Part shown: positions 1 to 64,000 of the stretch, piece by piece
How the letters are laid out: each line of letters opens with the position of its first letter
How positions within the stretch are numbered: the stretch's first letter is position 1
Assembly: GCF_000179915.2 (NCBI RefSeq)
Contig: NC_014963.1
Span: forward strand, 496,001 to 560,000
Direction of reading: 5' to 3'
Length of the DNA stretch: 64,000 bases
Source: Terriglobus saanensis SP1PR4
GTDB lineage: Bacteria; Acidobacteriota; Terriglobia; Terriglobales; Acidobacteriaceae
Notes under the pieces: generated by a model
Database searches by the model: none
What the model saw: the letters and a program-made list of their open reading frames with translations, nothing else
What the model was told of the DNA's origin: nothing
Translations under genes and position numbers: made by a program

Positions 1-1
1 G

Positions 2-328
2 TATCGCGATGGCCCCGACGGTCTTGCAGGCAACGACGACGCGGGCCAGATGAGTGCGTGGTATGTGCTGAGCGCTCTCGGCTTTTACCAAGTGGTTCCG
101 GGGCGTCCCGAGTATTGGCTCGGCTCACCGCGCTTCGATGACGCGACCATTCATCTTCCTAGCGGTAAAACTCTTCAAATAAATGCGCCTGGTGCAGGCT
201 CCGGTAAAGTATATGTTCATCGCGTCACGCTTAATGGAAAACCGCTCTCTGGTTACAAGCTGAAGTACGACGAAATCATAAACGGCGGAACATTGCGTTT
301 CCAGATGAACAATACTCCTGCAAAATAA
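2..328 (+). CDS. GH92 alpha-mannosidase-like protein, 3' end only
   Basis: This is the last 108 codons of a gene that begins before the window; the frame is open from base 2. Near the visible start it reads GNDDAGQMSAWYV, the strongly conserved C-terminal signature of GH92 exo-acting alpha-mannosidases (family consensus GNDDxGQMSAWYV); one of these acidic residues is part of the catalytic machinery in the family. It is followed by the beta-rich C-terminal tail of the family (GFYQVVPGRPEYWLGSP). GH92 enzymes trim alpha-mannosides from glycans, usually outside the cytoplasm. The signal peptide and N-terminal domain cannot be seen. It is the first of several carbohydrate-active genes here. Family assignment is confident; linkage specificity is unknown. 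Confidence 0.85.
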   Translation, partial: YRDGPDGLAGNDDAGQMSAWYVLSALGFYQVVPGRPEYWLGSPRFDDATIHLPSGKTLQINAPGAGSGKVYVHRVTLNGKPLSGYKLKYDEIINGGTLRFQMNNTPAK

Positions 329-387
329 TTGCGTTATTCAAAAATGGCGCATTTTTGTAAGACTGTCCGTTCGACGTATGCTGGCAT

Positions 388-1563
388 ATGGCCTCAGACT
401 TCGTAACTGCCGAAATGTGCATCAAAGAAAAGATGCCTTCGGATGCCCTACATTCTGCAAAAGAAACAGTGTTATGTTTCTCGCACCTCCGTTGGAATTT
501 TGTCTATCAGCGCCCGCAGCATCTTTTGACTCGCTATCAAAACATGGCGCGCGTTCTTTTTCTCGAAGAACCCATTCACGCGGATGAGCCTAAGCCTCGA
601 CTGAACATTGCCGTACAGGAGGGTGGTGTAGAAGTATTGACACCATTTCTTCCGCATGGCATGCATGGCGCGGAGGCCATCGACGCGCAACGTATTTTGT
701 TGGATGAATATCTCTCCGCGCAAACGATGGAGCGTCTCGTCGCTTGGTATTACACCCCGATGGCGCTTTTATTTTCGCGCCACCTTTCGCCGGACGTCCT
801 CGTGTTCGACTGCATGGACGAGCTCTCCGGCTTTGATGGTGCGCCTCCTGAGCTGGTCGCTTTGGAGCAGGAGATTTTTGAGCGCGCGGACATTGTTTTC
901 GTTGGCGGGCAGAGCCTCTTCGAATCGAAAAAGAAACAACATACCAATGCGCATCTCTTTGCCAGCAGCATCGATGCGCAACACTTTGCCAAAGCGCGCG
1001 TCGTTCAGTCTGATCCAGAAGATCAACGCGGCATCCCGCATCCGCGCATTGGTTTTTATGGAGTGCTGGATGAACGGCTCGATCGCGAATTACTTGCAGA
1101 GGCCGCCCGCCTGCGTCCTGAATGGCAATTTATTCTCATCGGACCCGTTGTGAAGATCCGTGAAGAAGACCTGCCCCGCGCAGCAAACTTACATTATCTC
1201 GGTCAAAAGAGTTATCCTGAGTTACCGGGGTATCTCGCAGGCTGGGATGCAGCTATGCTGCCTTTCGCACGCAACGCGTCGACCCGCTTCATTAGTCCGA
1301 CAAAAACACCGGAATACCTGGCCGCAGGTAAACCCACCATTTCTACACCGATCCACGATGTCGTTCAGCCCTATGGCGCGCTGGGACTTGTGCATATCGG
1401 CTCCACTGCAGAAGAATTCTGCGCAGCCATCGACGCTTCCGTCGCAGAGAGCGACGCCGCATGGCTTGCGAAGGTCGATAGCTTTCTTGCAAATATGTCC
1501 TGGGACAAGACCTTCTCAGGAATGAGAGAACAGATCCTCCGTGTGCTCCCGGAGAAACGGTAA
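388..1563 (+). CDS. Glycosyltransferase, GT4/GT1-like
   Basis: A 391-residue GT-B-type glycosyltransferase. The N-terminal half opens with a line common in this subfamily (FSHLRWNFVYQRPQHLL) and has VFDCMDELSGF near residue 135; the C-terminal half has the nucleotide-sugar-binding fold (IGFYGVLDERLD, then FISPTKTPEYLAAGKPTISTP near residue 310, where the PTKxxEYLAAGKP motif holds the donor). There is no signal peptide, so it should work in the cytoplasm or at the inner face of the membrane. The UDP-galactopyranose mutase gene follows after 49 bases in the same direction, which suggests galactofuranose transfer into a surface glycan. The start is uncertain: no good ribosome site precedes the first ATG, and ATGs at 418 and 433 are alternatives. 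Confidence 0.8.
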   Translation: MASDFVTAEMCIKEKMPSDALHSAKETVLCFSHLRWNFVYQRPQHLLTRYQNMARVLFLEEPIHADEPKPRLNIAVQEGGVEVLTPFLPHGMHGAEAIDAQRILLDEYLSAQTMERLVAWYYTPMALLFSRHLSPDVLVFDCMDELSGFDGAPPELVALEQEIFERADIVFVGGQSLFESKKKQHTNAHLFASSIDAQHFAKARVVQSDPEDQRGIPHPRIGFYGVLDERLDRELLAEAARLRPEWQFILIGPVVKIREEDLPRAANLHYLGQKSYPELPGYLAGWDAAMLPFARNASTRFISPTKTPEYLAAGKPTISTPIHDVVQPYGALGLVHIGSTAEEFCAAIDASVAESDAAWLAKVDSFLANMSWDKTFSGMREQILRVLPEKR

Positions 1564-1612
1564 GCCCACCGGTACGAGCGGGCGAGAAGAGAAGAATAGA
1601 GGAGCAGGGTTC

Positions 1613-2815
1613 ATGTTTGATTACGTCATTATTGGTGCGGGATTTGCCGGAAGTGTTTTAGCCGAACGGCTTGCCACAGAGATGAACGCGCGAGTACTCA
1701 TCGTCGATCGTCGCAACCACATTGCAGGCAATGCCTATGACTATTACAACGAAGCCGGCATCCTCGTCCATAAATATGGCCCGCATATCTTTCATACCAA
1801 CTCTGAAAAGGTTTTTACCTATCTTTCCCGCTTCACCGGGTGGCGTCCGTATGAGCATCGCGTTCAGGCCAGCGTCGATGGACAACTCCTTCCGATGCCC
1901 ATTAATGCTGACACACTCAACAAGATGTACGGCCTCAACCTCAACTGCCTCCAGGTAGAGGAGTTTCTGCAGTCCGTCGCGGAGCCCTGCGACAACATCA
2001 AGACGTCAGAAGATGTCGTCGTCTCGCGCGTAGGCCGTGAGCTTTACGAAAAGTTCTTCCGAAATTACACGCGCAAGCAGTGGGATCTCGATCCCTCCGA
2101 GCTTGATGCGGCTGTGACCGCGCGCGTACCGATTCGTACCAGTCGCGACGATCGCTACTTTACCGATCGCTTTCAAGCGATGCCCGTCGAGGGTTACACG
2201 CGCATGTTTGAGAAGATGTTGGATCACCCCAACATCCACATCATGCTCAACACGGACTATAACGACATCAAGGATGAGATCTCGTTTCGCGAACTGGTCT
2301 TCACCGGTCCGGTCGATGAGTACTTCGATTTCTGCTACGGCAAGCTGCCTTATCGGTCGTTGCAGTTCGAACATCAGACGCACGATCGCGAACAGTTTCA
2401 GCCTGCCGCTGTCGTCAACTATCCGAACGAGCACGCCTACACGCGCGTCACAGAGTTCAAATACCTCACCGGCCAGGAACATAAGAAGACGAGCATCGTC
2501 TATGAGTATCCCTGTGCCGAAGGCGATCCTTACTACCCGATTCCACAGCCGCAGAACGCCGAGCTTTACGCGAAGTACAAGGCCATGGCAGAGGCGTTGC
2601 CGGACGTCCACTTCGCTGGCCGCCTCGCAACGTACAAGTACTACAACATGGACCAGGTGGTAGCGCAGTCGCTTACGCTCTTCCAGAAGCTCAGCGGCCG
2701 TCGTCCCACACGCTCCGCGCAATCCGCAAAGACTGCACTCGTCGCCGTTCCCTCGACCGCACTCGATGCCGCACGCATCGAGAAATCGCTCGAGCAGGAA
2801 GGCAGTGCGGCCTGA
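1613..2815 (+). CDS. glf: UDP-galactopyranose mutase
   Basis: Converts UDP-galactopyranose to UDP-galactofuranose using reduced FAD. The 400-residue protein starts with a dinucleotide-binding loop (DYVIIGAGFAGSVLAERL) and carries family motifs GPHIFHTNSEKV near residue 60 and RNYTRKQW near residue 150, plus the C-terminal GRLATYKYYNMDQ segment that closes the FAD site. Length is typical (about 370-400). The ATG at 1613 is chosen because AGAGGAG lies 8-9 bases upstream and the protein then begins directly with the FAD fold; the open frame reaches back to 1541, but that extension overlaps the upstream gene. It presumably supplies the donor for the preceding glycosyltransferase. Confidence 0.93.
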   Translation: MFDYVIIGAGFAGSVLAERLATEMNARVLIVDRRNHIAGNAYDYYNEAGILVHKYGPHIFHTNSEKVFTYLSRFTGWRPYEHRVQASVDGQLLPMPINADTLNKMYGLNLNCLQVEEFLQSVAEPCDNIKTSEDVVVSRVGRELYEKFFRNYTRKQWDLDPSELDAAVTARVPIRTSRDDRYFTDRFQAMPVEGYTRMFEKMLDHPNIHIMLNTDYNDIKDEISFRELVFTGPVDEYFDFCYGKLPYRSLQFEHQTHDREQFQPAAVVNYPNEHAYTRVTEFKYLTGQEHKKTSIVYEYPCAEGDPYYPIPQPQNAELYAKYKAMAEALPDVHFAGRLATYKYYNMDQVVAQSLTLFQKLSGRRPTRSAQSAKTALVAVPSTALDAARIEKSLEQEGSAA

Positions 2816-2838
2816 GCTCGTCTCAGGCTGAGGGCCAT

Positions 2839-4152
2839 TTGATGAATCAGAATCCTTCAGTCGTAGCGCAGCCGCTCGAACTCTGGGGTGGCGTAGAGTA
2901 CACCTGCAATCGCGTCGGCGAATCCTACTTCGACCAGATGCAGATCTCCGGTCATGCAGAGCGTGTCAGCGACATCGAGCGCATCGCAGAGCTCGGCATC
3001 AAAACCCTGCGCTACGGCTTGCTCTGGGAACGCCACGAACTCGACCCGTCCTGGCGATGGTCGGATGAACGCATGGGTGCCATGCGGCAGCAGGGAATCC
3101 GCCCTATCGTCAGCCTGGTCCATCACGGCAGTGGGCCGCAGCACACCAGCCTTCTCGATCAGGAGTTCCCGCACAAGCTTGCGGCCTATGCGGGCGAAGT
3201 TGCCGCGCGTTATCCCTGGGTGGATGCCTACACGCCCGTGAACGAGCCGCACACCACTGCACGCTTTAGCGGTCTTTATGCGCTTTGGTATCCGCATCAT
3301 CAATCGCGGCGCAGCTATCTCCGCGCTCTGCTCAACCAGACCAAAGCCACTGTTCTCAGCATGCAGGCCATTCGCCGTGTGCGCCCTGACGCACAACTTG
3401 TCCAGACCGACGATCTCGGGCGCATCTGGAGCACGGACGCGCTCAGCGCAACCTGCGATCTCCTCGACGAACGCCGTTGGTTGCCGTTCGATCTTCTCTG
3501 TGGCCGCGTCACGCGGCAGCACCCACTTTTTTCCTACATGGTGAAGGCGGGTCTCTTCGAAGAAGAGATCCTCTGGTTCGCCGCGAATCCCTGCCCACCC
3601 AACACAGTCGGTGTGAACTACTATCTCACCAGTGACCGTTATCTCGACCATCGTACCCACCTCTATCCACGCGACCGCGTCTCTGCGGAAGGCCCATTCG
3701 TTGATGTAGAGGCCGTGCGTGTACGCGCCGAAGGTATCGCAGGCTTTGGTTCCATCGTGACAGAGGCCTGGCAGCGCTACGGCATTCCTGTCGCTGTCAC
3801 CGAAGTGCATCTCGGAGGCGATGCCCGCGAACAGATGCGCTGGGCCGCGGAAGCCTGGACAGAGATCTCCGATGCCCGTGCCTCCGGCGTTGACTGTCGC
3901 GCGATGACGATGTGGGCGCTCCTTGGTTCGTTCTTTTGGAACTCGCTCGTTACCTGCGAAAACGGCCACTACGAAGCGGGAGCTTTCGACGTCACCAGCG
4001 GCCAACCCGCGCCCACGGCGCTCGCAGAGTTCATTCAGCAGATGGCGTCAGGCACTGCCCCACAGCATCCTGCGCTTGCCACGCAGGGTTGGTGGCGACG
4101 GGATGATCGCATCCATTTCCCTCATGTGCAAGGAACAGGTCTCGCGGCTTAA
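2839..4152 (+). CDS. GH1-like glycoside hydrolase
   Basis: A 437-residue TIM-barrel protein with both GH1-type catalytic glutamates: acid/base in YTPVNEPHT (about residue 136) and candidate nucleophile in VTEVHLGG (about residue 321), about 185 residues apart as in beta-glucosidases. An early segment (WGGVEYTCNRVGESYFDQ) matches the branch of GH1 that in several bacteria is fused to an RfbD-type dTDP-4-dehydrorhamnose reductase; here no reductase domain follows. There is no signal peptide, so it is probably cytoplasmic. It follows glf by 23 bases and is probably in the same operon, so a role in glycan assembly or turnover is more likely than nutrition. Substrate unknown. Confidence 0.78.
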   Translation: MMNQNPSVVAQPLELWGGVEYTCNRVGESYFDQMQISGHAERVSDIERIAELGIKTLRYGLLWERHELDPSWRWSDERMGAMRQQGIRPIVSLVHHGSGPQHTSLLDQEFPHKLAAYAGEVAARYPWVDAYTPVNEPHTTARFSGLYALWYPHHQSRRSYLRALLNQTKATVLSMQAIRRVRPDAQLVQTDDLGRIWSTDALSATCDLLDERRWLPFDLLCGRVTRQHPLFSYMVKAGLFEEEILWFAANPCPPNTVGVNYYLTSDRYLDHRTHLYPRDRVSAEGPFVDVEAVRVRAEGIAGFGSIVTEAWQRYGIPVAVTEVHLGGDAREQMRWAAEAWTEISDARASGVDCRAMTMWALLGSFFWNSLVTCENGHYEAGAFDVTSGQPAPTALAEFIQQMASGTAPQHPALATQGWWRRDDRIHFPHVQGTGLAA

Positions 4153-4168
4153 TTAGCACGGGACATGA

Positions 4169-6007
4169 TTACCGGCGCATGATGTGCTCTCGCCAGATCG
4201 TCTCCGCCAAGGTATCGAAGTCCGGCACTGCCCCCGTCGTCGCCAGCGAAAGATCCTCAAACGAGATCTTCGGCGTACGGTCGGCATAGAGCAACCCATT
4301 CGCCTCCTGGTACGTATCCGTAAACTGCGTGTAGCAGAAGCCGGCCAGTGCAGGCAGATTGCGCACTGTCTCCAGCAGAGCCTTGTAGCGCTCCAGCAAC
4401 TGCTCCGCGGTCTCCGAACGCGAATAGCCCCACGCGCCGTCGCGTCCTGAGTAGGCAATGCCACCGAACTCCGTCAGCATGATCGGATGACTCCAGATCC
4501 GCTCCCCCTCTACGAAGAGCATGCGTCCACCGGGGCGCTCGCGCTTCAGCAGATGCGCTTCGATGTCGTCGATTCCGTAACGTTTGCCGATGCGCTGCGG
4601 GTTGTCATCGTAGTCGTGAATACCGATGATGTCCGTTGCCACACTCTCCCAGCCATCGTTGCCGATGACGGGCCGCGTGGGATCGAGCGCCTTCGTCAGG
4701 TGATAGAGCGTCTGCACATAATGCCTCTGCGCTGGACTCTCCGGAAGGTCGGGCACGCCCCACGACTCGTTGAAGGGCACCCACGCCACGATGCAGTGGT
4801 GGCTGCGGTCGCGATGGATCACTTCCATCCACTCGCGTGTCGTCCGTTCAATTGACGCAGTGGTGTAGCGATACGCGCTCGGCATCTCCTCCCATACCAG
4901 AAGGCCAAGGCGGTCGGCCCAGTAGAGGTAACGTCGGCTCTCGATCTTCTGATGCTTGCGCACGCCGTTGAAGCCCATCTTCTTCGCTAGCAGAACATCC
5001 TGCAGCAACGCATCATCGTTGGGCGCGGTCAGGCCGCTCTCGGGCCAGTAGCCCTGGTCCAGGACCATGCGCAGGTTCAGAGGACGCCCATTCAAAATGA
5101 AGCGGTCACCCTGCACTGCAACGGAGCGTATCGCCGTATAGCTTGAAACCTTATCGATCAATGTGCCCTGCGCGTCGCGTAGCTCAAGCCGAGCGTCGAT
5201 GATCGTCGGAGAAGACGGAGACCAGAGCAGGCCGTTGCGATAGTCGTCGATGCCCGGATCCGACAGCGCGATATGCCGGTGGACTTCGCCGGCCAATACC
5301 TCGTAGGTATCGTTGGCCAAAAGCGTTTCGCCCACTTTCAACTGCACGTGCAGTTGAAGGCCGCTCGTCGGTCCGCCTTTGATGCTTGCCGACAATCGAA
5401 TATCCCAGCGGTCCAGGCTTGAAGACCACTCCAGCGTGCGGATACGCGTTCCCGGGACCACCTCCAGCCACACTGTTTGCCAGATCCCTGTTGTGCGCGG
5501 ATACCAGATTGAATGGGAGTCCAGCTTCCAGTCCTGCTTGCCGCGCGGCTTGGCCAAATCGGCGGGATCGTCCTCTGCGCGAACGGTGATCTCCTGCGGT
5601 TCACCTGGCAACAGAACATCCGTTATATCTGCGTGGAACGGCGTATAGCCTCCCTCATGCGTAGCCACGCGCGCACCATTTACCCAGACCGTTGTGCGGT
5701 AGTCCACCGCCTCGAAGTGCAGAAGCAGGCGCTGACCGTCGATCAGTGCAGGGCTTTCCATGGTGCGCCGATACCAGACAGCCGCATAAAGCCCCGTGTC
5801 ATGAATGCCGCTCGCCGGTGTCTCCGGACTGAAGGGGACCGTGATCGTGCGGTCCCATGTCACCTCTTTGGGAAGACCGAAGCGCGCGTCGCGATCGATG
5901 CAGAAGTCCCACGGTCCATTCAGGCTGACCCACTCCTGGCGCTGCATCTGCGGATCGGGATAAGCATGGCCGGAATGTTCGGATGTATCAAAAGAAGTGT
6001 CGTACAA
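4169..6007 (-). CDS. GH2 glycoside hydrolase (beta-galactosidase / beta-glucuronidase-like)
   Basis: A 612-residue GH2 enzyme. It has the jelly-roll sugar-binding N-terminus (MQRQEWVSLNGPWDFCID), an Ig-like middle domain, then a TIM barrel opening with NGRPLNLRMVLDQGYWPESG. The acid/base glutamate is in VPFNESWG (about residue 412) and the nucleophile in MLTEFGGIAYSG (about residue 512). No signal peptide is visible, unlike many GH2 enzymes of polysaccharide-utilisation loci. The start appears to be TTG with AGGGGA about 8 bases upstream; an ATG 20 codons later is possible. It converges on the GH1-like gene with a 16-base gap. Which beta-glycoside is cut cannot be read from the sequence. Confidence 0.85.
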   Translation of the reverse strand: MYDTSFDTSEHSGHAYPDPQMQRQEWVSLNGPWDFCIDRDARFGLPKEVTWDRTITVPFSPETPASGIHDTGLYAAVWYRRTMESPALIDGQRLLLHFEAVDYRTTVWVNGARVATHEGGYTPFHADITDVLLPGEPQEITVRAEDDPADLAKPRGKQDWKLDSHSIWYPRTTGIWQTVWLEVVPGTRIRTLEWSSSLDRWDIRLSASIKGGPTSGLQLHVQLKVGETLLANDTYEVLAGEVHRHIALSDPGIDDYRNGLLWSPSSPTIIDARLELRDAQGTLIDKVSSYTAIRSVAVQGDRFILNGRPLNLRMVLDQGYWPESGLTAPNDDALLQDVLLAKKMGFNGVRKHQKIESRRYLYWADRLGLLVWEEMPSAYRYTTASIERTTREWMEVIHRDRSHHCIVAWVPFNESWGVPDLPESPAQRHYVQTLYHLTKALDPTRPVIGNDGWESVATDIIGIHDYDDNPQRIGKRYGIDDIEAHLLKRERPGGRMLFVEGERIWSHPIMLTEFGGIAYSGRDGAWGYSRSETAEQLLERYKALLETVRNLPALAGFCYTQFTDTYQEANGLLYADRTPKISFEDLSLATTGAVPDFDTLAETIWREHIMRR

Positions 6008-6050
6008 ATTTATATCCCCTGTTTCTTATCTGATGCGCCCTGACATCCCT

Positions 6051-6212
6051 GTGCCCCATTCTTTCGTGGCCTTATCGCGAAACCGGGGTCCCCGGCGAAC
6101 GGCTCTTTGTTCGCTAGGGTGGAAAAGGGTGGGTCGCGCGGAGCGCACAAACCGGATTCGTCAGGAAGGAAAAGCAAATCCCTCCGCTTCGCTACGGGAT
6201 GACAAAGAGAGC
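6051..6212. repeat. Dispersed intergenic palindromic repeat, copy 1 (modules A+B)
   Basis: Module A begins GTGCCCCATTCTTTCG and ends with GGTGGGTCGCGCGGAGCGC, ACAAACCGGAT; module B continues as AGGAAAAGCAAATCCCTCC, GCTTCGCTACGGGATGACAA. The same modules recur near 19.3, 34.6, 39.95, 42.95 and 57.83 kb. This copy has extra sequence in the loop of module A. It lies between two minus-strand genes, downstream of the GH18 gene and upstream of the GH2 gene. Confidence 0.8.
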
Positions 6213-6269
6213 TACGGATGACAAGAAAGAAAAGAGGCTGGGGCATCCACAGCGAACTCTAGCACCGAA

Positions 6270-8375
6270 TCACTTCACCCCAGGCGATCCATGCAGCAGC
6301 GGCCCCACCACATTGGAGTAGTTGTAATTCCCACGCCGGTCCGCATCGATCGTCCAGAACATCGCTCCCAGAAAATCCGGATACCCGCCCGGCTTCACTA
6401 CCTTGTAGTGCGATCCCGGTTCTGTCTTTCCGGTCAGCAGCGTGCGCATCGCGGCCTGCACGATCTCCGGATTTGTATCTCCTGTGAGAAAGCCCGTCGC
6501 TACCTGGCTCGCCGGAGTTGGCGGAAAGATCTGTTTTGGATCGCCACCGACAGCAAACCCATGCAGCAGAAGCTCCGTCATGGCCACGTGGTAATCCACA
6601 GTACCGGGTTGGTAGATATTTCCATCCAGCCCCAGCAGGGGAGGCGTGTTGTAGCTCTGCGTATCCACAAAACTGAGGATGTCGCGCACTCCATACAGGA
6701 TCGGCAGATACGAACCAAACTGTCCGCCGTAGCTGGGAAATCCGCCCGGTGTTTGCGTCCCCTCGGGTACCAGCGACAGCATGAACTTCGGCCCGAAGCG
6801 TTCCTTCAGTTGTCGCATGGCAGAGATGAGATTCACGATCGAAGGCGTCGTCGGATGCTTGAAGTCCGTATCTCCCAGTTCAATGGAAAGAGAAGGGCTC
6901 TCGAAATCAATATCGATTCCATCAAAGCCATACTCCGTCACGATCTGCGTCACCGACGAGATGTAGTTCGGAACGCGTGCCGGATCGGCCAACGTAAAGT
7001 GCTGCCCACCGCCGCCGAGCGAGATCATTACCTTCTTACCCTGGCTCTTGAGATACGCGATGTCCGCCTTGAACGCCTCCGTATCCAGGCCCGCAGGGGT
7101 ATGAAACTGCATGGTGCCTTCGGGCGCGTTCTTGTCCGGCGTGGCGAATGCCACAATGATCACGTCCCACTGCGGCGAAACCTCACGCAGCGGAAACGTC
7201 GATCCTGCTGCTCCGTAACCTGCCCAGTAGCCAATGAGCTGGTGTCCATGTCCCTTGCCGTCAAACGGAACCGCCGGAGTCGCAGGTTTGTCTACTGCGG
7301 AGTACGGATTTCGCCCGCGTGCAGGGCAGGGAGCCGCCGCCGTCGTGAGAGCCTTCGCATCGGGGAAGCTGTAGACCGTTCCAAGGTCAGCGCTACCCGT
7401 ATGCCATGCTAACGTTGCCGCATTCTGCAGGTGATAGGTCACACCATGCAGCACTGCCGCGCTTGCAATCGAAGCTGGTACGTTGTTCTTGGGATTGATA
7501 TTCGTCGGCTGCAACAGGAAGTACTGCGTGCCGATGCCCGTGCCGCCACAGCCGCCCGTCGTCAGCGCCGTTCCGGGACGCAGCCATGCCGGAAAGACAT
7601 TCCCCGGCGCGGCGACACCACGCGCAGGACGCGCCAGGGGCTGGTGCAGTGGATCATAGAAGAACTCCGCCAACTGCTGGGAAAGCGGCTGCACGTCGTC
7701 GGAGTGCTCCACGACGCCCGCATCGAAGTAAGAGCCGAGGACAAAGCTCTGCCCGGAGCCTGCGTCCACGCCGTGCGTTCCGGTCGAGCAGCAGACCGTC
7801 CCGTCGCCGTCCGCATAGAACGTCGTGTTCTTCGTCAGAAAGACATAGAGCGTGCCGGGTGCCGCTGAAAACTGCTTGAAGATCTCCTTCTGCAAAAACT
7901 CCACGTCCACCACGGCGAGCTCATGTCCGCTCTTCTTCACAGGCAACACGTACCCAAACCCGGCAGGAATGTGGATCATCTTGGACTCAATCTTTGGCTG
8001 GCCCAGCAGAGTGTGCCAGCCCTCCATTCCGGCTTTGTTGAAGGTAGTCCGAAGCAGCGCGTCCGTATACTGCGTCGCGCCGGAAGAGAAGGCGTACTTG
8101 CTGAACAGCGGCGAACGAACCACCTTCTCCGTCTCCGCTGTGGCACTCACCGTCCTGATCGACGAACCCTCGAAGATAAGCGTGAGCGGAACCAGTACCG
8201 TCGGAATCGTCGTTGTGCCGCCCTGTGAAGGGTCTTTGCCGACAACGGTATAAGACACGGAGCTTCCCGTGGAAGCTCCGGCGGAGTAGCTTCGCGTGAA
8301 GGTGGGAATCGCATCCTGCGTGTGGGCCGCCATGGGAAGCAGCAGGGACAATACGGCGTGGCGGGCGAACTTCAC
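6270..8375 (-). CDS. Secreted GH18 chitinase-like protein with a large N-terminal domain
   Basis: A 701-residue exported protein. After a signal peptide (MKFARHAVLSLLLPMAAHTQ) there is a domain of about 340 residues that I do not recognise as catalytic; it contains a Gly/Cys patch (TTGGCGGTGIGT). From about residue 370 (HQLIGYWAGYG) the GH18 barrel begins. The family motif DxxDxDxE is intact as DGIDIDFE with the catalytic Glu near residue 491, and FVDTQSYNTPP and GAMFWTIDADRRG fit later barrel strands. GH18 enzymes hydrolyse beta-1,4-GlcNAc polymers with substrate-assisted catalysis. The intact motif argues for activity on chitin or related glycans outside the cell. It is divergent from the hydrolase at 8547. 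Confidence 0.85.
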   Translation of the reverse strand: MKFARHAVLSLLLPMAAHTQDAIPTFTRSYSAGASTGSSVSYTVVGKDPSQGGTTTIPTVLVPLTLIFEGSSIRTVSATAETEKVVRSPLFSKYAFSSGATQYTDALLRTTFNKAGMEGWHTLLGQPKIESKMIHIPAGFGYVLPVKKSGHELAVVDVEFLQKEIFKQFSAAPGTLYVFLTKNTTFYADGDGTVCCSTGTHGVDAGSGQSFVLGSYFDAGVVEHSDDVQPLSQQLAEFFYDPLHQPLARPARGVAAPGNVFPAWLRPGTALTTGGCGGTGIGTQYFLLQPTNINPKNNVPASIASAAVLHGVTYHLQNAATLAWHTGSADLGTVYSFPDAKALTTAAAPCPARGRNPYSAVDKPATPAVPFDGKGHGHQLIGYWAGYGAAGSTFPLREVSPQWDVIIVAFATPDKNAPEGTMQFHTPAGLDTEAFKADIAYLKSQGKKVMISLGGGGQHFTLADPARVPNYISSVTQIVTEYGFDGIDIDFESPSLSIELGDTDFKHPTTPSIVNLISAMRQLKERFGPKFMLSLVPEGTQTPGGFPSYGGQFGSYLPILYGVRDILSFVDTQSYNTPPLLGLDGNIYQPGTVDYHVAMTELLLHGFAVGGDPKQIFPPTPASQVATGFLTGDTNPEIVQAAMRTLLTGKTEPGSHYKVVKPGGYPDFLGAMFWTIDADRRGNYNYSNVVGPLLHGSPGVK

Positions 8376-8546
8376 GTGTGCCTCCAGAGATACTGTGGGA
8401 ACTTTTTCTGGATAAGGTTCGTCGACACCACAAATCTTGGCAATAGGGAAGAAGGCCTATTTGGGACTTCGGATTGCCCCACCTTGTGAGAAAGCCAACA
8501 CACTGTTCGAAATCACTCACCCAGTCTTCTGTGGTCTGATACCTTC

Positions 8547-9761
8547 GTGAATACGATGCGCAGTGCTAAGTTGGATCTCCAGGGAACCCGCTGGTTGGCG
8601 GCGGCATGCCTTTTGTTCGCGGCGAATTTATCTTTCGCGCAGACGAGCACCAAGGCAGCGCAGGCCACGCCTCCGCCTCCCGTTGCGCCGAAACAACCGC
8701 TCGTGCAGAAAGAAGGCAACGTCACCGTCGAGGTGGGCGTGCTCGACAAAACCGAGTACCGCATCGACGTACCCGACAACTGGAACCACAACCTCGTCGT
8801 TTTCTATCACGGTTATAGCGAGACACCGTATCACTTCAGGCCGGGTGCAGGGATGAACGGACAGGCCAAACCCATGCTCGACCGAGGCTACGCCATCATT
8901 CAGAGCGCCTACTCGGAGACCGGATGGGCGCTCGCCGTCGCTTATCCGGAGACGGAAAAGCTCCGCAAGTACTTTGTGAAAGCCCACGGCCAGCCAAAAG
9001 AGACGTACGTTGCCGGCGGAAGCATGGGCGGAGCTCTGACCATGGTGACCATCGAGCGGAATCCCAAGGTCTACAACGGCGCGCTCGATATCTGCGGTGC
9101 GGTTGGACCAACGATCGTGCACCTCAATCGCCGCTTCGCCTTGCGCGCCGCCTTCGACTTTTATTTCCCTGGCCTGTTGCCCCCGCTCAACCCGGTCCCC
9201 CCGAATTTTGTCGAAACAGACGCCCTCCGGCTGAAGGCTCTCACCGCGCTCAACGCAAAGCCCGCTGCGGCGGATGCGATGCGCAGCCTGACCAGCCTGC
9301 ATACCAACGCGGAGGTCGCGCGCATGATGGTTTACTTCACCTATGTCATTGCTGATATGCAGCACAAGGCGGGCGGCAATCCCTTTGACAACCGCAACAC
9401 CATCTATACCAACAGTAGTTCGGACACCCACACCGACTATGCTCTGAACGACGGTGTACGGCGCTACGCTGCAGAACCACGCGCGCGCAACTACCTCGTG
9501 GAGAACTACACGCCCTCGGGCAAAGTGCTCAAGCCGATGTTGGCGCTTCACACTACCTACGATCCTCTGATTCCGGCCAATACGCTCAGCCTATACAACA
9601 ACATCGTAGAGATCGCCGGCTACTCACAGAACTTCGTCCAGCAGTACGTTCATCGCGAAGGCCACTGCACCATGTCCAGCGAGGAGGTCGGCAAAGCCTT
9701 TGACGAACTCCTTCTCTGGGTCCACGCGGGCAAGGTCCCCCAGGCTGGCCTGCAGCGTTAG
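8547..9761 (+). CDS. Exported alpha/beta hydrolase (S9/esterase-like)
   Basis: A 404-residue protein with a signal peptide of about 36 residues ending AANLSFAQT (a second in-frame ATG lies 9 bases downstream). The mature part has an alpha/beta-hydrolase fold: NLVVFYHGYSETPYHF for the oxyanion side and nucleophile elbow YVAGGSMGGALT with Ser near residue 159. A late Asp (LHTTYDPLIP) and His (VHREGHCTM) complete a plausible Ser-Asp-His triad. Substrate is not evident; relatives are annotated as peptidases or esterases. It converges with the small gene at 9771 with only a 9-base gap. Confidence 0.72.
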   Translation: MNTMRSAKLDLQGTRWLAAACLLFAANLSFAQTSTKAAQATPPPPVAPKQPLVQKEGNVTVEVGVLDKTEYRIDVPDNWNHNLVVFYHGYSETPYHFRPGAGMNGQAKPMLDRGYAIIQSAYSETGWALAVAYPETEKLRKYFVKAHGQPKETYVAGGSMGGALTMVTIERNPKVYNGALDICGAVGPTIVHLNRRFALRAAFDFYFPGLLPPLNPVPPNFVETDALRLKALTALNAKPAAADAMRSLTSLHTNAEVARMMVYFTYVIADMQHKAGGNPFDNRNTIYTNSSSDTHTDYALNDGVRRYAAEPRARNYLVENYTPSGKVLKPMLALHTTYDPLIPANTLSLYNNIVEIAGYSQNFVQQYVHREGHCTMSSEEVGKAFDELLLWVHAGKVPQAGLQR

Positions 9762-9770
9762 ATCGAAGTC

Positions 9771-10061
9771 CTAGTGCAGCGTGCCAACCGGGCAGTTTTC
9801 CCGGTTAACGGGCTGTCCGGGACGGCCGAGGTGCAGCTTGTAGGAGCAGTAGACGTTGGAATATCCAGCGCCTACGCCCTGGTAGACGTAAATCGTATCC
9901 TCCGCTTCGTTAAACGTAGAAAGAACCTGCCCAGGGCCGGAGCCCTGCAACTGATAGGAAGCGCTGCTGCTAGCCGCTCGAACCGAGGCGGGCGCATGGG
10001 CAAACCATCCGATCGCGATGCCGCCGAGTAAGAGAAGGACGAGTTTTACGTTGAGAGACAT
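9771..10061 (-). CDS. Small exported or membrane-anchored hypothetical protein
   Basis: A 96-residue protein whose first 31 residues (MSLNVKLVLLLLGGIAIGWF, then a short Ala-rich stretch) form a signal peptide or N-terminal anchor. The rest is soluble and has two cysteines (YCSYKLHL, NCPVGTLH) that could pair in the periplasm. The open frame extends further upstream, but the ATG at 10061 is preceded by CAGGAG at good spacing and gives the clean signal sequence. No family recognised. It is divergent from rsh with 88 bases between the start codons. Confidence 0.6.
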   Translation of the reverse strand: MSLNVKLVLLLLGGIAIGWFAHAPASVRAASSSASYQLQGSGPGQVLSTFNEAEDTIYVYQGVGAGYSNVYCSYKLHLGRPGQPVNRENCPVGTLH

Positions 10062-10138
10062 GGTGAGCTCCTGACAGAGATAGATATGGGACGGGTTCCC
10101 GCGCGCTTGGATAGGTGGAGTGAGCGATATTCGCAGCC

Positions 10139-10144
10139 TATAAT
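10139..10144 (+). promoter_or_regulatory. Candidate -10 box of rsh; possibly leaderless transcript
   Basis: A perfect TATAAT ends 5 bases before the ATG at 10150. If it is the -10 element, transcription would begin at or next to the start codon, and no ribosome site precedes that ATG. No convincing -35 element is seen at 16-18 bases upstream. Confidence 0.4.
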
Positions 10145-10149
10145 GAACT

Positions 10150-12618
10150 ATGGGCGTTGAGCGGGCAGCTGGCACGAATGCAGATGCGACAGTGATCTCC
10201 ACAGAGGCGGGTATCGATCTGGAGGCGGCCCTGCCTGCGCGTACCCCGATGCAGCCCGGAGATACTTTTCACCACAACGCCGTAGAGCTGGAACTGGATG
10301 CTCCGGCGGGCCTCCTTAAGCCTCTTCCGGAAGAAACTGTCGCACCCGGCGTGATGTCCTCGGGCATAAGCTACGGCGATCTTCCTGCTGAACTCGCGGC
10401 TGAGATCGACCGTAACTTCGAAAAACTCCTCCTCACCGTCCATGAAGCTCGTCCCAGCGACGATCTCGGCATCATCCGGGATGCCTGGAAGTTCTGCGTC
10501 GAGCAGCACGTCGGCCAGAAGCGGGCCAGCGGCGAACCCTACATCATCCATCCGCTCGAAGTCGGCCAGGTGCTCGCCGAAATGAAGATGGATTCTACCG
10601 CCATCGCTGCAGGTCTTCTGCACGACGCCGTGGAAGATACGGATGTCTCCACGCCGGAGATCGCGCGCCGCTTCGGCGAACAGGTCGCGCACATCGTCGA
10701 AGGCGTTACCAAGCTCGACCGCATCAAGTTCGCGAACAAGGAAGACCACCAGGCAGAGAACATCCGCAAAATGCTCCTCGCTATGGTGACGGATATCCGC
10801 GTTGTTCTCATCAAACTCGCCGACCGTCTGCACAATATGCGGACCCTGCAGCACCTGAAGCCGGAAAAACAGATGAAGATCGCGCGCGAGACGCTGGATA
10901 TCTATGCTCCTCTGGCGCATCGCCTGGGCATGGGAAAACTGCGCGGCGAATTCGAAGATCTTGCTTTCCGCTACGTTGACCCTGTCGCGTATGAACAGGT
11001 CTCAGAAGAAGTCGCCAAGCTCCGCGTCGAAGGCGAGAAGTTCCTCTCCGGCATCGTGGCAACGATCGAAGCCAAGCTGACCGAACACGGCATTCCGGCG
11101 CGCGTGGAGTGGCGCATCAAGCGCCTGTATTCCATCCAGCAGAAGCTCGCTGCGCAGGCCATCCCGGTGGACCAGGTCTACGATTTGCTAGCCATCCGTG
11201 TGATCACACAGACGATGCAGGACTGCTACGCCACGCTTGGCCTGCTTCACTCCATCTGGCGTCCTGTCCCTGGCCGGATCAAAGACTTCATCGCGATGCC
11301 GAGGCCGAATCTCTACCAGTCGCTGCACACCACGCTGGTGGCCGAAGGCGGACATCAGTTTGAGGTGCAGATCCGCACCGACGAGATGCACCGCATCGCG
11401 GAAGAGGGCATCGCCGCGCACTGGAAGTACAAGGCCGATGAGACCGTCTCTGCCAAGGATGAGCAGCGCCTCGCCTGGGTCCGCCAGCTGATGGAGTGGC
11501 AGCGCGAGATGACCGACCCCAACGAGTTCATGTCGACGCTCAAAATCGACCTGTACCCGGAGGAGGTTTACACCTTCACCCCCAAGGGCAAGGTCGTTGT
11601 GCTTCCCAAAGACGCCAGCCCCATCGACTTTGCATACACCATCCATACCGAGGTCGGTCATACGACCATCGGTGCAAAGGTCAACGGCCGCATCGTTCCC
11701 CTGCGCACACGCCTGCGCAACGGCGACATCGTGGAGATCACCACGCAGGCTGGTCATACGCCTTCGCGCGACTGGCTTTCGTTCACCAAGAGCAGCCGCG
11801 CCCGCAACAAGATTAAGCATTGGCTCAACGAGCACCAGCGCGAACGGGCCATGGAGATCGGTCGCAAGCTGCTCGACCGCGAAGCCCGCAAGTTTAAGGT
11901 CTCGCTCAGCAAACTCGGCGATGCCGACTATGACCGCGTCGCCAACGATTACGGTCTTACTGCTGGCCCGGAGCTTCTCGCCGCCATCGGCTTCGGCAAA
12001 TACTCCGCCCGGCAGACGCTGAACAAGCTCGCCCCCGGCAGCACCAAGGAAGCCCCCGACCCGAATCAACTTGAACTCCCGGGAGGCGTGGGCAATACAC
12101 TCGCGGCGATGTCCGATGCCGTCAAACGTGTCTACTTCGGCAAGGGCTCGGACTCGCTTCAGGTCGAAGGGCAGGACGATCTTCTCGTCTACCGCGCGCG
12201 CTGTTGTAACCCGATTCGCGGGGAAGAGATCGTTGGCTATGTCACGCGCGGCAAGGGCGTTGCCGTCCATGCAAGAAGCTGTCCCAACGTTCAGAATCTC
12301 CTCTATGAATCCGACCGTCGCATTCAGGTGGAATGGGGTCCGGCGGATGGCAAGGATAACGGCACCAAAGCCACGACGTACCCCGTCAAACTCGTGCTCC
12401 ACGTCGACGACCGCAGCGGCATGCTGAAGGAACTCACCGCCATCATCTCCGATGACGATACCAACATCCGCAGCGTGGATTCCAAGCCCACGCCCGAAGG
12501 CGAAGCCGTTGTCGAGTTCGTCGTAGAGACGCAGGACGTGCGCCATCTCAACAAACTGCTGGTCGATCTCCGCCGCATCCCTGGCGTGCGCGATGTGCAG
12601 CGCATGCAAAAAATCTAG
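10150..12618 (+). CDS. Bifunctional (p)ppGpp synthetase/hydrolase (RelA/SpoT family)
   Basis: An 822-residue Rsh enzyme that makes and degrades the stringent-response alarmone. Domains in order: an unusual N-terminal extension (residues 1-90), HD hydrolase domain with HDAVEDT (His-Asp near 158) and a downstream ADRLHNMRTL helix, synthetase domain with KDFIAMPRPNLYQSLHTT and EVQIRTDEMHRIAEEGIAAH, TGS domain (about 467-531, DLYPEEVYTFTPKGKV), a linker with RCCNPIRGEEIVGYVTRGKG, and a C-terminal ACT domain (about 742-820). Both catalytic halves look intact. Usual length is 700-750; the extra N-terminus suggests either a true extension or a start further downstream (an in-frame Met precedes SSGISYGDLPAEL). 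Probably cytoplasmic and ribosome-associated. Confidence 0.95.
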   Translation: MGVERAAGTNADATVISTEAGIDLEAALPARTPMQPGDTFHHNAVELELDAPAGLLKPLPEETVAPGVMSSGISYGDLPAELAAEIDRNFEKLLLTVHEARPSDDLGIIRDAWKFCVEQHVGQKRASGEPYIIHPLEVGQVLAEMKMDSTAIAAGLLHDAVEDTDVSTPEIARRFGEQVAHIVEGVTKLDRIKFANKEDHQAENIRKMLLAMVTDIRVVLIKLADRLHNMRTLQHLKPEKQMKIARETLDIYAPLAHRLGMGKLRGEFEDLAFRYVDPVAYEQVSEEVAKLRVEGEKFLSGIVATIEAKLTEHGIPARVEWRIKRLYSIQQKLAAQAIPVDQVYDLLAIRVITQTMQDCYATLGLLHSIWRPVPGRIKDFIAMPRPNLYQSLHTTLVAEGGHQFEVQIRTDEMHRIAEEGIAAHWKYKADETVSAKDEQRLAWVRQLMEWQREMTDPNEFMSTLKIDLYPEEVYTFTPKGKVVVLPKDASPIDFAYTIHTEVGHTTIGAKVNGRIVPLRTRLRNGDIVEITTQAGHTPSRDWLSFTKSSRARNKIKHWLNEHQRERAMEIGRKLLDREARKFKVSLSKLGDADYDRVANDYGLTAGPELLAAIGFGKYSARQTLNKLAPGSTKEAPDPNQLELPGGVGNTLAAMSDAVKRVYFGKGSDSLQVEGQDDLLVYRARCCNPIRGEEIVGYVTRGKGVAVHARSCPNVQNLLYESDRRIQVEWGPADGKDNGTKATTYPVKLVLHVDDRSGMLKELTAIISDDDTNIRSVDSKPTPEGEAVVEFVVETQDVRHLNKLLVDLRRIPGVRDVQRMQKI

Positions 12619-12650
12619 CGCATTCTTCCGGGCCGCCGTATTCTCTCTCC

Positions 12651-13433
12651 ATGGAACCCAGTGCCGTCGTTACCCGTGGCCTCTCGCGCTCGTTTGGCGA
12701 GGTTGTGGCCGTGCAGGATATCAATCTCACCGTAGAATCGGGTCGCTTCTTCGGCTTCCTCGGGCCGAACGGCGCAGGGAAGTCCACCACCATTAAGATG
12801 CTCACGGGGCTGCTGGCGCCCACGACAGGCACGATCCAGATCGCGGGCATGGACCTCGCTACGCACGGTCTTGAAGCGAAGCGACTCATCGGTGTGGTGC
12901 CAGAGGGCATGGCCCTCTTCGGTCGTCTCACTGGTTTCGAGTATCTTCGCTTCGTCGCCCGCATGTATGGACTTCCGCGTGGTCAGGCGAGCGAGCGCGC
13001 CGAAGAGCTTCTCTCTTTCATGCACCTCGACACAGAACCGAAGAAGCTCGTCACGGATTACTCCCACGGTATGCAGCGCAAGCTTGCGTTGGCGGCGGCG
13101 GTCATTCACGGGCCACGCATTCTCTTCCTTGACGAGCCCTTCGAAGGCGTCGACGCCATCGCCGCCGGAACGCTCAAAGCCATGCTGCAGCGCATGACGG
13201 AACGTGGCGCAACCATCTTTCTCACGACGCACGTGCTGGAGATCGTTGAAGCACTCTGCTCGCACGTCGCCATCATCGACAAAGGTCTCCTCGTAGCGCA
13301 GGGATCGCTCGAAGAGTTGCGTGCGGGCGTTGCACAGGAGGGTGGCGAGCGCCTGACGCTCGAACAGATCTTTATCCGTATCGTCGGCGGAGACCGTAGT
13401 GCGGATGCACAGGAACTCTCATGGCTGAAGTAA
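12651..13433 (+). CDS. ABC transporter ATP-binding protein
   Basis: A 260-residue ABC ATPase: Walker A GPNGAGKST near residue 42, signature YSHGMQRKLALAAA near residue 140, Walker B ILFLDEPFEGVD, and switch His in TTHVLEI. The signature is SHGMQ rather than the canonical SGGQ, a common variant in ABC-2-type exporters. Its last 13 bases overlap the start of the membrane protein gene, so the two are translationally linked. It begins 32 bases after rsh and could be read from the same transcript. Substrate unknown. Confidence 0.9.
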   Translation: MEPSAVVTRGLSRSFGEVVAVQDINLTVESGRFFGFLGPNGAGKSTTIKMLTGLLAPTTGTIQIAGMDLATHGLEAKRLIGVVPEGMALFGRLTGFEYLRFVARMYGLPRGQASERAEELLSFMHLDTEPKKLVTDYSHGMQRKLALAAAVIHGPRILFLDEPFEGVDAIAAGTLKAMLQRMTERGATIFLTTHVLEIVEALCSHVAIIDKGLLVAQGSLEELRAGVAQEGGERLTLEQIFIRIVGGDRSADAQELSWLK

Positions 13434-15061
13434 CGCAGCCGCTTCTCGCCCGCGAACAGTACCGCGCCCTGGCAGAGATGCGCTGGACGCTCTTTGTGCG
13501 TGGTCTGCGCGATGTCGACAACCGTATTCTTCTCGTCGTCCGGATCCTCTTTCGCCTGTTGATGTTTGGTGTGGCCGTGGGCATGGCTGTAGGTGCGGGC
13601 TTTGGCATCTACTATGGCCTTACGCTTCCTCGTCCTGAACTCGTTCTCCATACCTTCTGGTGGATCTTTGGTGTCTGGCAGATGTACGTCTTGGTGCGCA
13701 GTTCCCTCTCGCACGGTGTCGGTCGCAATCTGCTCCGTTTCCCCATGCGCTTCCGTACGTATGCCACGCTGTGGATGCTCTCCGGCCTGACCGATACGCC
13801 CACACTGCTCGGTGCATTTATCTGCCTCGGTGCGGCCTGTGGAGCGTCCTTCGCGAATATCCCCGCGTGGGCGGCGCTGGTTGGACCGGGGCTCTTCTTT
13901 TGCGTCAACGTTCTCTTGTCGCGCATGCTCTTTCTCTGGTCGGAGCGATTGATGGCGAACCGCCGCACACGCGAATTCGTTCTCATCCTCTTTTCCATGA
14001 TTGGTCTGCTGCCGCAGCTCTTCATTCGTTCGCACAACAACCTGTTGCGGCATATTCCTGTTCCACCGTTCCTCGTCAGGCTGTTGGAGTGGATGCCGCC
14101 CGCCTTTGCGGCGCGTTCAATTGCATCCGGTGTAGAAGCGCTTTCGCGGGGTATTGCCATTCTCTGGCTTGCAGGTCTCTCCCTCGTCTTCACGGCATTC
14201 ATCGGCCAGCGGTTGCGACGGGAGTATCGCGGAGAAGATCTTCACGAATCCGCTGCCTCCATTGCTCGCCCAGAAAAACGCATTCAGCGTACCTTTCGTG
14301 CAGCACCGGAGAGCATGAGAGACACAAAAAGCGTCTCCATCCCGCTCGCCGTCTTCGGCATAGAGTTCGCAAAGCTACGACACAGCGGACAGGCGATTTA
14401 CCAGATGCTTTCGCCGCTTCTTCTGATCGTTCTCTTCGGTTGGAGAATGGCCTCTCATTCACCGGGATGGCTGCTGCCCGGTGGAGTAATTTATCTCTCC
14501 ATGGACCTGGCGGGCAGGACCTTCAACTGCTTCGGAACCGATGGTCCAGGAGTGCAGATCTACCGCCTCGCACCGCTCTCGATGCGATCGGTTTTCCTGG
14601 GAAAGAACCTCTATGCGGTCTGCATCTTTGCCGTGCAATCCGTACTTCTGCTTGGCATGGCAGTCTTCGCCGGGCACATGGAGCTTCGCCTCTCCATCTA
14701 TGCGTTGGCCTTCGCGATCTTTGCGGTGGCCGTAGACCTCATCGTGGGCAACCAGTTATCTTTGCGCTCGCCACGGAGGGCAGACCTGACCCGGGCCACG
14801 TTGCAGGCGGCCCGTGCCCAGCGTCGCGCCGCTACCGGTGGAGGCTGGCGCGCCCTGTTGACGATCTTCGGCGTACCTCTTCTCGGTATTGCTGTTGCTG
14901 CGGCTGGATTTGCTTTGCATCAACCGCTGCTGGCCCCGGCTCTGATGACCTTACTCGCCGTGGCTGCGGCTTTCTTCTACTGGAAGTCCCTGGAACGCCT
15001 GGACGACTTCGACCCTGTCCGTATGGAGCGTGCCCTGACCGCTCTGGTGAAGACGCAGTAG
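13421..15061 (+). CDS. ABC-2-type transporter membrane protein
   Basis: A 546-residue polytopic membrane protein with hydrophobic segments in two clusters (about residues 40-230 and 330-530) separated by a charged loop with basic and acidic runs (EYRGEDLHESAAS, RPEKRIQRTF). The fused two-half layout and the overlap with the upstream ATPase gene indicate the permease of an ABC-2-type exporter. No substrate-binding protein is near, which argues for export. Transported compound unknown. Confidence 0.75.
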   Translation: MAEVTQPLLAREQYRALAEMRWTLFVRGLRDVDNRILLVVRILFRLLMFGVAVGMAVGAGFGIYYGLTLPRPELVLHTFWWIFGVWQMYVLVRSSLSHGVGRNLLRFPMRFRTYATLWMLSGLTDTPTLLGAFICLGAACGASFANIPAWAALVGPGLFFCVNVLLSRMLFLWSERLMANRRTREFVLILFSMIGLLPQLFIRSHNNLLRHIPVPPFLVRLLEWMPPAFAARSIASGVEALSRGIAILWLAGLSLVFTAFIGQRLRREYRGEDLHESAASIARPEKRIQRTFRAAPESMRDTKSVSIPLAVFGIEFAKLRHSGQAIYQMLSPLLLIVLFGWRMASHSPGWLLPGGVIYLSMDLAGRTFNCFGTDGPGVQIYRLAPLSMRSVFLGKNLYAVCIFAVQSVLLLGMAVFAGHMELRLSIYALAFAIFAVAVDLIVGNQLSLRSPRRADLTRATLQAARAQRRAATGGGWRALLTIFGVPLLGIAVAAAGFALHQPLLAPALMTLLAVAAAFFYWKSLERLDDFDPVRMERALTALVKTQ

Positions 15062-15080
15062 TCAGGGCGGCGCGTCGTCG

Positions 15081-17213
15081 TTACAGCTGCGGTGTCATCT
15101 TCAGTTCCTTGATCAGGAACGCATAGATGTCCGTGCTCATCTCAAGTTGTTTGGTGATTGGCATGCCGCCACCGTGTCCGGCGCGCGTCTCGATGCGGAT
15201 CAGCACCGGCGCAGGTCCTGCCTGGTCTGCCTGCATCTGCGCTGCGAACTTGAAGCTGTGCGCGGGGAAGACGCGGTCGTCGTGGTCTGCCGTCGTGATC
15301 ATCGTTGCGGGATACTTCGTTCCCGGCTTCAGCGTGTGCAACGGAGAGTACTTGTAGATCGCGTGGAACTCCGCTTCGTCCTCCGAAGGCGAACCGTACT
15401 CCTGCTTCCATCCCCAGCCCACGGTGAACTTGTCGAAGCGCAGCATATCCATCACGCCGACCGCAGGTAGAGTCGCGCCAAACAACTCAGGCCGCTGCGT
15501 GGTGACCGCGCCCACCAGCAGACCGCCATTCGACCCGCCTTGAATCGCAAGCTTTGGCGTGGAAGTGTACTTGTTGGCAATCAGCCACTCCGCGCATGCG
15601 ATGAAGTCGTCAAAGACATTCTGTTTCTTCAGCTTCATGCCCGCCTCGTGCCACGTCTCGCCGTACTCTCCACCGCCACGCAGACCAGCCTGCGCGTAGA
15701 TACCGCCTTGTTGCATCCAGAAGATCCGGGACGACGAAAAGGCGGGCGTCAGCGAAACGCCGAAACCGCCGTAGGCATAAAGAATCGTGGGATTATTGCC
15801 ATCCAGCTTCAGGCCTTTCTTGTACGAAAGGAAAACAGGAATCTTCGTGCCATCTTTCGACGTGACAAAGACCTGCTTCGTCTCGAACTCCGCAGGCTGG
15901 AAGGAGAGCTTGGGTTCACGATAGATGCTGCTCTTTCCCGTGGCCAGGTCGAGGCGATAGACCGTCCCTGGCGTAGTGAAGTTCGTGAAGGTATAGAAGG
16001 TCTCCGTGTCCTCACGCTTGCCGCCAAAGCCGCCCACAGTGCCAACTCCGGGAAGCTCCACTGTCCCCAGCGGCTTGCCTTCTTCGCTGAAGAGCTTCAC
16101 TTCGTTGCGCGCGTCCGTCAGGTAGTTCGCAATCAGCGTGCGATGCACCAGCGTGACCGACTCCAGCTTGCTCTTGGACTCTGGGACGATCGTCTTCCAA
16201 TACTCGCGCTCGGGATGCTCCAGGTCGACCTCGATCACCTTGCCATTGGAAGCGTCGAGCGTCGTCAGCAGCCAGAAGCGTGTTCCGTTATTGCCGATGG
16301 GCGAATACGCAGCGTCCGGCTTGTCGATCAGGTTCAGGATCTTCGCATCGGGATGTGAGAGGTCTTTGATCGCCAGCACGTTGTTCGGACTGGTGCCCTT
16401 GCCCTGGTAGACGATCAGGTAGCGCCCCTCGTCCGTGACGCCCGTTCCAAGGAAGATCTCCTTGTCATCCTTCCGCTCGAAGATCATCTTGTCTTCGCTC
16501 TGCGGTGTGCCGAGTTTATGGAAGAAGATCTTCATGAAATAGTTCGTGGCCTTCAACGCATCGCCATCCGGTGGAGCGTCATAGCCACCGTAGAAGAATC
16601 CGGAGTTGTCCAGCAGCCAGGCGGCTCCGCCAAACTTCGTCCACTGAATCACGTCAGGAAGCTCGCGCCCCGTCGCCACTTCGCGCACATGGATCTTCTG
16701 CCAGTCGCTTCCGGCCTCTGCAAGCGCAGTCGCGGCGAGCGTGCCATCGTCCGTGATCGAAAGGGAGTTCAGCGCGATGGTGCCGTCCTTCGCCAGCGTG
16801 TTCGGATCGATCAGGATATGCGGCTCACCCGTCAGGCCTTCGGCCCAATAGACCGGCGTCTGGTTCTGCAGACCCGTGTTGTGTCCGTAGAAGTAGCGCG
16901 AGCCGTGTTTCTCCGGCGATCCGTAGCGCTCGAAGTTCACGATCTGCTCCAGTCGCTTCTGAATCGCAGGCCGTGTGGTCAGCGGAGCGAGGTAGTCCGC
17001 CGTGACCTTGTTTTCCGCATCGATCCAGGCGCGCGTTTCCGGCGAGTCGAGGTCCTCAAGCCAGCGAAACGGGTCGGCCACCTTGGTGCCAAAGTAGGTG
17101 TCTGTCTGCGGGCCGGTGTGCGCTTTGGGATAGGAAAACATGGTAGAACTCCTTGGTTGCTGTGCCGCGAGGCCGAAGGTGGAAACCAGGAGAAGAACGG
17201 TGGCAGCGCGCAT
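15081..17213 (-). CDS. Prolyl oligopeptidase, S9A family, exported
   Basis: A 710-residue serine peptidase. It has a short signal peptide (VLLLVSTFGLAAQ), then TDTYFGTKVADPFRWLED, the usual S9A opening, a beta-propeller of about 380 residues, and the catalytic alpha/beta-hydrolase domain. The nucleophile is Ser near residue 561 in QGGSNGGLLVGA; Asp is in ITTADHDDRVFPAHS and His in ETRAGHGGGM. S9A enzymes cleave short peptides after proline; export suggests nutrient or peptide-signal processing in the periplasm. It is divergent from the VWFA gene with about 62 bases between start regions. Confidence 0.93.
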   Translation of the reverse strand: MRAATVLLLVSTFGLAAQQPRSSTMFSYPKAHTGPQTDTYFGTKVADPFRWLEDLDSPETRAWIDAENKVTADYLAPLTTRPAIQKRLEQIVNFERYGSPEKHGSRYFYGHNTGLQNQTPVYWAEGLTGEPHILIDPNTLAKDGTIALNSLSITDDGTLAATALAEAGSDWQKIHVREVATGRELPDVIQWTKFGGAAWLLDNSGFFYGGYDAPPDGDALKATNYFMKIFFHKLGTPQSEDKMIFERKDDKEIFLGTGVTDEGRYLIVYQGKGTSPNNVLAIKDLSHPDAKILNLIDKPDAAYSPIGNNGTRFWLLTTLDASNGKVIEVDLEHPEREYWKTIVPESKSKLESVTLVHRTLIANYLTDARNEVKLFSEEGKPLGTVELPGVGTVGGFGGKREDTETFYTFTNFTTPGTVYRLDLATGKSSIYREPKLSFQPAEFETKQVFVTSKDGTKIPVFLSYKKGLKLDGNNPTILYAYGGFGVSLTPAFSSSRIFWMQQGGIYAQAGLRGGGEYGETWHEAGMKLKKQNVFDDFIACAEWLIANKYTSTPKLAIQGGSNGGLLVGAVTTQRPELFGATLPAVGVMDMLRFDKFTVGWGWKQEYGSPSEDEAEFHAIYKYSPLHTLKPGTKYPATMITTADHDDRVFPAHSFKFAAQMQADQAGPAPVLIRIETRAGHGGGMPITKQLEMSTDIYAFLIKELKMTPQL

Positions 17214-17275
17214 GCGTGGGACTCCCGGGAAGTAGTCTTTACATCAAAGCAAGTGTAACTGCGATGATGGAGGAC

Positions 17276-18340
17276 ATGAGAGTGCGTTGGATTCCCTGTG
17301 CCGTGTTGTGTCTTGCAGCAGTCCTGAACCTCCAGGATCTCCCCGCTCTGAATGCCCAGGACACGCCTGCTCCGAACCCCCAGGACGTTCCCGCTGTGTC
17401 GGCTCCGGGCGACGGCCAGTACACGCTGAAGGCGGGCGCGAAGATTGTACTGGTCCCTGCGACGGTGGAGGTAAAAGGAAAAGTCCTCTACGGTCTGAAG
17501 CCGGAAGACTTCGTTGTGGAAGACAACGGCGTTCCGCAGAAGGTCACGATGGACGAAGATACCGACTCGCTCGGTCTGTCGCTCGTGGTGCTTTTACAGT
17601 GCTCACGTTCCGCCGTGATGCAGTACTCCAAGATCGACCAACTGCCCCAGATGATCGAGTCTCTCGTGGGCGGTGCGCCGAAGGAGATTGCCCTGGTCCG
17701 TTACGGCGATCATCCCGAACTAGTGCAGCCGTTTACACGAAATATGGATGTGGTGGCCTCCAGCATGGCGAAGATGGGCCCTTGCGAAAGCGACAACGCC
17801 GCCACGCTGGATGCCGTGAGCTATGGCGCGTCTATCCTTGCGAATCGCCGCGACCGCTACCGGCGGGCGATTTTGCTGATCTCCGAGACCCGCGATCACG
17901 GCTCGACGGTGAAGGAGGGGCATGTGATCGAGCAGCTTGGGAAGACGAACACCGTCGTGGATGCAGTAACGTTCTCCCCGGTGGGAAGCGACAGCTACCG
18001 CAGTCTTACTACGTTTACGCCGGGAAGTTATGGCGTCTTCGGTTTGCTCTTCAGCGCGGTGCAAGCGCTGCGGCAGAATGTTCCTAAGACGCTCGCGCAC
18101 CTGAGTGGCGGCGAGTACATCAACTTCCTGACAAAGAAGGGGTTCGAGAACGGGCTTCTCGACCTGACGAATCACGTGCATAACTACTATCTGTTGAGCT
18201 TTGCCATACCGCAGAATGCGCCCGATGGCCTGCATTCGATCTCTGTCAAGATCCCGACGTATCCAAATGCGCTGATCCGTTCGCGGGAAAACTACTGGGC
18301 GGGTGAGGCGCACGCGCCGGATACTTCGAATGTGAAGTAG
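17276..18340 (+). CDS. Exported VWFA-related protein with altered MIDAS site
   Basis: A protein of about 354 residues of the VWFA-related class common in Acidobacteria. The signal peptide (IPCAVLCLAAVLNLQ) is followed by a Pro/Asn/Gln-rich linker with three similar units (LNAQDTPAPNPQDVPAV), an N-terminal beta domain (VPATVEVKGKVLYGLKPEDF) and a von Willebrand A fold. At the MIDAS position the usual DxSxS is QCSRS, with Gln near residue 108 in place of the first Asp, so classical metal-dependent ligand binding is probably weakened. The start is ambiguous: ATG 17276 is used, but a GTG at 17282 has GGAGGA 7 bases upstream. Function unknown. Confidence 0.72.
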   Translation: MRVRWIPCAVLCLAAVLNLQDLPALNAQDTPAPNPQDVPAVSAPGDGQYTLKAGAKIVLVPATVEVKGKVLYGLKPEDFVVEDNGVPQKVTMDEDTDSLGLSLVVLLQCSRSAVMQYSKIDQLPQMIESLVGGAPKEIALVRYGDHPELVQPFTRNMDVVASSMAKMGPCESDNAATLDAVSYGASILANRRDRYRRAILLISETRDHGSTVKEGHVIEQLGKTNTVVDAVTFSPVGSDSYRSLTTFTPGSYGVFGLLFSAVQALRQNVPKTLAHLSGGEYINFLTKKGFENGLLDLTNHVHNYYLLSFAIPQNAPDGLHSISVKIPTYPNALIRSRENYWAGEAHAPDTSNVK

Positions 18341-18378
18341 CTTCATCCTGCTCCAGCTTGCCGGAGTAAAATTCGGTC

Positions 18379-18777
18379 ATGAGCGATATGGGCAAGGTAG
18401 CGGTTTCGACAAAGGATGCACCGGCGGCGATTGGGCCGTACTCACAGGCGATTCGTTCCGGCGACACGCTCTTCTGCAGCGGCCAGGTGGGCCGCGCTCC
18501 GGGCGCGGAAAAGCTGGAAGGCGACATCAAGCAGCAGACGAAGCAGGTGCTCGAAAACCTGAAGGCCGTTCTGGGCGCTGCGGGCCTGGACATGGTGCAC
18601 GTCGTAAAGACGACCGTGTTCCTGAAGGATATGAACGACTTCGCCGCGATGAACGAGATCTACGCGACGTATCTTGCCCCGAAGGACGTAGTTCCCCCGG
18701 CGCGTTCGACCGTGCAGGTGTCTCGCCTGCCGATGGATGCCTTGGTAGAAATCGAAGCCATCGCCAAGGAATCGTAG
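18379..18777 (+). CDS. ridA: RidA family enamine/imine deaminase, cytoplasmic
   Basis: A 132-residue Rid/YjgF/UK114 protein. It has the opening KDAPAAIGPYSQAI, the CSGQVG turn, VLENLKAVLGAAGLDMVHVVK, and the active-site arginine in PPARSTVQV followed by LVEIEAIA, the full set seen in deaminating RidA proteins. It hydrolyses reactive enamine/imine intermediates such as 2-aminoacrylate made by PLP enzymes. No signal peptide, in contrast with the two exported paralogues at 28.6 and 59.7 kb. GGAG lies upstream of the ATG. Confidence 0.93.
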   Translation: MSDMGKVAVSTKDAPAAIGPYSQAIRSGDTLFCSGQVGRAPGAEKLEGDIKQQTKQVLENLKAVLGAAGLDMVHVVKTTVFLKDMNDFAAMNEIYATYLAPKDVVPPARSTVQVSRLPMDALVEIEAIAKES

Positions 18778-18837
18778 GACGGCCCGGCGTTAGTTCGCAC
18801 GGGCCGCTTCTGGCGTCTAATCCCTGTGAGGTGAAGT

Positions 18838-19245
18838 ATGGCTGAGACACGGACGAGAGTGCATAAGACAGAGCAGGAGTGGCGCGAGCTTCTGACTCCG
18901 GAGCAGTTCAGGGTGTTGCGCGAGAAGGGCACGGAGCGTGCCTTCACGGGAGCTCTGTACGAGAACCACGCGGACGGAACGTACCTCTGCGGTGCCTGTA
19001 AGGCTCCGCTCTTCAAAAGCGAGACGAAGTACGAATCCGGTTCGGGCTGGCCAAGCTTTTACCAGCCAATCAGCGCGGACGCGATCGAAGCGATCGAGGA
19101 CAACAAGTACGGCATGCGGCGGGTGGAAGTCGTCTGCGCCACCTGCGGTTCGCACCTGGGGCACGTCTTCCCAGACGGGCCACGACCTACAGGGGAGCGG
19201 TACTGCATCAACTCGGCTTCGCTGGCGTTTGAGAAGAAGAACTAG
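18838..19245 (+). CDS. msrB: Peptide-methionine (R)-S-oxide reductase
   Basis: A 135-residue MsrB that reduces the R epimer of methionine sulfoxide in proteins. It has the structural zinc site from two CxxC pairs (CGAC, CATC), the substrate-pocket segment [25 protein letters not shown], and the catalytic Cys in RYCINSASL. No signal peptide is visible, so it is the cytoplasmic type. GAGGTGA sits just upstream of the ATG. It follows the RidA gene by 60 bases in the same direction; both deal with metabolic damage. Confidence 0.95.
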
Positions 19246-19315
19246 TGGGTTAGCAAGTCGGCGAGTCAGCGTTTCCATCGCTGGCTCGCTTTCTATTTCT
19301 AAGCTGTCCCTCTTT

Positions 19316-19352
19316 GTCATCCCGTGGCGCAGCGAAGGGATCTGCTGTTTCC
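19316..19352. repeat. Dispersed intergenic repeat, copy 2 (module B only)
   Basis: The stretch TTTGTCATCCCGTGGCGCAG followed by CGAAGGGATCTGCTG is module B of the family described at 6.05 kb, in the opposite orientation and without module A. It lies downstream of msrB. Confidence 0.6.
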
Positions 19353-19398
19353 AGACCAGCCGAGCCTGATTGTAGAGGGAAGTTTCCGGAAGCACAGA

Positions 19399-19422
19399 AA
19401 GCCGCCGGGTTACCGGCGGCTT
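19399..19422 (-). terminator. Rho-independent terminator of rpmB
   Basis: Inverted repeat AAGCCGCCGG / CCGGCGGCTT with loop GTTA, followed on the minus strand by a T-rich stretch (TTTCTG). It lies 20 bases past the rpmB stop codon. Confidence 0.75.
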
Positions 19423-19442
19423 CTTCGTTACTTATAAGATCT

Positions 19443-19655
19443 TTACGCGGCTACAGCGACGCGAACGACGGCCTTGGTGACCTTGCCGGACTTGATGCAC
19501 TGGGTGCAGACGCGCACGCGCTTGTTTGCGCCGTTCACGACTGCCTTGACGGCCTGAAGATTCGGGTTCCAACGACGCTTGGTGACATTGTGCGCGTGCG
19601 AGATGTTGTTACCGAACTGAGGACCTTTACCGCAATACTGACAAACCTGTGCCAT
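19443..19655 (-). CDS. rpmB: 50S ribosomal protein L28
   Basis: A 70-residue large-subunit protein. The start [19 protein letters not shown] and the core [12 protein letters not shown] match bL28. It is the zinc-binding form: CxxC near the N-terminus and a second CxxC ([11 protein letters not shown]) near the C-terminus. It is monocistronic here, with about 197 bases of upstream non-coding DNA that must hold its promoter, and a strong terminator follows. C-plus and C-minus forms of L28 exist in bacteria; this is C-plus. Confidence 0.96.
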
Positions 19656-19852
19656 GACTTATGCTCCGAACGCCGTTTGGGACGTGGATGTTCTCGCAGT
19701 GGGAGCGCGATCCAAGGGTACAGGATGGGGCAGCTCGCTTCGGGGCGTACGGCGGAGTGGGTCGCGCCGGGCCTTCTGCGGAGTCTTCAGGATAGCGGAA
19801 ATCGGCGAGGGAGGCAAGAAAAGTTAGTTCTCTCTCTCTTGTGGCCTCGTCC

Positions 19853-20449
19853 TCAGGCTTTGAGCCGCGCTTTGAGGTAGCTCATCAGGAGCAGCTTGAA
19901 TTCTGCAACGATCTCCTGTTTTTCTTCAGGACTGGTCTCCAGATAAAGGGGATGCATGCCCTTCAGGACCTGGACGGTGACATTGGCGACGCGGAAGGAT
20001 TCCTCCAGCGTCATCTCCGGGAGTTTTTCGCGGAAGAGGGCGGCAAAGTGTTCGCGCAGCCAGCTTCTTCCGGAGGGGTCACGCTGGTTCCCCCGTGGGG
20101 TACCCAGCAGAGGGAAGTAAGCGGGGCGTTTTTCGATGTAATCGAGGACGATATCGAAGATCCGGTCGACGAGCTGCTTGATGCTTAGTTTTGAAGGGGT
20201 TGCGGTGAAAGGCGCCCAGCGCATCTTCATCTCATCGATGTACTGCTGCCGAAGCGCGTTCATGAGCGCTTCCTTATTCGGGAAGTACTGATACAGCGTT
20301 CCGATGGAGGCTTGGGCGAGCTCAGCAATCTGCGTCATGGTCGCGGCTTCGTAGCCCACGTCGGCCATCACGGAAGCGGCAGCTTCAAGGAGCTGGGAAA
20401 GACGCTTTTCCCCCCGCTCCTGCTGGGGATTGCGCCTTTGGTTTGACAT
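19853..20449 (-). CDS. TetR family repressor
   Basis: A 198-residue regulator with the TetR helix-turn-helix at residues about 15-60 (LLEAAASVMADVGYEAATMT, then IAELAQASIGTLYQYFPNKE) and a variable all-helical C-terminal ligand domain. The start at Met-SNQRRN is chosen because the domain then begins at the usual distance; in-frame ATGs at 20461 and 20467 would place the start inside an operator-like site. It is divergent from the isochorismatase-like/MFS genes, and two copies of GAGGA-N2-TCCTC lie between. It very probably represses itself and that cassette. The inducer is unknown. Confidence 0.9.
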   Translation of the reverse strand: MSNQRRNPQQERGEKRLSQLLEAAASVMADVGYEAATMTQIAELAQASIGTLYQYFPNKEALMNALRQQYIDEMKMRWAPFTATPSKLSIKQLVDRIFDIVLDYIEKRPAYFPLLGTPRGNQRDPSGRSWLREHFAALFREKLPEMTLEESFRVANVTVQVLKGMHPLYLETSPEEKQEIVAEFKLLLMSYLKARLKA

Positions 20450-20453
20450 TGTT

Positions 20454-20465
20454 GAGGACATCCTC
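20454..20465. promoter_or_regulatory. Operator-like half of paired TetR sites
   Basis: GAGGACATCCTC, the same GAGGA-N2-TCCTC core as the strong palindrome at 20484-20505, but without the outer arms. It sits next to the TetR start codon. The centres of the two sites are 35 bp apart. Confidence 0.6.
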
Positions 20466-20483
20466 ATATTCTAGACGAGAGAA

Positions 20484-20505
20484 AACCTGAGGATATCCTC
20501 AGGTT
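20484..20505. promoter_or_regulatory. 22-bp perfect palindrome, probable TetR operator
   Basis: A perfect 22-bp palindrome with core CCTGAGGATATCCTCAGG and flanking AA/TT. It lies 22 bases before the start codon of the isochorismatase-like gene, just upstream of its AGGAG ribosome site, the expected place for a repressor to block initiation. Confidence 0.75.
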
Positions 20506-20527
20506 ACGAATTGGACAGGAGAACCAC

Positions 20528-21094
20528 ATGGCATTGACCACACTGGACCCCAAGAGCGCACTGATCGTCATTGATCTGCAGAACGGCATCGTCACCTTGC
20601 CGGCCGCCGATCTCGTCGAACCGGTCATCAAGCACGCTGCTGCGCTCGTCGAAGCATTTCGTGCGCATAAGCTGCCAGTCGTCCTGGTCAATGTCGCCGG
20701 TGTCGCGCCGGGACGGTCGGAACGGGGACCGCGGATGGGGGATGCACCTCCCGCAGGATGGACTGATCTGATTCCTGAGCTGAACCAGCAGCCGGAAGAT
20801 CACACCGTGACGAAGAAGACCTGGGGAGCTTTCACAAACACGGGCCTCGCCGATTACCTGAAGGAAAAGGGCGTGACGCAGGTCGTGCTTGCGGGTGTGG
20901 CGACGAGCATCGGCGTAGAGTCCACCGCGCGCCAGGCCCAGGAGTTCGGGTTCAACGTCACGCTTGCTGTGGATGCGATGGCCGACCTGAACGCAGACGC
21001 GCACCTCAACAGCGTGACGCGGATCTTTCCAAGACTGGGTGAGACCGGCACAACGCAGGACGTCCTTGCTCTGCTTAAGACCACCCACGCCTGA
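20528..21094 (+). CDS. Isochorismatase-like hydrolase
   Basis: A 188-residue protein of the cysteine hydrolase / isochorismatase fold. The acid is Asp16 in LIVIDLQNGIV and the lysine is in TVTKKTWGAF (about residues 96-97). The position of the nucleophilic cysteine is Gly129 in GVATSIGVESTARQA, where amidase members have Cys. Isochorismatases such as PhzD and EntB also lack the Cys, so vinyl-ether or other non-amide chemistry is possible. AGGAG lies 7 bases upstream of the ATG. First gene of the TetR-controlled cassette; the MFS pump downstream suggests detoxification or secondary metabolite handling. Substrate unknown. Confidence 0.82.
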   Translation: MALTTLDPKSALIVIDLQNGIVTLPAADLVEPVIKHAAALVEAFRAHKLPVVLVNVAGVAPGRSERGPRMGDAPPAGWTDLIPELNQQPEDHTVTKKTWGAFTNTGLADYLKEKGVTQVVLAGVATSIGVESTARQAQEFGFNVTLAVDAMADLNADAHLNSVTRIFPRLGETGTTQDVLALLKTTHA

Positions 21095-21133
21095 CCTATC
21101 TGAAAAAACGCTTCGGCGTTCGAGGAGTCTGCA

Positions 21134-21463
21134 ATGGAATGGCATCATTACCTCTCGTATTTCTTTGGTGGCATGTTTCTCGCGAATGCCGTTCCACACT
21201 GTGTGAGCGGTCTCACGGGGCATCCTTTTCAAACCCCCTTTGCCACGCCGTCCGGTGAGGGGCTTTCGACCTCGACGGTGAATGTGCTTTGGGGGTTCTT
21301 CAATCTGGTGGTCGGCTATGTGCTGGTCTGCCGAGTTGGAAGCTTTGACCTTCATTCCACCAGCCATGTTGCCGCGTTGGGGCTGGGCAGTTTGCTTATA
21401 AGTCTTTTCACGGCACGCCACTTCGGCCGGTTCCATGGCGGCAACACGCCTGAGCAATCGTGA
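21134..21463 (+). CDS. Small integral membrane protein of unknown function
   Basis: A 109-residue protein with about three hydrophobic segments (residues 5-25, 48-68, 75-95) and a Gly/Pro/Thr-rich loop (GHPFQTPFATPSGEG). No family recognised with certainty. Its stop codon overlaps the start of the MFS gene by 4 bases (GTGA), so it is translationally coupled to the transporter and is part of the TetR cassette. Confidence 0.7.
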   Translation: MEWHHYLSYFFGGMFLANAVPHCVSGLTGHPFQTPFATPSGEGLSTSTVNVLWGFFNLVVGYVLVCRVGSFDLHSTSHVAALGLGSLLISLFTARHFGRFHGGNTPEQS

Positions 21464-22785
21464 AGCCTGTTGCCACGCCGGCGACTTCATCGGTAGCTTC
21501 GATGTCGCATGCGTGGCGCTCGCTGCGGCATCGCAACTTCCAGCTCTTCTTCTTTGGGCAGAGCATCTCCGTCATTGGCAACTGGATGACGCGGCTGGCG
21601 ACGAGTTGGCTCGTCTACCGGATGACGCATTCGGTCCTCCTTCTGGGCGTCGTGGGCTTTTCCGGACAGATTCTCTCGTTTTTGCTGGGGCCCGTTGCGG
21701 GCGTGTGGGTGGAGCGCCTCAATCGGCGCAAGTTGCTGGTGGCGACGCAGGCCGCCGCCGCCGTGCAATCGCTCGCGCTGGCGGCGCTTACTTTGACCCA
21801 CGTCATCACGCTATGGGAGGTCATCGTCCTCACGGCCATGCAAGGCCTGATCAACGCCTTCGACATGCCGGGGCGGCAGTCCTTCCTGGTGCAGATGGTC
21901 GAAGACCGCAATGATCTGAGTAATGCCATTGCCATCAACTCCTCCATGGCCAACGGAGCGCGGTTGATCGGTCCCGCCGTCGCCGGTTTGGTGGTGGGCG
22001 CCTTCGGCGAAGGCTGGTGTTTTCTTCTCGACGGCTTCAGCTACTTCGCTGTCATCGCTTCCTTGCTGCTGATGCACATCAAGCCCATGGAAGTCCGCCA
22101 CCGCACGAGCAGCATGCTGGAAGAGATGCGCGAAGGCTGGGACTACGTCCGCACCTTCCGCCCGATCCGCTCGATCCTTCTGCTTTTTGCGGTGGGAAGC
22201 ATGATGGGCTATTCGTACCCAGTGCTTCTGCCGTTCTTTGCGGCCCAGGTGCTGCACGGCGGAGCGACGACGCTGGGCTGGCTTACGGGAGCGTCGGGCG
22301 TGGGTGCAGTGGTCTCTGCGCTTTCGCTTGCAGTGCGCAAGTCGGTGGTAGGTCTAGTCCGCATGGTGCAGATCGCCTCCACTATGCTGGGATCCGCTCT
22401 GATCCTCTTCGGGTTCTCGCACACGCTGTGGATCTCGCTGGTGCTGATGGGCTTCGTCGGTTTTGGCCTGATCCAGACCGCGTCTGCGAGCAACACCATC
22501 ATCCAGTCGCTGGTGAAAGAGGGCATGCGCGCGCGGGTGATGGGGTACTACACGATGGCATTTTTCGGCTCCGCTCCGTTTGGAAGCCTGCTGGCCGGTG
22601 TGCTGGCGGCTCGCATCGGTGCTGCCCATACCGTGATGGTGACGGGAGCGTGCTGCGTTGCGGGTTCGGTGTGGTTCGCGCTGGAGTTGCCGAAGGTAAA
22701 AGCGGAGATGCGGCCGATCTACGAAGAGATGGGTCTGCTACCCGCGCAGCAGGAAGCAGCACTGGAAGCTGTCCCCGGGGCCTAG
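21460..22785 (+). CDS. MFS exporter (MFS_3 / enterobactin-exporter-like)
   Basis: A 441-residue major facilitator transporter with about 12 hydrophobic segments. The opening HAWRSLRHRNFQLFFFGQSI, then NWMTRLATSWLVYRMTHS, and the loop WVERLNRRKLLV are typical of the MFS_3 drug/siderophore exporter branch. GTG start in a GTGA overlap with the preceding gene; an ATG 14 codons later is the alternative. It is last in the TetR-regulated cassette, which fits induced efflux. Confidence 0.88.
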   Translation: MKPVATPATSSVASMSHAWRSLRHRNFQLFFFGQSISVIGNWMTRLATSWLVYRMTHSVLLLGVVGFSGQILSFLLGPVAGVWVERLNRRKLLVATQAAAAVQSLALAALTLTHVITLWEVIVLTAMQGLINAFDMPGRQSFLVQMVEDRNDLSNAIAINSSMANGARLIGPAVAGLVVGAFGEGWCFLLDGFSYFAVIASLLLMHIKPMEVRHRTSSMLEEMREGWDYVRTFRPIRSILLLFAVGSMMGYSYPVLLPFFAAQVLHGGATTLGWLTGASGVGAVVSALSLAVRKSVVGLVRMVQIASTMLGSALILFGFSHTLWISLVLMGFVGFGLIQTASASNTIIQSLVKEGMRARVMGYYTMAFFGSAPFGSLLAGVLAARIGAAHTVMVTGACCVAGSVWFALELPKVKAEMRPIYEEMGLLPAQQEAALEAVPGA

Positions 22786-22880
22786 CAGGTTTCCGTCCCG
22801 GCCAAATCAAGGACGTGGCCTCCGCGTTGCCCCACAAACCATGTGATCTAGATCAAGTATCAACAAGTGACTCGGCCTGA

Positions 22881-22893
22881 TATGGAGTGACCG
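22881..22893 (+). repeat. Subterminal inverted repeat, right end of the IS
   Basis: TATGGAGTGACCG, exact complement of 24433-24445. In transposase orientation this is the right end. Confidence 0.75.
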
Positions 22894-23223
22894 TGTCAAC
22901 ACCGCCAAATCTGTGGGTTTGTTTTTGTCGTTGTCGTTGCTTTCGTCCTTTCCCGAAGACAGAGCGAGCAGCAGTCGGGGCAGTTTTGAGCGACGATTGA
23001 TCAGTCTGATATTCGCGGGTCGAAACCGCATAATCATGATCCGTCGGGAGCTGCCTCTGACTGTTATCGCGAGTCCGGTTGAGCCTGTCGCATAGGCCGA
23101 GCGAGGGTTCTCCTTCGTGCTTGCCCTGGCTGCTGCTGGCTCTGTGTTCGAGATGGATGTCAGCGTTCATTGAAAGTGTTCTTGTCTTTTTCCTTCTTAG
23201 GAGGTTTTTCTTTTGCGTTATTG
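22894..23223 (-). ncRNA. Candidate guide (bridge/seek) RNA region in the IS right end
   Basis: About 330 bases between the transposase stop and the right inverted repeat, with no convincing gene. In IS1111-group elements the guide RNA that selects target and donor DNA is encoded in this interval. Short hairpin potentials are visible (GCCT/AGGC near 23083-23097; GCGG/CCGC near 23015-23029), but I did not fold it. The assignment rests on position, not on a recognised RNA sequence. Confidence 0.4.
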
Positions 23224-24351
23224 TCAGGCTGCAACTTGCTGCCTGGAGACAGTCTCTGCTCTGGTTCCAATAGCCCAGATAAAGCCCAGCAGCTCTCGAG
23301 CTACAGCTGTGACGATCTTCCTCTGATCCTTGCCGGCCGCGCCCAGCTTCATATATCGCTTATGCAACCGGTGTTGCGCCTTCCACGCAATCTCCTTGGT
23401 CTCTTGTGAAATGGTCTCCTGTCGTCTGCGCAGACCGTACCAGATACCTGGTGGACGACGATAGCTCCATGCGGCTTCGACAACGATGCGTCGGAGGTGC
23501 GCGTTGCCGGTCTTCGTGATGCCTCCGCGTCTGGTTCGCTTGCCGCTGGAATCCTCGCTCGGTACAACGCCGCAGTAACCCATCAGCTGGCGAGCGCTCT
23601 CAAAGCGAGATACCTGGCCCAACTCGCTCGCAATGGTGACCGCCGAGATATCTGCAATACCGCGCAGTGCCTGTAGATCGTTGATGACTTGTTGCAGCGC
23701 CGGAGATGCCAGCTTCACCGCTTCCATGATGGCTTGCTCCAGTCGTGCGACCCGCTCCCGCATGTGCTCGACCTCGTGCAGATAATCCTGGCGCGTAGAC
23801 TCTTGCGCGATCTGGGTGAAACGCAGCTGCGCGACCCAGATTAGATAGGGTCGTGTCCACGGCCTGACTCCGGTCGGTGGACGCTGACCGGAGCGCAGAA
23901 GGAACTTGCTCAAGCGATGCCGCGCTCGGGTCTGATCCTGCTTGGCTGCCTCGCGGGCTCGCACCAAATCGCGTAACGCTTCCGACCCCTCATCCGGAAC
24001 CCACACCGCCGTCAGATCCCCGGACCGATAGCACCGTGCCAGCTTCTCAGCATCCCGCCGGTCCGTCTTCACTCGATCGCCAGCCTTGACTGGTACCAGC
24101 GTAGGTGCCACAACCTCGCACTCGACGCCCAGTTCCGCGAGCTGCCAGTACACGACGTAGCCCGTCGGCCCGGCTTCATAACAGGCTCTCAACTTGGCGG
24201 CCGGACCAAGCTTCTTGATCAACCTGCGGATAGACTCAGCACGGTTGGGAATCGTTCCCAGGCTCCGAACCTCACCTTCCGGCTCCGCGACCGCCACGGC
24301 GATCGTCTCAGCATGGACATCCAAACCTAGAAATCGTACCTTCTCCTTCAT
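23224..24351 (-). CDS. IS110-family transposase
   Basis: A 375-residue DEDD/serine recombinase-type transposase. The N-terminal RuvC-like DEDD domain is visible as FLGLDVHAETIAVAVAEPEG, the acid in CYEAGPTGY, and DRVKTDRRDAEKLAR. After a coiled linker the C-terminal domain has LRGIADISAVTIASELG and VPSEDSSGKRTRRGGITKTG, where a Ser in this region is the second catalytic centre of the family. Length is normal for IS110 (about 340-400) and there is no internal stop, so the element may be active. It moves its DNA with a guide RNA encoded by the element. Confidence 0.95.
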   Translation of the reverse strand: MKEKVRFLGLDVHAETIAVAVAEPEGEVRSLGTIPNRAESIRRLIKKLGPAAKLRACYEAGPTGYVVYWQLAELGVECEVVAPTLVPVKAGDRVKTDRRDAEKLARCYRSGDLTAVWVPDEGSEALRDLVRAREAAKQDQTRARHRLSKFLLRSGQRPPTGVRPWTRPYLIWVAQLRFTQIAQESTRQDYLHEVEHMRERVARLEQAIMEAVKLASPALQQVINDLQALRGIADISAVTIASELGQVSRFESARQLMGYCGVVPSEDSSGKRTRRGGITKTGNAHLRRIVVEAAWSYRRPPGIWYGLRRRQETISQETKEIAWKAQHRLHKRYMKLGAAGKDQRKIVTAVARELLGFIWAIGTRAETVSRQQVAA

Positions 24352-24432
24352 GACCGGCTTCCTTCCGCTTGTGGCTCTGAACTGCGCGCCCTTCGACGCT
24401 CACAGCTTAACCCACGGTCGGCGCATCGGCGC

Positions 24433-24445
24433 CGGTCACTCCATA
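24433..24445 (-). repeat. Subterminal inverted repeat, left end of the IS
   Basis: CGGTCACTCCATA on the plus strand, matching 22881-22893 in inverse orientation, about 80 bases upstream of the transposase start. A 6-bp stem (ACTGAC / GTCAGT, 24445-24463) begins at the outer edge of this repeat and may mark a hairpin target. Confidence 0.75.
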
Positions 24446-24613
24446 CTGACTGTAATCGTCAGTTGAGAACCGCCTGCTCTACACGTGGTCCGGATGGAAT
24501 GATAGCGCGTGGTAGAAGCGCCCATGAGAGGCGCGCCCGATGGCTTTCTTAAGCGGATCGACGCAGGATAAAGGACATTATCATGCGTAAGAATCACTGC
24601 CTTGTAGAGACTC

Positions 24614-25487
24614 CTATTCAACCTTGACCGGAAGCCCTGCAATATAGAGGGAGGCAATTTTATCGACGAAGGTTTGAGGCGATCCGCCCATAAGATTTGT
24701 CAGCACGATGATCTTTAGGTCGTCGTCTGGATAGACGAACACTGTGAACCGTTCTCCACCCACAGGAGTGATGGCACGGTGAGAGCTACGTCGCATGACT
24801 GGCCAGCCGAGCGAAGCCACACGAGGTGTGACATCCGTGGAATCGCCGTAGCTGGTTCCTTTCATGGCAACAACGTCAAACTGTCGCTGTTGCACAAAGC
24901 TGGCAAAGGTTTCGCCCGTGAGCTTCGCTATGATCTTCCCCATGACGACATAGTTAGTCTGGGTGTAGGCAAACTGCGTTCCAGGGGCGAACTGCAGGGG
25001 AAGTGTCTGCACCTTTGCCCAAGCGCCCTCCGCCGTTCCGTCGCCGATCAGCCGAACGTTGTCGTCTACGATCTCGGGGAGGCCGGAGGTGTGCGTGAGA
25101 ATCTGCCGGACGGTGATGTTCTGCCAAGAAGTGAGAAGCCCGCCGAGATATCCCGAGAGCGGAGCGTCGAGGTTGAGCTTTCCGGCCTCGACAAGTTGCA
25201 TTGCTGCGACGCCAGTGAATGCCTTACTCATCGAGTTGATGCGAAATATCGTTTGATCCGTCATGGGTACGGAGTTCTCGACGTTGGCTAGGCCGTAGGC
25301 ACCTGTAAAGACAATTTTGTGATGCCGAACAATCGTCAACTGGAAGCCCGGGAACCCCGTGAGACTGCATCTGCGGCCGGACCAGATGTTCAATCCTGTC
25401 TGCCTCGGCGCTGGTCTCCGTCCTGGAGGCGGCCTGGGCGTGAGACACAGCAAAAGTTAGTGATACCCAAAAGCACAACGAAGACAA
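24614..25487 (-). pseudogene. Serine hydrolase, beta-lactamase / PBP-like family, frameshifted
   Basis: A relic of an exported class-C-beta-lactamase-like hydrolase. The N-terminus with a signal peptide (VSLTFAVSHAQAAS) reads in one frame up to HGVPG near 25346, and the rest (FQLTIVRHHKIVFTGAYGL) continues in another; one extra base in the GGGCTTCC stretch explains the shift. The SxxK motif (NSMSKAF) and the YxN-like YTQTNY are present. The body is also too short: sequence jumps from a mid-domain segment (YGDSTDVTPRVAS) to a near-C-terminal one (GWPVMRRSSHRA) near 24810, suggesting a deletion of roughly 80-100 codons (inferred from the usual family layout). It ends about 170 bases from the IS. 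Confidence 0.75.
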
Positions 25488-25848
25488 CGGCGAACTGTTT
25501 GATTCTCAAGGTTACCTACTCTACCCCCAAAACCAATTGAGCGTTCCTCAGAGGAATCTAGCAGGTCTGGTCAGACCACTTCCCTTCAATCCCTCAGGAT
25601 CTTCGAAAAAAACAGAAGTAAAGGTGAACTGCGCGGAAGAGAATCCTCTTTGGTTTCAAAACCAAAGACGTGCATTGTTGGACATCCGAAAGGTTCCAAC
25701 CGCAAATCTCAAGAAGCGCATACTCGCCAATGCACTCATTGATGCCGGTCTTCGAATATATTCAAAAAATAACGGATTCCAGTTTGCCGCAGATGCCAGT
25801 CCGATCGGCAGTATCCCGTTCGTTACCTGGCGCTTATGGAACAAGTCG
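25488..25848. other. AT-richer intergenic stretch without a convincing gene
   Basis: Between the pseudogene and the transporter promoter. A 122-codon open frame (25537-25905, plus) starts with TTG, has no ribosome site and no recognisable family, and overlaps the palindrome at 25849. I do not call it as a gene. Confidence 0.5.
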
Positions 25849-25868
25849 TCTGTCCATTTACGGACAGA
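25849..25868. promoter_or_regulatory. Inverted repeat, candidate activator site
   Basis: TCTGTCC-N6-GGACAGA, a 7-bp-arm palindrome, with a further half-site GCGGACAGT at about 25880. It sits about 80-100 bases upstream of the candidate sigma-54 promoter, the usual distance for an enhancer-binding protein. Confidence 0.5.
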
Positions 25869-25947
25869 ATCGCTAATTGCGGACAGTTACTCCTCAAATG
25901 AATAATTCTACAAATAAAAGAATGAGCGAGTTCCAACCATTCTGCTT

Positions 25948-25963
25948 TGGTAGCCAAGATGCT
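25948..25963 (+). promoter_or_regulatory. Candidate sigma-54 (-24/-12) promoter
   Basis: TGGTAGCCAAGATGCT has the invariant GG-N10-GC spacing (GG at 25949-25950, GC at 25961-25962) and agrees with the consensus TGG and TGC cores. The ribosome site AAGGAGA and ATG 26002 follow at suitable distance. Confidence 0.5.
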
Positions 25964-26001
25964 CTTGATAAGGGCTTACGGCAGCAAAAGGAGAACTGAG
26001 C

Positions 26002-28530
26002 ATGATGCAGTCCTTTGTCCAGAGTCTTCGGTACGCCTTGCGGCAGTTGAGGCGTGCGCCTGGTTTCGCGGCGACCATCGTGGTCACGCTGGCCCTTGGC
26101 ATCGGCGCAAACACGGCCATCTTTACGCTCTTCGATCAGGTCTTGCTGCGGATGCTGCCGGTGCAGAAGCCGCAGGAATTGGTGCGCTTCGAGTGGAGCG
26201 GAAGCTTCTCCGGTTCGTCGAACGGCTTTGGTGGAGGCAAGAAGAATTATTTCTCTTATCCGATGTACAAAGACCTGCGTGACCGCAGTTCTGCCTTTGC
26301 AGGCATGGTGGCTGCAAGCCGCACAAACGTGGGTATCTCGTGGCACGATCAGGCAGCGAGCGAAGATGCGGAGCTGGTCAGCGGAAACTACTTCGATGTG
26401 CTCGGTCTGCGGCCAGCAGTTGGGCGTCTGCTTACTTCCTTCGATGAGGGAGCGAAGAACTCCAACCCGGTCGTGGTCCTGGGGTACGACTACTGGAAGA
26501 CGCACTTCAATGCAGCGCAGGATGTCGTGGGGCAGGCGTTGTTGATCAACGGGCACCCCTTCACCGTTCTCGGGGTAGCTCCGCAAGGCTTTCACAGCGC
26601 GGTGGATGGATATAACCCAAGGGTCTTTCTGCCGGTGAGCATGGTTGAAGTGGCCATGCCATGGATGGCTCCGGGAGACGACCTCAACAGCCACAAATCG
26701 ATCTGGCTAACGGTGTTTGCGCGGCTGAGGCCTGGGGTGACACGCCAGCAGGCCGAAGCGAGCGTGGGTCCTCTCTGGTATTCACTGCGGGCAGAGGAGC
26801 TGACGGCCTACAAGAATGGCGCTCGGTTCAAAGAAGGCTTTCTAAACAAGTCACACCTGTCCGTGATGGACGACTCCGCGGGCTTTATGCCACAGCGTGC
26901 CGAACTGCGCATGCCCATGCTGGTGCTGATGGGGATGGTCGGCGTACTGGCGGCGATGTGCGCGGTCAATGTGGCAACGCTTTTACTACTGCGCGCCGCC
27001 GGGCGTGTGCGCGAGTTTTCGCTGCGCTATGCGCTGGGAGCCGCGAAGTCGCGGATCGTGGGACAGCTTCTGGTGGAGGGTGGTCTGCTGGGTGCGATGG
27101 GCTGCCTCGCCGGGCTTGCGCTCTCGCCGGTCATCGCGCGGGCTCTGGTCAGGCTGCTGATGCATGCAGAGGAAGCGATCGATTCGCCCTATAGTGCGGC
27201 GGTAGGTGGGCGTGCCCTGTTGTTCAGCCTCGTGCTTTCCTATGTCGTGTGTCTCGCATTCAGCGTGGCCCCGGCGCTGCAGTTCCTGCGACCAAAGCTG
27301 GCCGAAGCGTTGCGGCAGAATACGGGCACGGCTTCGAAGAACTCGCAACGCTTCCGCAAAGTGGCGGTAGGTCTGCAGATCGCGCTGACCATTCTGCTGA
27401 TGGGTGGAGCGGGACTCTTCCTGCGCACGCTGACGAATCTGCGGAGCCAGAATATCGGCCTGCAGGTTTCTCATCTGATGACGCTGGATGTCGACCCCAC
27501 CCTGGCGGGCTACGACGAAGCGAACAGACCTCGCGTTGAGTCGGGTGTGTTGGAAGCGGTGCGGTCCGTTCCCGGTGTGCAGCAGGCCGCGGGAACGACA
27601 GATCCAGTGATCGCCGGCGACTCGAGCCATTCGTCTTTTGCGGTGCAAGGACACCTTGAGACCGATGAAGACGACACCATGCACTTTGAGGATGCGTGGG
27701 TCACGCCGGATTACTTCGCGGCGCTGGGCCAGCCGCTATTGGCGGGGCGTGATTTTTCCCCCGCCGATGCGAAGGATGCGCCTCATGTTGCGATCGTGAA
27801 CCTTACGTTTGCAAAACGGTTCTTCGGGTCGCCGCAGAATGCTCTTGGGCGGTTGATGGCCGAGGGCAGCGGCAATGCCGTGAAATACGACCTGACCATT
27901 ATTGGAGTTGTGGGGGATGCATTCCACCACGATATGCGTGACAAGGTGGCGGAGGGCGTGTTTCGTTCCTACGCACAGATGCCGCATCCTGTCGGCCTGC
28001 AGCTCTATGTCCGCACGGCGCAGACGCCAGAGATCGTGGAGAATGCCATCCGCGAAAGCATTCATCGTTACGATCCAAAGCTGGTGGCGGAGGAGATCCG
28101 CACCATGGAAGAGCAGATTGACCGCAACGTGTCGAATGAGCGTGCCCTTGCACTGCTCGCGGCGAGCTTCTCTGCTCTGGCGCTTCTGATGACGGCGGTG
28201 GGTCTCTACGGCGTGCTGGCCTTTGCCACAGCACAGCGCACGCGAGAGATCGGCGTGCGCATGGCATTGGGAAGCGACCGTACTGCGGTGGTGATGCTTG
28301 TACTCAAGGAGATGGCGCTGACGGCGGTGATCGCGATTGTAGCGGCGGTTCCAGCGGCGATCGGGCTTTCGAAACTGGTGCAGAGCCAGCTTTATGGCGT
28401 GGTGCCGGGCGATCCACTCACACTGGCCGGATGCGTGGTCATCGCTACGCTGATGGTGCTGGCATCGGCTGCCATTCCGGCGCGAAGAGCGGCTTCCGTC
28501 GATCCAATGCTGGCGCTTCGTACGGAATAA
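26002..28530 (+). CDS. ABC transporter permease, acidobacterial duplicated orphan permease (MacB/FtsX type)
   Basis: An 842-residue protein with the two-module MacB_PCD plus FtsX layout typical of the large permease family expanded in Acidobacteria. It opens with LRYALRQLRRAPGFAATIV and GIGANTAIFTLFDQVLLR (first TM helix), a periplasmic domain of about 200 residues, an FtsX block (about 305-430), a second periplasmic domain from about 470, and a C-terminal FtsX block ending ERALALLAASFSALALLMTA, then TREIGVRMALG. No ATPase gene is adjacent, which is normal for these orphan permeases. AAGGAGA precedes the ATG; a sigma-54-like promoter lies upstream. Substrate unknown, probably export or efflux. 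Confidence 0.92.
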   Translation: MMQSFVQSLRYALRQLRRAPGFAATIVVTLALGIGANTAIFTLFDQVLLRMLPVQKPQELVRFEWSGSFSGSSNGFGGGKKNYFSYPMYKDLRDRSSAFAGMVAASRTNVGISWHDQAASEDAELVSGNYFDVLGLRPAVGRLLTSFDEGAKNSNPVVVLGYDYWKTHFNAAQDVVGQALLINGHPFTVLGVAPQGFHSAVDGYNPRVFLPVSMVEVAMPWMAPGDDLNSHKSIWLTVFARLRPGVTRQQAEASVGPLWYSLRAEELTAYKNGARFKEGFLNKSHLSVMDDSAGFMPQRAELRMPMLVLMGMVGVLAAMCAVNVATLLLLRAAGRVREFSLRYALGAAKSRIVGQLLVEGGLLGAMGCLAGLALSPVIARALVRLLMHAEEAIDSPYSAAVGGRALLFSLVLSYVVCLAFSVAPALQFLRPKLAEALRQNTGTASKNSQRFRKVAVGLQIALTILLMGGAGLFLRTLTNLRSQNIGLQVSHLMTLDVDPTLAGYDEANRPRVESGVLEAVRSVPGVQQAAGTTDPVIAGDSSHSSFAVQGHLETDEDDTMHFEDAWVTPDYFAALGQPLLAGRDFSPADAKDAPHVAIVNLTFAKRFFGSPQNALGRLMAEGSGNAVKYDLTIIGVVGDAFHHDMRDKVAEGVFRSYAQMPHPVGLQLYVRTAQTPEIVENAIRESIHRYDPKLVAEEIRTMEEQIDRNVSNERALALLAASFSALALLMTAVGLYGVLAFATAQRTREIGVRMALGSDRTAVVMLVLKEMALTAVIAIVAAVPAAIGLSKLVQSQLYGVVPGDPLTLAGCVVIATLMVLASAAIPARRAASVDPMLALRTE

Positions 28531-28531
28531 C

Positions 28532-28583
28532 TCAAATGAATAAGGGCCTGCCTGCTTCAGCAGGCAGGCCCTTATTCATTTGA
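28532..28583. terminator. Bidirectional terminator, 24-bp perfect stem
   Basis: A perfect 24-bp inverted repeat with a 4-base loop (TTCA); the stem core is AAGGGCCTGCCTGC and its complement. It fills the gap between the converging permease and RidA genes. The stem is much longer than in an ordinary terminator. Confidence 0.85.
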
Positions 28584-28591
28584 TGTGGGTA

Positions 28592-29056
28592 CTAGTGAAT
28601 TATCTGCGGCCCCGCCTTGACGGCGACGACGGAGATCTCGATCTTTGCTCCGCCGATCAAGCCTGCAACCTGCACGGTAGCGCGCGCGGGCTTCGGGTCT
28701 GGCATGAGCTTCTTGTAAACGGCATTCATCGCCGGAACGTCATTGAGGTCGGTGATGTAGACGGTGACGGAGACGATGTCCGTCAACTTGTAGCCCGCCT
28801 GCTTGACGACCTTTTCGATGGCGGCGATGGCGCTGGTGGTCTGGAAGGTGATATCGGTGCCGGTGACCTTGCCGTGGTCATCGGGGCCCTGCTGACCAGC
28901 GACATAGAGGGTGTTGCCAGCGATGTAGGCATTGCTGAAGGGCATGCCAGGCGTGAAGTCGATGGCCTTGTTCTGGGCGAAGGCCGAGGTGCCGAGAGCG
29001 AGCAAGCCTGCGAAGAAGAGGGTGCGCTTCGCTGCCTTTAAGACGGTGAGCTTCAT
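28592..29056 (-). CDS. Exported RidA family protein
   Basis: A 154-residue RidA homologue with a signal peptide (MKLTVLKAAKRTLFFAGLLA, cut near AFAQ). The mature part keeps the Rid fold: FTPGMPFSNAYIAGNTLYVA, a VEKVV-type helix with LTDIVSVTVYITDLND, and the conserved Arg in PARATVQVAGL followed by KIEISVVAV. Known RidA enzymes are cytoplasmic, so a periplasmic form implies imine or enamine production there, or a different role. The ATG at 29056 is chosen for the signal peptide. A second exported RidA is at 59689. Confidence 0.85.
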   Translation of the reverse strand: MKLTVLKAAKRTLFFAGLLALGTSAFAQNKAIDFTPGMPFSNAYIAGNTLYVAGQQGPDDHGKVTGTDITFQTTSAIAAIEKVVKQAGYKLTDIVSVTVYITDLNDVPAMNAVYKKLMPDPKPARATVQVAGLIGGAKIEISVVAVKAGPQIIH

Positions 29057-29146
29057 GTGCTTGGATCTCCTATCCGGTTGAGGATGAGTGATTTTCTCAT
29101 TTCGACGTTTCGGCCCGGTGGAAGTTTTGCCTTTTCGGCCACTTAT

Positions 29147-29174
29147 GTTCTGTATATTGCGTTCTGTATATTGC
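29147..29174. repeat. 14-bp perfect tandem duplication
   Basis: GTTCTGTATATTGC occurs twice with no spacer, in the divergent promoter region between the exported RidA and the flavoprotein genes. An AACAC-N6-GTGTT inverted repeat lies nearby at 29280-29295. Either could bind a regulator. Confidence 0.6.
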
Positions 29175-29325
29175 GCGTACCGAGGGATTCGCTTGCGGCC
29201 GGGCCCCTGCAGTGCCATTCGTTCAGGGCGAATCTGGCTCGGCTACCTTGTGGAATGGAAGGGATAGCGAGCGTGTCTTAACACAAGCTAGTGTTGGCCT
29301 CTACCGACACAGGCTCAGGAGTGTT

Positions 29326-30555
29326 ATGACCGTTGCTGCGACGATAAGCCAACCTTTGACCATGGATCCAACGACCACGGAGAGCGATCTGCTTGCCGCC
29401 GCGAGGTCGCTGGTTCCCGTCCTCCGGTCGCGATATGCGGAGACAGAGACCCTGGGCAGGCTACCGGCGTCCACGCTGAAGGAAATGGAGCAGGCCCGTC
29501 TCTTCGATGTCCTCGTCCCAAAGAGATACGGTGGCCTGCAGACTTCGCTGCGCACCTTTATGGATGTGGTCGTGGAACTCGGAAAGGGAGATGGATCAGT
29601 ATCCTGGACCCACTCCTTACTCGCAGGCGGAAACTGGATCGCCGCAGCGATCTATCCGGAGCAAGTTCTGGAGGAAGTGTTTTCGCAGCCGAACATTCGC
29701 CTTGCAGGCGTAATGACAGGACGTGGCGTAAAGACGAGGCGCATGGAGGACGGGATTCTGATCGAAGAAGGGGTATGGAGTTTCAATAGCGGGATTCATC
29801 ATGCGCAGTGGGACGGTCTGGGGATTCCTCTCAAGGACGATACCGGGAAGGTCATCGACACCGCCTTTGCCATGATCCCTACATCGCAGATCACCTTGTT
29901 GAACGACTGGGATACGGTCGGTTTGCGAGGAACCGGGAGTGTCAGTGTGTCTGTGAAGGATGTGTTTGTTACAAACGAACGCATCGCGCCGGTCAGTAAA
30001 GCGTTTTCGGGAAGATACGACTATGCCGGAAATCCGATGGGGAGCGAGGGACTCTATCGTCTTCCTCTGATGCCTTTTTTCGCGATGAGACTTGTTTGGC
30101 CTGCTCTGGGCATGGCCAAAGCTGCCCTTGAGCTTTTTCTGGAAAAGGCTCCATCCCGCATCATTCCATTCGCGCCCTACGAGAAGCAGGATGACGCTCC
30201 CGTAACGCACATACAATTCGCCGAGGCGTCGGTCAAGATCGATGCGGCTGAACTCCTGCTTCGCCGAGCGGTCGATGACCTGGATGCAATCACTCAAAAC
30301 AACACGAAGTTGACGCTGCAGCAGCGCGCACGTATGTGGGCGGACGTGGGTGTGGCCAGCCGAATGATCTGGGAGGCGGTCGACCTGCTTGCCGGAGCTT
30401 CGGGAGGATCGTCTGCCCATAAGACCCACCCGATGAATCGTATCTGGCGGGACGTACGCGTTGCCGGGATGCATGCGGTACTCAACCCAACGACAGCGAT
30501 GGAAGCGTTGGGCAGAGTTCTCTTAGGAAAAGATCCCAAAGCCCCGTTCCTCTAG
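29326..30555 (+). CDS. Acyl-CoA-dehydrogenase-fold flavoprotein (possible flavin-dependent monooxygenase)
   Basis: A 409-residue member of the acyl-CoA dehydrogenase / HpaB-HsaA superfamily. Features: GRLPASTLKEMEQARLFDVL and PKRYGGLQ at the N-terminus, GDGSVSWTHSLLAGGNW in the helical domain, GVWSFNSGIHHAQWDGLG in the beta domain, DWDTVGLRGTGSVSVSV, and the C-terminal helical block with DLLAGASGGSSAHKTHPMNR. GVWSFNSGIHHAQW and the SGG-S segment resemble the group D monooxygenases (3-HSA hydroxylase-like) more than true acyl-CoA dehydrogenases. ATG 29326 with AGGAG just upstream is preferred over the longer frame from 29212. Substrate unknown. Confidence 0.78.
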   Translation: MTVAATISQPLTMDPTTTESDLLAAARSLVPVLRSRYAETETLGRLPASTLKEMEQARLFDVLVPKRYGGLQTSLRTFMDVVVELGKGDGSVSWTHSLLAGGNWIAAAIYPEQVLEEVFSQPNIRLAGVMTGRGVKTRRMEDGILIEEGVWSFNSGIHHAQWDGLGIPLKDDTGKVIDTAFAMIPTSQITLLNDWDTVGLRGTGSVSVSVKDVFVTNERIAPVSKAFSGRYDYAGNPMGSEGLYRLPLMPFFAMRLVWPALGMAKAALELFLEKAPSRIIPFAPYEKQDDAPVTHIQFAEASVKIDAAELLLRRAVDDLDAITQNNTKLTLQQRARMWADVGVASRMIWEAVDLLAGASGGSSAHKTHPMNRIWRDVRVAGMHAVLNPTTAMEALGRVLLGKDPKAPFL

Positions 30556-30588
30556 CGTTACGTCGAGTTACCTCGCATTACTGTCTAT

Positions 30589-30939
30589 TTACTGCGCGCA
30601 GCGATGTGCGATGAGGCGGTGGCTGAGCGCCTGCGTCTGAGCGTCTTCGGCAGGCTCCTGGTCGTCATCGAGGACAGCGCCGGTGCGCAGGTTCACCGTG
30701 TAGAGACCCACAAGGGAGCCGCTGTCGGAGTCGTTCAGAACGCGGAAGGTAGCTGTGCTGCGTACCTGGTGGTCGAGAGCGGCCCTGAGTTTCGCGCCAT
30801 AGTTTTCTTTGAAGGCGCGTGCGTTCGGTGTATCGAGAACGAGGGTGCGGGCATCGGCTACCGTAAGCGTGGCGCTGCAGACGCGGGTGTTCGTTGTCGC
30901 GGTCGCGGTAGCCAGAAGAAGGGTTGCTGGTAGGAGCAT
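30589..30939 (-). CDS. Small exported hypothetical protein
   Basis: A 116-residue protein with a short signal peptide (MLLPATLLLATATA). The mature domain is mixed alpha/beta with one Cys near each end (RVCSATLTV, AHRCAQ) that could form a disulphide. No family recognised. It starts 22 bases after the DinB gene on the same strand, so the two may be co-transcribed. Confidence 0.55.
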   Translation of the reverse strand: MLLPATLLLATATATTNTRVCSATLTVADARTLVLDTPNARAFKENYGAKLRAALDHQVRSTATFRVLNDSDSGSLVGLYTVNLRTGAVLDDDQEPAEDAQTQALSHRLIAHRCAQ

Positions 30940-30961
30940 CTGTGTCAGCCTCGTGCGGCGG

Positions 30962-31453
30962 CTACGACGCTGGCTGTTCCGCGAAGCTTTGGAGACGGAG
31001 CAGATGATTGCGGTCGTGGCCGGCCATGGTTTCGACGATGGTCCAGAACGTCATGGTGCCGCGCTCCGGGTGCGTCACTTCTTTGGAGCGATCTTCGGCG
31101 GAAACGGTTGTCAGGAGAGCCAGATTCCAGGCGCGAATCGCATTAAAAGTCGCGTGGGCCGTGGCGAGATCGTAGGCTGCATAGCGCTCCGCATAGACAT
31201 CCTGATCGAAGGGCAGAAGGGTGGAACCGGGGTCCGCCAGGGCCTGGCGAAGACGCGCGCCAAACATCAGTTCGCAGTCGGCAAGGTGCGCGACGACCTC
31301 GCGGGGCGACCATTTGCCGGGGTCGAGCGGAGCTTCGGCTTTTTCTGTGCCGAGAATGGCGAGGAGGTCGGCGAGCGTTTTTGGCGTTTCCGCAATGATC
31401 GCGTGGGTGTCCTCTCCGATCTGGAGGAAGGTGGCGTAGGGATTGAGGGTCAT
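30962..31453 (-). CDS. DinB superfamily protein
   Basis: A 163-residue four-helix-bundle protein of the DinB/YfiT-like group. The metal-binding histidines are at the usual places: WSPREVVAHLADCE near residue 55 and METMAGHDRNHLLRL-type ending (VETMAGHDRNHLLRL) near 145. Members include thiol-dependent transferases and uncharacterised metalloproteins, so the reaction cannot be stated. ATG 31453 is chosen because the domain starts there; the 46-base gap to the divergent GT-C gene holds both promoters. Confidence 0.85.
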   Translation of the reverse strand: MTLNPYATFLQIGEDTHAIIAETPKTLADLLAILGTEKAEAPLDPGKWSPREVVAHLADCELMFGARLRQALADPGSTLLPFDQDVYAERYAAYDLATAHATFNAIRAWNLALLTTVSAEDRSKEVTHPERGTMTFWTIVETMAGHDRNHLLRLQSFAEQPAS

Positions 31454-31499
31454 GCGTTCAGGGTAATCCGCCCTGCCGTTTGCTGTAACTTGATTTTTG

Positions 31500-32837
31500 A
31501 TGGATACGCGGACGATCGACGGGTGGAGTGAGGACGAGCGGCGGTTGCGCTGGCGCGTCTTCTGGGTGGCATTTCTAGTGCGCGTGGCGTACATGACGCT
31601 GGCGCATACGTTCAAAGTGCGCCCTCTGGAAGACCACTTCCAGTTCGGCTGGGAGATGGGACGGGTCGCGCGCGCGTTGACGACAGGGTTTGGCTACGCC
31701 GATCCCTTCAACGGCCACACCGGACCGACGGCGTGGTCTCCACCGCTGTATGTGTTTCTGATGGCGGGTGTCTTTAAGCTGTGCGGTGTGTATTCGGCGC
31801 TGTCGGCGTGGGTGATCCTGGCGCTGAACTGCCTCATGTCCGCAGCCACGGCAGTCGCAGTGTGGGAGATTGCGTGGCGATGCTTCGGAGCGAAGGTCGC
31901 TCTTTGGAGCGGTTGGATGTGGGCGCTCCATCCGGCGGCAATGCAGTATGCGGTGCGTTGGATCTGGGAGATGACGGCGAGCACATGTCTGCTGGCGTGG
32001 ATTATGGTGCTGGCCCTGCGCATGCGCGAGAACCAGAGCTGGCAGCGATGGTTTGTCTTTGGGCTGTTGTGGGGCGTGCTGGCGTTGGCCAGTCCAACGC
32101 CGCTGATTCTGCTGCCCGTGGTAGCAATTTGGGTGCTGGCCGGGCCGGGCTTCTCAACGGCGCGTGTGGCGAAAGCGGCGCTGGCAGGAGTGGTCTTCTG
32201 CGCTGTGATCGCGCCGTGGGCCGCGCGCAACTGGGCAGTGTTCCATGCATTCATCCCACTGCGTGGAAACTTCGGAGCGGAGAACTATCTGGGCAACGGC
32301 CCATGGTCGGTTGGCTTTCCCTGGGGAACGACAGTGCCGCTGGACGACAAAGTAACGCTGCATGAGTATGCGACGATGGGCGAGCGCGCATGGGTGGCGG
32401 ACCGTGGAGCAAAAGCCTCGGCTTGGATCGCCGGGCATCACGCGCAGTTTGTCCAACTCAGTGTGAAACGCGCATGGATGTTCTGGGCAGGCGTGCCGCA
32501 CCCTTTGGGCGAAGGCGCGGCGAACGAGTACACACGCATCATCAGCTTCGAGTTTCTTTCGCTCGCCGGGTGGTTTGGGGTCTTGCTCGCGGTGAGGCGC
32601 GGGGTTTATTTTTCCGGTGTGATGCTGGCGGCGTTTCTATTGGTTCCCGTGACGTACTACCTTGTGACGGTGCAGGCACGCTTCCGCCATCCACTGGAGC
32701 CGTTCATCTGTATCGTCGGCGTCTACCTGTTTCAGAGCGCGGAGCCGGGACGATTTGGACGCGGCGTAGCAGCGAGGTTTGCGTGGCTGGGCAGAGCAAC
32801 TGCGGGGCTTAGACCTTTCTTCCGAGGTGAAGCTTGA
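31500..32837 (+). CDS. GT-C membrane glycosyltransferase (GT39/ArnT-like)
   Basis: A 445-residue polytopic membrane protein with 9-11 hydrophobic segments. The first extracytoplasmic loop carries DHFQFGWEMGRVARALTTG and GYADPFNGHTGPTAWSPPLY, the acidic loop typical of polyprenyl-phosphate-sugar-dependent GT-C enzymes. A conserved VIAPWAARNW motif and a periplasmic C-terminal region follow. It would transfer a sugar from a lipid carrier on the outer face of the membrane. There is no ribosome site before the ATG, so the message may be leaderless. Its stop overlaps the next start (TTGA). Confidence 0.82.
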   Translation: MDTRTIDGWSEDERRLRWRVFWVAFLVRVAYMTLAHTFKVRPLEDHFQFGWEMGRVARALTTGFGYADPFNGHTGPTAWSPPLYVFLMAGVFKLCGVYSALSAWVILALNCLMSAATAVAVWEIAWRCFGAKVALWSGWMWALHPAAMQYAVRWIWEMTASTCLLAWIMVLALRMRENQSWQRWFVFGLLWGVLALASPTPLILLPVVAIWVLAGPGFSTARVAKAALAGVVFCAVIAPWAARNWAVFHAFIPLRGNFGAENYLGNGPWSVGFPWGTTVPLDDKVTLHEYATMGERAWVADRGAKASAWIAGHHAQFVQLSVKRAWMFWAGVPHPLGEGAANEYTRIISFEFLSLAGWFGVLLAVRRGVYFSGVMLAAFLLVPVTYYLVTVQARFRHPLEPFICIVGVYLFQSAEPGRFGRGVAARFAWLGRATAGLRPFFRGEA

Positions 32838-33493
32838 AGAAGACCTTTCGTGCCGTGCTGGAACCGCTGCGAGGCAACCTGGGATGGGTGATCGCGCGCG
32901 TGCCTTTCGATATGACGAAGGTCTGGAAGGAGCGCAGGGGGCTGCGCGTGCACGGCACAGTGAACGGATTTGCGTTTCGTAGTTCACTCTTCTCGGAGAA
33001 GGAGGGTGGTTATTTTCTGTTGGTGAATAAGGTCATGCAGAAGAACGCTGCTGCGGGCGTTGGCTCCATGGTGAAGATAGCTCTCTGGCCCGATCTGGAA
33101 GCTCGCGATGCGGCCGTTCCTGCGGAGCTGGAGAAGATCTTTGCGAAGCAGAAAAAGCTGCGCGCGTTCTATGAAGAGTTGAGTCCCTCGGCGAAGGCAG
33201 ATATTTCCAAGACCATCACCGCACCGAAGAGTGCCGAGGCACGTCTGCGCCAGGCCGAGCGGATGGCGGAGCGCTTTTTGCTGACCATGGAAGGCGAGCG
33301 CGAGCTGCCGCCAATTCTCCGGATGCTCTTTCAGAGGCATCCCAAAGCGAAGGCCGGTTGGGACGCCATGACCGCAGCGCGGCGGCGCGGACACCTGATG
33401 GGGATCTTTTATTACCAGGGGCCCGAAGCGCGGGAGAAGCGGGCGATGAAAGCAGTGGAAGAGAGCGAGTCAGCAGGCCAGCGAGTCAGCTGA
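32834..33493 (+). CDS. DUF1905 / YdeI (OmpD-associated) family protein
   Basis: A 219-residue two-domain protein: an N-terminal beta-barrel-like DUF1905 domain (GWVIARVPFDMTKVWKERRG, then VHGTVNGFAFRSSLF) and a C-terminal helical YdeI-like region (LEKIFAKQKKLRAFYEELSP, TAPKSAEARLRQAE). YdeI homologues are linked to bacteriocin and antimicrobial peptide tolerance in enterobacteria; that role is not shown here. TTG start inside a TTGA overlap with the upstream gene, with GAGGTGA at the right distance. Confidence 0.8.
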   Translation: MKKTFRAVLEPLRGNLGWVIARVPFDMTKVWKERRGLRVHGTVNGFAFRSSLFSEKEGGYFLLVNKVMQKNAAAGVGSMVKIALWPDLEARDAAVPAELEKIFAKQKKLRAFYEELSPSAKADISKTITAPKSAEARLRQAERMAERFLLTMEGERELPPILRMLFQRHPKAKAGWDAMTAARRRGHLMGIFYYQGPEAREKRAMKAVEESESAGQRVS

Positions 33494-33512
33494 GTAATCT
33501 GCACAGATTACT
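33493..33512. terminator. Short palindrome between convergent genes
   Basis: AGTAATCTG-CA-CAGATTACT, 9-bp arms with a 2-base centre, in the 14-base gap and running into the end of the HEAT gene. It may act as a two-way terminator, but there is no clear T tract. Confidence 0.4.
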
Positions 33513-34539
33513 TCTGAATCAGCTTCGTCAGGTAATCAAGCGCACGCGGATCATGCGATTGTCCCAGCCAAAAAACAGCTTGTTTGCGGACAGCAGGATC
33601 TTTGCTGGTGTCGGCTACGTGCATAAGCTGGGTGGCAGCTTCATCTCCGGGAAGGCGCGAAAGGGCAAAGACCGCAGACTTGCGCACGTCCGTGTTGGGA
33701 TCGTTCTCCGCAGAGTTTACGAGGTCAGCCGAGACGGCTTTACCTGCCTTGTTCGCCATCCAGAACTGGGCCTGTTTGCGGACCTTCGGATCTTCGTCGT
33801 TGTGCGCCATCTTGATGAGTTCGGTGGTGGCTTCAGGGTCTTTGCAGAGATTGAGGTCAAAGGCGATCTTCTCGCGAAGAGCCGGATCGGGTTCGTCGTG
33901 CGCGAGCTTCTTCAGAATAAGGAAACCTTCGTGTCCGCGCCGGTTAGCGAGCCAGAAGGCGGCTTTTTCTCGGAGGAACGTGTCTTTGTCCGGCTTTGTA
34001 AGCGAAGCGAGTGCGGCGAGACCGGAAGGATCGCTGTGCAGACTGAGCGCGAAAACGGAGACGTCGCGGAGCTTCTTCTGCGTGGCTTCCTGCGCCAGGC
34101 CGAGGAAGAAGCGGACGCTGAGATCGCCTGCGGCATTAGGAAGATAGACGACGCGTGTGTCGCCCGCGTCGATGGTGCGCTTTGGCGATTCGACGTGGAT
34201 CTTGGAGACAGCCCCGTCACTGATGCGCACGAGAATGAAGGCGAAGTCTGTGCTGTCCTGCGTGCGGAAGCCGTCGGACTGGTCGTGATGATCGCTTTCG
34301 AGGTAGACGATCTGATCGTTGTTCCAGCCCGCGTTGAATGTGTCGAGGGTCTTCACCGGCCATGCAACCCAGCTGGTGGTGTTTGCTTTCTTTGCCGCCT
34401 CAATCTGAAGGGCGGGGTCGTGGACCTCAGCGAGAGTAGTGAGCTGTGCGTGGACGAGTTTGGGCTGTTGTGCGTGGAGGGTGGTCGCGACGATGGTGAT
34501 TGCGAGCAAAAGGGAGCTGAGACGCGAGATGAGGCGCAT
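33508..34539 (-). CDS. Exported HEAT-repeat protein
   Basis: A 343-residue protein with a signal peptide (LISRLSSLLLAITIVATTLH, then AQ). After a beta-rich region of about 130 residues it has at least five HEAT/PBS-like helical repeats spaced about 30-35 residues, recognisable by lines such as DPALREKIAFDLNL, DPKVRKQAQFWMAN, DVRKSAVFALSRLPGDEAA and DPAVRKQAVFWLG. Such repeats form a curved scaffold for protein binding. It is last in the operon with an ECF sigma factor, its anti-sigma factor and another HEAT protein. GGAG precedes the ATG. Partner unknown. Confidence 0.85.
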   Translation of the reverse strand: MRLISRLSSLLLAITIVATTLHAQQPKLVHAQLTTLAEVHDPALQIEAAKKANTTSWVAWPVKTLDTFNAGWNNDQIVYLESDHHDQSDGFRTQDSTDFAFILVRISDGAVSKIHVESPKRTIDAGDTRVVYLPNAAGDLSVRFFLGLAQEATQKKLRDVSVFALSLHSDPSGLAALASLTKPDKDTFLREKAAFWLANRRGHEGFLILKKLAHDEPDPALREKIAFDLNLCKDPEATTELIKMAHNDEDPKVRKQAQFWMANKAGKAVSADLVNSAENDPNTDVRKSAVFALSRLPGDEAATQLMHVADTSKDPAVRKQAVFWLGQSHDPRALDYLTKLIQK

Positions 34540-34582
34540 GGTGGTCTCCGTGAAAGTGTGGGTGGGTTTAGTCGCTACGCGT

Positions 34583-34649
34583 GGATCCGGTTTGTGCGCT
34601 CTGCGCGACCCCATTCTTTCGCGATACAGCCGCGAAAGAATGGGGCACT
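34583..34649. repeat. Dispersed intergenic palindromic repeat, copy 3 (module A)
   Basis: Near-perfect 15-bp stem CCCCATTCTTTCGCG / CGCGAAAGAATGGGG with a 7-base loop, preceded by GGATCCGGTTTGTGCGCTC. It lies in the 123-base gap between the two HEAT-repeat genes of the sigma operon and could stabilise or attenuate the message there. Confidence 0.85.
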
Positions 34650-34662
34650 AAGGGGCTCTCCT

Positions 34663-35601
34663 TTATTTGAGGAGTTCGAGCATGTAGTCCTGTGCTGCCT
34701 GGTCGTGCATGAGGGCAAGTTGCGATACGATCTGTCGTTTCACCTGAAGGTCTTTTTCCGAACGGGCGATGTCGACCATGCGGGGTGCGTCCTGGGAGAT
34801 GAAGAGGCCGTTGATGACGGCTTTCTTTACCTTGGGATCGGAGGTGGATTTGTAGACTTCGACGAGAGTCGGATTGGAGCGTTTTCCCTGGAAGACGGCC
34901 ATCATCTCAATGGCGCGACGTTGCAGTTCGGCGTCCATCTTGCCGCGGACGGCGTCGTCGAGGATCTTCTGCGCTTCAGGGTTCTTGCTCTGCGCGAGGG
35001 CGAAGATGGCGTGCTTCTTCATCTCCATGGAGTTGTTGCCACTCAGGATGCCGCGCAGCAGGGGAAGAGCGCGGTTGGGGTCCTGCTGCATGAGGGAGTT
35101 GAGCGCGAGCATCTTGATGTCGGAGTCGGGATCGCGGCTTTCACTCCGCTCTGGACGTTCCGGCCGCTCAGGCCTTTCGGGACGCTCAGGCCGTTCCGGA
35201 CGATCGTTGTCGGAATCGTTATTTACGAAGATCGCGATCTTCGGCTCTACGGAAGTAGAGACAAGGAGCGCGCCACAGTCGTTGTTCCACGAACTTGCGG
35301 CGAAGCGCGCGTGAAGTGTGTCGCAGGTGGACTTTGTCTCCGAGGTGCGGTGAAGCTTGCTGAGGTTGTATGCCTTCCAGTAAAGCGCCGCGTCCGTACG
35401 CGGTCCATTCGCCTTGATGACCTGATCGAAGGAGCGGACGGCGTCGTACCAGCGCTGTCCGTTCATGGCGTCGGTACCGGCGGTGAAGGCTGCATCGGAC
35501 TTGCTATCGGGTGCGGGAGAGGCCGCAGCTTCGGCGTGAAGAAGAGGGGAGGCAGCAAATGCTGCAAGGAGGATTACGGTGCGGAACGGGATAGCGTTCA
35601 T
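34663..35601 (-). CDS. Exported TPR/HEAT-repeat protein with an Arg-Pro-Glu repeat linker
   Basis: A 312-residue exported protein. It has a signal peptide (MNAIPFRTVILLAAFAASPL), an N-terminal TPR-like helical pair with two Cys (AFTAGTDAMNGQRWYDAVRS; ETKSTCDTLHARF), a charged linker of six RPE tripeptides, and a C-terminal run of HEAT-like repeats (MKKHAIFALAQSKNPEAQ, ELQRRAIEMMAVFQGK, DPKVKKAVINGLFISQ, LQVKRQIVSQLALMHDQAAQ). It starts 11 bases after the anti-sigma gene. The fold and location suggest a periplasmic sensing scaffold or a client of the sigma response. Confidence 0.82.
   Translation of the reverse strand: MNAIPFRTVILLAAFAASPLLHAEAAASPAPDSKSDAAFTAGTDAMNGQRWYDAVRSFDQVIKANGPRTDAALYWKAYNLSKLHRTSETKSTCDTLHARFAASSWNNDCGALLVSTSVEPKIAIFVNNDSDNDRPERPERPERPERPERPERSESRDPDSDIKMLALNSLMQQDPNRALPLLRGILSGNNSMEMKKHAIFALAQSKNPEAQKILDDAVRGKMDAELQRRAIEMMAVFQGKRSNPTLVEVYKSTSDPKVKKAVINGLFISQDAPRMVDIARSEKDLQVKRQIVSQLALMHDQAAQDYMLELLK
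35150..35204. repeat. 9-bp period in-frame tandem repeat (RPE x6)
   Basis: Six imperfect 9-base units coding Arg-Pro-Glu inside the HEAT gene at 34663. The nucleotide sequence differs between units while the peptide is constant, which suggests selection on the protein rather than recent slippage. Confidence 0.75.
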
Positions 35602-35612
35602 GGTGGGGTCCT

Positions 35613-36308
35613 TTATTTCTGGTCGTTCTGGCGGAGAATGCGAATGTCTAGGAGAAGGCCGTCGGTGTTCATTTCGACACGAAGGCGGAAGGTGCTGGAT
35701 TTGTGCGATTCGTTGTCGAGTGAAGTAAGCACGCGCCCGAGGCTTTCCAAGGTGGAGGCTTCGACAAGGTCACCGCGCTGCGTGGCCTGTTGCACGTAAA
35801 CGGCGTTGCGGAGTGCAAGCGTTCGGGCCTGCGTGCGCGTCGTGTCGTCGAGTTCGCCCGAGGTATGGTTCACCGTGGTGAGCAGACGCTCAGCGGCGTC
35901 GAGATGGTTGCGTTCATCCGCAGGCGCTGTGGTCAAAGGGCCGGGGCGATTGAAGGCATAGGTATTCGTCTTCTGCTTCTGGTGAGAAACAACGAAGGCG
36001 ATGGTCAACAGAAGCACGGCGGTGAGTGTACCCAGCGCGGGCCACGCTGCGATCTTCCACCAGGACTTCTTCTGCGGCTTGGCGAGCACGGTGAGATTGC
36101 CGCGAACGCGCTGCCAGCTTGTTTCGAAGTCGGGTGTTGGGACAGGTTCTGCGGAGAAGACGCGGAGAGTTTCAGCGATAGAGTCCGAGAGTTCGCCGCA
36201 GGTTCCGCAGGTGTCGAGATGCTGGCGGATGGCGGCTTCGTCTTTGCTCTCATTCAGATGAAAGGCAATAAGGTCGTCTTCGCTGAAGTGGTTGGTGGAA
36301 TGGTTCAT
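35613..36308 (-). CDS. Anti-sigma factor with zinc-binding N-terminus and one TM helix
   Basis: A 231-residue membrane anti-sigma factor. The cytoplasmic N-terminus (FSEDDLIAFHLNESKDEAAI) contains the ZAS zinc motif HxxxCxxC as HLDTCGTC. A single TM segment (WPALGTLTAVLLLTIAFVVS) at about residues 90-110 is followed by a periplasmic domain of about 120 residues. It would hold the ECF sigma factor inactive until a periplasmic signal arrives. Its ATG overlaps the sigma stop by 4 bases (ATGA), assuring matched synthesis. Confidence 0.88.
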   Translation of the reverse strand: MNHSTNHFSEDDLIAFHLNESKDEAAIRQHLDTCGTCGELSDSIAETLRVFSAEPVPTPDFETSWQRVRGNLTVLAKPQKKSWWKIAAWPALGTLTAVLLLTIAFVVSHQKQKTNTYAFNRPGPLTTAPADERNHLDAAERLLTTVNHTSGELDDTTRTQARTLALRNAVYVQQATQRGDLVEASTLESLGRVLTSLDNESHKSSTFRLRVEMNTDGLLLDIRILRQNDQK

Positions 36309-36883
36309 GCCAGACCTCCTGCTACAGGCGCCAACGCGCGACGGAGCTTGCCCACGGCGCGGAAGACGGCTTGCTTGGCCGCGTTTGGCTGAATGTTGAG
36401 GGCGACGGCGATCTCTGCGATGGGCGTCTCTTCCATATGGCGCAGGGTGAAGGCGGTGCGTTCCATGGGGGTGAGGCAGGCCATGGCCTGCTTGCGCATG
36501 CTTTCGCTCTCGCGGTCGAGCAGAGCCTGCTCAGGAGAGGCTTTATCGTCCGCTACCTGCACGTGGCCATCGGTGACGGCGTCGGCGATGCGGGGCGCGT
36601 GGTGCGAGAGATCGCGTTTGCGGCGTTCGACGAGATTGAGGGCGGTATTCATAGCGATGCGTGTGATCCATGTAGAGAATGCGGCGTCCATGCGGAAGCC
36701 GGGGAGCTTGTTGTAGGCGCGGAGGAAGGCCTCTTGCGCGGCCTCCTCTGCGTCTTCCTGATCGCCCGTGATGCGAAAGGCGATGCGATGAACCTGAACG
36801 AAGTAGCGATCCATCAGGACGCGGTAAGCGTCCCGGTTGCCGGACAGGATCTGCCGAATCGCTTCTTTCTCTTCCTTATCCAT
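36305..36883 (-). CDS. ECF RNA polymerase sigma factor
   Basis: A 192-residue extracytoplasmic-function sigma factor. Region 2 is YFVQVHRIAFRITGDQEDAE through FLRAYNKLPGF and FSTWITRIAMNTALNLVERR; region 4 is CLTPMERTAFTLRHMEETPI then EIAVALNIQPNAAKQAVFRA, the -35-binding helix-turn-helix. Length is typical. ATG 36883 is chosen because a candidate ECF-type promoter ends 7 bases upstream, so the message may be leaderless. It heads a four-gene operon with the anti-sigma factor and two HEAT proteins. Confidence 0.93.
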   Translation of the reverse strand: MDKEEKEAIRQILSGNRDAYRVLMDRYFVQVHRIAFRITGDQEDAEEAAQEAFLRAYNKLPGFRMDAAFSTWITRIAMNTALNLVERRKRDLSHHAPRIADAVTDGHVQVADDKASPEQALLDRESESMRKQAMACLTPMERTAFTLRHMEETPIAEIAVALNIQPNAAKQAVFRAVGKLRRALAPVAGGLA

Positions 36884-36890
36884 GCGGCGA

Positions 36891-36919
36891 TTAGACAGCG
36901 GTTCGCCGTCCCGGTTAGG
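36891..36919 (-). promoter_or_regulatory. Candidate autoregulated ECF promoter
   Basis: On the minus strand CCTAACC, 16 bases, then GTCTAA: the AAC-N16-GTC layout of ECF-dependent promoters. GTCTAA ends 7 bases before the sigma ATG, placing the transcription start at the start codon. Confidence 0.5.
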
Positions 36920-37196
36920 AAGGTTTGTGAAGAAATATTTTTGGGGCAGATTGCGACGGGGAGTTGATGAGGCTGTTGGTGCTTTTGCGAACGCTATTTG
37001 GGAGGAGAGTCGACACGACGCAGATGTGCCAGTTGGGTATTGTGGCTTGCTTGTAATTCCCATTTTGGGATTGTTGAAGATATTGCAACGGATCATAGGA
37101 GGCGGGAATGCTAGCATCTCTCCCATAAGTGCGGAGATATTAGCCAACCCAACCCAACGTACGTGCCTCGATAAGGCTATGTTTGAGAGGAATCGA

Positions 37197-38810
37197 ATGC
37201 CAATGGTTCGTTTATTGAAAACTCTGATCGCAGTATTTATTGCAGTGTCTTCTGTAGTTAGCCAAGCTCAGTTTGTAGCTCTCCAGCCGTCGGGATCCCA
37301 GACAGTCCGGCAACCTACTGCCACGACGTTGATGGTTAATTCTTTAAATAGCTCTTTGAACCCGATACTTTTTCCCGGCTCCGACATAGGAGCTCAGATC
37401 AACTCAGCAATTTCCGCGCTGCCACAGTCAGCATTCGGAGAGCCGTGTGGCACCATTGTTGTCCCGGCGGGCTACTATGCATTCTCTACTAGCATAGTGA
37501 AGCCTCAATGCGTTTTTATCGAAGGAAATGGCGCCAACCTTCATTTCACAGCTACGAGCGGTGCCGCATTGGTGGTCGCATCGCCATACTCTAACTCGGA
37601 CCCATATAGCTCCGGTGGAGTGTCGCACCTTTCGCTATCAGGCGTTGGGGGATCTTCGATTGGGGTTTATATGGGGGGCGATCCGGCGGGGTCGATCTCC
37701 CGGTCAGATTATTATGCTGCGGACCAGTCGTTTGTAGATGATCAAATCTTCGGTTTTGGAACCGGAGTACAAATGGGAAATAACTCTTTTCTTGATACTT
37801 GGCGGGGTGGCGCTATTTCCAGTAACAATATCGGGGTATATTTCCCCTGCGGGACTACAAATGCCGGGGAAAATTATAGTTTTTATGGAATGGTTGTGAA
37901 TAATGGGGGCGTTGGATTCAAACAGGATTGTGGCGCAGAGATCAAGCTATATGGAGGCGGTGTTGACTATAACGTAACAGCAGCAATCACAGGAGCTGGC
38001 ATTTACGTGACAGCCTATGGCACTCATTTCGAACAGCGGAACGCACCGATCATCTTGGGACAAGGTGTTAGTGCAACCCAACAGTTGAATTTGTTTGGAG
38101 GAGTTCTGTACGCATCGGCTCCAGGAGGAGATGATCCTTCGTTTATAACGATAGGGGGAGTATCGAGCAATGTAAGACTCGACGCCGTTGATCTAGCAGC
38201 AGGTCCGGGACATGGCGTGTCCTCCATCGTCAATTGGCAGGCAGGCGGTCAAGGTCATCTTTCCGCCTCCGCGATTACGGGAGCAACTTCGCCACCTCTC
38301 GTCATTGGAGCCACAGGAAACGTATCCGTATCCGCGATGGATCTTAATACTGCATCGCTCTCAAATTATTCTGGTGCGTTTATCCCAAGTGGTCTTATCC
38401 AAGGGGGAAGCTATATCGGGTCAGCGAACAATAGCAACGGTTCACTTCCCGGAACTTCCGGAACATTTCCCTACAACGGCACTTTTTTAGGATGGAACGC
38501 CGACGATAACGGTGGAAGCGATTTCTATAACGCTTTCGATGCACCTGCATCGGCTAACGCAGCTTTCAACTGGTGGAGTAACAATAACGGCGCATGGTCA
38601 AAAATTAGCTCTTTGAGCCGGAATGGAGATCTCACTTTGAACGGTCGGGTTTCTGCAACCACAGTAACCATCTCCGGTGCAAATTGGACATCGGGAAATG
38701 GCATTCCTTCCGGAGCTTGTACTACTGGCAGCCTTTATAGCAACAAGGTAGGTGGTCCTGGTTCAACTCTTTTCATATGCGTCGCTGGAGCTTGGGTAGA
38801 CGACAAGTAA
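37197..38810 (+). CDS. Exported beta-helix-like protein, AT-rich
   Basis: A 537-residue protein with a signal peptide (VRLLKTLIAVFIAVSSVVSQ). The body looks like a right-handed beta-helix of the pectate-lyase / tailspike type: DIGAQINSAISALPQSAFGE, GTIVVPAGYYAFSTSIVKPQ, CVFIEGNGANLHFTATSG, then many short Gly/Asn-rich turns. The C-terminus (WSNNNGAWSKISSLSRNGDL) resembles phage tail-spike or autotransporter ends. No catalytic residues can be named. ATG 37197 has GAGAGG 6-7 bases upstream; the frame is open further back. Base composition and codons are visibly AT-richer than all neighbours, which points to horizontal acquisition. It stands alone between the sigma operon and rplU. Confidence 0.7.
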   Translation: MPMVRLLKTLIAVFIAVSSVVSQAQFVALQPSGSQTVRQPTATTLMVNSLNSSLNPILFPGSDIGAQINSAISALPQSAFGEPCGTIVVPAGYYAFSTSIVKPQCVFIEGNGANLHFTATSGAALVVASPYSNSDPYSSGGVSHLSLSGVGGSSIGVYMGGDPAGSISRSDYYAADQSFVDDQIFGFGTGVQMGNNSFLDTWRGGAISSNNIGVYFPCGTTNAGENYSFYGMVVNNGGVGFKQDCGAEIKLYGGGVDYNVTAAITGAGIYVTAYGTHFEQRNAPIILGQGVSATQQLNLFGGVLYASAPGGDDPSFITIGGVSSNVRLDAVDLAAGPGHGVSSIVNWQAGGQGHLSASAITGATSPPLVIGATGNVSVSAMDLNTASLSNYSGAFIPSGLIQGGSYIGSANNSNGSLPGTSGTFPYNGTFLGWNADDNGGSDFYNAFDAPASANAAFNWWSNNNGAWSKISSLSRNGDLTLNGRVSATTVTISGANWTSGNGIPSGACTTGSLYSNKVGGPGSTLFICVAGAWVDDK

Positions 38811-39223
38811 GTTGAGCTTTTTGGGGAGACGCTCAACTGGCGGAGCTGATAGGTAGTGCCAAAAATTGGTTGCGCTGTGTCTTTTGATCAGGTTACGGCA
38901 TCAATGCAACAGATGTTGTTTGACGGAGCTGCTCTCAAGGTGAAGGAGAAGGGATGTCTGAGAGTTGAGCAAAAACATTCAAATTGCGGACCTTCATAGC
39001 TCATCCAGCTCCTGGTTGACCTGAGGGCAAGATTTGCCGTATTCTCGTTAAGTTTGGCGGAGTGCCCCTGCGTTGCGGGGCGGCTTGATTGAGTTCCTGT
39101 TTTGTGAGGGCCAGTCTGGAGCCAGTACCTGCCACCCAATCCAGCGTTTTGATATGACTGGTTCAAGTTTTGGACGCGCTCCCAACTTGCGGTACTTTCG
39201 CAGGATGCGCGTGGAGGAAGTTT
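38811..39223. other. Intergenic region before rplU
   Basis: No gene seen. A small hairpin GCCCCTGC-GTT-GCGGGGC lies near 39064-39081. The rplU promoter must be in the last 150 bases, but I cannot single out a -35/-10 pair. Confidence 0.4.
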
Positions 39224-39556
39224 ATGTACGCAGTGATTCGTACCGGCGGGAAGCAGTATCGTGTTGCTCCCGGAGATACCTTGAAGATTGAGACCACGGC
39301 GCACGAAAACGGCGCTTTGGAGTTCTCCGATGTTCTGGCCGTAAGCGGCGAAGAGGGCAAGTTTGAGCAGGAGCTGGGCGGCGCGAAGGTGCTGGCCTCG
39401 GTCGTCGGCGAAGGCCGTGGCGACAAGATCCTGGTCTTCCACTTCAAGCGCAAGAAGCAGTACAAGAAGATGCAGGGGCATCGTCAGAACTTCGTTGAAG
39501 TAAAGATCAACGAGATCCTGGTGAACGGCAAGAGCTTCAAGGCTGAAGCCAAGTAG
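39224..39556 (+). CDS. rplU: 50S ribosomal protein L21
   Basis: A 110-residue protein with the bL21 opening MYAVIRTGGKQYRVAPGDTL, the basic loop FHFKRKKQYKKMQGHRQNF (23S rRNA contact), and the ending VEVKINEI. Strong GGAGGAAG lies 5 bases upstream of the ATG. It is paired with rpmA, the usual bacterial order, and the two probably form one transcript ending at the terminator at 39911. Confidence 0.96.
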   Translation: MYAVIRTGGKQYRVAPGDTLKIETTAHENGALEFSDVLAVSGEEGKFEQELGGAKVLASVVGEGRGDKILVFHFKRKKQYKKMQGHRQNFVEVKINEILVNGKSFKAEAK

Positions 39557-39632
39557 TCGCTTTCGTACCGCAAAATTTTGAATTCGACAGGGATGGCCTG
39601 GTAAATCCGGCGCCCGGTGATGAGGTAGAGGA

Positions 39633-39890
39633 ATGGCACATAAAAAAGGTGGCGGAAGTACTACGAACGGACGTGACTCGAACGCACAGCGCCTCGGCGT
39701 CAAGAAGTTCGCGGGCGAAGTCGTAACGGGCGGATCGATCCTGGTACGTCAGCGTGGAACCCCGCTGAAGGCCGGTCTGAACGTTGGCCGTGGATGCGAC
39801 GACACGTTGTTTGCCAAGATTTCGGGACGTGTTCAGTTCCTGGACCGTGGCAACCATGGCCGTTTTGTGGCGATCGATCCCATCGCGTAA
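39633..39890 (+). CDS. rpmA: 50S ribosomal protein L27
   Basis: An 85-residue protein beginning [20 protein letters not shown], the flexible bL27 N-terminus that reaches the peptidyl-transferase centre, followed by [20 protein letters not shown] and [20 protein letters not shown]. No N-terminal pro-sequence like that of Firmicutes is present. It follows rplU by 76 bases. Confidence 0.97.
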
Positions 39891-39910
39891 ATTAGTTTTC
39901 AGCAAGAGGA

Positions 39911-39930
39911 AGCCCTGCGTATGCAGGGCT
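39911..39930 (+). terminator. Rho-independent terminator of rplU-rpmA
   Basis: Stem AGCCCTGC / GCAGGGCT with loop GTAT, followed by TTTTCTGTTTTGTC. Confidence 0.88.
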
Positions 39931-39952
39931 TTTCTGTTTTGTCTTTATACTT

Positions 39953-40014
39953 GTGCCCCATTCTTTCGCGGTTTCATGCGAAAGGGTGGGGTCGCGCTGA
40001 GCGCACAAACCTGA
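39953..40014. repeat. Dispersed intergenic palindromic repeat, copy 4 (module A)
   Basis: GTGCCCCATTCTTTCGCGG, loop, CATGCGAAAGGGTGGGGTCG, then CGCTGAGCGCACAAACCTGA. The stem pairs CCCCATTCTTTCGC with GCGAAAGGGTGGGG through G-T and a few mismatches. It lies between the rpmA terminator and the end of the small exported gene. Confidence 0.85.
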
Positions 40015-40044
40015 TCTTTGGGGAGAGTCCCGCCAAAGATATAG

Positions 40045-40443
40045 CTAGTCGACTTTGAGGGTGATGCTGAAGCTGTTCTTGGAGTCGAAGGAACTGATGG
40101 TTTTGGTCGGGCTCTTCTTACCGTTGAATTCAGCCCAGATCTCATAGTCCGTATTGGAGTTAAGCTGGCCGAAGCGGAATCCGCCGTCATCGTCGGTGAT
40201 GAAGCTCTTTTGTGAGAGGCTGCGGGTGTCTTTGAGATGAACGACGGCACCCTTGACGGGGGTGTCGGCCTTGGACATGACTTTGCCCTGTACCGAGCGC
40301 TGCGCAGCCTGCGCGAAGGCCGGAGCGGCGGAGAATGGCACGGCGAGCGGTGCAAGCAGGAACGTTGCAGCGAGGGCCATGCGGCCAAATTTGTTGAAGT
40401 GTTGCTGGACGTACTGTTGAGCGCGTTGCGTGGCTCGTGTCAT
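40045..40443 (-). CDS. Exported carboxypeptidase-regulatory-like (Ig/transthyretin-fold) protein
   Basis: A 132-residue protein with a long signal peptide ([20 protein letters not shown] after a basic Gln-rich start) and one CarboxypepD_reg-like beta-sandwich: [59 protein letters not shown]. This domain also stands at the N-terminus of acidobacterial TonB receptors, such as the one at 62200. Alone it is likely a small adhesion or accessory periplasmic protein. ATG 40443 is preferred to the longer frame for the signal sequence. Confidence 0.72.
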
Positions 40444-40534
40444 GGCTTGAGTATACGTGCCGGCCAGAGGCCTGGCCGGCAACCTTTCACAGGTAACAAA
40501 CACGCTTTCGACGTACGCGTTGCGTTGGCCGGGA

Positions 40535-40741
40535 CTACTCGTCTTCTTCGTCGGCGTCCGCGCGTACGGGGGTATCGTCTTCGTCGTCGTATCCTTCCGC
40601 ATCAATGGCGGCTAGTTCAAGGGGATCGCTGGAAACAACTTCGATGTCGGCACCGCATTCATCACAGGTGACGGTGTCTCCTTCTTCGATTTCTTCCTGG
40701 TCGATATCGAGGGGGGTGTCGCATTCTGGGCAGAGAGCCAT
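40535..40741 (-). CDS. Small LysW-like zinc-ribbon protein
   Basis: A 68-residue very acidic protein with a zinc ribbon from two CxxC pairs ([23 protein letters not shown]) and an Asp/Glu-rich tail ending DADEEDE. The layout is that of LysW, the amino-group carrier of lysine/arginine biosynthesis, but the tail ends in EEDE rather than the usual EWGE/DWGE whose last Glu carries the substrate. No lys genes are nearby, so a carrier role is unproven. GGAGGT 7 bases upstream fixes the ATG at 40741. Confidence 0.75.
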
Positions 40742-41071
40742 GATTCTTACCTCCGAAATGTTGCTGGTAGCGGGATAGTGATTGAAGTCGTAGGACGCAG
40801 ACAGGGTAGTTTTAGATGGATGTTGGATTCGCGTCAAGCGAAAGCACAACCGAAGTGGAACAGGTACGCATGCTTCGACGCACGAAGAGGGCAGAAGGAT
40901 GACAAGTTTTTTAAAATTACTTTCGCCTCGTTGTCCCGTTTTGTTCGAAGGATATACGCACCCTGATAAAGGGAAAGAAATCAACACTGTGGCTGATTGC
41001 AGCTTAGAGTTTACCCGGTGAAAGAGTGGAGCACTCGCTTTCCCGCGTGCGGCTCCGATTAGGATAGAGGT
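40742..41071. other. Intergenic region, nothing recognised
   Basis: About 330 bases between divergent genes, with an AT-richer centre near 40900-40940. It should hold the promoters for the zinc-ribbon and rhomboid-like genes; no clear repeat or RNA is seen. Confidence 0.4.
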
Positions 41072-41902
41072 ATGCAGCGTGGCGGACCCAGCATGATGAC
41101 TCTTCCACCATTTGGCGGTGCGGTGCGCCGGATCGTTCTGGCGTACGTGGTGGCTTTCTTTGGCTTGGCGTTGTTGCACTTCGCTCTGCCCCAGCGCGGC
41201 AGTCTGATCGAAGGCGCCCTTTCCCTGATCCCGGTAGCCGTTGTGCACGGCTGGGTATGGCAACTGGTGACGTACACGTTCGTGGGCGGGGGAATCCTGA
41301 ACACAGCGTTTGCTCTGCTGACGCTTTGGTTTACGGGCAGTTCGCTGGAGGGGATGCGAGGGTCGCGGTGGGTGGCGGAGCTCTTCTATGTTTCGGTCAT
41401 CGGCGGCGGTGTGGTGGCGACCGCACTCGCAATGCTGCATGTGTTCGGTCTGCGGCCGGATGTCCCCGCGTGGGGGGCCTGGAGCGCCGTCTTCGGCATG
41501 CTGGTAGCGTTTGCCGTGCTCTTTGCCGAGCAGGAGATCGTCTTCTTCTTCGTGCTGCGCATGAAGGCGAAGTACCTTGTGCTGATCTATGTGCTGATCG
41601 AGATCGCCATGCTGATCCGGGGTGAGGACAGGCTGGCGGCGGCGGTACAGCTATCGGCGGGTCTCTGCGGATATCTGTATGTGCGGTTTGCGCCCAGGCG
41701 GGGGCTTTCGTACGCCGTAACGGAGCAGTATTTCGGTGTGCGAAATAGTTATTTCCGTTGGAAGCGGCGGCGGGCGGCGAAAAAGTTCGAGGTCTATATG
41801 CGCAAGCAGGACCGCGTGGTCCACTTCGACTCCGAGGGTCGCTATATCGCGCCGGAAGACGAGAGCGGATCGAAGCGGTCGGACAAAAAGTGGATGAACT
41901 AA
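41072..41902 (+). CDS. Rhomboid-fold membrane protein lacking the catalytic His
   Basis: A 276-residue protein with about six TM segments and a basic cytoplasmic tail. The topology and the HGWVWQLVTYTFVGGGILNT line (compare the rhomboid HxxxxHxxxN loop) indicate a rhomboid fold. Ser138 in WGAWSAVFGM fits the nucleophile position, but the TM6 His is Gln193 in VQLSAGLCGYLYV, where the family has HxxGxxxG. Without the Ser-His dyad it is probably an inactive rhomboid. It may bind membrane proteins instead of cutting them. The start may also be the second Met (MMTLPP). Confidence 0.78.
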   Translation: MQRGGPSMMTLPPFGGAVRRIVLAYVVAFFGLALLHFALPQRGSLIEGALSLIPVAVVHGWVWQLVTYTFVGGGILNTAFALLTLWFTGSSLEGMRGSRWVAELFYVSVIGGGVVATALAMLHVFGLRPDVPAWGAWSAVFGMLVAFAVLFAEQEIVFFFVLRMKAKYLVLIYVLIEIAMLIRGEDRLAAAVQLSAGLCGYLYVRFAPRRGLSYAVTEQYFGVRNSYFRWKRRRAAKKFEVYMRKQDRVVHFDSEGRYIAPEDESGSKRSDKKWMN

Positions 41903-41982
41903 ACACGTAATTCAGACTGATCTGCGCCTTCTCTGTCGCGCGCCACGTCCAAATCTTTATAAGTTATTGGAGAGCTGAGACT

Positions 41983-42930
41983 TTGCTGAATCTTGGGACT
42001 ACGAAGTTGGAGATTGCTCCGCTGGCGTTGGGCGGAAATGTGTTTGGCTGGACCGCGGATGAGGCGGCGAGTTTCGCCGTGCTGGACGCCTTTATAGATC
42101 GCGGTTACAACCTGATCGATACGGCAGATGTCTATTCGCGCTGGTTTCCAGGACATGTAGGCGGCGAGAGTGAGACGATCCTGGGTAAGTGGTTTGCCCA
42201 GGGCGGCGGTCGGCGCACGAAGGTCGTGCTGGCGACCAAGGTCGGCATGGAAATGGGCGAGGGAAAGAAGGGCCTGTCCGCGCGCTATATCCGCTCTTCA
42301 GTGGAAGATTCTCTGCGTCGTCTGCAGACGGAGTACATCGATCTTTATCAGTCGCATACGGACGACGCGCAGACTCCTCTGGAGGAGACGCTGCAGGTCT
42401 ATGACGAGCTGGTGAACTCCGGGAAGGTCCGATACATCGGTGCCTCGAATTACAAGGGAAGCCGTCTGCGGCAGGCGATCGAGACAAGCCGACACGAAGA
42501 CCTGGTGGCTTACAAGACACTGCAGCCGAACTACAACCTGCATACCCGCGCGGAGTATGAGAACGATCTCGCCCCCGTGGTGGCCGAATACAAGCTGGCA
42601 GTACTGCCCTATTTTGCTTTGGGCAGCGGGTTTTTGACGGGCAAGTACAAAACGAAGGAAGATGCTGCCGGAGCAAAGCGCGAGGGGATGGTTGGGAAGT
42701 ACTTCGATGCGCGGGGTGAGAAGATTCTCTCGGCCTTGGCTGCCGTGAGTAAAGAGAGTGGCGAGGCGCAGGCTTCGATTGCCCTGGCCTGGCTGCTGAC
42801 TCGTCCGAATATTGCCGCGCCGATTGCGAGTGCGACTTCGGTGAAGCAGTTGGAGGCGCTTGTCCGCGGGGCGGAGATGAAGCTTTCGGCGGAGCAGGTG
42901 AAGACGTTGGATGAGGCGAGTGCTTACTAG
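41983..42930 (+). CDS. Aldo/keto reductase
   Basis: A 315-residue NADPH-dependent oxidoreductase with an AKR barrel. The catalytic tetrad is visible: Asp and Tyr in NLIDTADVYSRW, Lys in LATKVGMEMG, His in LYQSHTDDAQTP. The cofactor-binding end is PIASATSVKQLEAL. TTG start with GGAGAG 8 bases upstream. Closest to the general-stress YajO/Tas-like group that reduces diverse aldehydes; substrate not inferable. Confidence 0.9.
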   Translation: MLNLGTTKLEIAPLALGGNVFGWTADEAASFAVLDAFIDRGYNLIDTADVYSRWFPGHVGGESETILGKWFAQGGGRRTKVVLATKVGMEMGEGKKGLSARYIRSSVEDSLRRLQTEYIDLYQSHTDDAQTPLEETLQVYDELVNSGKVRYIGASNYKGSRLRQAIETSRHEDLVAYKTLQPNYNLHTRAEYENDLAPVVAEYKLAVLPYFALGSGFLTGKYKTKEDAAGAKREGMVGKYFDARGEKILSALAAVSKESGEAQASIALAWLLTRPNIAAPIASATSVKQLEALVRGAEMKLSAEQVKTLDEASAY

Positions 42931-42940
42931 GCGCTCGCTT

Positions 42941-43051
42941 TTTGTCATCCCGTAGCGAAGCGGAGGGATCTGCTTTTCTTTCCTGACAGATCCGGTTTGT
43001 GCGCTCCGCGCGACCCCACCCTTTCGCAAAGAGCGCGAAAGAATGGGGCAC
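42941..43051. repeat. Dispersed intergenic palindromic repeat, copy 5 (modules B+A)
   Basis: The most complete copy: TTTGTCATCCCGTAGCGAAG then CGGAGGGATCTGCTTTTC (module B), a joint TTCCTGACAGATCCGG, then TTTGTGCGCTCCGCGCGACC and the stem CCCCACCCTTTCGC / GCGCGAAAGAATGGGG (module A). It is in the opposite orientation to copy 1 and separates the aldo/keto reductase gene from the end of the outer-membrane gene. Confidence 0.88.
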
Positions 43052-43059
43052 GGAATGTT

Positions 43060-44457
43060 CTAGCGGTCGTTTTTGTCGCCGAAGGGGCGGAGGCGGAGAA
43101 AGACTGAGACGCCTATGGGATGGGATCCGTAGATAGGTTTGAGGACGTCGGGGACGCCGTAGGTGGTGACCTGTGCGCCCAGGGCGGTGCGCAGGTGCGA
43201 GATGACGTCCACGTCGTGATCGTAGCCAAAAGTGTACGCCTGCACGTGGGCGAGGGGCTCTTCCTGGAAGTTGGGCGGCAGCGGGTTGGTGCCGTTGAGC
43301 AACTCATTGGTGCGGCTGGCGTTTTCCATACGGAGCCAGGCGTAGTTGCTGGTCTTGAAGCGCAGGAGCGATTCGAGGAGGTAGCTGTTCTGCTTGCCGT
43401 TGTCTTCCAGCGCACGGGTGTGCCCCCAGACGGCTGTATTGGCCCAGTTTCCTTTTGAGAACTTGCGGTTGTACATAACGGAGGCGGTGGTGCGGGCCTG
43501 GTCTTCCTGCGGGTAGAGGGCTTCGGGGCTATGGATGCGGGCGTAGGAGTACTGGCCGCTCCAGTTCTTGCCGGGCTGCACGGTGAGGCGTGTCGACCAG
43601 GAGTCGATGGCTCCATAGTTAACATCCCAGCGGAACTCGTCGGGCTCGCGACCGTGGAAGCCGCTGGCTTCGGCCTTCACGCCGATGTTCCCAAAGGTGT
43701 GAGCGACACCGACTGTGAGGACGTCGGCGGCGATGTGGGTGGAGTCTTCCTGGTGATGGCCGAGGGTGCCGACAGGGTTCTCAAGGGCCGAGGCGCGGTG
43801 GGGGTAAGCGGTGGGGCCTATGGCGGGATCTCCCATGGGTGCGGCGTAGAAGGAGAGAAGGGTCTTGCTGCCAAGCTTCAGGTCGTAGAGAGCGGCGATC
43901 TCCATGAGGAAGTCATGCGGGTGCTGGCCGTCGGCGATGGGCTTGCCGAAGGCGGTTTCGCCCTGCTGGAAGAGCAGCGGATACTGGCGACCAGTGACGG
44001 TGGCGGGTTCAAGCGAGAACATGGCGCGGAGCGTGAACTCTCCTGGGCCAAGGTTGCGCTGGGCCATGGGCATAAACCAGTTCGTGGAGTACAGCTTGTC
44101 CCCGCCGCGAGGACTGGTCTGTTGCGTGTCCGTGAGGAAGCCGTTGCCGTGGAACATGAACATCCACTTGCCGCGCATGGACATGAGCATGGGGGTAGGC
44201 GTGGAGTTGGGCTCGGCGGTGGTACCGGATGAGGAGTGATGGAGGATCTGCTGGAGGAAGTTCTGCGGACGCATGTTCTGCATGAGCTCCATCATGTCGT
44301 GATCCATCGCCGGAGCCGTTGTGTCAGGACACATCTTCATGCCGGGCATGTTCTCCACGCAGGGAGACGGAGTAGCCGTTGGGAGATTTGCATTCTGCGG
44401 AAACACTGCGGGAGCCGCAAGCAAAAAGACAGAGAAGACGAAGATAACGGGATGCAA
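43060..44457 (-). CDS. Outer-membrane beta-barrel protein with Met/His-rich N-terminus
   Basis: A protein of about 465 residues. A TTG start at 44457 gives a clean signal peptide (HPVIFVFSVFLLAAPAVFPQ); the open frame extends upstream and an ATG at 44571 is the alternative. The mature N-terminus is rich in Met, His, Cys and Asp (CVENMPGMKMCPDTT, MDHDMMELMQNM), suggesting metal (copper) contact. The rest has alternating aromatic/polar strands of an OM barrel (GKTLLSFYAAPMG-like and WSGQYSYARIH) and ends GVSVFLRLRPFG. Its function is inferred only; the Met/His tail resembles that of copper-handling outer-membrane proteins. Confidence 0.65.
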   Translation of the reverse strand: MHPVIFVFSVFLLAAPAVFPQNANLPTATPSPCVENMPGMKMCPDTTAPAMDHDMMELMQNMRPQNFLQQILHHSSSGTTAEPNSTPTPMLMSMRGKWMFMFHGNGFLTDTQQTSPRGGDKLYSTNWFMPMAQRNLGPGEFTLRAMFSLEPATVTGRQYPLLFQQGETAFGKPIADGQHPHDFLMEIAALYDLKLGSKTLLSFYAAPMGDPAIGPTAYPHRASALENPVGTLGHHQEDSTHIAADVLTVGVAHTFGNIGVKAEASGFHGREPDEFRWDVNYGAIDSWSTRLTVQPGKNWSGQYSYARIHSPEALYPQEDQARTTASVMYNRKFSKGNWANTAVWGHTRALEDNGKQNSYLLESLLRFKTSNYAWLRMENASRTNELLNGTNPLPPNFQEEPLAHVQAYTFGYDHDVDVISHLRTALGAQVTTYGVPDVLKPIYGSHPIGVSVFLRLRPFGDKNDR

Positions 44458-44624
44458 GGACTCTCCGAGGAGCCACGCGCTACACAAATCTTCGGGCGGG
44501 CTCAACTTAAGAATCACACGAAAGTTGAAGGGATGAATAGCCGATGTGCCATATCGACGTAACGTGACCATGTCGCAAGATGAATAGGCATGTGGTGGGT
44601 GGGCATCTTTGAGAGGCTGGGGCA

Positions 44625-47600
44625 ATGAAGGCCATGATTTTGAAGCGGTTTGCGCGTTGGTTGCCGGTGGCGCTTGCATTGCTGCTTACTACGACGGGCA
44701 GAGGCGCGTTTGCGCAGGCGGTCACGCTTGTCCCGATCCAGACAAAGTTTGCGGGCACCGGGGCGGGCACGTACAACGGCGACTTCGGATCGGCTGATTT
44801 TGTTTCGCTGAATGGACCTGCGGCAGTCGCGCTGGATTCGAGTGGGAACACCTTCATCTCGGATAGAGGAAATAACTGTGTTCGCCGAATCGATGCGGCG
44901 ACGGGAAGCGTGACCACGCTGCTTGGATTGGTAAGCAGCGGGACGGGTGATTCCTGCAACACCGCGACAAATGCCACGCCTTCGGCGGCGCAGGGGCTGT
45001 ACCAGCCGGGCGGGATCGTGATCGACTCCAACGATTCTCTCTACATCGCGGACACAGGGCACAACTGCGTGCGGATGCTGCCATCGCATACGACCGGAAC
45101 GACAAACCTTGTGACCGTTGCGGGAACGTGTACGTCCGTGAATACGCCGGGAGCGACGACGCCGGGATCGAGTACGCCGCAGCCCAACATGTTGGCCATC
45201 GATAGCGCGAACCAGCTTTATGTGAGCATTCTGGATGCGCCGGATAGTGTGTATCAGGTCCTGCGGCACACCTCCGGTGATCTTGCTGCCACAGTCTGCC
45301 GCGTTGCGGGCGCAGCTTCTACGCTGGCACCGGCGAACTGCACTGGGGTAAGCAATAGCGTCGCGTTGAATGCGCCCGTAGGGATTGCGTTTGATCCTGC
45401 AGGCGGACTTTACATCGCCGATACGGGAAACAACTGCGTGCGCGAGGAGCAGGGTGGAACGATCTCCACAGTTCTGGGCACGTGCGCGAACGACAGTACA
45501 AGCTCTGGAACGGCGGCCATCGTGGATCCGCGCGGCCTGGTCTTCAACTCTAAGGGCGAGCTTTTTGTGTCGGAGGGTTCAGCGAACCAGCTTCTTCGTT
45601 TCAATGCTTCGACGAAGAGCATTCTGCGATTGGCCGGTGACCCAACGGGCGCATCCGGGGCATACATCGCTGCGCAGAATGGGACGGGTTCACAATCGAT
45701 CCCGCTGCATACGCCGCTTGGGCTGGCGTTCGATGCGGGCGGAGATCTGTATCTCGCGGACTCGGATAACAGCGTTGTGCGCAAGTTCAGTTTTTCAACA
45801 CGCTTTGGGCAGGCACCGATCGGCAGTGCGGCGAGCGCGCAGCTGGTGACGTTTACGATCAACAATCCGACGGTGAACCTGTCGGTGAGTGCAGGCGCGG
45901 ATTACGTCGTGGATGGATCGACGTGCACGGGCGCGCTGACGGGTGCGGCGAGCGGGAGTCTCTCGAATTTCTGCACGGTGACGGTGAGCTTCCATCCGAC
46001 GTTTCCGGGGCTTCGCTCCTCAGCGCTGCGTGTGGCCGATTCGGTGAGCGGCAACACGGTGTTAGTGGCGTTGCAGGGAACCGGAACGGGAAGCCAGCCG
46101 GTCTTTGCGCCGGGAGTTGCGGCGACTTCAGCTTCGGCCATTTCGAATCCCGTGGCGGTCACGGTGGACTCGGCGGGAAATGCCTATGTGCTGAATGCTG
46201 CTCCGGGTGGGGCTAGCCTTTCGGTCACAGGCAGTGGCGGTGTCACGCAGACGGCGATTCCGACATCCGCAGGTCTGGTGAATCCGGTGGCGATTACGTC
46301 TGACGGCGCGGGGAACTTTTACATCGCAGACGGAACGACGGGCAAGATCGTGCAGTTTGGCGCGGACGGTTCTGTGACGCCGGAGTACGTGACGGGCCTG
46401 GTTGCACCGACGGCGATTGCGCTGGATGTCGACGGCAATCTGGTGATCGCGGAGGCGGGATCGAAGCATGATCTCGTAAAGGCGTTCGTCGGTGGGCAGA
46501 GGCTGGTACTGGCTGGCGCGGGAGCGAATACTTCGCCCGATAATGTCTTGGCAACAACGGCCATGTTGCAGACGCCTTCGGGTGTGCGCGTTGGGCCGAG
46601 TGGGAATGTCTTCTTCGCGGATGCCGCGGCGCATCGCGTCTACGCAATCGATACGGCGGGGCAGATCCACTTTCTTGCGGGAAACGGGACCACGACGACG
46701 AGCGCTGTTGGAGCCGCGTTGGGCACGGGCTTGGTTCAGCCGACCGGGGTAGATCTCGATGCTGCGGGCGATGTGTTGATTACCGATCCGCCTGCGAATT
46801 TGGTCTACGTGGTGTATTCGTCCACGCAGCAGATGTTGAACCTGAGCGTGATTCTGGGCACGGGCGTTGCGGGCAATACGGGCGATGGCGCTTTGGCGAC
46901 CTCGGCCACGGTGAACGGGCCGGTTGCGGTGGCGACGGCGTCGTCGGGTGCGCTCTATGTGGTGGACGCCGGAAACAAATCGCTGCGGAGCGTGACCTTC
47001 CCGGCGACGACGCTCGACTTTGGCGATGTGGCCATCGGCGGGACCGTTTCGCTGGTGCAACAGCTATGGAATCGCGGCAACCAGGCCTTCATCCGCACGA
47101 CCGATCCGGTGATCAGCGACTCGCACTTTGCGAACGATGCCACGCTGAACACCTGCGGACAGTCCGTGGGCCTGGGAGCGACGTGTAACTTCGGCTTCTC
47201 TTTCTCGCCGACGGCCATCGGTCCTGTTTCGGCGACGGGGCAGTTAGTGAATGTCGCGTATAACTCGCCGCAGGTGGTGAATCTTACGGGAGTGGGTACC
47301 GGGGCGATCATTACGATCACGGCCCCGGTGGAGACCGAAGTCTACGGAGCACCGTATGTCGGCACGGTGCATGTCGTGAGTAACGGCGGAGTGGCGGCGA
47401 CGGGAACGGTGACCTTCTCCGTAAACGGCGTTGTTCTCTGCGCGACGACGGGGGCCGTGACCGGCGATCTGAGCTGCACGAAGGCTGCAGGCAGCGGTCT
47501 GAATGTGGGCACCTATCCTGTGCAGATTGCGTACAGCGGAGACACGACTTATCCGGCGCGCACGTTGACGACGACCTTGACCGTGACGCCTGCAACGATC

Positions 47601-48668
47601 TCCGTGGTCGTGGGGAGTCAGTCGAGAGACATCAATTCGGCCAATCCGACGCTTACGGGCGTGGTCACAGGAGTCGTCGCGGGGCAGAGTGTGACGCCGA
47701 TTTATACGACCACGGCGACGACGACCAGCCCGGCGGGAACCTATCCTATTACAGCGACGGTCACGTTTGGGGCAGGAACGCTGGCGACGAACTATGTCGT
47801 CCAGATCACTCCCGGCGTACTGACAATCTATATTCCTGTGACGATGACGCTTGCCAGTTCAGGAAACCCTTCGACGGTGGGACAGAGCGTGACGTTTACC
47901 TCGACGGTGGTCCCAGTTGCGGGAACGGCAGCAGGTACGGTGGTCTTTTTCGATGGAACCGTATCGGTTGCCACTGTGCCCGTGAGCAGTACAGGCGTTG
48001 CGACGTATACGACTTCTATACTCACGTTGGGAACGCATGCCATCGTAGCGTTGTTCAGGCCGAGCACGTTGGACTTTCGCACGGCGAGCGGTTCGCTGAT
48101 ACAGGTGGTCGACGCTGTGCCGGTCCCAGTGGGAGCCTTCTCTGTCTCGGCCACGCCGGATACCTATCTCGTACGGGGTAAAGGATCGGTGGTTTACACC
48201 GCGCGAGTAACGCCCGGTGGCGGATTTGCCGGACCGGTGGCTCTGACCTGCTCCGGGCTTCCAGCGGATGCAACGTGTGTTTTCGCTACGCCGACGGTGA
48301 ATGTTTCGACGGCAGTTGTGGACACTGCATTTACCGTGAGCGTCACGGAAGCCGACGCTGCATCGCTCCGAATGCCAGCGAGTCCGGCGATACCAACGAT
48401 GGCTCCGATCTATGCTGCCGCGGTCTTTCCCATGGGGTTGAGTGGGCTTGGGGTCTTTGCCTTCGGTGCGCGCCGACGCCGACGCGGTCAGAAAAACATG
48501 CTGCTGTTTGTCCTGATCGGATTGGTGATGGTGGGTCTCGCAGGATGCGGATGCCCTACCAGTTCGTTCAAAACATACTCCGTGACGGTGACGGGTACGA
48601 GTGTGAATGGCGGTCCGGCCGCAAGCTCCGCCACAGTCTCGATTACGGTAGCGACACCAACAAATTAG
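44625..48668 (+). CDS. Giant exported NHL-repeat / Ig-like protein with C-terminal anchor
   Basis: A 1347-residue secreted protein. It has a signal peptide (RWLPVALALLLTTTGRGAFA), two NHL-repeat beta-propeller blocks (about 40-390 and 500-790; repeated units such as DSNDSLYIADTGHNCVRML and DPAGGLYIADTGNNCVREE), each with paired Cys, an Ig-like choice-of-anchor domain (LDFGDVAIGGTVSLVQQLW, near 800), then MBG/Ig-like domains to about 1210. The C-terminus has a hydrophobic run, an Arg cluster (GARRRRRGQK), a second hydrophobic run and a Cys patch (GLAGCGCPTSS), the acidobacterial anchor seen in such proteins. Likely displayed on the cell surface. Ligand unknown. Confidence 0.85.
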   Translation: MKAMILKRFARWLPVALALLLTTTGRGAFAQAVTLVPIQTKFAGTGAGTYNGDFGSADFVSLNGPAAVALDSSGNTFISDRGNNCVRRIDAATGSVTTLLGLVSSGTGDSCNTATNATPSAAQGLYQPGGIVIDSNDSLYIADTGHNCVRMLPSHTTGTTNLVTVAGTCTSVNTPGATTPGSSTPQPNMLAIDSANQLYVSILDAPDSVYQVLRHTSGDLAATVCRVAGAASTLAPANCTGVSNSVALNAPVGIAFDPAGGLYIADTGNNCVREEQGGTISTVLGTCANDSTSSGTAAIVDPRGLVFNSKGELFVSEGSANQLLRFNASTKSILRLAGDPTGASGAYIAAQNGTGSQSIPLHTPLGLAFDAGGDLYLADSDNSVVRKFSFSTRFGQAPIGSAASAQLVTFTINNPTVNLSVSAGADYVVDGSTCTGALTGAASGSLSNFCTVTVSFHPTFPGLRSSALRVADSVSGNTVLVALQGTGTGSQPVFAPGVAATSASAISNPVAVTVDSAGNAYVLNAAPGGASLSVTGSGGVTQTAIPTSAGLVNPVAITSDGAGNFYIADGTTGKIVQFGADGSVTPEYVTGLVAPTAIALDVDGNLVIAEAGSKHDLVKAFVGGQRLVLAGAGANTSPDNVLATTAMLQTPSGVRVGPSGNVFFADAAAHRVYAIDTAGQIHFLAGNGTTTTSAVGAALGTGLVQPTGVDLDAAGDVLITDPPANLVYVVYSSTQQMLNLSVILGTGVAGNTGDGALATSATVNGPVAVATASSGALYVVDAGNKSLRSVTFPATTLDFGDVAIGGTVSLVQQLWNRGNQAFIRTTDPVISDSHFANDATLNTCGQSVGLGATCNFGFSFSPTAIGPVSATGQLVNVAYNSPQVVNLTGVGTGAIITITAPVETEVYGAPYVGTVHVVSNGGVAATGTVTFSVNGVVLCATTGAVTGDLSCTKAAGSGLNVGTYPVQIAYSGDTTYPARTLTTTLTVTPATISVVVGSQSRDINSANPTLTGVVTGVVAGQSVTPIYTTTATTTSPAGTYPITATVTFGAGTLATNYVVQITPGVLTIYIPVTMTLASSGNPSTVGQSVTFTSTVVPVAGTAAGTVVFFDGTVSVATVPVSSTGVATYTTSILTLGTHAIVALFRPSTLDFRTASGSLIQVVDAVPVPVGAFSVSATPDTYLVRGKGSVVYTARVTPGGGFAGPVALTCSGLPADATCVFATPTVNVSTAVVDTAFTVSVTEADAASLRMPASPAIPTMAPIYAAAVFPMGLSGLGVFAFGARRRRRGQKNMLLFVLIGLVMVGLAGCGCPTSSFKTYSVTVTGTSVNGGPAASSATVSITVATPTN

Positions 48669-48758
48669 TTGTGGAAATGGATGTTGAGCTGACTCATGAA
48701 TCTTATCGAGTACTCTTTGGTCGAGCAGGAACGTGCGGGCGGTATCTTTCAGAAAGAG

Positions 48759-50489
48759 ATGTGTCTGCGCCTATCCAAATCGCTCGCGCTCATCGCACTC
48801 ACCGTGCTCGGGAATCTTCTGGTTCCGGGTTTGGCAACGGGGCGGATCGAGGCGCAGGCGGCACGCACGGGCAATCCAGATGCAGTGACCGACCGCGTGG
48901 AGTTGTTTGCGGGATATTCGTACTGGCGTCCGTGGCGTGCGGACATTAATAACTACTACTACCGCACGATCAATCCCGGCGCGGTGGGAAGTGCGACGCT
49001 TTATGTGAACCGTTGGCTGGGTGTGCAGGCGGAGGGTGGCTACCATCCGAATGGGCCGAACGATTGTGCTACTACGGCAGAGGCCGGGCCGGTGTTCCGC
49101 TATGCGATTGGGCATTTCGTTCCCTTTGCCCATGTGCTGGGCGGAGGCGTCAGGATCGGAGGGCCTCTGCTGAATAAGTGCACCTGGGGCTACGGCGGAA
49201 CGGGCGGGCTGGGCATAGATTACGTTCTTCATCAGTGGCACGAGCGCATTGCGATTCGACCGATCCAGGCGGACTACGAGTACAACCATGTGGACTATGG
49301 TCCGCTGCTGCTGCCGGGTGGATACTCGGGCGGCATCGTGAAGATGAATACGATCCGTCTGTCGGCGGGCGTGGTCTTCCGCTTTGGTGAGAAAGACAAG
49401 GCGCAGGCGGCGCAGATGGCCTGCACGGCGGTCCCTGGGCAGGTGTTTCCGGGAGAACCGGTGACCGTGGACTCGCAGATATTGAATCTGGATATGCGTC
49501 GTGCGCGAACCTACAACTGGATGTCGGCGGGAGGAAAGATCTCCGGGCGAGGCGATACGATTTCCATCGATACGAATGGTTTGGCCGCAGGGGATTATGT
49601 GGTGCATGGAAGTGTCTCGCAGGGGCACGGAGCTTCTTCGCGGGCGACGTGCGATACAGGGTTTACGGTGAAGCCGTATCTTCCGCCCTCGGTGACCTGC
49701 TCGGCTAGCCCGACGTCGCTGCACGCGGGTGAGAGTTCGACGATTACCGCGAGCGGTGTAAGCCCAGCGAACCGCCCGATGACGTACACCTTTACGACGA
49801 CGGCGGGGCAGATCACGAACACGGGCAATGTAGCGACGCTCAGCACGGGCGGTGTGGCTCCCGGTGACATCGTGGTGACGTGCAACATGGCCGACGATCA
49901 GGGCAGGATGGCCACGGCGACGGCCATGGTGAACGTGATGGGCATCACGATTCCTGTGGCGCCGCAGCAGAGGAGCCTGTGCTCCCTGACCTTCAACCGC
50001 GATGTGCGGCGACCGGCGCGCGTGGACAACGAGGCGAAGGGCTGCCTGGATGATGTCGCTCTGGCGCTGAACCGCGAGAGCGGGTCGCAGCTTGTGATTA
50101 TTGCGAACCATGGAACGGATGAGGGACGACCGACGGCGGATGAGCGCGGTATGAATGTGAAGGAGTATCTGACGGCGGAGAAAGGAATCGATCCATCGCG
50201 CATTCAGGTGAGGAGGGGTTCCTCGCCAGAACATACGGCGGAGAATGTTCTGGTGCCAAATGGGACCACGTTCCTTGGCGATGGCACGACGATCGTAGAT
50301 GAGGCCTCGGTCGTGAGACACGGAGGTACTTATGGTTCAGGAGCTTCGGGAACGACGGCGCATGTGCGTTCTGGGCATACGGCCACCCGACACGGGCGCA
50401 GGAAAAGGGCCAAAACCGCGGCTGCAGCGCCAGATTCCACCGGCGCTGCAGCCGCTCCGAGCACGGTACAACCGCCCCATCTGCAGTAG
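48759..50489 (+). CDS. Outer-membrane barrel / Ig-like / OmpA-like protein
   Basis: About 576 residues. The signal peptide (LSKSLALIALTVLGNLLVPG) starts at ATG 48759; an upstream ATG at 48696 adds 21 hydrophilic residues. First comes an OmpA-type 8-stranded barrel (VELFAGYSYWRPWRAD, then FGEKDKA), then two Ig-like domains with conserved Cys (CTAVPGQVFPGEPVTVDS; CSASPTSLHAGESSTITA), then an OmpA-like C-terminal domain (ALNRESGSQLVIIANHGTDE, GMNVKEYLTAEKGIDPSRIQ) that binds peptidoglycan, and a basic, Ala/Pro-rich tail. It tethers the envelope and follows the NHL protein by about 90 bases, so both may be surface components. Confidence 0.82.
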   Translation: MCLRLSKSLALIALTVLGNLLVPGLATGRIEAQAARTGNPDAVTDRVELFAGYSYWRPWRADINNYYYRTINPGAVGSATLYVNRWLGVQAEGGYHPNGPNDCATTAEAGPVFRYAIGHFVPFAHVLGGGVRIGGPLLNKCTWGYGGTGGLGIDYVLHQWHERIAIRPIQADYEYNHVDYGPLLLPGGYSGGIVKMNTIRLSAGVVFRFGEKDKAQAAQMACTAVPGQVFPGEPVTVDSQILNLDMRRARTYNWMSAGGKISGRGDTISIDTNGLAAGDYVVHGSVSQGHGASSRATCDTGFTVKPYLPPSVTCSASPTSLHAGESSTITASGVSPANRPMTYTFTTTAGQITNTGNVATLSTGGVAPGDIVVTCNMADDQGRMATATAMVNVMGITIPVAPQQRSLCSLTFNRDVRRPARVDNEAKGCLDDVALALNRESGSQLVIIANHGTDEGRPTADERGMNVKEYLTAEKGIDPSRIQVRRGSSPEHTAENVLVPNGTTFLGDGTTIVDEASVVRHGGTYGSGASGTTAHVRSGHTATRHGRRKRAKTAAAAPDSTGAAAAPSTVQPPHLQ

Positions 50490-50582
50490 GAGAGCAGAGG
50501 GTTTCTGATACACTGGGTCAGTTGGAATCGCTGTGCAGCCGTGCGTTGCGCAGTCCCGCCGCCCAACGTTTTTCGAAGAAAT

Positions 50583-50659
50583 CGGGGAGTGGCTCAGCCT
50601 GGTAGAGCACCTGGTTCGGGACCAGGGGGTCGGAGGTTCGAATCCTCTCTCCCCGACCA
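50583..50659 (+). tRNA. tRNA-Pro (anticodon CGG)
   Basis: A 77-base cloverleaf. Acceptor CGGGGAG pairs with CTCCCCG; D arm GCTCAGCCTGGTAGAGC; anticodon stem CCTGG / CCAGG with loop TTCGGGA (anticodon CGG, reading CCG); T arm GGAGG-TTCGAAT-CCTCT; CCA is encoded. It is a single gene with its own terminator downstream. Confidence 0.95.
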
Positions 50660-50673
50660 ATTTTGGTCTTATA

Positions 50674-50704
50674 GAAAACGGCAGCTCTCAGGGCTGCCGT
50701 TTTC
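50674..50704 (+). terminator. Rho-independent terminator of tRNA-Pro
   Basis: 12-bp stem GAAAACGGCAGC / GCTGCCGTTTTC with a 7-base loop; T run inside the 3' arm. Confidence 0.8.
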
Positions 50705-50782
50705 GCGTGCCGGGGATTATTTTTGTCGCGGAACTGCTGTCCTTGACTGGCGGATGTCTGCGACCGACCATAAAATCAGCGC

Positions 50783-51541
50783 ATGCACGTGCCCGCTTCT
50801 ACTTCTTCCAACACGTTAGACAAAAAGGCCTTAGTCACGGGGGCCTCGCGAGGAATTGGGGCGAGCGTTGCCCGACAACTTGGGCGGCTGGGTGTGGATG
50901 TCGCCCTCAATTATCGAAGCAAAGGGCCGAGAGCGCAGGAAGTCGCCGACGAACTGGTGGCTCTGGGAAGGCAGGCGTTGCCGATTCAAGGCGACATCAC
51001 CAGTGCGGCAGACCTCGCTGCGACCTTCGATCAGATTCGCGCGCTCTGGGGTCATCTGGATCTTCTTGTTTTGAACGCCAGTGGAGGGTTGGAGCAGGAC
51101 AAGGCTGCCGATTACGCCATGCAGCTCAACCTCACGGCGCAGATAAATCTTGTTCATGGAGCGTTGCCTCTTATGCCGCGCGGGGGACGTATCGTCTTCG
51201 TGACCAGCCATCTCGTCCATTTCTATAGGAAGGGGACGGGGTACGACGGCTATGAGACGGTCGCGGCAAGCAAGCGGGCAGGGGAAGACGCTCTGCGCGC
51301 CATGATTCCGAGCCTGTCCGAGCTCGGCATTCGGCTGGTCATCGTGAGCGGTGATCTGATCGAGGGCACGATTACGCCGAAACTCCTGGAGCGGCAGAGT
51401 CGTGGCTTGATCGAGAAGCGGAGGCAGGCGGTGGGTGCGCTTCCGGGTGTGGAGGAGTTTGCTGCTGCGATCGTGCAGGCTGGCGTTGGCGAAGAGTATG
51501 CGAGCGGCGACACGATCTACGTTGGGAGCACGGAGTTGTGA
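50783..51541 (+). CDS. Short-chain dehydrogenase/reductase
   Basis: A 252-residue Rossmann protein: TGASRGIGASVARQLG for cofactor binding, VLNASGG for the NAG-type motif, and VFVTSHLVHFY for the catalytic Ser. The YxxxK site is unusual: the Lys is in VAASKRAGEDAL, but the residue four before it is Val rather than Tyr, while a Tyr lies seven residues before the Lys. The normal proton relay may therefore be changed. Its 3' end overlaps the oppositely oriented ogt gene by 25 bases. Confidence 0.82.
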   Translation: MHVPASTSSNTLDKKALVTGASRGIGASVARQLGRLGVDVALNYRSKGPRAQEVADELVALGRQALPIQGDITSAADLAATFDQIRALWGHLDLLVLNASGGLEQDKAADYAMQLNLTAQINLVHGALPLMPRGGRIVFVTSHLVHFYRKGTGYDGYETVAASKRAGEDALRAMIPSLSELGIRLVIVSGDLIEGTITPKLLERQSRGLIEKRRQAVGALPGVEEFAAAIVQAGVGEEYASGDTIYVGSTEL

Positions 51542-52017
51542 CCCGACTCCAGATTGAGAAGATAGGCTTTCGTCTCCAGGCCGCCCGCGAAGCCCGTCAG
51601 TTTTCCTGAAGATCCGATTACGCGATGGCAGGGGACAAGGATGGAGACCGGGTTTCTGCCGTTGGCTGCGCCGACGGCCCGCGTTGCCCGAGGATTGCCG
51701 AGCTTGTTCGCGAGTTGGGCGTAGCTTCGGGTCTCTCCGAAGGGGATGGCGAGCAGGGCTTCCCAGACATCTTTCTGAAATCGCGTCCCTTGCATATCGA
51801 GAGGGATAGAGAAGCACTTTCGCTTTCCGGCGAAGTACTCGCCGAGCTGCCGTTCCGTTTCCACGAGAACGGGGTGCTGTTCTTCTTCTACCGATACGCT
51901 CAGGCGCACACGTCCTGGGCGGTCATTCTCCCAAAGAATGGCGACGAGGCCTTTCTCGCTTGCGACCAGTTCCAGCTTGCCGATGGGGGATTCGATTTTC
52001 TTGTGGACGAGACTCAT
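51517..52017 (-). CDS. ogt: Methylated-DNA--protein-cysteine S-methyltransferase
   Basis: A 166-residue DNA repair protein that removes O6-alkyl groups from guanine by transfer to its own Cys. The active site is IPVPCHRVIG-like (ILVPCHRVIGSSGKLTGFAG) with Cys in PCHRVIG, and the DNA-binding helix is PFGETRSYAQLANKLGNPRA. Without the AraC-like part of Ada, it is the Ogt type. The start is at MSLVHKKIESPIGKLEL, which is the normal family opening. Confidence 0.95.
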   Translation of the reverse strand: MSLVHKKIESPIGKLELVASEKGLVAILWENDRPGRVRLSVSVEEEQHPVLVETERQLGEYFAGKRKCFSIPLDMQGTRFQKDVWEALLAIPFGETRSYAQLANKLGNPRATRAVGAANGRNPVSILVPCHRVIGSSGKLTGFAGGLETKAYLLNLESGHNSVLPT

Positions 52018-52143
52018 TGTGGGAATTTTAGAAGCATGGACCGCATCTTTTCTCCGGAACTTTGTGAGCTATGGTAGATTTTCTTTCGCCGTTCCTCTTG
52101 TTCCAACCGTGTGTCTCGCCCGAGACCGAAGGAGAATTTGGAC

Positions 52144-54081
52144 GTGTCTACCAAAAAGAAATCCGCGCCTGTGAAGGGTGTAAGTGCCGCTGCGAAAAAG
52201 GCCGCGCCAAAGTTTCTGCGCAACGTCGTCCCTGACAGTATCGACCTTCGAGACCGGCCCTACATCCCGTCGATTCAGGTGATTCCGTCCGAAGTCCTTG
52301 CGCCGAAGGTCAAGATCCCCGTTCTTAATCAGCATGATACGAATGCCTGTACTGGCTTTGCACTCGCGAGTGTTTTGTATCACTTACTCTTCGCAGCGAA
52401 ACGCAAGCCGGAGGAGTGCGAGGTCTCACCCTTCATGCTGTACTCCATGGCGCGCCGGTACGACGAGTTTCCGGGCGCGCCCGATGTAGACACGGGTTCC
52501 AGTCTGCGGGGTGCGATGAAGGGTTGGTATAAGCATGGCGCGTGCGCCGCTGCTCTGTGGCCTAAGTTCGACATGCCGAAGCAGATTGATGACAGCACCG
52601 ATGCGGCCAAGGACTGGTGGCTTGACGCGGTGCGCAGGCCAATGGGCGCTTACTATCGGGTCGAAGTGCGCTCGGTTACGGACATGCAGGTGGCACTCAA
52701 TGAGGCGGGAGTGCTTTACGCAAGTGCTGTCGTACACAGTGGCTGGGACGAAGGAGTGGACGCCAAGGCGAATCCTAAAAACGATATTTGGATCATCCCG
52801 CAAAAGAAATCTCTTCCGAGCGATGGTGCCCACGCCTTCGCCATCGTGGGCTATACCCAGGAAGGTTTCATCGTACATAACTCCTGGGATACGAACTGGG
52901 GTTCGGATGGTCTTGCGGTTCTGACCTATGAAGACTGGTTGGAACACGCGATGGATTGCTGGGTCGCCCAACTTGGCGTGGTCACGAAGATTCATCTGGA
53001 TATTGCGGATTCCAAATCACTGCGTGTGAAGTCCGGGACGGTCCGTCTCGCCAGCGATAGTGTTCTGCGTTACCGCGAGATAGATCCTTTTATCGTGGAT
53101 ATGGCGAACAACGGTCTGCTGAGTAACACCGGGGATTTTCGTACGCAGGATTCAGACCTCGATGCGCTGGTCAATCAGCAGGTTGCGATGGCACGCTCCA
53201 AGTGGGGTCTTCAGGACGGCGATGTGATGGATATCGCCATCTACGCTCATGGTGGACTGACTGCCGAGAGCGACGCGGCGGAGACGGCATCTCAATGGAT
53301 TCCGGCTCTCTATAACGCTAAGGTCTTTCCCATCTTCCTCATGTGGGAGACCGGCCTCTGGGACACGATCAAAGACCGCACCGCCGATCTTCTTTCCCAT
53401 CAGGCGAAGACTACGGGCGGTATGTTGGACGGGGTTAAAAACTGGTGGAACGCGCGCCTGGAGAAGCTTCTGGCCGTTCCGGGTACGGCAATCTGGGGCG
53501 AGATGAAGAAGAATGCCGATTGCCTTTCCAGTTACCCGCAGAGCGGCGGGATCAAGCTGTACAAAGCTTGCCAGAAATCTCCTTACTTCAAGGATATGTC
53601 GAAGATCCGCCTGCATCTCATCGGACACTCCGCCGGGGCGATCGTCCACAGTTTCATCGTCGATCGTCTCGGCCAGCAGGGCTGGAAGTTTGAGAGCGTG
53701 AATTTTATGGCTCCGGCTGTTCGGGCTGATAGCTTTCTGGCGGAGGTCGTTCCCGCGATCAAGAGCGGCAAGGTAAAAGCTTATAACCAATTCAGTCTGC
53801 TGGATTCGTTCGAGCAGAAAGATCCTACCTGCGAACCGATCCTGGGTTACAGCCGATCTCTTCTCTATCTTGTTTCGCAATCGTTTGAGCACGGAACGGT
53901 CACGCCGATCCTCGGCATGCAGACATACTTCAATCGTCAGATTGCGTCTTTGAATCTTCCCAATGTCACCCTGATTACCGCACCCAGTGCGGCATCGCAG
54001 AGTACGACACACGGTGGATTTGACGATGATCTGGCGACGAGGACGAAGGTGATTTCGCTGATTACTTCTACGCGTTCCTAA
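52144..54081 (+). CDS. Papain-like C1 peptidase fused to an alpha/beta hydrolase
   Basis: A 645-residue two-enzyme protein. The Lys/Ala-rich N-terminus (STKKKSAPVKG) lacks a signal peptide. Residues about 40-285 form a C1 peptidase: NQHDTNACTGFALA with Gln and Cys69, DGAHAFAIVGY with His230, VHNSWDTNWG with Asn246. After a linker of about 80 residues comes an alpha/beta hydrolase fold: DVMDIAIYAHGGLTAESDAA (oxyanion strand), nucleophile elbow LIGHSAGAIVHSF with Ser496, and NFMAPAVRADSF. All key residues of both units seem present. GTG start with AAGGAG 9 bases upstream. Target unknown; such a pairing suggests a peptidase/lipase toxin or defence effector (inference). Confidence 0.78.
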   Translation: MSTKKKSAPVKGVSAAAKKAAPKFLRNVVPDSIDLRDRPYIPSIQVIPSEVLAPKVKIPVLNQHDTNACTGFALASVLYHLLFAAKRKPEECEVSPFMLYSMARRYDEFPGAPDVDTGSSLRGAMKGWYKHGACAAALWPKFDMPKQIDDSTDAAKDWWLDAVRRPMGAYYRVEVRSVTDMQVALNEAGVLYASAVVHSGWDEGVDAKANPKNDIWIIPQKKSLPSDGAHAFAIVGYTQEGFIVHNSWDTNWGSDGLAVLTYEDWLEHAMDCWVAQLGVVTKIHLDIADSKSLRVKSGTVRLASDSVLRYREIDPFIVDMANNGLLSNTGDFRTQDSDLDALVNQQVAMARSKWGLQDGDVMDIAIYAHGGLTAESDAAETASQWIPALYNAKVFPIFLMWETGLWDTIKDRTADLLSHQAKTTGGMLDGVKNWWNARLEKLLAVPGTAIWGEMKKNADCLSSYPQSGGIKLYKACQKSPYFKDMSKIRLHLIGHSAGAIVHSFIVDRLGQQGWKFESVNFMAPAVRADSFLAEVVPAIKSGKVKAYNQFSLLDSFEQKDPTCEPILGYSRSLLYLVSQSFEHGTVTPILGMQTYFNRQIASLNLPNVTLITAPSAASQSTTHGGFDDDLATRTKVISLITSTRS

Positions 54082-54504
54082 AGTGAGTCATCGCTCTCAA
54101 AAAACGAAGCGAACGTACCGGTGGAGAACCTTCATCAAGGGGCTTTTGTCTTCATAGACGCTGACTTCCGTAATGCCGCCAGCATGCCATTGTTGTCTGC
54201 GCTGGATTTCATGTTTGAAGGGACGCAGAGTGCCGAAGCTGTGGTCGATGAAGACAGACGCACCGCAGGTCGCGCACATGGGCCATACGGATGCAGACGC
54301 ATCGCCTCTCAAACGTTCTATCGTCACGTGATCGAGTTGCCCAACATGAATAGCTCGCATATCTTTGTGATGCCGAAGATATACGCCAGGTGTTCTAAAT
54401 GTATATATCGAAGGGGTGCCAACTTTAGTAATCCGTTATTAAAGTTGACAAGGTCAACACTGCCCTGCTGGCAGAGCAGTTTCGCGCTTCGAATGACCGC
54501 CGAC
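54082..54504. other. Intergenic region with only weak open frames
   Basis: Two overlapping opposite open frames (54097-54360 minus, 54121-54537 plus) have no ribosome site and no recognisable family. A 6-bp hairpin GTTGAC-AAG-GTCAAC lies at 54446-54460. It looks non-coding to me. Confidence 0.4.
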
Positions 54505-57125
54505 TTACTTCTCTGTCGTGAAAGGCATCTCTGGTAAGTCATTCGGTAGTAACAGATGACTCTGTAACCCCATACCTGGAGAAGCCGTCAGAAGCTCTCT
54601 TATGCCCTCGGCATCCAGAGGTTTTGAGAAGAGATATCCCTGTCCGTAAAGGCATCCCACCTGCATGAGCAAAAGGCTTTGTTCCGCTGTTTCGATTCCC
54701 TCCGCGATTACCGTCATATTCAGGGTCCGACCTAATTGCAGGATCGATTGCGCGATGGCCTTACTTTCCTGGGAGTCCGTTAACTCGTGGACGAAGGATT
54801 GGTCGATCTTCAGGGAGTCAAAGGGAAGACGATTGAGATAACTGAGAGAAGAGTAGCCAGTTCCGAAGTCGTCCAGGTCCAGATGGACGCCGAGGCTTCG
54901 CAGACCATCCAGGCTCTTCTTTGCGCCTGCTATGTTGTCCATCAGGGCGCTTTCGGTGACCTCCAGAGTGAGACAGTCCGCGGGGAAGTCTTCTTCGGCG
55001 AGTTTTTTCGCAATCTCTGCGATCAGACCCGGCCTTTCAAACTGCTTGGTCGAAAGATTCACCGCCATGGTGACATCGGGCGCAACCAGGCCGGAGTCAC
55101 GCCAGACCTTTGCCTGCCGGATAGCGTTTCGCAGCGTCCATCGGCCGATGTCGATGATCAAGCCGGTTTCTTCGGCGTAGGGGATAAATTCTGCGGGGGA
55201 GATCATACCCTTGACCGGATGCTGCCAGCGGACGAGTGCTTCGAATCCGACGAGCTTTCCGGTCTCCAATAGCACTTTGGGCTGATAGTGGAGGATGAAT
55301 TCGTTTCTTTGGAACGCTCCACGAAGGTCAGTTTCCAGCTCGACGCGCCTTCGCGTCCGTTCCCTCATATGGGCGCCGAAGAGAATGCACTGGGCTTTCC
55401 CGGCCCGTTTTGCCTGGTGCATGGCAACTTCCGCATCCTCCAACATCGTCTCGGCGGAGTGATAGCCCTCATCTCCCATCGCAATCCCAATGCTGGCCGA
55501 GATGGTAAGAAACTGATGTTGGTGCTCGATCGGAGTGCTCAGAACATGCTGAAGAAGGTTGGCATAGGTGATTGCGTCATCGACTCCAGCGATGCGGCCT
55601 AAAAGGACCACAAACTCATCGCCCGTAATTCTTCCAGCGATCGATAGAGGGTCTTTCTGGATCGTTGAATCCAGCCGTCGTGCGATTTCGATCAGGATGG
55701 CATCGCCAGAAGCTCGACCAAAGCTATCGTTGATTCGATTGAAGACGTCCAGGCCGACGACAATCACCGCGAAGGTCGCCTGCTCTTTCGAGGGCATCTC
55801 CATACGGTGATCGATCTGCTCCACGGACGAGGCTCGGTTTGGCAGGCCGGTCAGCGGCTCAATCGACTTTTCAGAGGTAATCTCTTTCATCGAGCCCACC
55901 TTGCGGGTGGGCCGATTTTCCTGATCCCTGATGATGATCCCTTCGTTCCGCACCCAGATCCAACCCCGGTCTTCGTGACGCATCCGATATTCAGTGCGGA
56001 ACTCTAGTGTGTTCTGCTCTTCCATCTCGCGTTGTGCTTGTTGACCGAGGAGCAAGTCTTTTGGGTGGACCCGATTTTCCCAATCAGCACTGGTTCCTAT
56101 GAAATCGACCGCGGGCAGACCGACGATTTCCTGCCATCGCGCGGAATAATAGATCTGATCGGTTAACATATCTCGATCCCATACCCCTTCCGTCGTCGAT
56201 CGTGCGGCGAGGCGATAGCGCTCTTCTACTTTGCGGAGCTCCAGATCCAGAGACCGCTGCTCGGTGACGTCGGAGAGAAAGACGACGATCCCATCCCCGC
56301 TGGGATGGACGTGTCCTTTGAAATAGGCCTTGAGCGGCGCATAGTATTCGTTGAAGGAGAGCGCGATGCCTTCCTGAGCTACTTGTCTGTACTTCTGTTC
56401 GAAGCCCGTTCCTACCAGTCCGGGAAAGGCTTTCCATATATTTTGCCCAAGCACATCACGGCCCTGGGCGCTGTTCCGAATTGCATTCTGGTGAGAAAGA
56501 TGAGGTTCCAGTCCTTGTCGAGGAGGAAGACGCTTTCTTCTACGCTTTCCAGAATCTGCCGCGAATTCCGGGAGGAGTTCAGGGTTTTTGCTTCGGCTTG
56601 AGCCAACTGCATGGGCAGAAGCCGCTCCTCCACCAGTTCCATGGCCAGAGAGGCGAAGTCCACGAGCGCTTTACGGTCTTTCTCTTCAAAGCTTTCGCGG
56701 GGGGTGAAGTCGAAGATGCAGAAGGTACCTATTTTTAGGCCTTCTTTGCTCACCAAGGGAGTTCCTGCATAAAACAAAAGCGGCGTTTCGGTCTGTACGT
56801 GCGGGTTCGAAGCGAAACGCGGATCCTGCGAGGTATCCAGAACGACCAAGGGATCGTCCTGAAGAAGGGAGTAGCTACAGAAGGAATCACGTCGCGAAGA
56901 CTCGCGTCTGGGAGTGCCATAAGCAGATTTCAAGAACTGCCTATGCTCCGAGATAAAGGTGATGAGACACAAGGGAACGTGGAAGGCATAAGCGCCCAGA
57001 CGCGTGAGCTGGTCGAACTGGGGCTCGTCCTGTGAATCCATGATGCGGTAGGCGGCGAGGGCGGAGAGCCGCTCTGATTCGTTTGAAGGGAGTGCAGCGG
57101 GCACAAAGGTCTGGTGTTCTCTCAT
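54505..57125 (-). pseudogene. GAF-PAS-PAS-GGDEF-EAL cyclic-di-GMP protein, one frameshift
   Basis: A full-length cyclic-di-GMP enzyme split in two frames. The first frame (57125-56412) has a GAF domain (LGAYAFHVPLCLITFISEHR) and the start of a PAS (VEESVFLLDKDWNLIFLT). The second (in frame from about 56490 to 54505) continues the PAS with DVLGQNIWKAFPGL, then a second PAS-PAC, a GGDEF domain (TGDEF) and an EAL domain. One missing base near 56486 (AGAATGC where AGAAATGC would restore the frame) is the only break. The GGDEF motif is degenerate, but the EAL set (EALVRW, VNLS, EVTES, DDFGTGYSS, LKIDQSF, EGIET) is complete, so it would have degraded cyclic-di-GMP. It may also be a sequencing error. 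Confidence 0.8.
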
Positions 57126-57495
57126 GGTTCAGGCCAGTCCAGGGTTGACGGAGGTGAGTACTTCAAGGAACGCAACCGGGCCTGGATTTGGATTTCAATC
57201 GCGCTCCTCGCCATGATCCCGAGCTCCTTGGTGTGCCAGTTCGTCGCGATCGAAACAGGCGGAATACCCGCGCGACCTGAAAACAGGCGCAAGTCTTCTA
57301 TTTCTTTACGGAATCGTACTCCTAAGATTCGGTTTGCCGCCTACCACTTAAGTTAAGGATGCTTTGACATAAGGATCCAATGTTCAAAAACTATGGTGTC
57401 TCTTATCAATGTGTCTTTGATACCTCTGCCTTGTGCCGGGCTTAACCGCCAGCTATCCGATTGACTGCCGCTTCTTATCCCGGTACAGCTTACTT
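57126..57495. other. Intergenic, nothing recognised
   Basis: About 370 bases of divergent promoter space between the cyclic-di-GMP gene and the small zinc-ribbon gene. No repeat or RNA seen. Confidence 0.4.
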
Positions 57496-57669
57496 ATGCG
57501 CGAGAAATTGCTTTGCGGGAACTGCGGAAATCTCGGTCTGATGCGGAGCCATCGTCATGGTCTGATCGAACGATTGGTGTTGCCGTTGCTGCGGATTTTT
57601 CCCTGGCGGTGCCACCGTTGCGATCACCGGACGTGGAGGTTTGTCAAAGCGCATCGCGTTCCTGTGTAA
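57496..57669 (+). CDS. Small zinc-ribbon-like protein
   Basis: A 57-residue protein with two CxxC pairs (LLCGNCGNLGLMRSHRHG and WRCHRCDHRTWRF) around a hydrophobic and basic stretch (LIERLVLPLLRIF). The spacing fits a small zinc ribbon seen in many acidobacterial short proteins with a C-terminal RC-C-Rf line. The ATG at 57496 gives the compact domain; the open frame begins at 57433. Function unknown. Confidence 0.6.
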   Translation: MREKLLCGNCGNLGLMRSHRHGLIERLVLPLLRIFPWRCHRCDHRTWRFVKAHRVPV

Positions 57670-57826
57670 GGTTGTTCCGGACATTTCGAGAACGGCGGCT
57701 CATGGGGCTGGCCGTTGTTGTGTTTTGAGGTCGATTGAGATGCCTCTGTAAGATCTTCGCGAAGTTCCAAACTGCAATCAAAACCCTCGCAACCTAATTG
57801 TTCTGTTCCCACAGTCGATCGTTAGT

Positions 57827-57857
57827 AAAAAGCAGATCCCCTTCGCTTCGCTACGGA
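57827..57857. repeat. Dispersed intergenic repeat, copy 6 (module B)
   Basis: AAAAAGCAGATCCCCTTCGC followed by TTCGCTACGGA, the module B core described at 6.05 kb. It lies between the small zinc-ribbon gene and the amine oxidase gene. Confidence 0.6.
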
Positions 57858-58078
57858 AGCACAAATTGAGCTGCGTTAGTTTCTCCTGTGCGTTGTTCCG
57901 GGAGGGGAGAAATGCGGCGACACGATGCCGCGTCTGCGATAGAGTGGAAGGAATCCCCTGAAACACTGTTGCGCATGGCTTGTCGCGCCGGAGAGAACTC
58001 TGCATCCAGTGGACGGCCTGTCTCGCATAACTTTTCGTCTTTAACTAACTCTGGTTCTTAATTTGACGAGGTGATTTG

Positions 58079-59632
58079 ATGAGCATTTCCAGGCGCAATT
58101 TCCTTTTGCGTGTCGGGCAGGCCGGCGGTTACAGCGCGGCTTTTACAGCAATGCAGGCCATGGGTTTGATGCCGATGAAGGCAGTGGCTGCCGAACCGAT
58201 TACAGCTACGGCGGGCGTGGGTAAGGGAACGAAGCTGGTGGTTCTGGGGGGCGGTATCGCAGGGCTTACGACAGCCTATGAAGCCAGAAAGCTGGGCTAT
58301 GACGTGACTCTGCTGGAGGCTCGGAAGCGCGCGGGTGGACGCAGCTGGAGTGCACGGAACGGCGACGTGGTGGAGTTTGTGGATGGAACCAGGCAGCAGG
58401 TTAGCTGGAGCGAGGGGCTGTACCAGAACATGGGACCGGGGCGTCTTCCCTCCGTGCACGGAACGATTCTTGGCTATTGTCGTGAGTTAAAAGTTCCACT
58501 GGAAGTTGAGGTCAATACTTCACGCTCGACTTTGCTGCAGAACGATAAGGTGAATGACGGCAAGCCGTATGTGCAGCGCAAGGCGATCAACGATACGCGC
58601 GGGCATGTGAGCGAGTTGTTGTCGAAGGCCGTGCAGAATGGCTCGCTGGACCAGGAGCTTTCCGCGGATGATCGTATCCGCATGATTGAGTTTTTGAAAA
58701 TCTATGGCGCTCTGGATAAGAGCAATACGTACCAGGGTTCTGATCGTTCGGGCATCAAGCAATATCCCGGCGCGGGTGCGCAGGAGATGGTCTTTGAGAA
58801 AGACACCATCCCGATGCATGTGCTGCTGGATGCAAACTTCTGGTCCGCAGAGCTGTATGAAGAGGCATGGGACTGGCAGGCGACGATGATGCAGCCGGTG
58901 AACGGTATGCAGCAGATTGCCAATGCTTTTGCGAAGTCCCTCGGGCCGATCGTGCACTATGACTCGCCGGTGAGCGAGATCAAGAAGACCGCAAAGGGTG
59001 TCAGCGTGACCTATGTGCAGGGTGGCGTCACGAAGCATGTAGAAGCCGAGTACGCCGTATGCGCGATGCCGTTGACGATCCTCAACAAGATTCAGGCGGA
59101 CCTGGATCCCGAGCACGCGGCGGCCGTGAAGCTGGGCGCCAGCCTGTATCGCGGATCGTTCAAGGTCCCGTGGGAATCGAACCGCTTCTGGGAGAAGGAT
59201 TACAACATCTATGGCGGCCTTTCGTTCCTCGCGCAGGGACCGAGCCCGGTATGGTATCCAAGCTGCAATCTTATGTCGGACCGTGGCATCATCGTGTCGG
59301 GTTACATGGATGAGACGGTCGGCGGCTTCAACAAACTTACGATGGAAGAGAAGTTTGCGGCATCGCGCGCGTCGATTGAGAAGCTGCACCCCGGCCATGG
59401 CAAGGAGCTGGAGAAACCAATCTTCTGCGGATGGAAGCACATTAAGTACAACGAAGGCTCATGGATTGGATCGACTCCGCCAGCGATGTACAACGTGATC
59501 ACGCAGCCTGACGGTCCGATCTACTTTGCCGGAGATCATACGAGCCACGTTGTGGGCTGGCAGGAGGGCGCTGCACTGAGCGGACGCCGCGCCATCCAGA
59601 TGATCAGCGACAAAGTCAAAGCGCGCGCGTAA
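58079..59632 (+). CDS. Tat-exported flavin-dependent amine oxidase
   Basis: A 517-residue FAD amine oxidase (MAO / L-amino-acid oxidase type). The N-terminus SISRRNFLLRVGQAGGYSAA is a twin-arginine signal, so the enzyme should be folded with FAD and moved to the periplasm. FAD-binding motifs are LVVLGGGIAGLTTAYEARKL and EARKRAGGRSWSAR; the C-terminal GPIYFAGDHTSHVVGWQEGA closes the flavin site. It would oxidise an amine or amino acid to the imine plus H2O2. GAGGTGA is 4 bases before the ATG (TTG at 58076 also in frame). It lies 56 bases upstream of an exported RidA. Confidence 0.9.
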   Translation: MSISRRNFLLRVGQAGGYSAAFTAMQAMGLMPMKAVAAEPITATAGVGKGTKLVVLGGGIAGLTTAYEARKLGYDVTLLEARKRAGGRSWSARNGDVVEFVDGTRQQVSWSEGLYQNMGPGRLPSVHGTILGYCRELKVPLEVEVNTSRSTLLQNDKVNDGKPYVQRKAINDTRGHVSELLSKAVQNGSLDQELSADDRIRMIEFLKIYGALDKSNTYQGSDRSGIKQYPGAGAQEMVFEKDTIPMHVLLDANFWSAELYEEAWDWQATMMQPVNGMQQIANAFAKSLGPIVHYDSPVSEIKKTAKGVSVTYVQGGVTKHVEAEYAVCAMPLTILNKIQADLDPEHAAAVKLGASLYRGSFKVPWESNRFWEKDYNIYGGLSFLAQGPSPVWYPSCNLMSDRGIIVSGYMDETVGGFNKLTMEEKFAASRASIEKLHPGHGKELEKPIFCGWKHIKYNEGSWIGSTPPAMYNVITQPDGPIYFAGDHTSHVVGWQEGAALSGRRAIQMISDKVKARA

Positions 59633-59688
59633 GAGTTTGCGCAGCCAGATATTGAACGAACGACTTACTGCAAGAGAAAGGGATTTCC

Positions 59689-60177
59689 ATGAAGAAGATT
59701 ATTTGCACAGCGACGATGATGTTGGCACTAAGCACGGTAACGCACGCGCAGGCTGTGGTGAAGCATCTGCAACCGAATGAGAAGAGCCCGATTGCCAACG
59801 GCGTCTGGGCGGGAGATACGTTGTATCTCAGCGGACAGCTTGCATCGCCAGTGACTGCTGCAGATCCTGCAAAGGGTGTTGCCGCAGCCTATGGAGATAC
59901 CGAGGCGCAGGCATTGAGCGCTCTGACAAAGATCCAGGCTTTGCTGAAGGAGCAGGGGCTGGATATGAAGGATGTTGTGAAGATGACGGTGTTTCTTGCG
60001 GGCGATCCTTCCAAGGGTGGGAAGCTGGATTTTCCGGGTCTGCAGGCGAGCTATACCAAGTTCTTCGGAACGAAGGATCAGCCCAACAAGCCCGCGCGCA
60101 GCGCCATGCAGGTGGCCGCTCTTGTGGCTCCCTGGGCATTGGTGGAGATCGAAGTGATTGCGGTTCGTTCCAAGTAA
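59689..60177 (+). CDS. Exported RidA family protein
   Basis: A 162-residue RidA homologue with a signal peptide (MKKIICTATMMLALSTVTHA). The mature part keeps SPIANGVWAGDTLYLSGQLA, LTKIQALLKEQGLDMKDVVK and the conserved Arg in KPARSAMQVAALV, then LVEIEVIAV. It directly follows the Tat amine oxidase in the same direction and converges with the Tat aminotransferase, so it is placed to hydrolyse imines or enamines made outside the cytoplasm. The strong hairpin at 60194 ends the transcript. Confidence 0.87.
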   Translation: MKKIICTATMMLALSTVTHAQAVVKHLQPNEKSPIANGVWAGDTLYLSGQLASPVTAADPAKGVAAAYGDTEAQALSALTKIQALLKEQGLDMKDVVKMTVFLAGDPSKGGKLDFPGLQASYTKFFGTKDQPNKPARSAMQVAALVAPWALVEIEVIAVRSK

Positions 60178-60193
60178 CAGTAATTGCAGCAAG

Positions 60194-60224
60194 AGAAAGG
60201 CGAAGCTAATGGCTTCGCCTTTCT
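60194..60224. terminator. Bidirectional terminator
   Basis: 13-bp stem AGAAAGGCGAAGC / GCTTCGCCTTTCT around TAATG, with T-rich flank on the plus side, between the convergent RidA and aminotransferase genes. Confidence 0.85.
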
Positions 60225-60241
60225 TCTTGCTTGTAAGTCGC

Positions 60242-61459
60242 CTACGAGAGCTGAGGGAAGGCTACGTCGACGAATGGATCGTGCAGAGTGGCCGTGGAAG
60301 GCACATCCATGACTTCCTTGAACGCTACCTGGAACTTCGCCATCTCACTTGGCGTGCCGACGGAGACGCGCACCATGTTGGGCCAGACAGCCCATGTGCG
60401 TCCGATGAAGATGTTCTTCGCGCGCATGGCGGCGATGACCTGACCGCCGGGACGGCCGGTATCGATCATGAAGCAGTTGGATTCAGAGGGAATGAACTTG
60501 TAGTGATTCGCCTTGAGGAAGGCGAAGGTATCGTTCCGTGTCTTCGCGATCAGAGCTTTGCGCGTAGGTACTAACTCTGCGTCGAGCAGACTGACGTTCG
60601 CTGCGACAGAGCCGGTGATCGGCATTGCGTTCTGTCCGAAGGGCTGTAATTTCGCGAGTAAGTCAGGACGGCCTACTGCGAAGCCGCAACGGATACCTGC
60701 CATGCCGTAGATTTTGGAGAAGGTACGCAGAACGATCAAGTCTTTGTCCGCGGCTACATACTCCAGAACGTTCTTCGCGTCGGAGAGGTGAATGTAGGCT
60801 TCGTCGACGAGTAGGATCGAACCCTTGGGCTTGTTTTCGAGCGCCCAGGCGATATCTTCCTTGGTGGTGGTGGTGCCGGTCGGGTTATTTGGATTACAGA
60901 TATAAATCACGCCAGCGTTCGGATCGGCAGCCACCATGGCCTTGACGTCGTGTGCGTAGTTCGCTGTCAAAGGTACCTTGGTGATCTTGGCCTTTGCGAT
61001 GGATGCGGCGCGCATGCCGGCTTCGTAAGAAGGATCTGCTGTGACGAAGCCTTTGGTGGGGGAAGTGAAGGCGAGCACGGAGTAATGCAGTGGCTCGGAG
61101 GAGCCCGCATAGACCATGATGTACTCCTCCTTCAGGCCATTCTGTTCGGCGAAGGTCTTGGTGAGCTTCTCCGTTTCGCCATCCATGTCATAGCGTCCGC
61201 CCTTGGGTGCGATGGCTGCGATGGCTTCGCATGCGGCCCTACAAGGACCCAGGGGATTTTCATTTGCGTTGATCATAACGGCGCCCGGTGGCGTAGCTGG
61301 ACGCACACGGCGCAATGGCGCGGAGGCACCGGGTGTTGGAGTCGCCTGATGTGCGGCCCAGGCGAAGTGCGCTTCGGTAAGGACCGGCAAGGAAGCAGCG
61401 ACGCTTGCGAGGCGCATGAAGGAACGGCGTGAGACCGCAGATGCGTTCTTCTGGGGCAT
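60242..61459 (-). CDS. Tat-exported class I/II PLP aminotransferase (HisC-like)
   Basis: A 405-residue fold-type I aminotransferase resembling histidinol-phosphate aminotransferase, but with a twin-arginine signal (SAVSRRSFMRLASVAASLPV), so it should be periplasmic. PLP sites: CNPNNPTGTTTT, ILLVDEAYIHLSDA (Asp and Tyr), and the Schiff-base Lys in LRTFSKIYGMAGIRCGFAVG near residue 246. Cytoplasmic HisC serves histidine synthesis; an exported copy cannot, so its substrate is open. Its convergence with an exported RidA and proximity to a Tat amine oxidase suggest a shared amine/amino acid pathway. Confidence 0.87.
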   Translation of the reverse strand: MPQKNASAVSRRSFMRLASVAASLPVLTEAHFAWAAHQATPTPGASAPLRRVRPATPPGAVMINANENPLGPCRAACEAIAAIAPKGGRYDMDGETEKLTKTFAEQNGLKEEYIMVYAGSSEPLHYSVLAFTSPTKGFVTADPSYEAGMRAASIAKAKITKVPLTANYAHDVKAMVAADPNAGVIYICNPNNPTGTTTTKEDIAWALENKPKGSILLVDEAYIHLSDAKNVLEYVAADKDLIVLRTFSKIYGMAGIRCGFAVGRPDLLAKLQPFGQNAMPITGSVAANVSLLDAELVPTRKALIAKTRNDTFAFLKANHYKFIPSESNCFMIDTGRPGGQVIAAMRAKNIFIGRTWAVWPNMVRVSVGTPSEMAKFQVAFKEVMDVPSTATLHDPFVDVAFPQLS

Positions 61460-62199
61460 GATGACTCTCCTTGGGATGCAGGAATTCTTAAGGCCAGGCC
61501 AATAGTCGGCTTGTCTTGATCATGCGAAACAGATGGACCGAGAAGCTGTGGAAGGGAACTGTGTGTACTCTAACTCAAAATTTCAATTCGCCAAGACATT
61601 TTCAAAGGAGGTATTTCTTCGAACGATGTTACGTAATTACTTTCGCGCTTCATCGGATGTGAGGGTTCGCTTCCAGCATACGGATGCGATTTTCACGAAG
61701 GAACCAAATTTCTATTGACACACCGTTCAAGGTTCGATAGTTTCAAACCCATTACCTCGAACTCAGATGGGACAGTCTGATCGGCAGAAATACACTGCCA
61801 TCAGCAGCACCCTCGCATCACCTTGCTAGCCTAGCCTTTGGTTTGTGAGGTATGGCATAGCCACACCTCCAGTGATTCCTCTAGCCGTACAGCGTCATTG
61901 CAGTCTGATTCAGTTGTCGTAGCAAAGCCGGCAGTTCCGCCGGAAACCGATCTGAACCGTTCTATAGCAATCCACTCGGCAGGGCCTGTTTTTAACTCGC
62001 TTTGAAACTTTCATGAAGGACAACGGCGGAGTATCCCGCCGCTCACCCAGTTGCATTTGGCCGCGACTTAGCCCGTGGTGTATCTCTCTGCATCTTTATG
62101 CACCGAGTTACATGGCGGAAGAAGTTACCCCAAGGCGATTTCGGTGAAGTATGTCCATAAGTATCTGAGTTTTATATTCTTCGGAGGCATGAACAAGAT
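61460..62199. other. Long leader region of the TonB receptor gene
   Basis: About 740 bases. It contains a 30-codon open frame at 61626-61718 behind an AAAGGAGG sequence about 15 bases upstream (possible leader peptide, weak), a hairpin CGGCGG-AGTATC-CCGCCG at 62024-62041, and a TGCAT-CTTT-ATGCA hairpin near 62090. The length exceeds what a promoter needs, so post-transcriptional control is possible. Confidence 0.4.
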
Positions 62200-64000
62200 A
62201 TGCATTGTAATTTCCAGATATCCCCAGTTGCTCGCAGGTGCCGCTCTCTCGCGCTCTTTCTTCTGCTCTTTATCGCGTTTGGAGTTTCTTTGGCCCAGTC
62301 GAACTACGGAGCGCTCCGTGGAATCGTGACGGACCTTCAAGGTGCAACGCTTCCGAATAGCGAGGTAACGCTCACTTCTCAGGCGACAAAGCTTTCGAGA
62401 AAAACAAAATCGAACGGTGCGGGAGAGTATGTTTTCAATGCGGTCGATCCGGGCAAGTATACGATCACTGCGACTTCGTCAGGCTTTCGCGCCATCGAGC
62501 AGACCGGCGTTACTGTGGATACGGGAAACACGCTCAATATCGATTTGAAGCTTTCGGTCGGTGCAGCCACGGACAGTGTGGAAGTAAGTGCGGCAGAGCC
62601 ACTGGTGGACAATGGTACCTCTTATAACGGTCAGATGATCGATTCGCAGAAGCTGCAGAATCTGCCAAATCCCGGTCGAAATCCTTTTCTCTTTTCCAAG
62701 CTCGACAATGCTGTGACGCCTGTCGGCGATCCGCGTTTCGTTCGTTTCCAGGACCAGAGCGGATCTTCCACGATCTCCATTGCCGGTGCGCCGCTTAGCT
62801 CGAACAACTACTCGATTGATGGTGTGCCGATTACTGACTTCAGTAATCGCGCTGTGATTATTCCCAGTATCGAGGGTGTGGATGAAGTCAAGCTGCAGGC
62901 CAACACTTACGATGGCGAGATAGGACGTACCAGTGGAGGTATGTTCAACACGACTCTCAAGTCGGGAACGACTTCACTGCATGGCGTACTGCAGGGTGAA
63001 ACCCGCCAGACCAACTGGGGCGCAAATCTCTTCTTCAATAACCACCATGCCGGCACTGCGGCCGACCCCAAGGTTCCCCGCGGCGCAGCCGAGTTTTATA
63101 GCTATGTCGGTAGCCTGTCTGGTCCAATTCCTCTCCCGTCTTTTCTCGGCGGCAAGGACAAGACCTTCTTCGCAATTACCGAAGAAGGATATCGGCAGCG
63201 GTCTCCCATCACGACAAACTCTTACGTCGTTCCAACCGATAAACAGAGAGCTGGTGACTTTTCCGAGATTGGAACTGTTACCGGTCCGACCACGTGCGCG
63301 CTGGGTTCCAATGGAACCGATACCATTTGCATCAAGAATCCTAATACCGGTCTCTATTTTGCCAATAACAATCTCGCTGGCTTCATCAATCCAGTGGGAC
63401 AGCAGTTGGTCAACGCTTATCCGCACGCCAACAGCAGCGTGACGAAGTATGCAGCCACGAACTTTACGGGTCAGGACACACTTGGAGATCGTGCCGATGA
63501 GTTCAACGGCAAGCTGACGCATCAGTTCGGTAGCCGTTGGTTAGCGGACTTCTACTATCTTCATTACGGAAGCAAAGAGCCGGGTGGGAACTCCCTGACC
63601 ACTCCCGCCGGCAGCTCGTCCTCTTACCTGCTTTACCGTAAAGTGGACGCGATTGGTATTCAAAATACGATCACTTTGAATCCGACGACGCTCCTCACCG
63701 TCGGCTTTGGATTCAATCGCTTCCCGAACGATACCCAGGACATCAGCAAAGGGTTCAACCAGGCGACCCTTGGTTTTCCCTCCACCTATGTATCTGCTCT
63801 GAGCAAAACGGGATTTCCTGCCATCACTGCGGATTCAGGATTGTCCGCCGAAGGAACTTCGAACTCCGGTCCCGCTGTGTACTTCTCAAGAAACTTTGTG
63901 GTGGGTCTGTCCAAAAGCATTGGAAAGCATAGCTTGAAGACCGGCTATGTTTATCGTGCGATCAGCCTTACCTTTACAAGTCTTAGCAATACCAGCGGCA
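62200..64000 (+). CDS. TonB-dependent receptor with carboxypeptidase-regulatory-like N-terminus, 5' part
   Basis: At least 600 residues, running off the window. The ATG at 62200 gives a signal peptide (RRCRSLALFLLLFIAFGVSL, AQ) with GGAGG 12 bases upstream. Then a CarboxypepD_reg domain (YGALRGIVTDLQGATLPNSE, VTLTSQATKLSRKTKSNGAG), the plug domain (QMIDSQKLQNLPNPGRNPF, NNYSIDGVPITDFSNRAV, VDEVKLQANTYDGEIGRTSG) and barrel strands (FAITEEGYRQRSPITTNSYV, KLTHQFGSRWLADFYYLHYG). This is the acidobacterial OMP/TonB receptor type; it imports or senses polymeric nutrients at the outer membrane. C-terminal strands not seen. Confidence 0.92.
   Translation, partial: MHCNFQISPVARRCRSLALFLLLFIAFGVSLAQSNYGALRGIVTDLQGATLPNSEVTLTSQATKLSRKTKSNGAGEYVFNAVDPGKYTITATSSGFRAIEQTGVTVDTGNTLNIDLKLSVGAATDSVEVSAAEPLVDNGTSYNGQMIDSQKLQNLPNPGRNPFLFSKLDNAVTPVGDPRFVRFQDQSGSSTISIAGAPLSSNNYSIDGVPITDFSNRAVIIPSIEGVDEVKLQANTYDGEIGRTSGGMFNTTLKSGTTSLHGVLQGETRQTNWGANLFFNNHHAGTAADPKVPRGAAEFYSYVGSLSGPIPLPSFLGGKDKTFFAITEEGYRQRSPITTNSYVVPTDKQRAGDFSEIGTVTGPTTCALGSNGTDTICIKNPNTGLYFANNNLAGFINPVGQQLVNAYPHANSSVTKYAATNFTGQDTLGDRADEFNGKLTHQFGSRWLADFYYLHYGSKEPGGNSLTTPAGSSSSYLLYRKVDAIGIQNTITLNPTTLLTVGFGFNRFPNDTQDISKGFNQATLGFPSTYVSALSKTGFPAITADSGLSAEGTSNSGPAVYFSRNFVVGLSKSIGKHSLKTGYVYRAISLTFTSLSNTSG

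Follow-up and report, generated by a model that had tools for sequence, protein, structure and literature searches.

Proteins of the Rid family are generally seen as repairing metabolites in the cytoplasm. In the soil bacterium Terriglobus saanensis, a rid gene with a predicted export signal lies between the genes of a flavoenzyme and a PLP enzyme that also carry export signals. Does such a clean-up enzyme serve a pathway outside the inner membrane, and with which partner? A first-pass annotation of the DNA had suggested an undescribed periplasmic amine or amino acid pathway in which RidA, placed between two exported producers of imines, finishes the deamination.

Three genes with predicted export signals

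The locus spans positions 58079-61459 of the window (the whole 64,000-nucleotide stretch that was analysed) and is, by predicted signals, made up of a Tat-exported flavoenzyme of the L-amino-acid oxidase (LAAO) type, a Sec-exported Rid and a Tat-exported PLP aminotransferase (Table 1). The first-pass annotation placed the three genes correctly: coordinates, signal motifs and Pfam matches (Amino_oxidase 120 bits, Ribonuc_L-PSP 72, Aminotran_1_2 119, each over its cut-off) all agree. Export signals were judged by a home-made score, not by SignalP. The Rid gene starts 56 nt past the LAAO stop on the same strand. The aminotransferase gene is on the opposite strand and convergent with the Rid gene. 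A pattern scan for terminators gave two sites, including the hairpin between these two genes, against 4.9 in shuffles, and is therefore by itself no evidence for the hairpin; sigma-70-like and terminator patterns were no commoner than in shuffled sequence. None of the viral contigs searched matched.

Table 1. Features of the locus and its flank (positions in the window)
Feature	Positions	Strand	Basis
LAAO-like FAD protein, Tat-exported (predicted), 517 aa	58079..59632	+	PF01593, 2jae match
Tat signal peptide of LAAO, SRRNFLL	58079..58192	+	cleavage after AVAA (residue 38) guessed by visual inspection
Rid3-type protein, Sec-exported (predicted), 162 aa	59689..60177	+	PF01042, nearest structures 9bka/9bkc, tree
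Sec signal peptide of Rid, residues 1-20	59689..59748	+	home-made score; relatives
Terminator-like hairpin between convergent Rid and aminotransferase genes	60193..60225	+	folding -34.7 kcal/mol, z -6.42
PLP aminotransferase, Tat-exported (predicted), PRK09105 subfamily, PtaA-related, 405 aa	60242..61459	-	NF006580, FSKIYGMA lysine motif
TonB-dependent receptor-like outer-membrane protein, possible locus member	62200..63999	+	PF25183, PF13620, PF00593; runs beyond window end

The LAAO gene has an ATG start, with GAGGTG upstream at 58068-58073. Its product begins MSISRRNFLLRVG, with a twin arginine that is invariant across 20 aligned rows, and matches PF01593 at 2e-34. The closest solved structure, ahead of the others by a wide margin, is the R. 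opacus L-amino acid oxidase 2jae (E 4.3e-78, residues 49-514), and the similarity spans the mature protein, FAD domain included. Residues R122, Y409 and W494, also invariant in the 20 rows, align with Arg84, Tyr371 and Trp467 of the R. opacus enzyme (chain numbering is off by one), which we take to be the two residues that bind the substrate carboxylate and a residue of the aromatic cage, respectively. Judged by these alignments, the flavoenzyme resembles L-amino-acid oxidases of the R. opacus type and retains their substrate-binding residues.

The Rid protein begins MKKIICTATMMLALSTVTHA followed by Q, with a hydrophobic core of 2.13 on the home-made score. Its catalytic Arg137 and Glu153 are invariant in 24 aligned rows. 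The predicted signal peptide and the active-site Arg noted on first reading both stand. Between signal and folded domain there is no ATG in frame, but there are two in-frame GTG codons (residues 23 and 24), from which a shorter cytosolic form could start. The export-signal score is passed at 69 of 80 named Rid loci. Over the whole T. saanensis genome, 7 of the 11 Rid proteins have predicted export signals, and two of them adjoin exported PLP enzymes.

The protein is better placed in the Rid3 subfamily than with archetypal RidA, judging by several sequence features. At the position of a Tyr in the canonical RidA of T. saanensis it carries Ile35 (by-eye alignment; some relatives have Leu), and in Rid3 the Tyr of RidA is replaced by Ile (PMC4433059). 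The nearest solved structures are 9bka (PSPTO3006) and 9bkc (PFL1385), both assigned to Rid3 in PMC5619798. In a tree that took in 38 of the 80 named loci, it falls in a 42-row clade with both known Rid3 proteins (support 88/89, not starred; several branches are long). According to Table 4 of PMC5619798, PFL_1385 and PSPTO_3006 hydrolysed the imines that LAAO makes from Leu, Gln, Phe and His with a performance close to or above that of the other subfamilies assayed, while RidA outdid them on the Met imine.

The aminotransferase carries the signal AVSRRSFMRLA, and the twin arginine recurs in all 21 linked homologues at named loci. It is a member of NF006580, the PRK09105 subfamily (543 bits, cut-off 444), and falls outside the PtaA equivalog NF051461 (423 bits, cut-off 500); in sequence it is thus related to periplasmic PtaA yet below the family cut-off.

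Linkage and neighbours across genomes

The linkage counts cover 200 genomes and use the best 73 Rid rows, 103 rows for the amine oxidase and, for the aminotransferase, 47 out of some 120. Directly behind an LAAO gene, on the same strand and with 37-434 nt between match ends, lie 56 of the 73 Rid rows; the linkage in related genomes on which the first-pass annotation made its reading depend is thus conserved. With strict cut-offs, set after the lists had been seen, Rid3 occurs in 59 genomes, all within the 69 that have LAAO, and in none of the other 131, counts to be read as coming from related and hence non-independent genomes. At 69 of the 80 named Rid3 loci, Pseudomonadota and one cyanobacterium included, a same-strand LAAO is present no more than 2.5 kb upstream; it is absent there at 9 of the 75 with enough upstream sequence. 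On these counts, and on that of the transaminase below, a chance neighbourhood was rejected and the linkage, as far as sequence goes, is real. One row left out of the count (genome G154, contig C16; L216) sits downstream of an LAAO at a distance of 6.2 kb, with a receptor between the two.

For other neighbours we used 21 neighbourhoods, the window included. They were chosen by hand, 15 of them (among these the window) for a linked transaminase, so their counts are not frequencies, and the ORF caller missed genes in them, such as the dipeptidase and transaminase of L100 (same contig as L157). A homologue of the receptor, whose full ORF (L199:13201-16716) has 1172 aa, is found at 11 of the 21 with 49-82% identity. 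The T. saanensis genome holds about 65 outer-membrane receptors of this kind, and a single one nearby is therefore weak evidence. Five relatives (L107-L111) have a different receptor group upstream of LAAO, and the best match of L110 is another T. saanensis site, which rules out one conserved receptor common to all loci.

An M19 dipeptidase gene is present at 12 of the 80 named Rid3 loci and also adjoins three LAAO genes without Rid. The T. saanensis locus has none, with a 67% homologue elsewhere in the genome. The addition of this dipeptidase, with predicted export, in some relatives suggests peptide use. A cytochrome c motif lies between LAAO and Rid3 at 11 of the 80 named loci, all in Pseudomonadota. 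At 21 acidobacterial loci, small ORFs with an early CxxCH gave no cytochrome c bar one doubtful ORF at one locus; a cytochrome-linked dehydrogenase in Acidobacteriota was accordingly set aside, though a cytochrome c gene elsewhere in the genome is possible. A DgaE/SelA-like PLP gene lies beside the LAAO paralogue; because none was found at 20 other LAAO loci, it was not taken as a further link to PLP enzymes.

A probable exported L-amino-acid oxidation module and its alternatives

We consider it probable that the locus is an exported L-amino-acid oxidation module, on the basis of gene families, export-signal motifs, retained catalytic residues, conserved linkage and co-occurrence. In some relatives, an exported M19 dipeptidase would free L-amino acids from dipeptides that a TonB-dependent receptor may have brought in. 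The Tat-exported LAAO would oxidise L-amino acids to 2-imino acids outside the inner membrane, with O2 rather than a cytochrome as the presumed electron acceptor because the acidobacterial loci yielded no cytochrome c gene. Hydrolysis of the 2-imino acids by the Sec-exported Rid3 would then release ammonia and 2-oxo acids for possible uptake by the cell. The PtaA-like transaminase, also Tat-exported and at this locus probably in a transcript of its own, may share this pool of 2-oxo acids and amino acids. Conserved pairing, co-occurrence, active-site residues and export-signal scores support the exported LAAO-Rid pair acting as a single pathway. Given the apparent export marks and a pairing kept in many relatives and some distant bacteria, a Rid clean-up enzyme usually placed inside the cell probably does its work beyond the inner membrane. 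An exported imine pathway finished by Rid, as first proposed, therefore keeps its LAAO-Rid core, with Rid3 in place of RidA.

Whether the aminotransferase belongs to the module can be argued both ways. That it is a neighbour with no functional tie, LAAO and Rid3 alone forming the unit, is in our view somewhat unlikely: the convergent orientation and the hairpin would fit, as would the 59 of 80 named loci where no linked transaminase was found and the 41 of 95 genomes that, at a looser cut, have a homologue but no LAAO, but 16 genomes, where about 0.16 would be expected, have a transaminase within 4 kb of LAAO, in both orientations, and four Xanthomonas loci keep the linkage with a different gene order (LAAO-cytochrome c-Rid3-transaminase on a single strand). 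The first-pass picture of a Rid between two producers agrees with the gene positions, and the linkage of the transaminase recurs in Xanthomonas. Transaminases, however, are not known to release free imines, and with the gene convergent this picture says more about gene order than about mechanism. All 33 genomes that hold the strongest transaminase homologues have LAAO, which would also suit a Rid3 that chiefly shields the PLP of the exported transaminase, or of other exported PLP enzymes, from imines and enamines rather than speeding catabolism. This is the classical Rid role (PMC4433059), and elsewhere in the T. saanensis genome exported Rids adjoin exported PLP enzymes; we nonetheless think it unlikely, with a linked transaminase at just 21 of the 80 named Rid3 loci and the looser-cut genomes without LAAO. 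Shielding and the oxidation module can both hold.

Two further readings concern the products. By analogy, the module could act in signalling or plant-microbe interaction, turning tryptophan into indole-3-pyruvate and then auxin. Tn5 insertions in Gluconacetobacter lao abolish IAA, with lower cccA and ridA expression as well (PMC5053998), and LAO1 of Chlamydomonas, where the gene partnership is alike, is required for IAA (PMC10805672); yet indole-pyruvate would be one of many products of a broad LAAO, and the dipeptidase partner indicates general peptide use, which makes this reading improbable. We find it very improbable that the exported LAAO serves competition, yielding hydrogen peroxide as an antimicrobial while Rid3 only tidies up the imine. 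The cytochrome c motif between the Pseudomonadota genes might avoid peroxide (compare NicA2 and CycN, PMC9396064), even if LAAOs making antimicrobial peroxide are known (PMC4417212) and the acidobacterial loci gave no cytochrome c gene.

Known systems and what the module may mean

To call the pathway undescribed was too strong, with PMC5053998, PMC10805672 and PMC4433059 already in print. The LAAO-Rid partnership is not new, being published for Gluconacetobacter and Chlamydomonas, and Rid/amine-oxidase gene clustering in general has been reported (PMC4433059). In the lao-cccA-ridA cluster of Gluconacetobacter diazotrophicus PAL5 a Tat-signal LAAO adjoins ridA, as in T. saanensis; the available text of PMC5053998 proposes that the products cooperate, places LAAO in the periplasm, reports the same organisation for Caulobacter and Xanthomonas, and has no mention of Rid export or of a linked transaminase or dipeptidase. 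Unlike T. saanensis, the cluster includes a cytochrome c gene. Xanthomonas loci stood in for its genes (GDI2454-2456) in our comparison. Similarly, Chlamydomonas reinhardtii has an extracellular LAAO with a Rid partner in the periplasm (LAO1 with LAO2/RIDA; PMC10805672, PMC5053998), a resemblance by published description. This is a eukaryote, and the accessible text of the two papers names neither a transaminase nor a dipeptidase as partner.

Among single proteins, PSPTO_3006 and PFL_1385 act on LAAO-made imines in vitro and were also assayed in a Salmonella ridA mutant, with no periplasmic role mentioned in the part of PMC5619798 available. Pseudomonas PtaA is a Tat-exported PLP transaminase, as is predicted for the T. 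saanensis enzyme, and a pyoverdine review takes some periplasmic regeneration of its PLP for granted, leaving the mechanism open (PMC6206403). Pseudomonas putida S16 NicA2 and Pnao are likewise amine-oxidase-family flavoenzymes with predicted export signals, but they hand electrons to the cytochrome c CycN (PMC9396064). Apparently new are Rid export signals across phyla, the transaminase and dipeptidase links, and a genome with export signals on 7 of 11 Rids; the open-licence literature, in the text available, yielded no exported Rid3 and no transaminase or dipeptidase partner.

In 2015, Rid1-3 still had no known substrates in vivo (PMC4433059). Found, at strict cut-offs, only in genomes that also have the LAAO with its export signal, this Rid3 would gain a named partner and compartment, and the locus suggests that amino-acid nitrogen could be removed outside the inner membrane. 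More speculatively, and in our estimate doubtfully, these Acidobacteriota would run a separate metabolism of reactive imines in the cell envelope, where at several loci Rid proteins and enzymes that form imines or enamines, both exported, would work in pairs, and where LAAO, Rid3 and the PtaA-like transaminase of this locus would make up a periplasmic transdeamination cycle. The 2-oxo acids from LAAO and Rid3, a possible amino-acceptor source for periplasmic transaminases, would reload the transaminase, which would pass on to LAAO the amino groups of amino acids that LAAO does not itself oxidise. Such a cycle, if true, would account for the regeneration of PLP in transaminases of the periplasm.

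Locus layout and protein identities

The T. saanensis genome is a single sequence of 5,095,226 bases, with the window at bases 496001-560000. The first-pass annotation had described three neighbouring genes here, for a flavin amine oxidase, a RidA and a PLP aminotransferase, and all three are present as described; the oxidase resembles L-amino-acid oxidases and is called LAAO below. LAAO and Rid are separated by only 56 nt on one strand and look like one transcription unit. The hairpin that follows is included in our pattern scan, yet such sites are no commoner than in shuffled sequence.

Features of the locus (window coordinates)
Feature	Position	Orientation or place	Remark
LAAO gene	58079-59632	same strand as Rid	flavoenzyme
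Rid gene	59689-60177	same strand as LAAO	
Hairpin	60193-60225	between Rid and the convergent aminotransferase	strong, folding z -6.42
Aminotransferase gene	60242-61459	minus strand, convergent to Rid	

Residues 49-514 of LAAO match the R. opacus L-amino acid oxidase (E 4.3e-78). The Arg, Tyr and Trp that we take to be substrate-binding residues in that enzyme are unchanged in 20/20 aligned rows, as is the LAAO twin arginine. The aminotransferase is a PRK09105 member, close to the PtaA model but under the PtaA cut-off.

The catalytic Arg noted at first pass is retained in the window Rid together with the Glu. The protein does belong to the Rid family, but fits Rid3 better than RidA: its nearest solved relatives, PSPTO_3006 and PFL_1385, are classed as Rid3 in PMC5619798, and it has Ile at the position of the RidA Tyr, a Rid3 mark according to PMC4433059. 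In the tree it groups with these two proteins (support 88/89, not starred), away from the canonical RidA of the genome.

Conservation of linkage and export signals

The LAAO/Rid/transaminase locus is real and conserved. Among 200 genomes of the same order, LAAO (counting rows with 52% identity or more) is found in 69, a strong Rid3 match in 59 and both in 59 (Fisher 1e-40), while the strongest aminotransferase homologues occur in 33, all 33 with LAAO (Fisher 9e-19); both Fisher values overstate the case, since we sampled related genomes and set the cut-offs with the lists already in view. In 56 of 73 Rid rows, Rid follows an LAAO on the same strand, at 37-434 nt measured between match ends.

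An aminotransferase is found within 4 kb downstream of LAAO in 16 of 47 rows (15 convergent, 1 same-strand), with about 0.16 expected by chance. That it is an unrelated neighbour of the LAAO-Rid pair seems to us unlikely, though somewhat less so in view of a looser cut, at which 95 genomes have an aminotransferase homologue, 54 with LAAO and 41 without.

We also compared the best 80 of 402 Rid3 relatives from one scan of named records, some with titles of metagenome bins, which may be wrong. In 69 of these 80, an LAAO on the same strand precedes Rid by at most 2.5 kb; for the 75 with enough upstream sequence, it is there in 66 and absent in 9. A transaminase lies within 6 kb at 21 loci, with a twin arginine in 21/21. 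The Rid N-terminus clears the simple signal score by which its export is predicted at 69/80; the other 11 fall under it through charge alone (9) or hydrophobicity (2). An M19 dipeptidase is found at 12 of the 80 and a TonB-dependent receptor of at least 40% identity at 14. A CxxCH motif separates LAAO and Rid at 11, in Pseudomonadota only (cytochrome-like ORFs inspected in 6 of the 11), and four Xanthomonas loci carry Tat-LAAO, cytochrome c, exported Rid3 and Tat-transaminase in this order on one strand.

In at least 6 of a chosen sample of 21 acidobacterial neighbourhoods, Rid is followed by an oppositely oriented gene for an exported M19 dipeptidase; in 4 of them the transaminase is located farther out. 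The dipeptidase directly adjoins LAAO at three LAAO genes without Rid; the T. saanensis homologue (67%) sits elsewhere in the genome. Of the 21, 11 contain a TonB-dependent receptor of the same group as that in the window (49-82% identity) and 5 others a different receptor upstream. This link is weaker than the rest because the genome has around 65 such receptors.

Other Rid proteins with export signals in T. saanensis

The genome encodes 11 Rid proteins (12 matches, two in one protein), of which, by our own judgement and with some start codons set by eye, 7 carry export signals: 3 Sec-like and 4 twin-arginine, including the L229 protein, which scores 1.47 (below the 1.6 used elsewhere) and was kept for its twin arginine. 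Two twin-arginine Rids adjoin exported DgaE-type PLP ammonia-lyase-like proteins, whose matches (151-171 bits) are well under the cut-off of 385. In 60 genomes searched for each pair, the first pair (locus L227) is found at 14/17 loci, the Rid having a twin arginine in 14/14, and the second PLP gene (locus L230) adjoins Rid at 8/8 strong loci, the Rid signal of this pair being examined in T. saanensis. From the LAAO locus and these two pairs, we conclude that genes for exported Rids repeatedly adjoin genes for exported enzymes of PLP or flavin type in this genome.

L227:1368-10969 (G000:C1:981367-990968) encodes, consecutively, a TonB-dependent receptor, an exported RraA-like protein, the Tat DgaE-like enzyme, the Tat Rid and an exported amidohydrolase/deacetylase. 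This arrangement resembles an exported amino-sugar-acid pathway, to be compared with the ong enzymes (PMC9537276), which are largely cytoplasmic. At L230:3699-5691 (G000:C1:3680698-3682690) the DgaE-like gene, also Tat, overlaps the Tat Rid gene. Given the chosen start, a further Rid in the window (28595-29056, minus strand) has a Sec-like signal peptide (MKLTVLKAAKRTLFFAGLLALGTSAFAQ). Two more Tat-signal Rids (L228:6138-6584 and L229:6397-6846) show no obvious imine-forming partner among their listed neighbours. An LAAO paralogue (68%) without Rid is convergent to a third Tat DgaE-like enzyme (L200:7164-10026; G000:C1:3848163-3851025), an arrangement absent at the 20 other LAAO loci examined.

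A proposed exported amino acid oxidation module

Judging from sequence, an exported L-amino-acid oxidation module is a reasonably probable overall explanation of the locus. Our confidence was slightly reduced because two in-frame GTG codons come after the signal of the window Rid, so that an additional cytosolic form is conceivable. In such a module, the exported LAAO would produce 2-imino acids, which Rid3 would then hydrolyse to 2-oxo acids and ammonia. The family-level chemistry of both steps is established (PMC5619798, PMC4433059), and we infer that it takes place at this locus, outside the cytoplasm. The transaminase may draw on the same 2-oxo acid pool or be shielded by Rid3, the least certain part of the proposal.

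The pathway had been proposed as undescribed. The LAAO-Rid partnership is in print for Gluconacetobacter (PMC5053998) and Chlamydomonas (PMC10805672), and Rid/amine-oxidase clustering in general in PMC4433059; what we did not find described in our searches of the open-licence literature is Rid3 export or the transaminase and dipeptidase links. Compared with the published partnerships, the acidobacterial locus differs in that no cytochrome c gene was found there and in having a convergent transaminase and, in some relatives, a dipeptidase. Its chief value is that the role of Rid3 becomes directly testable.
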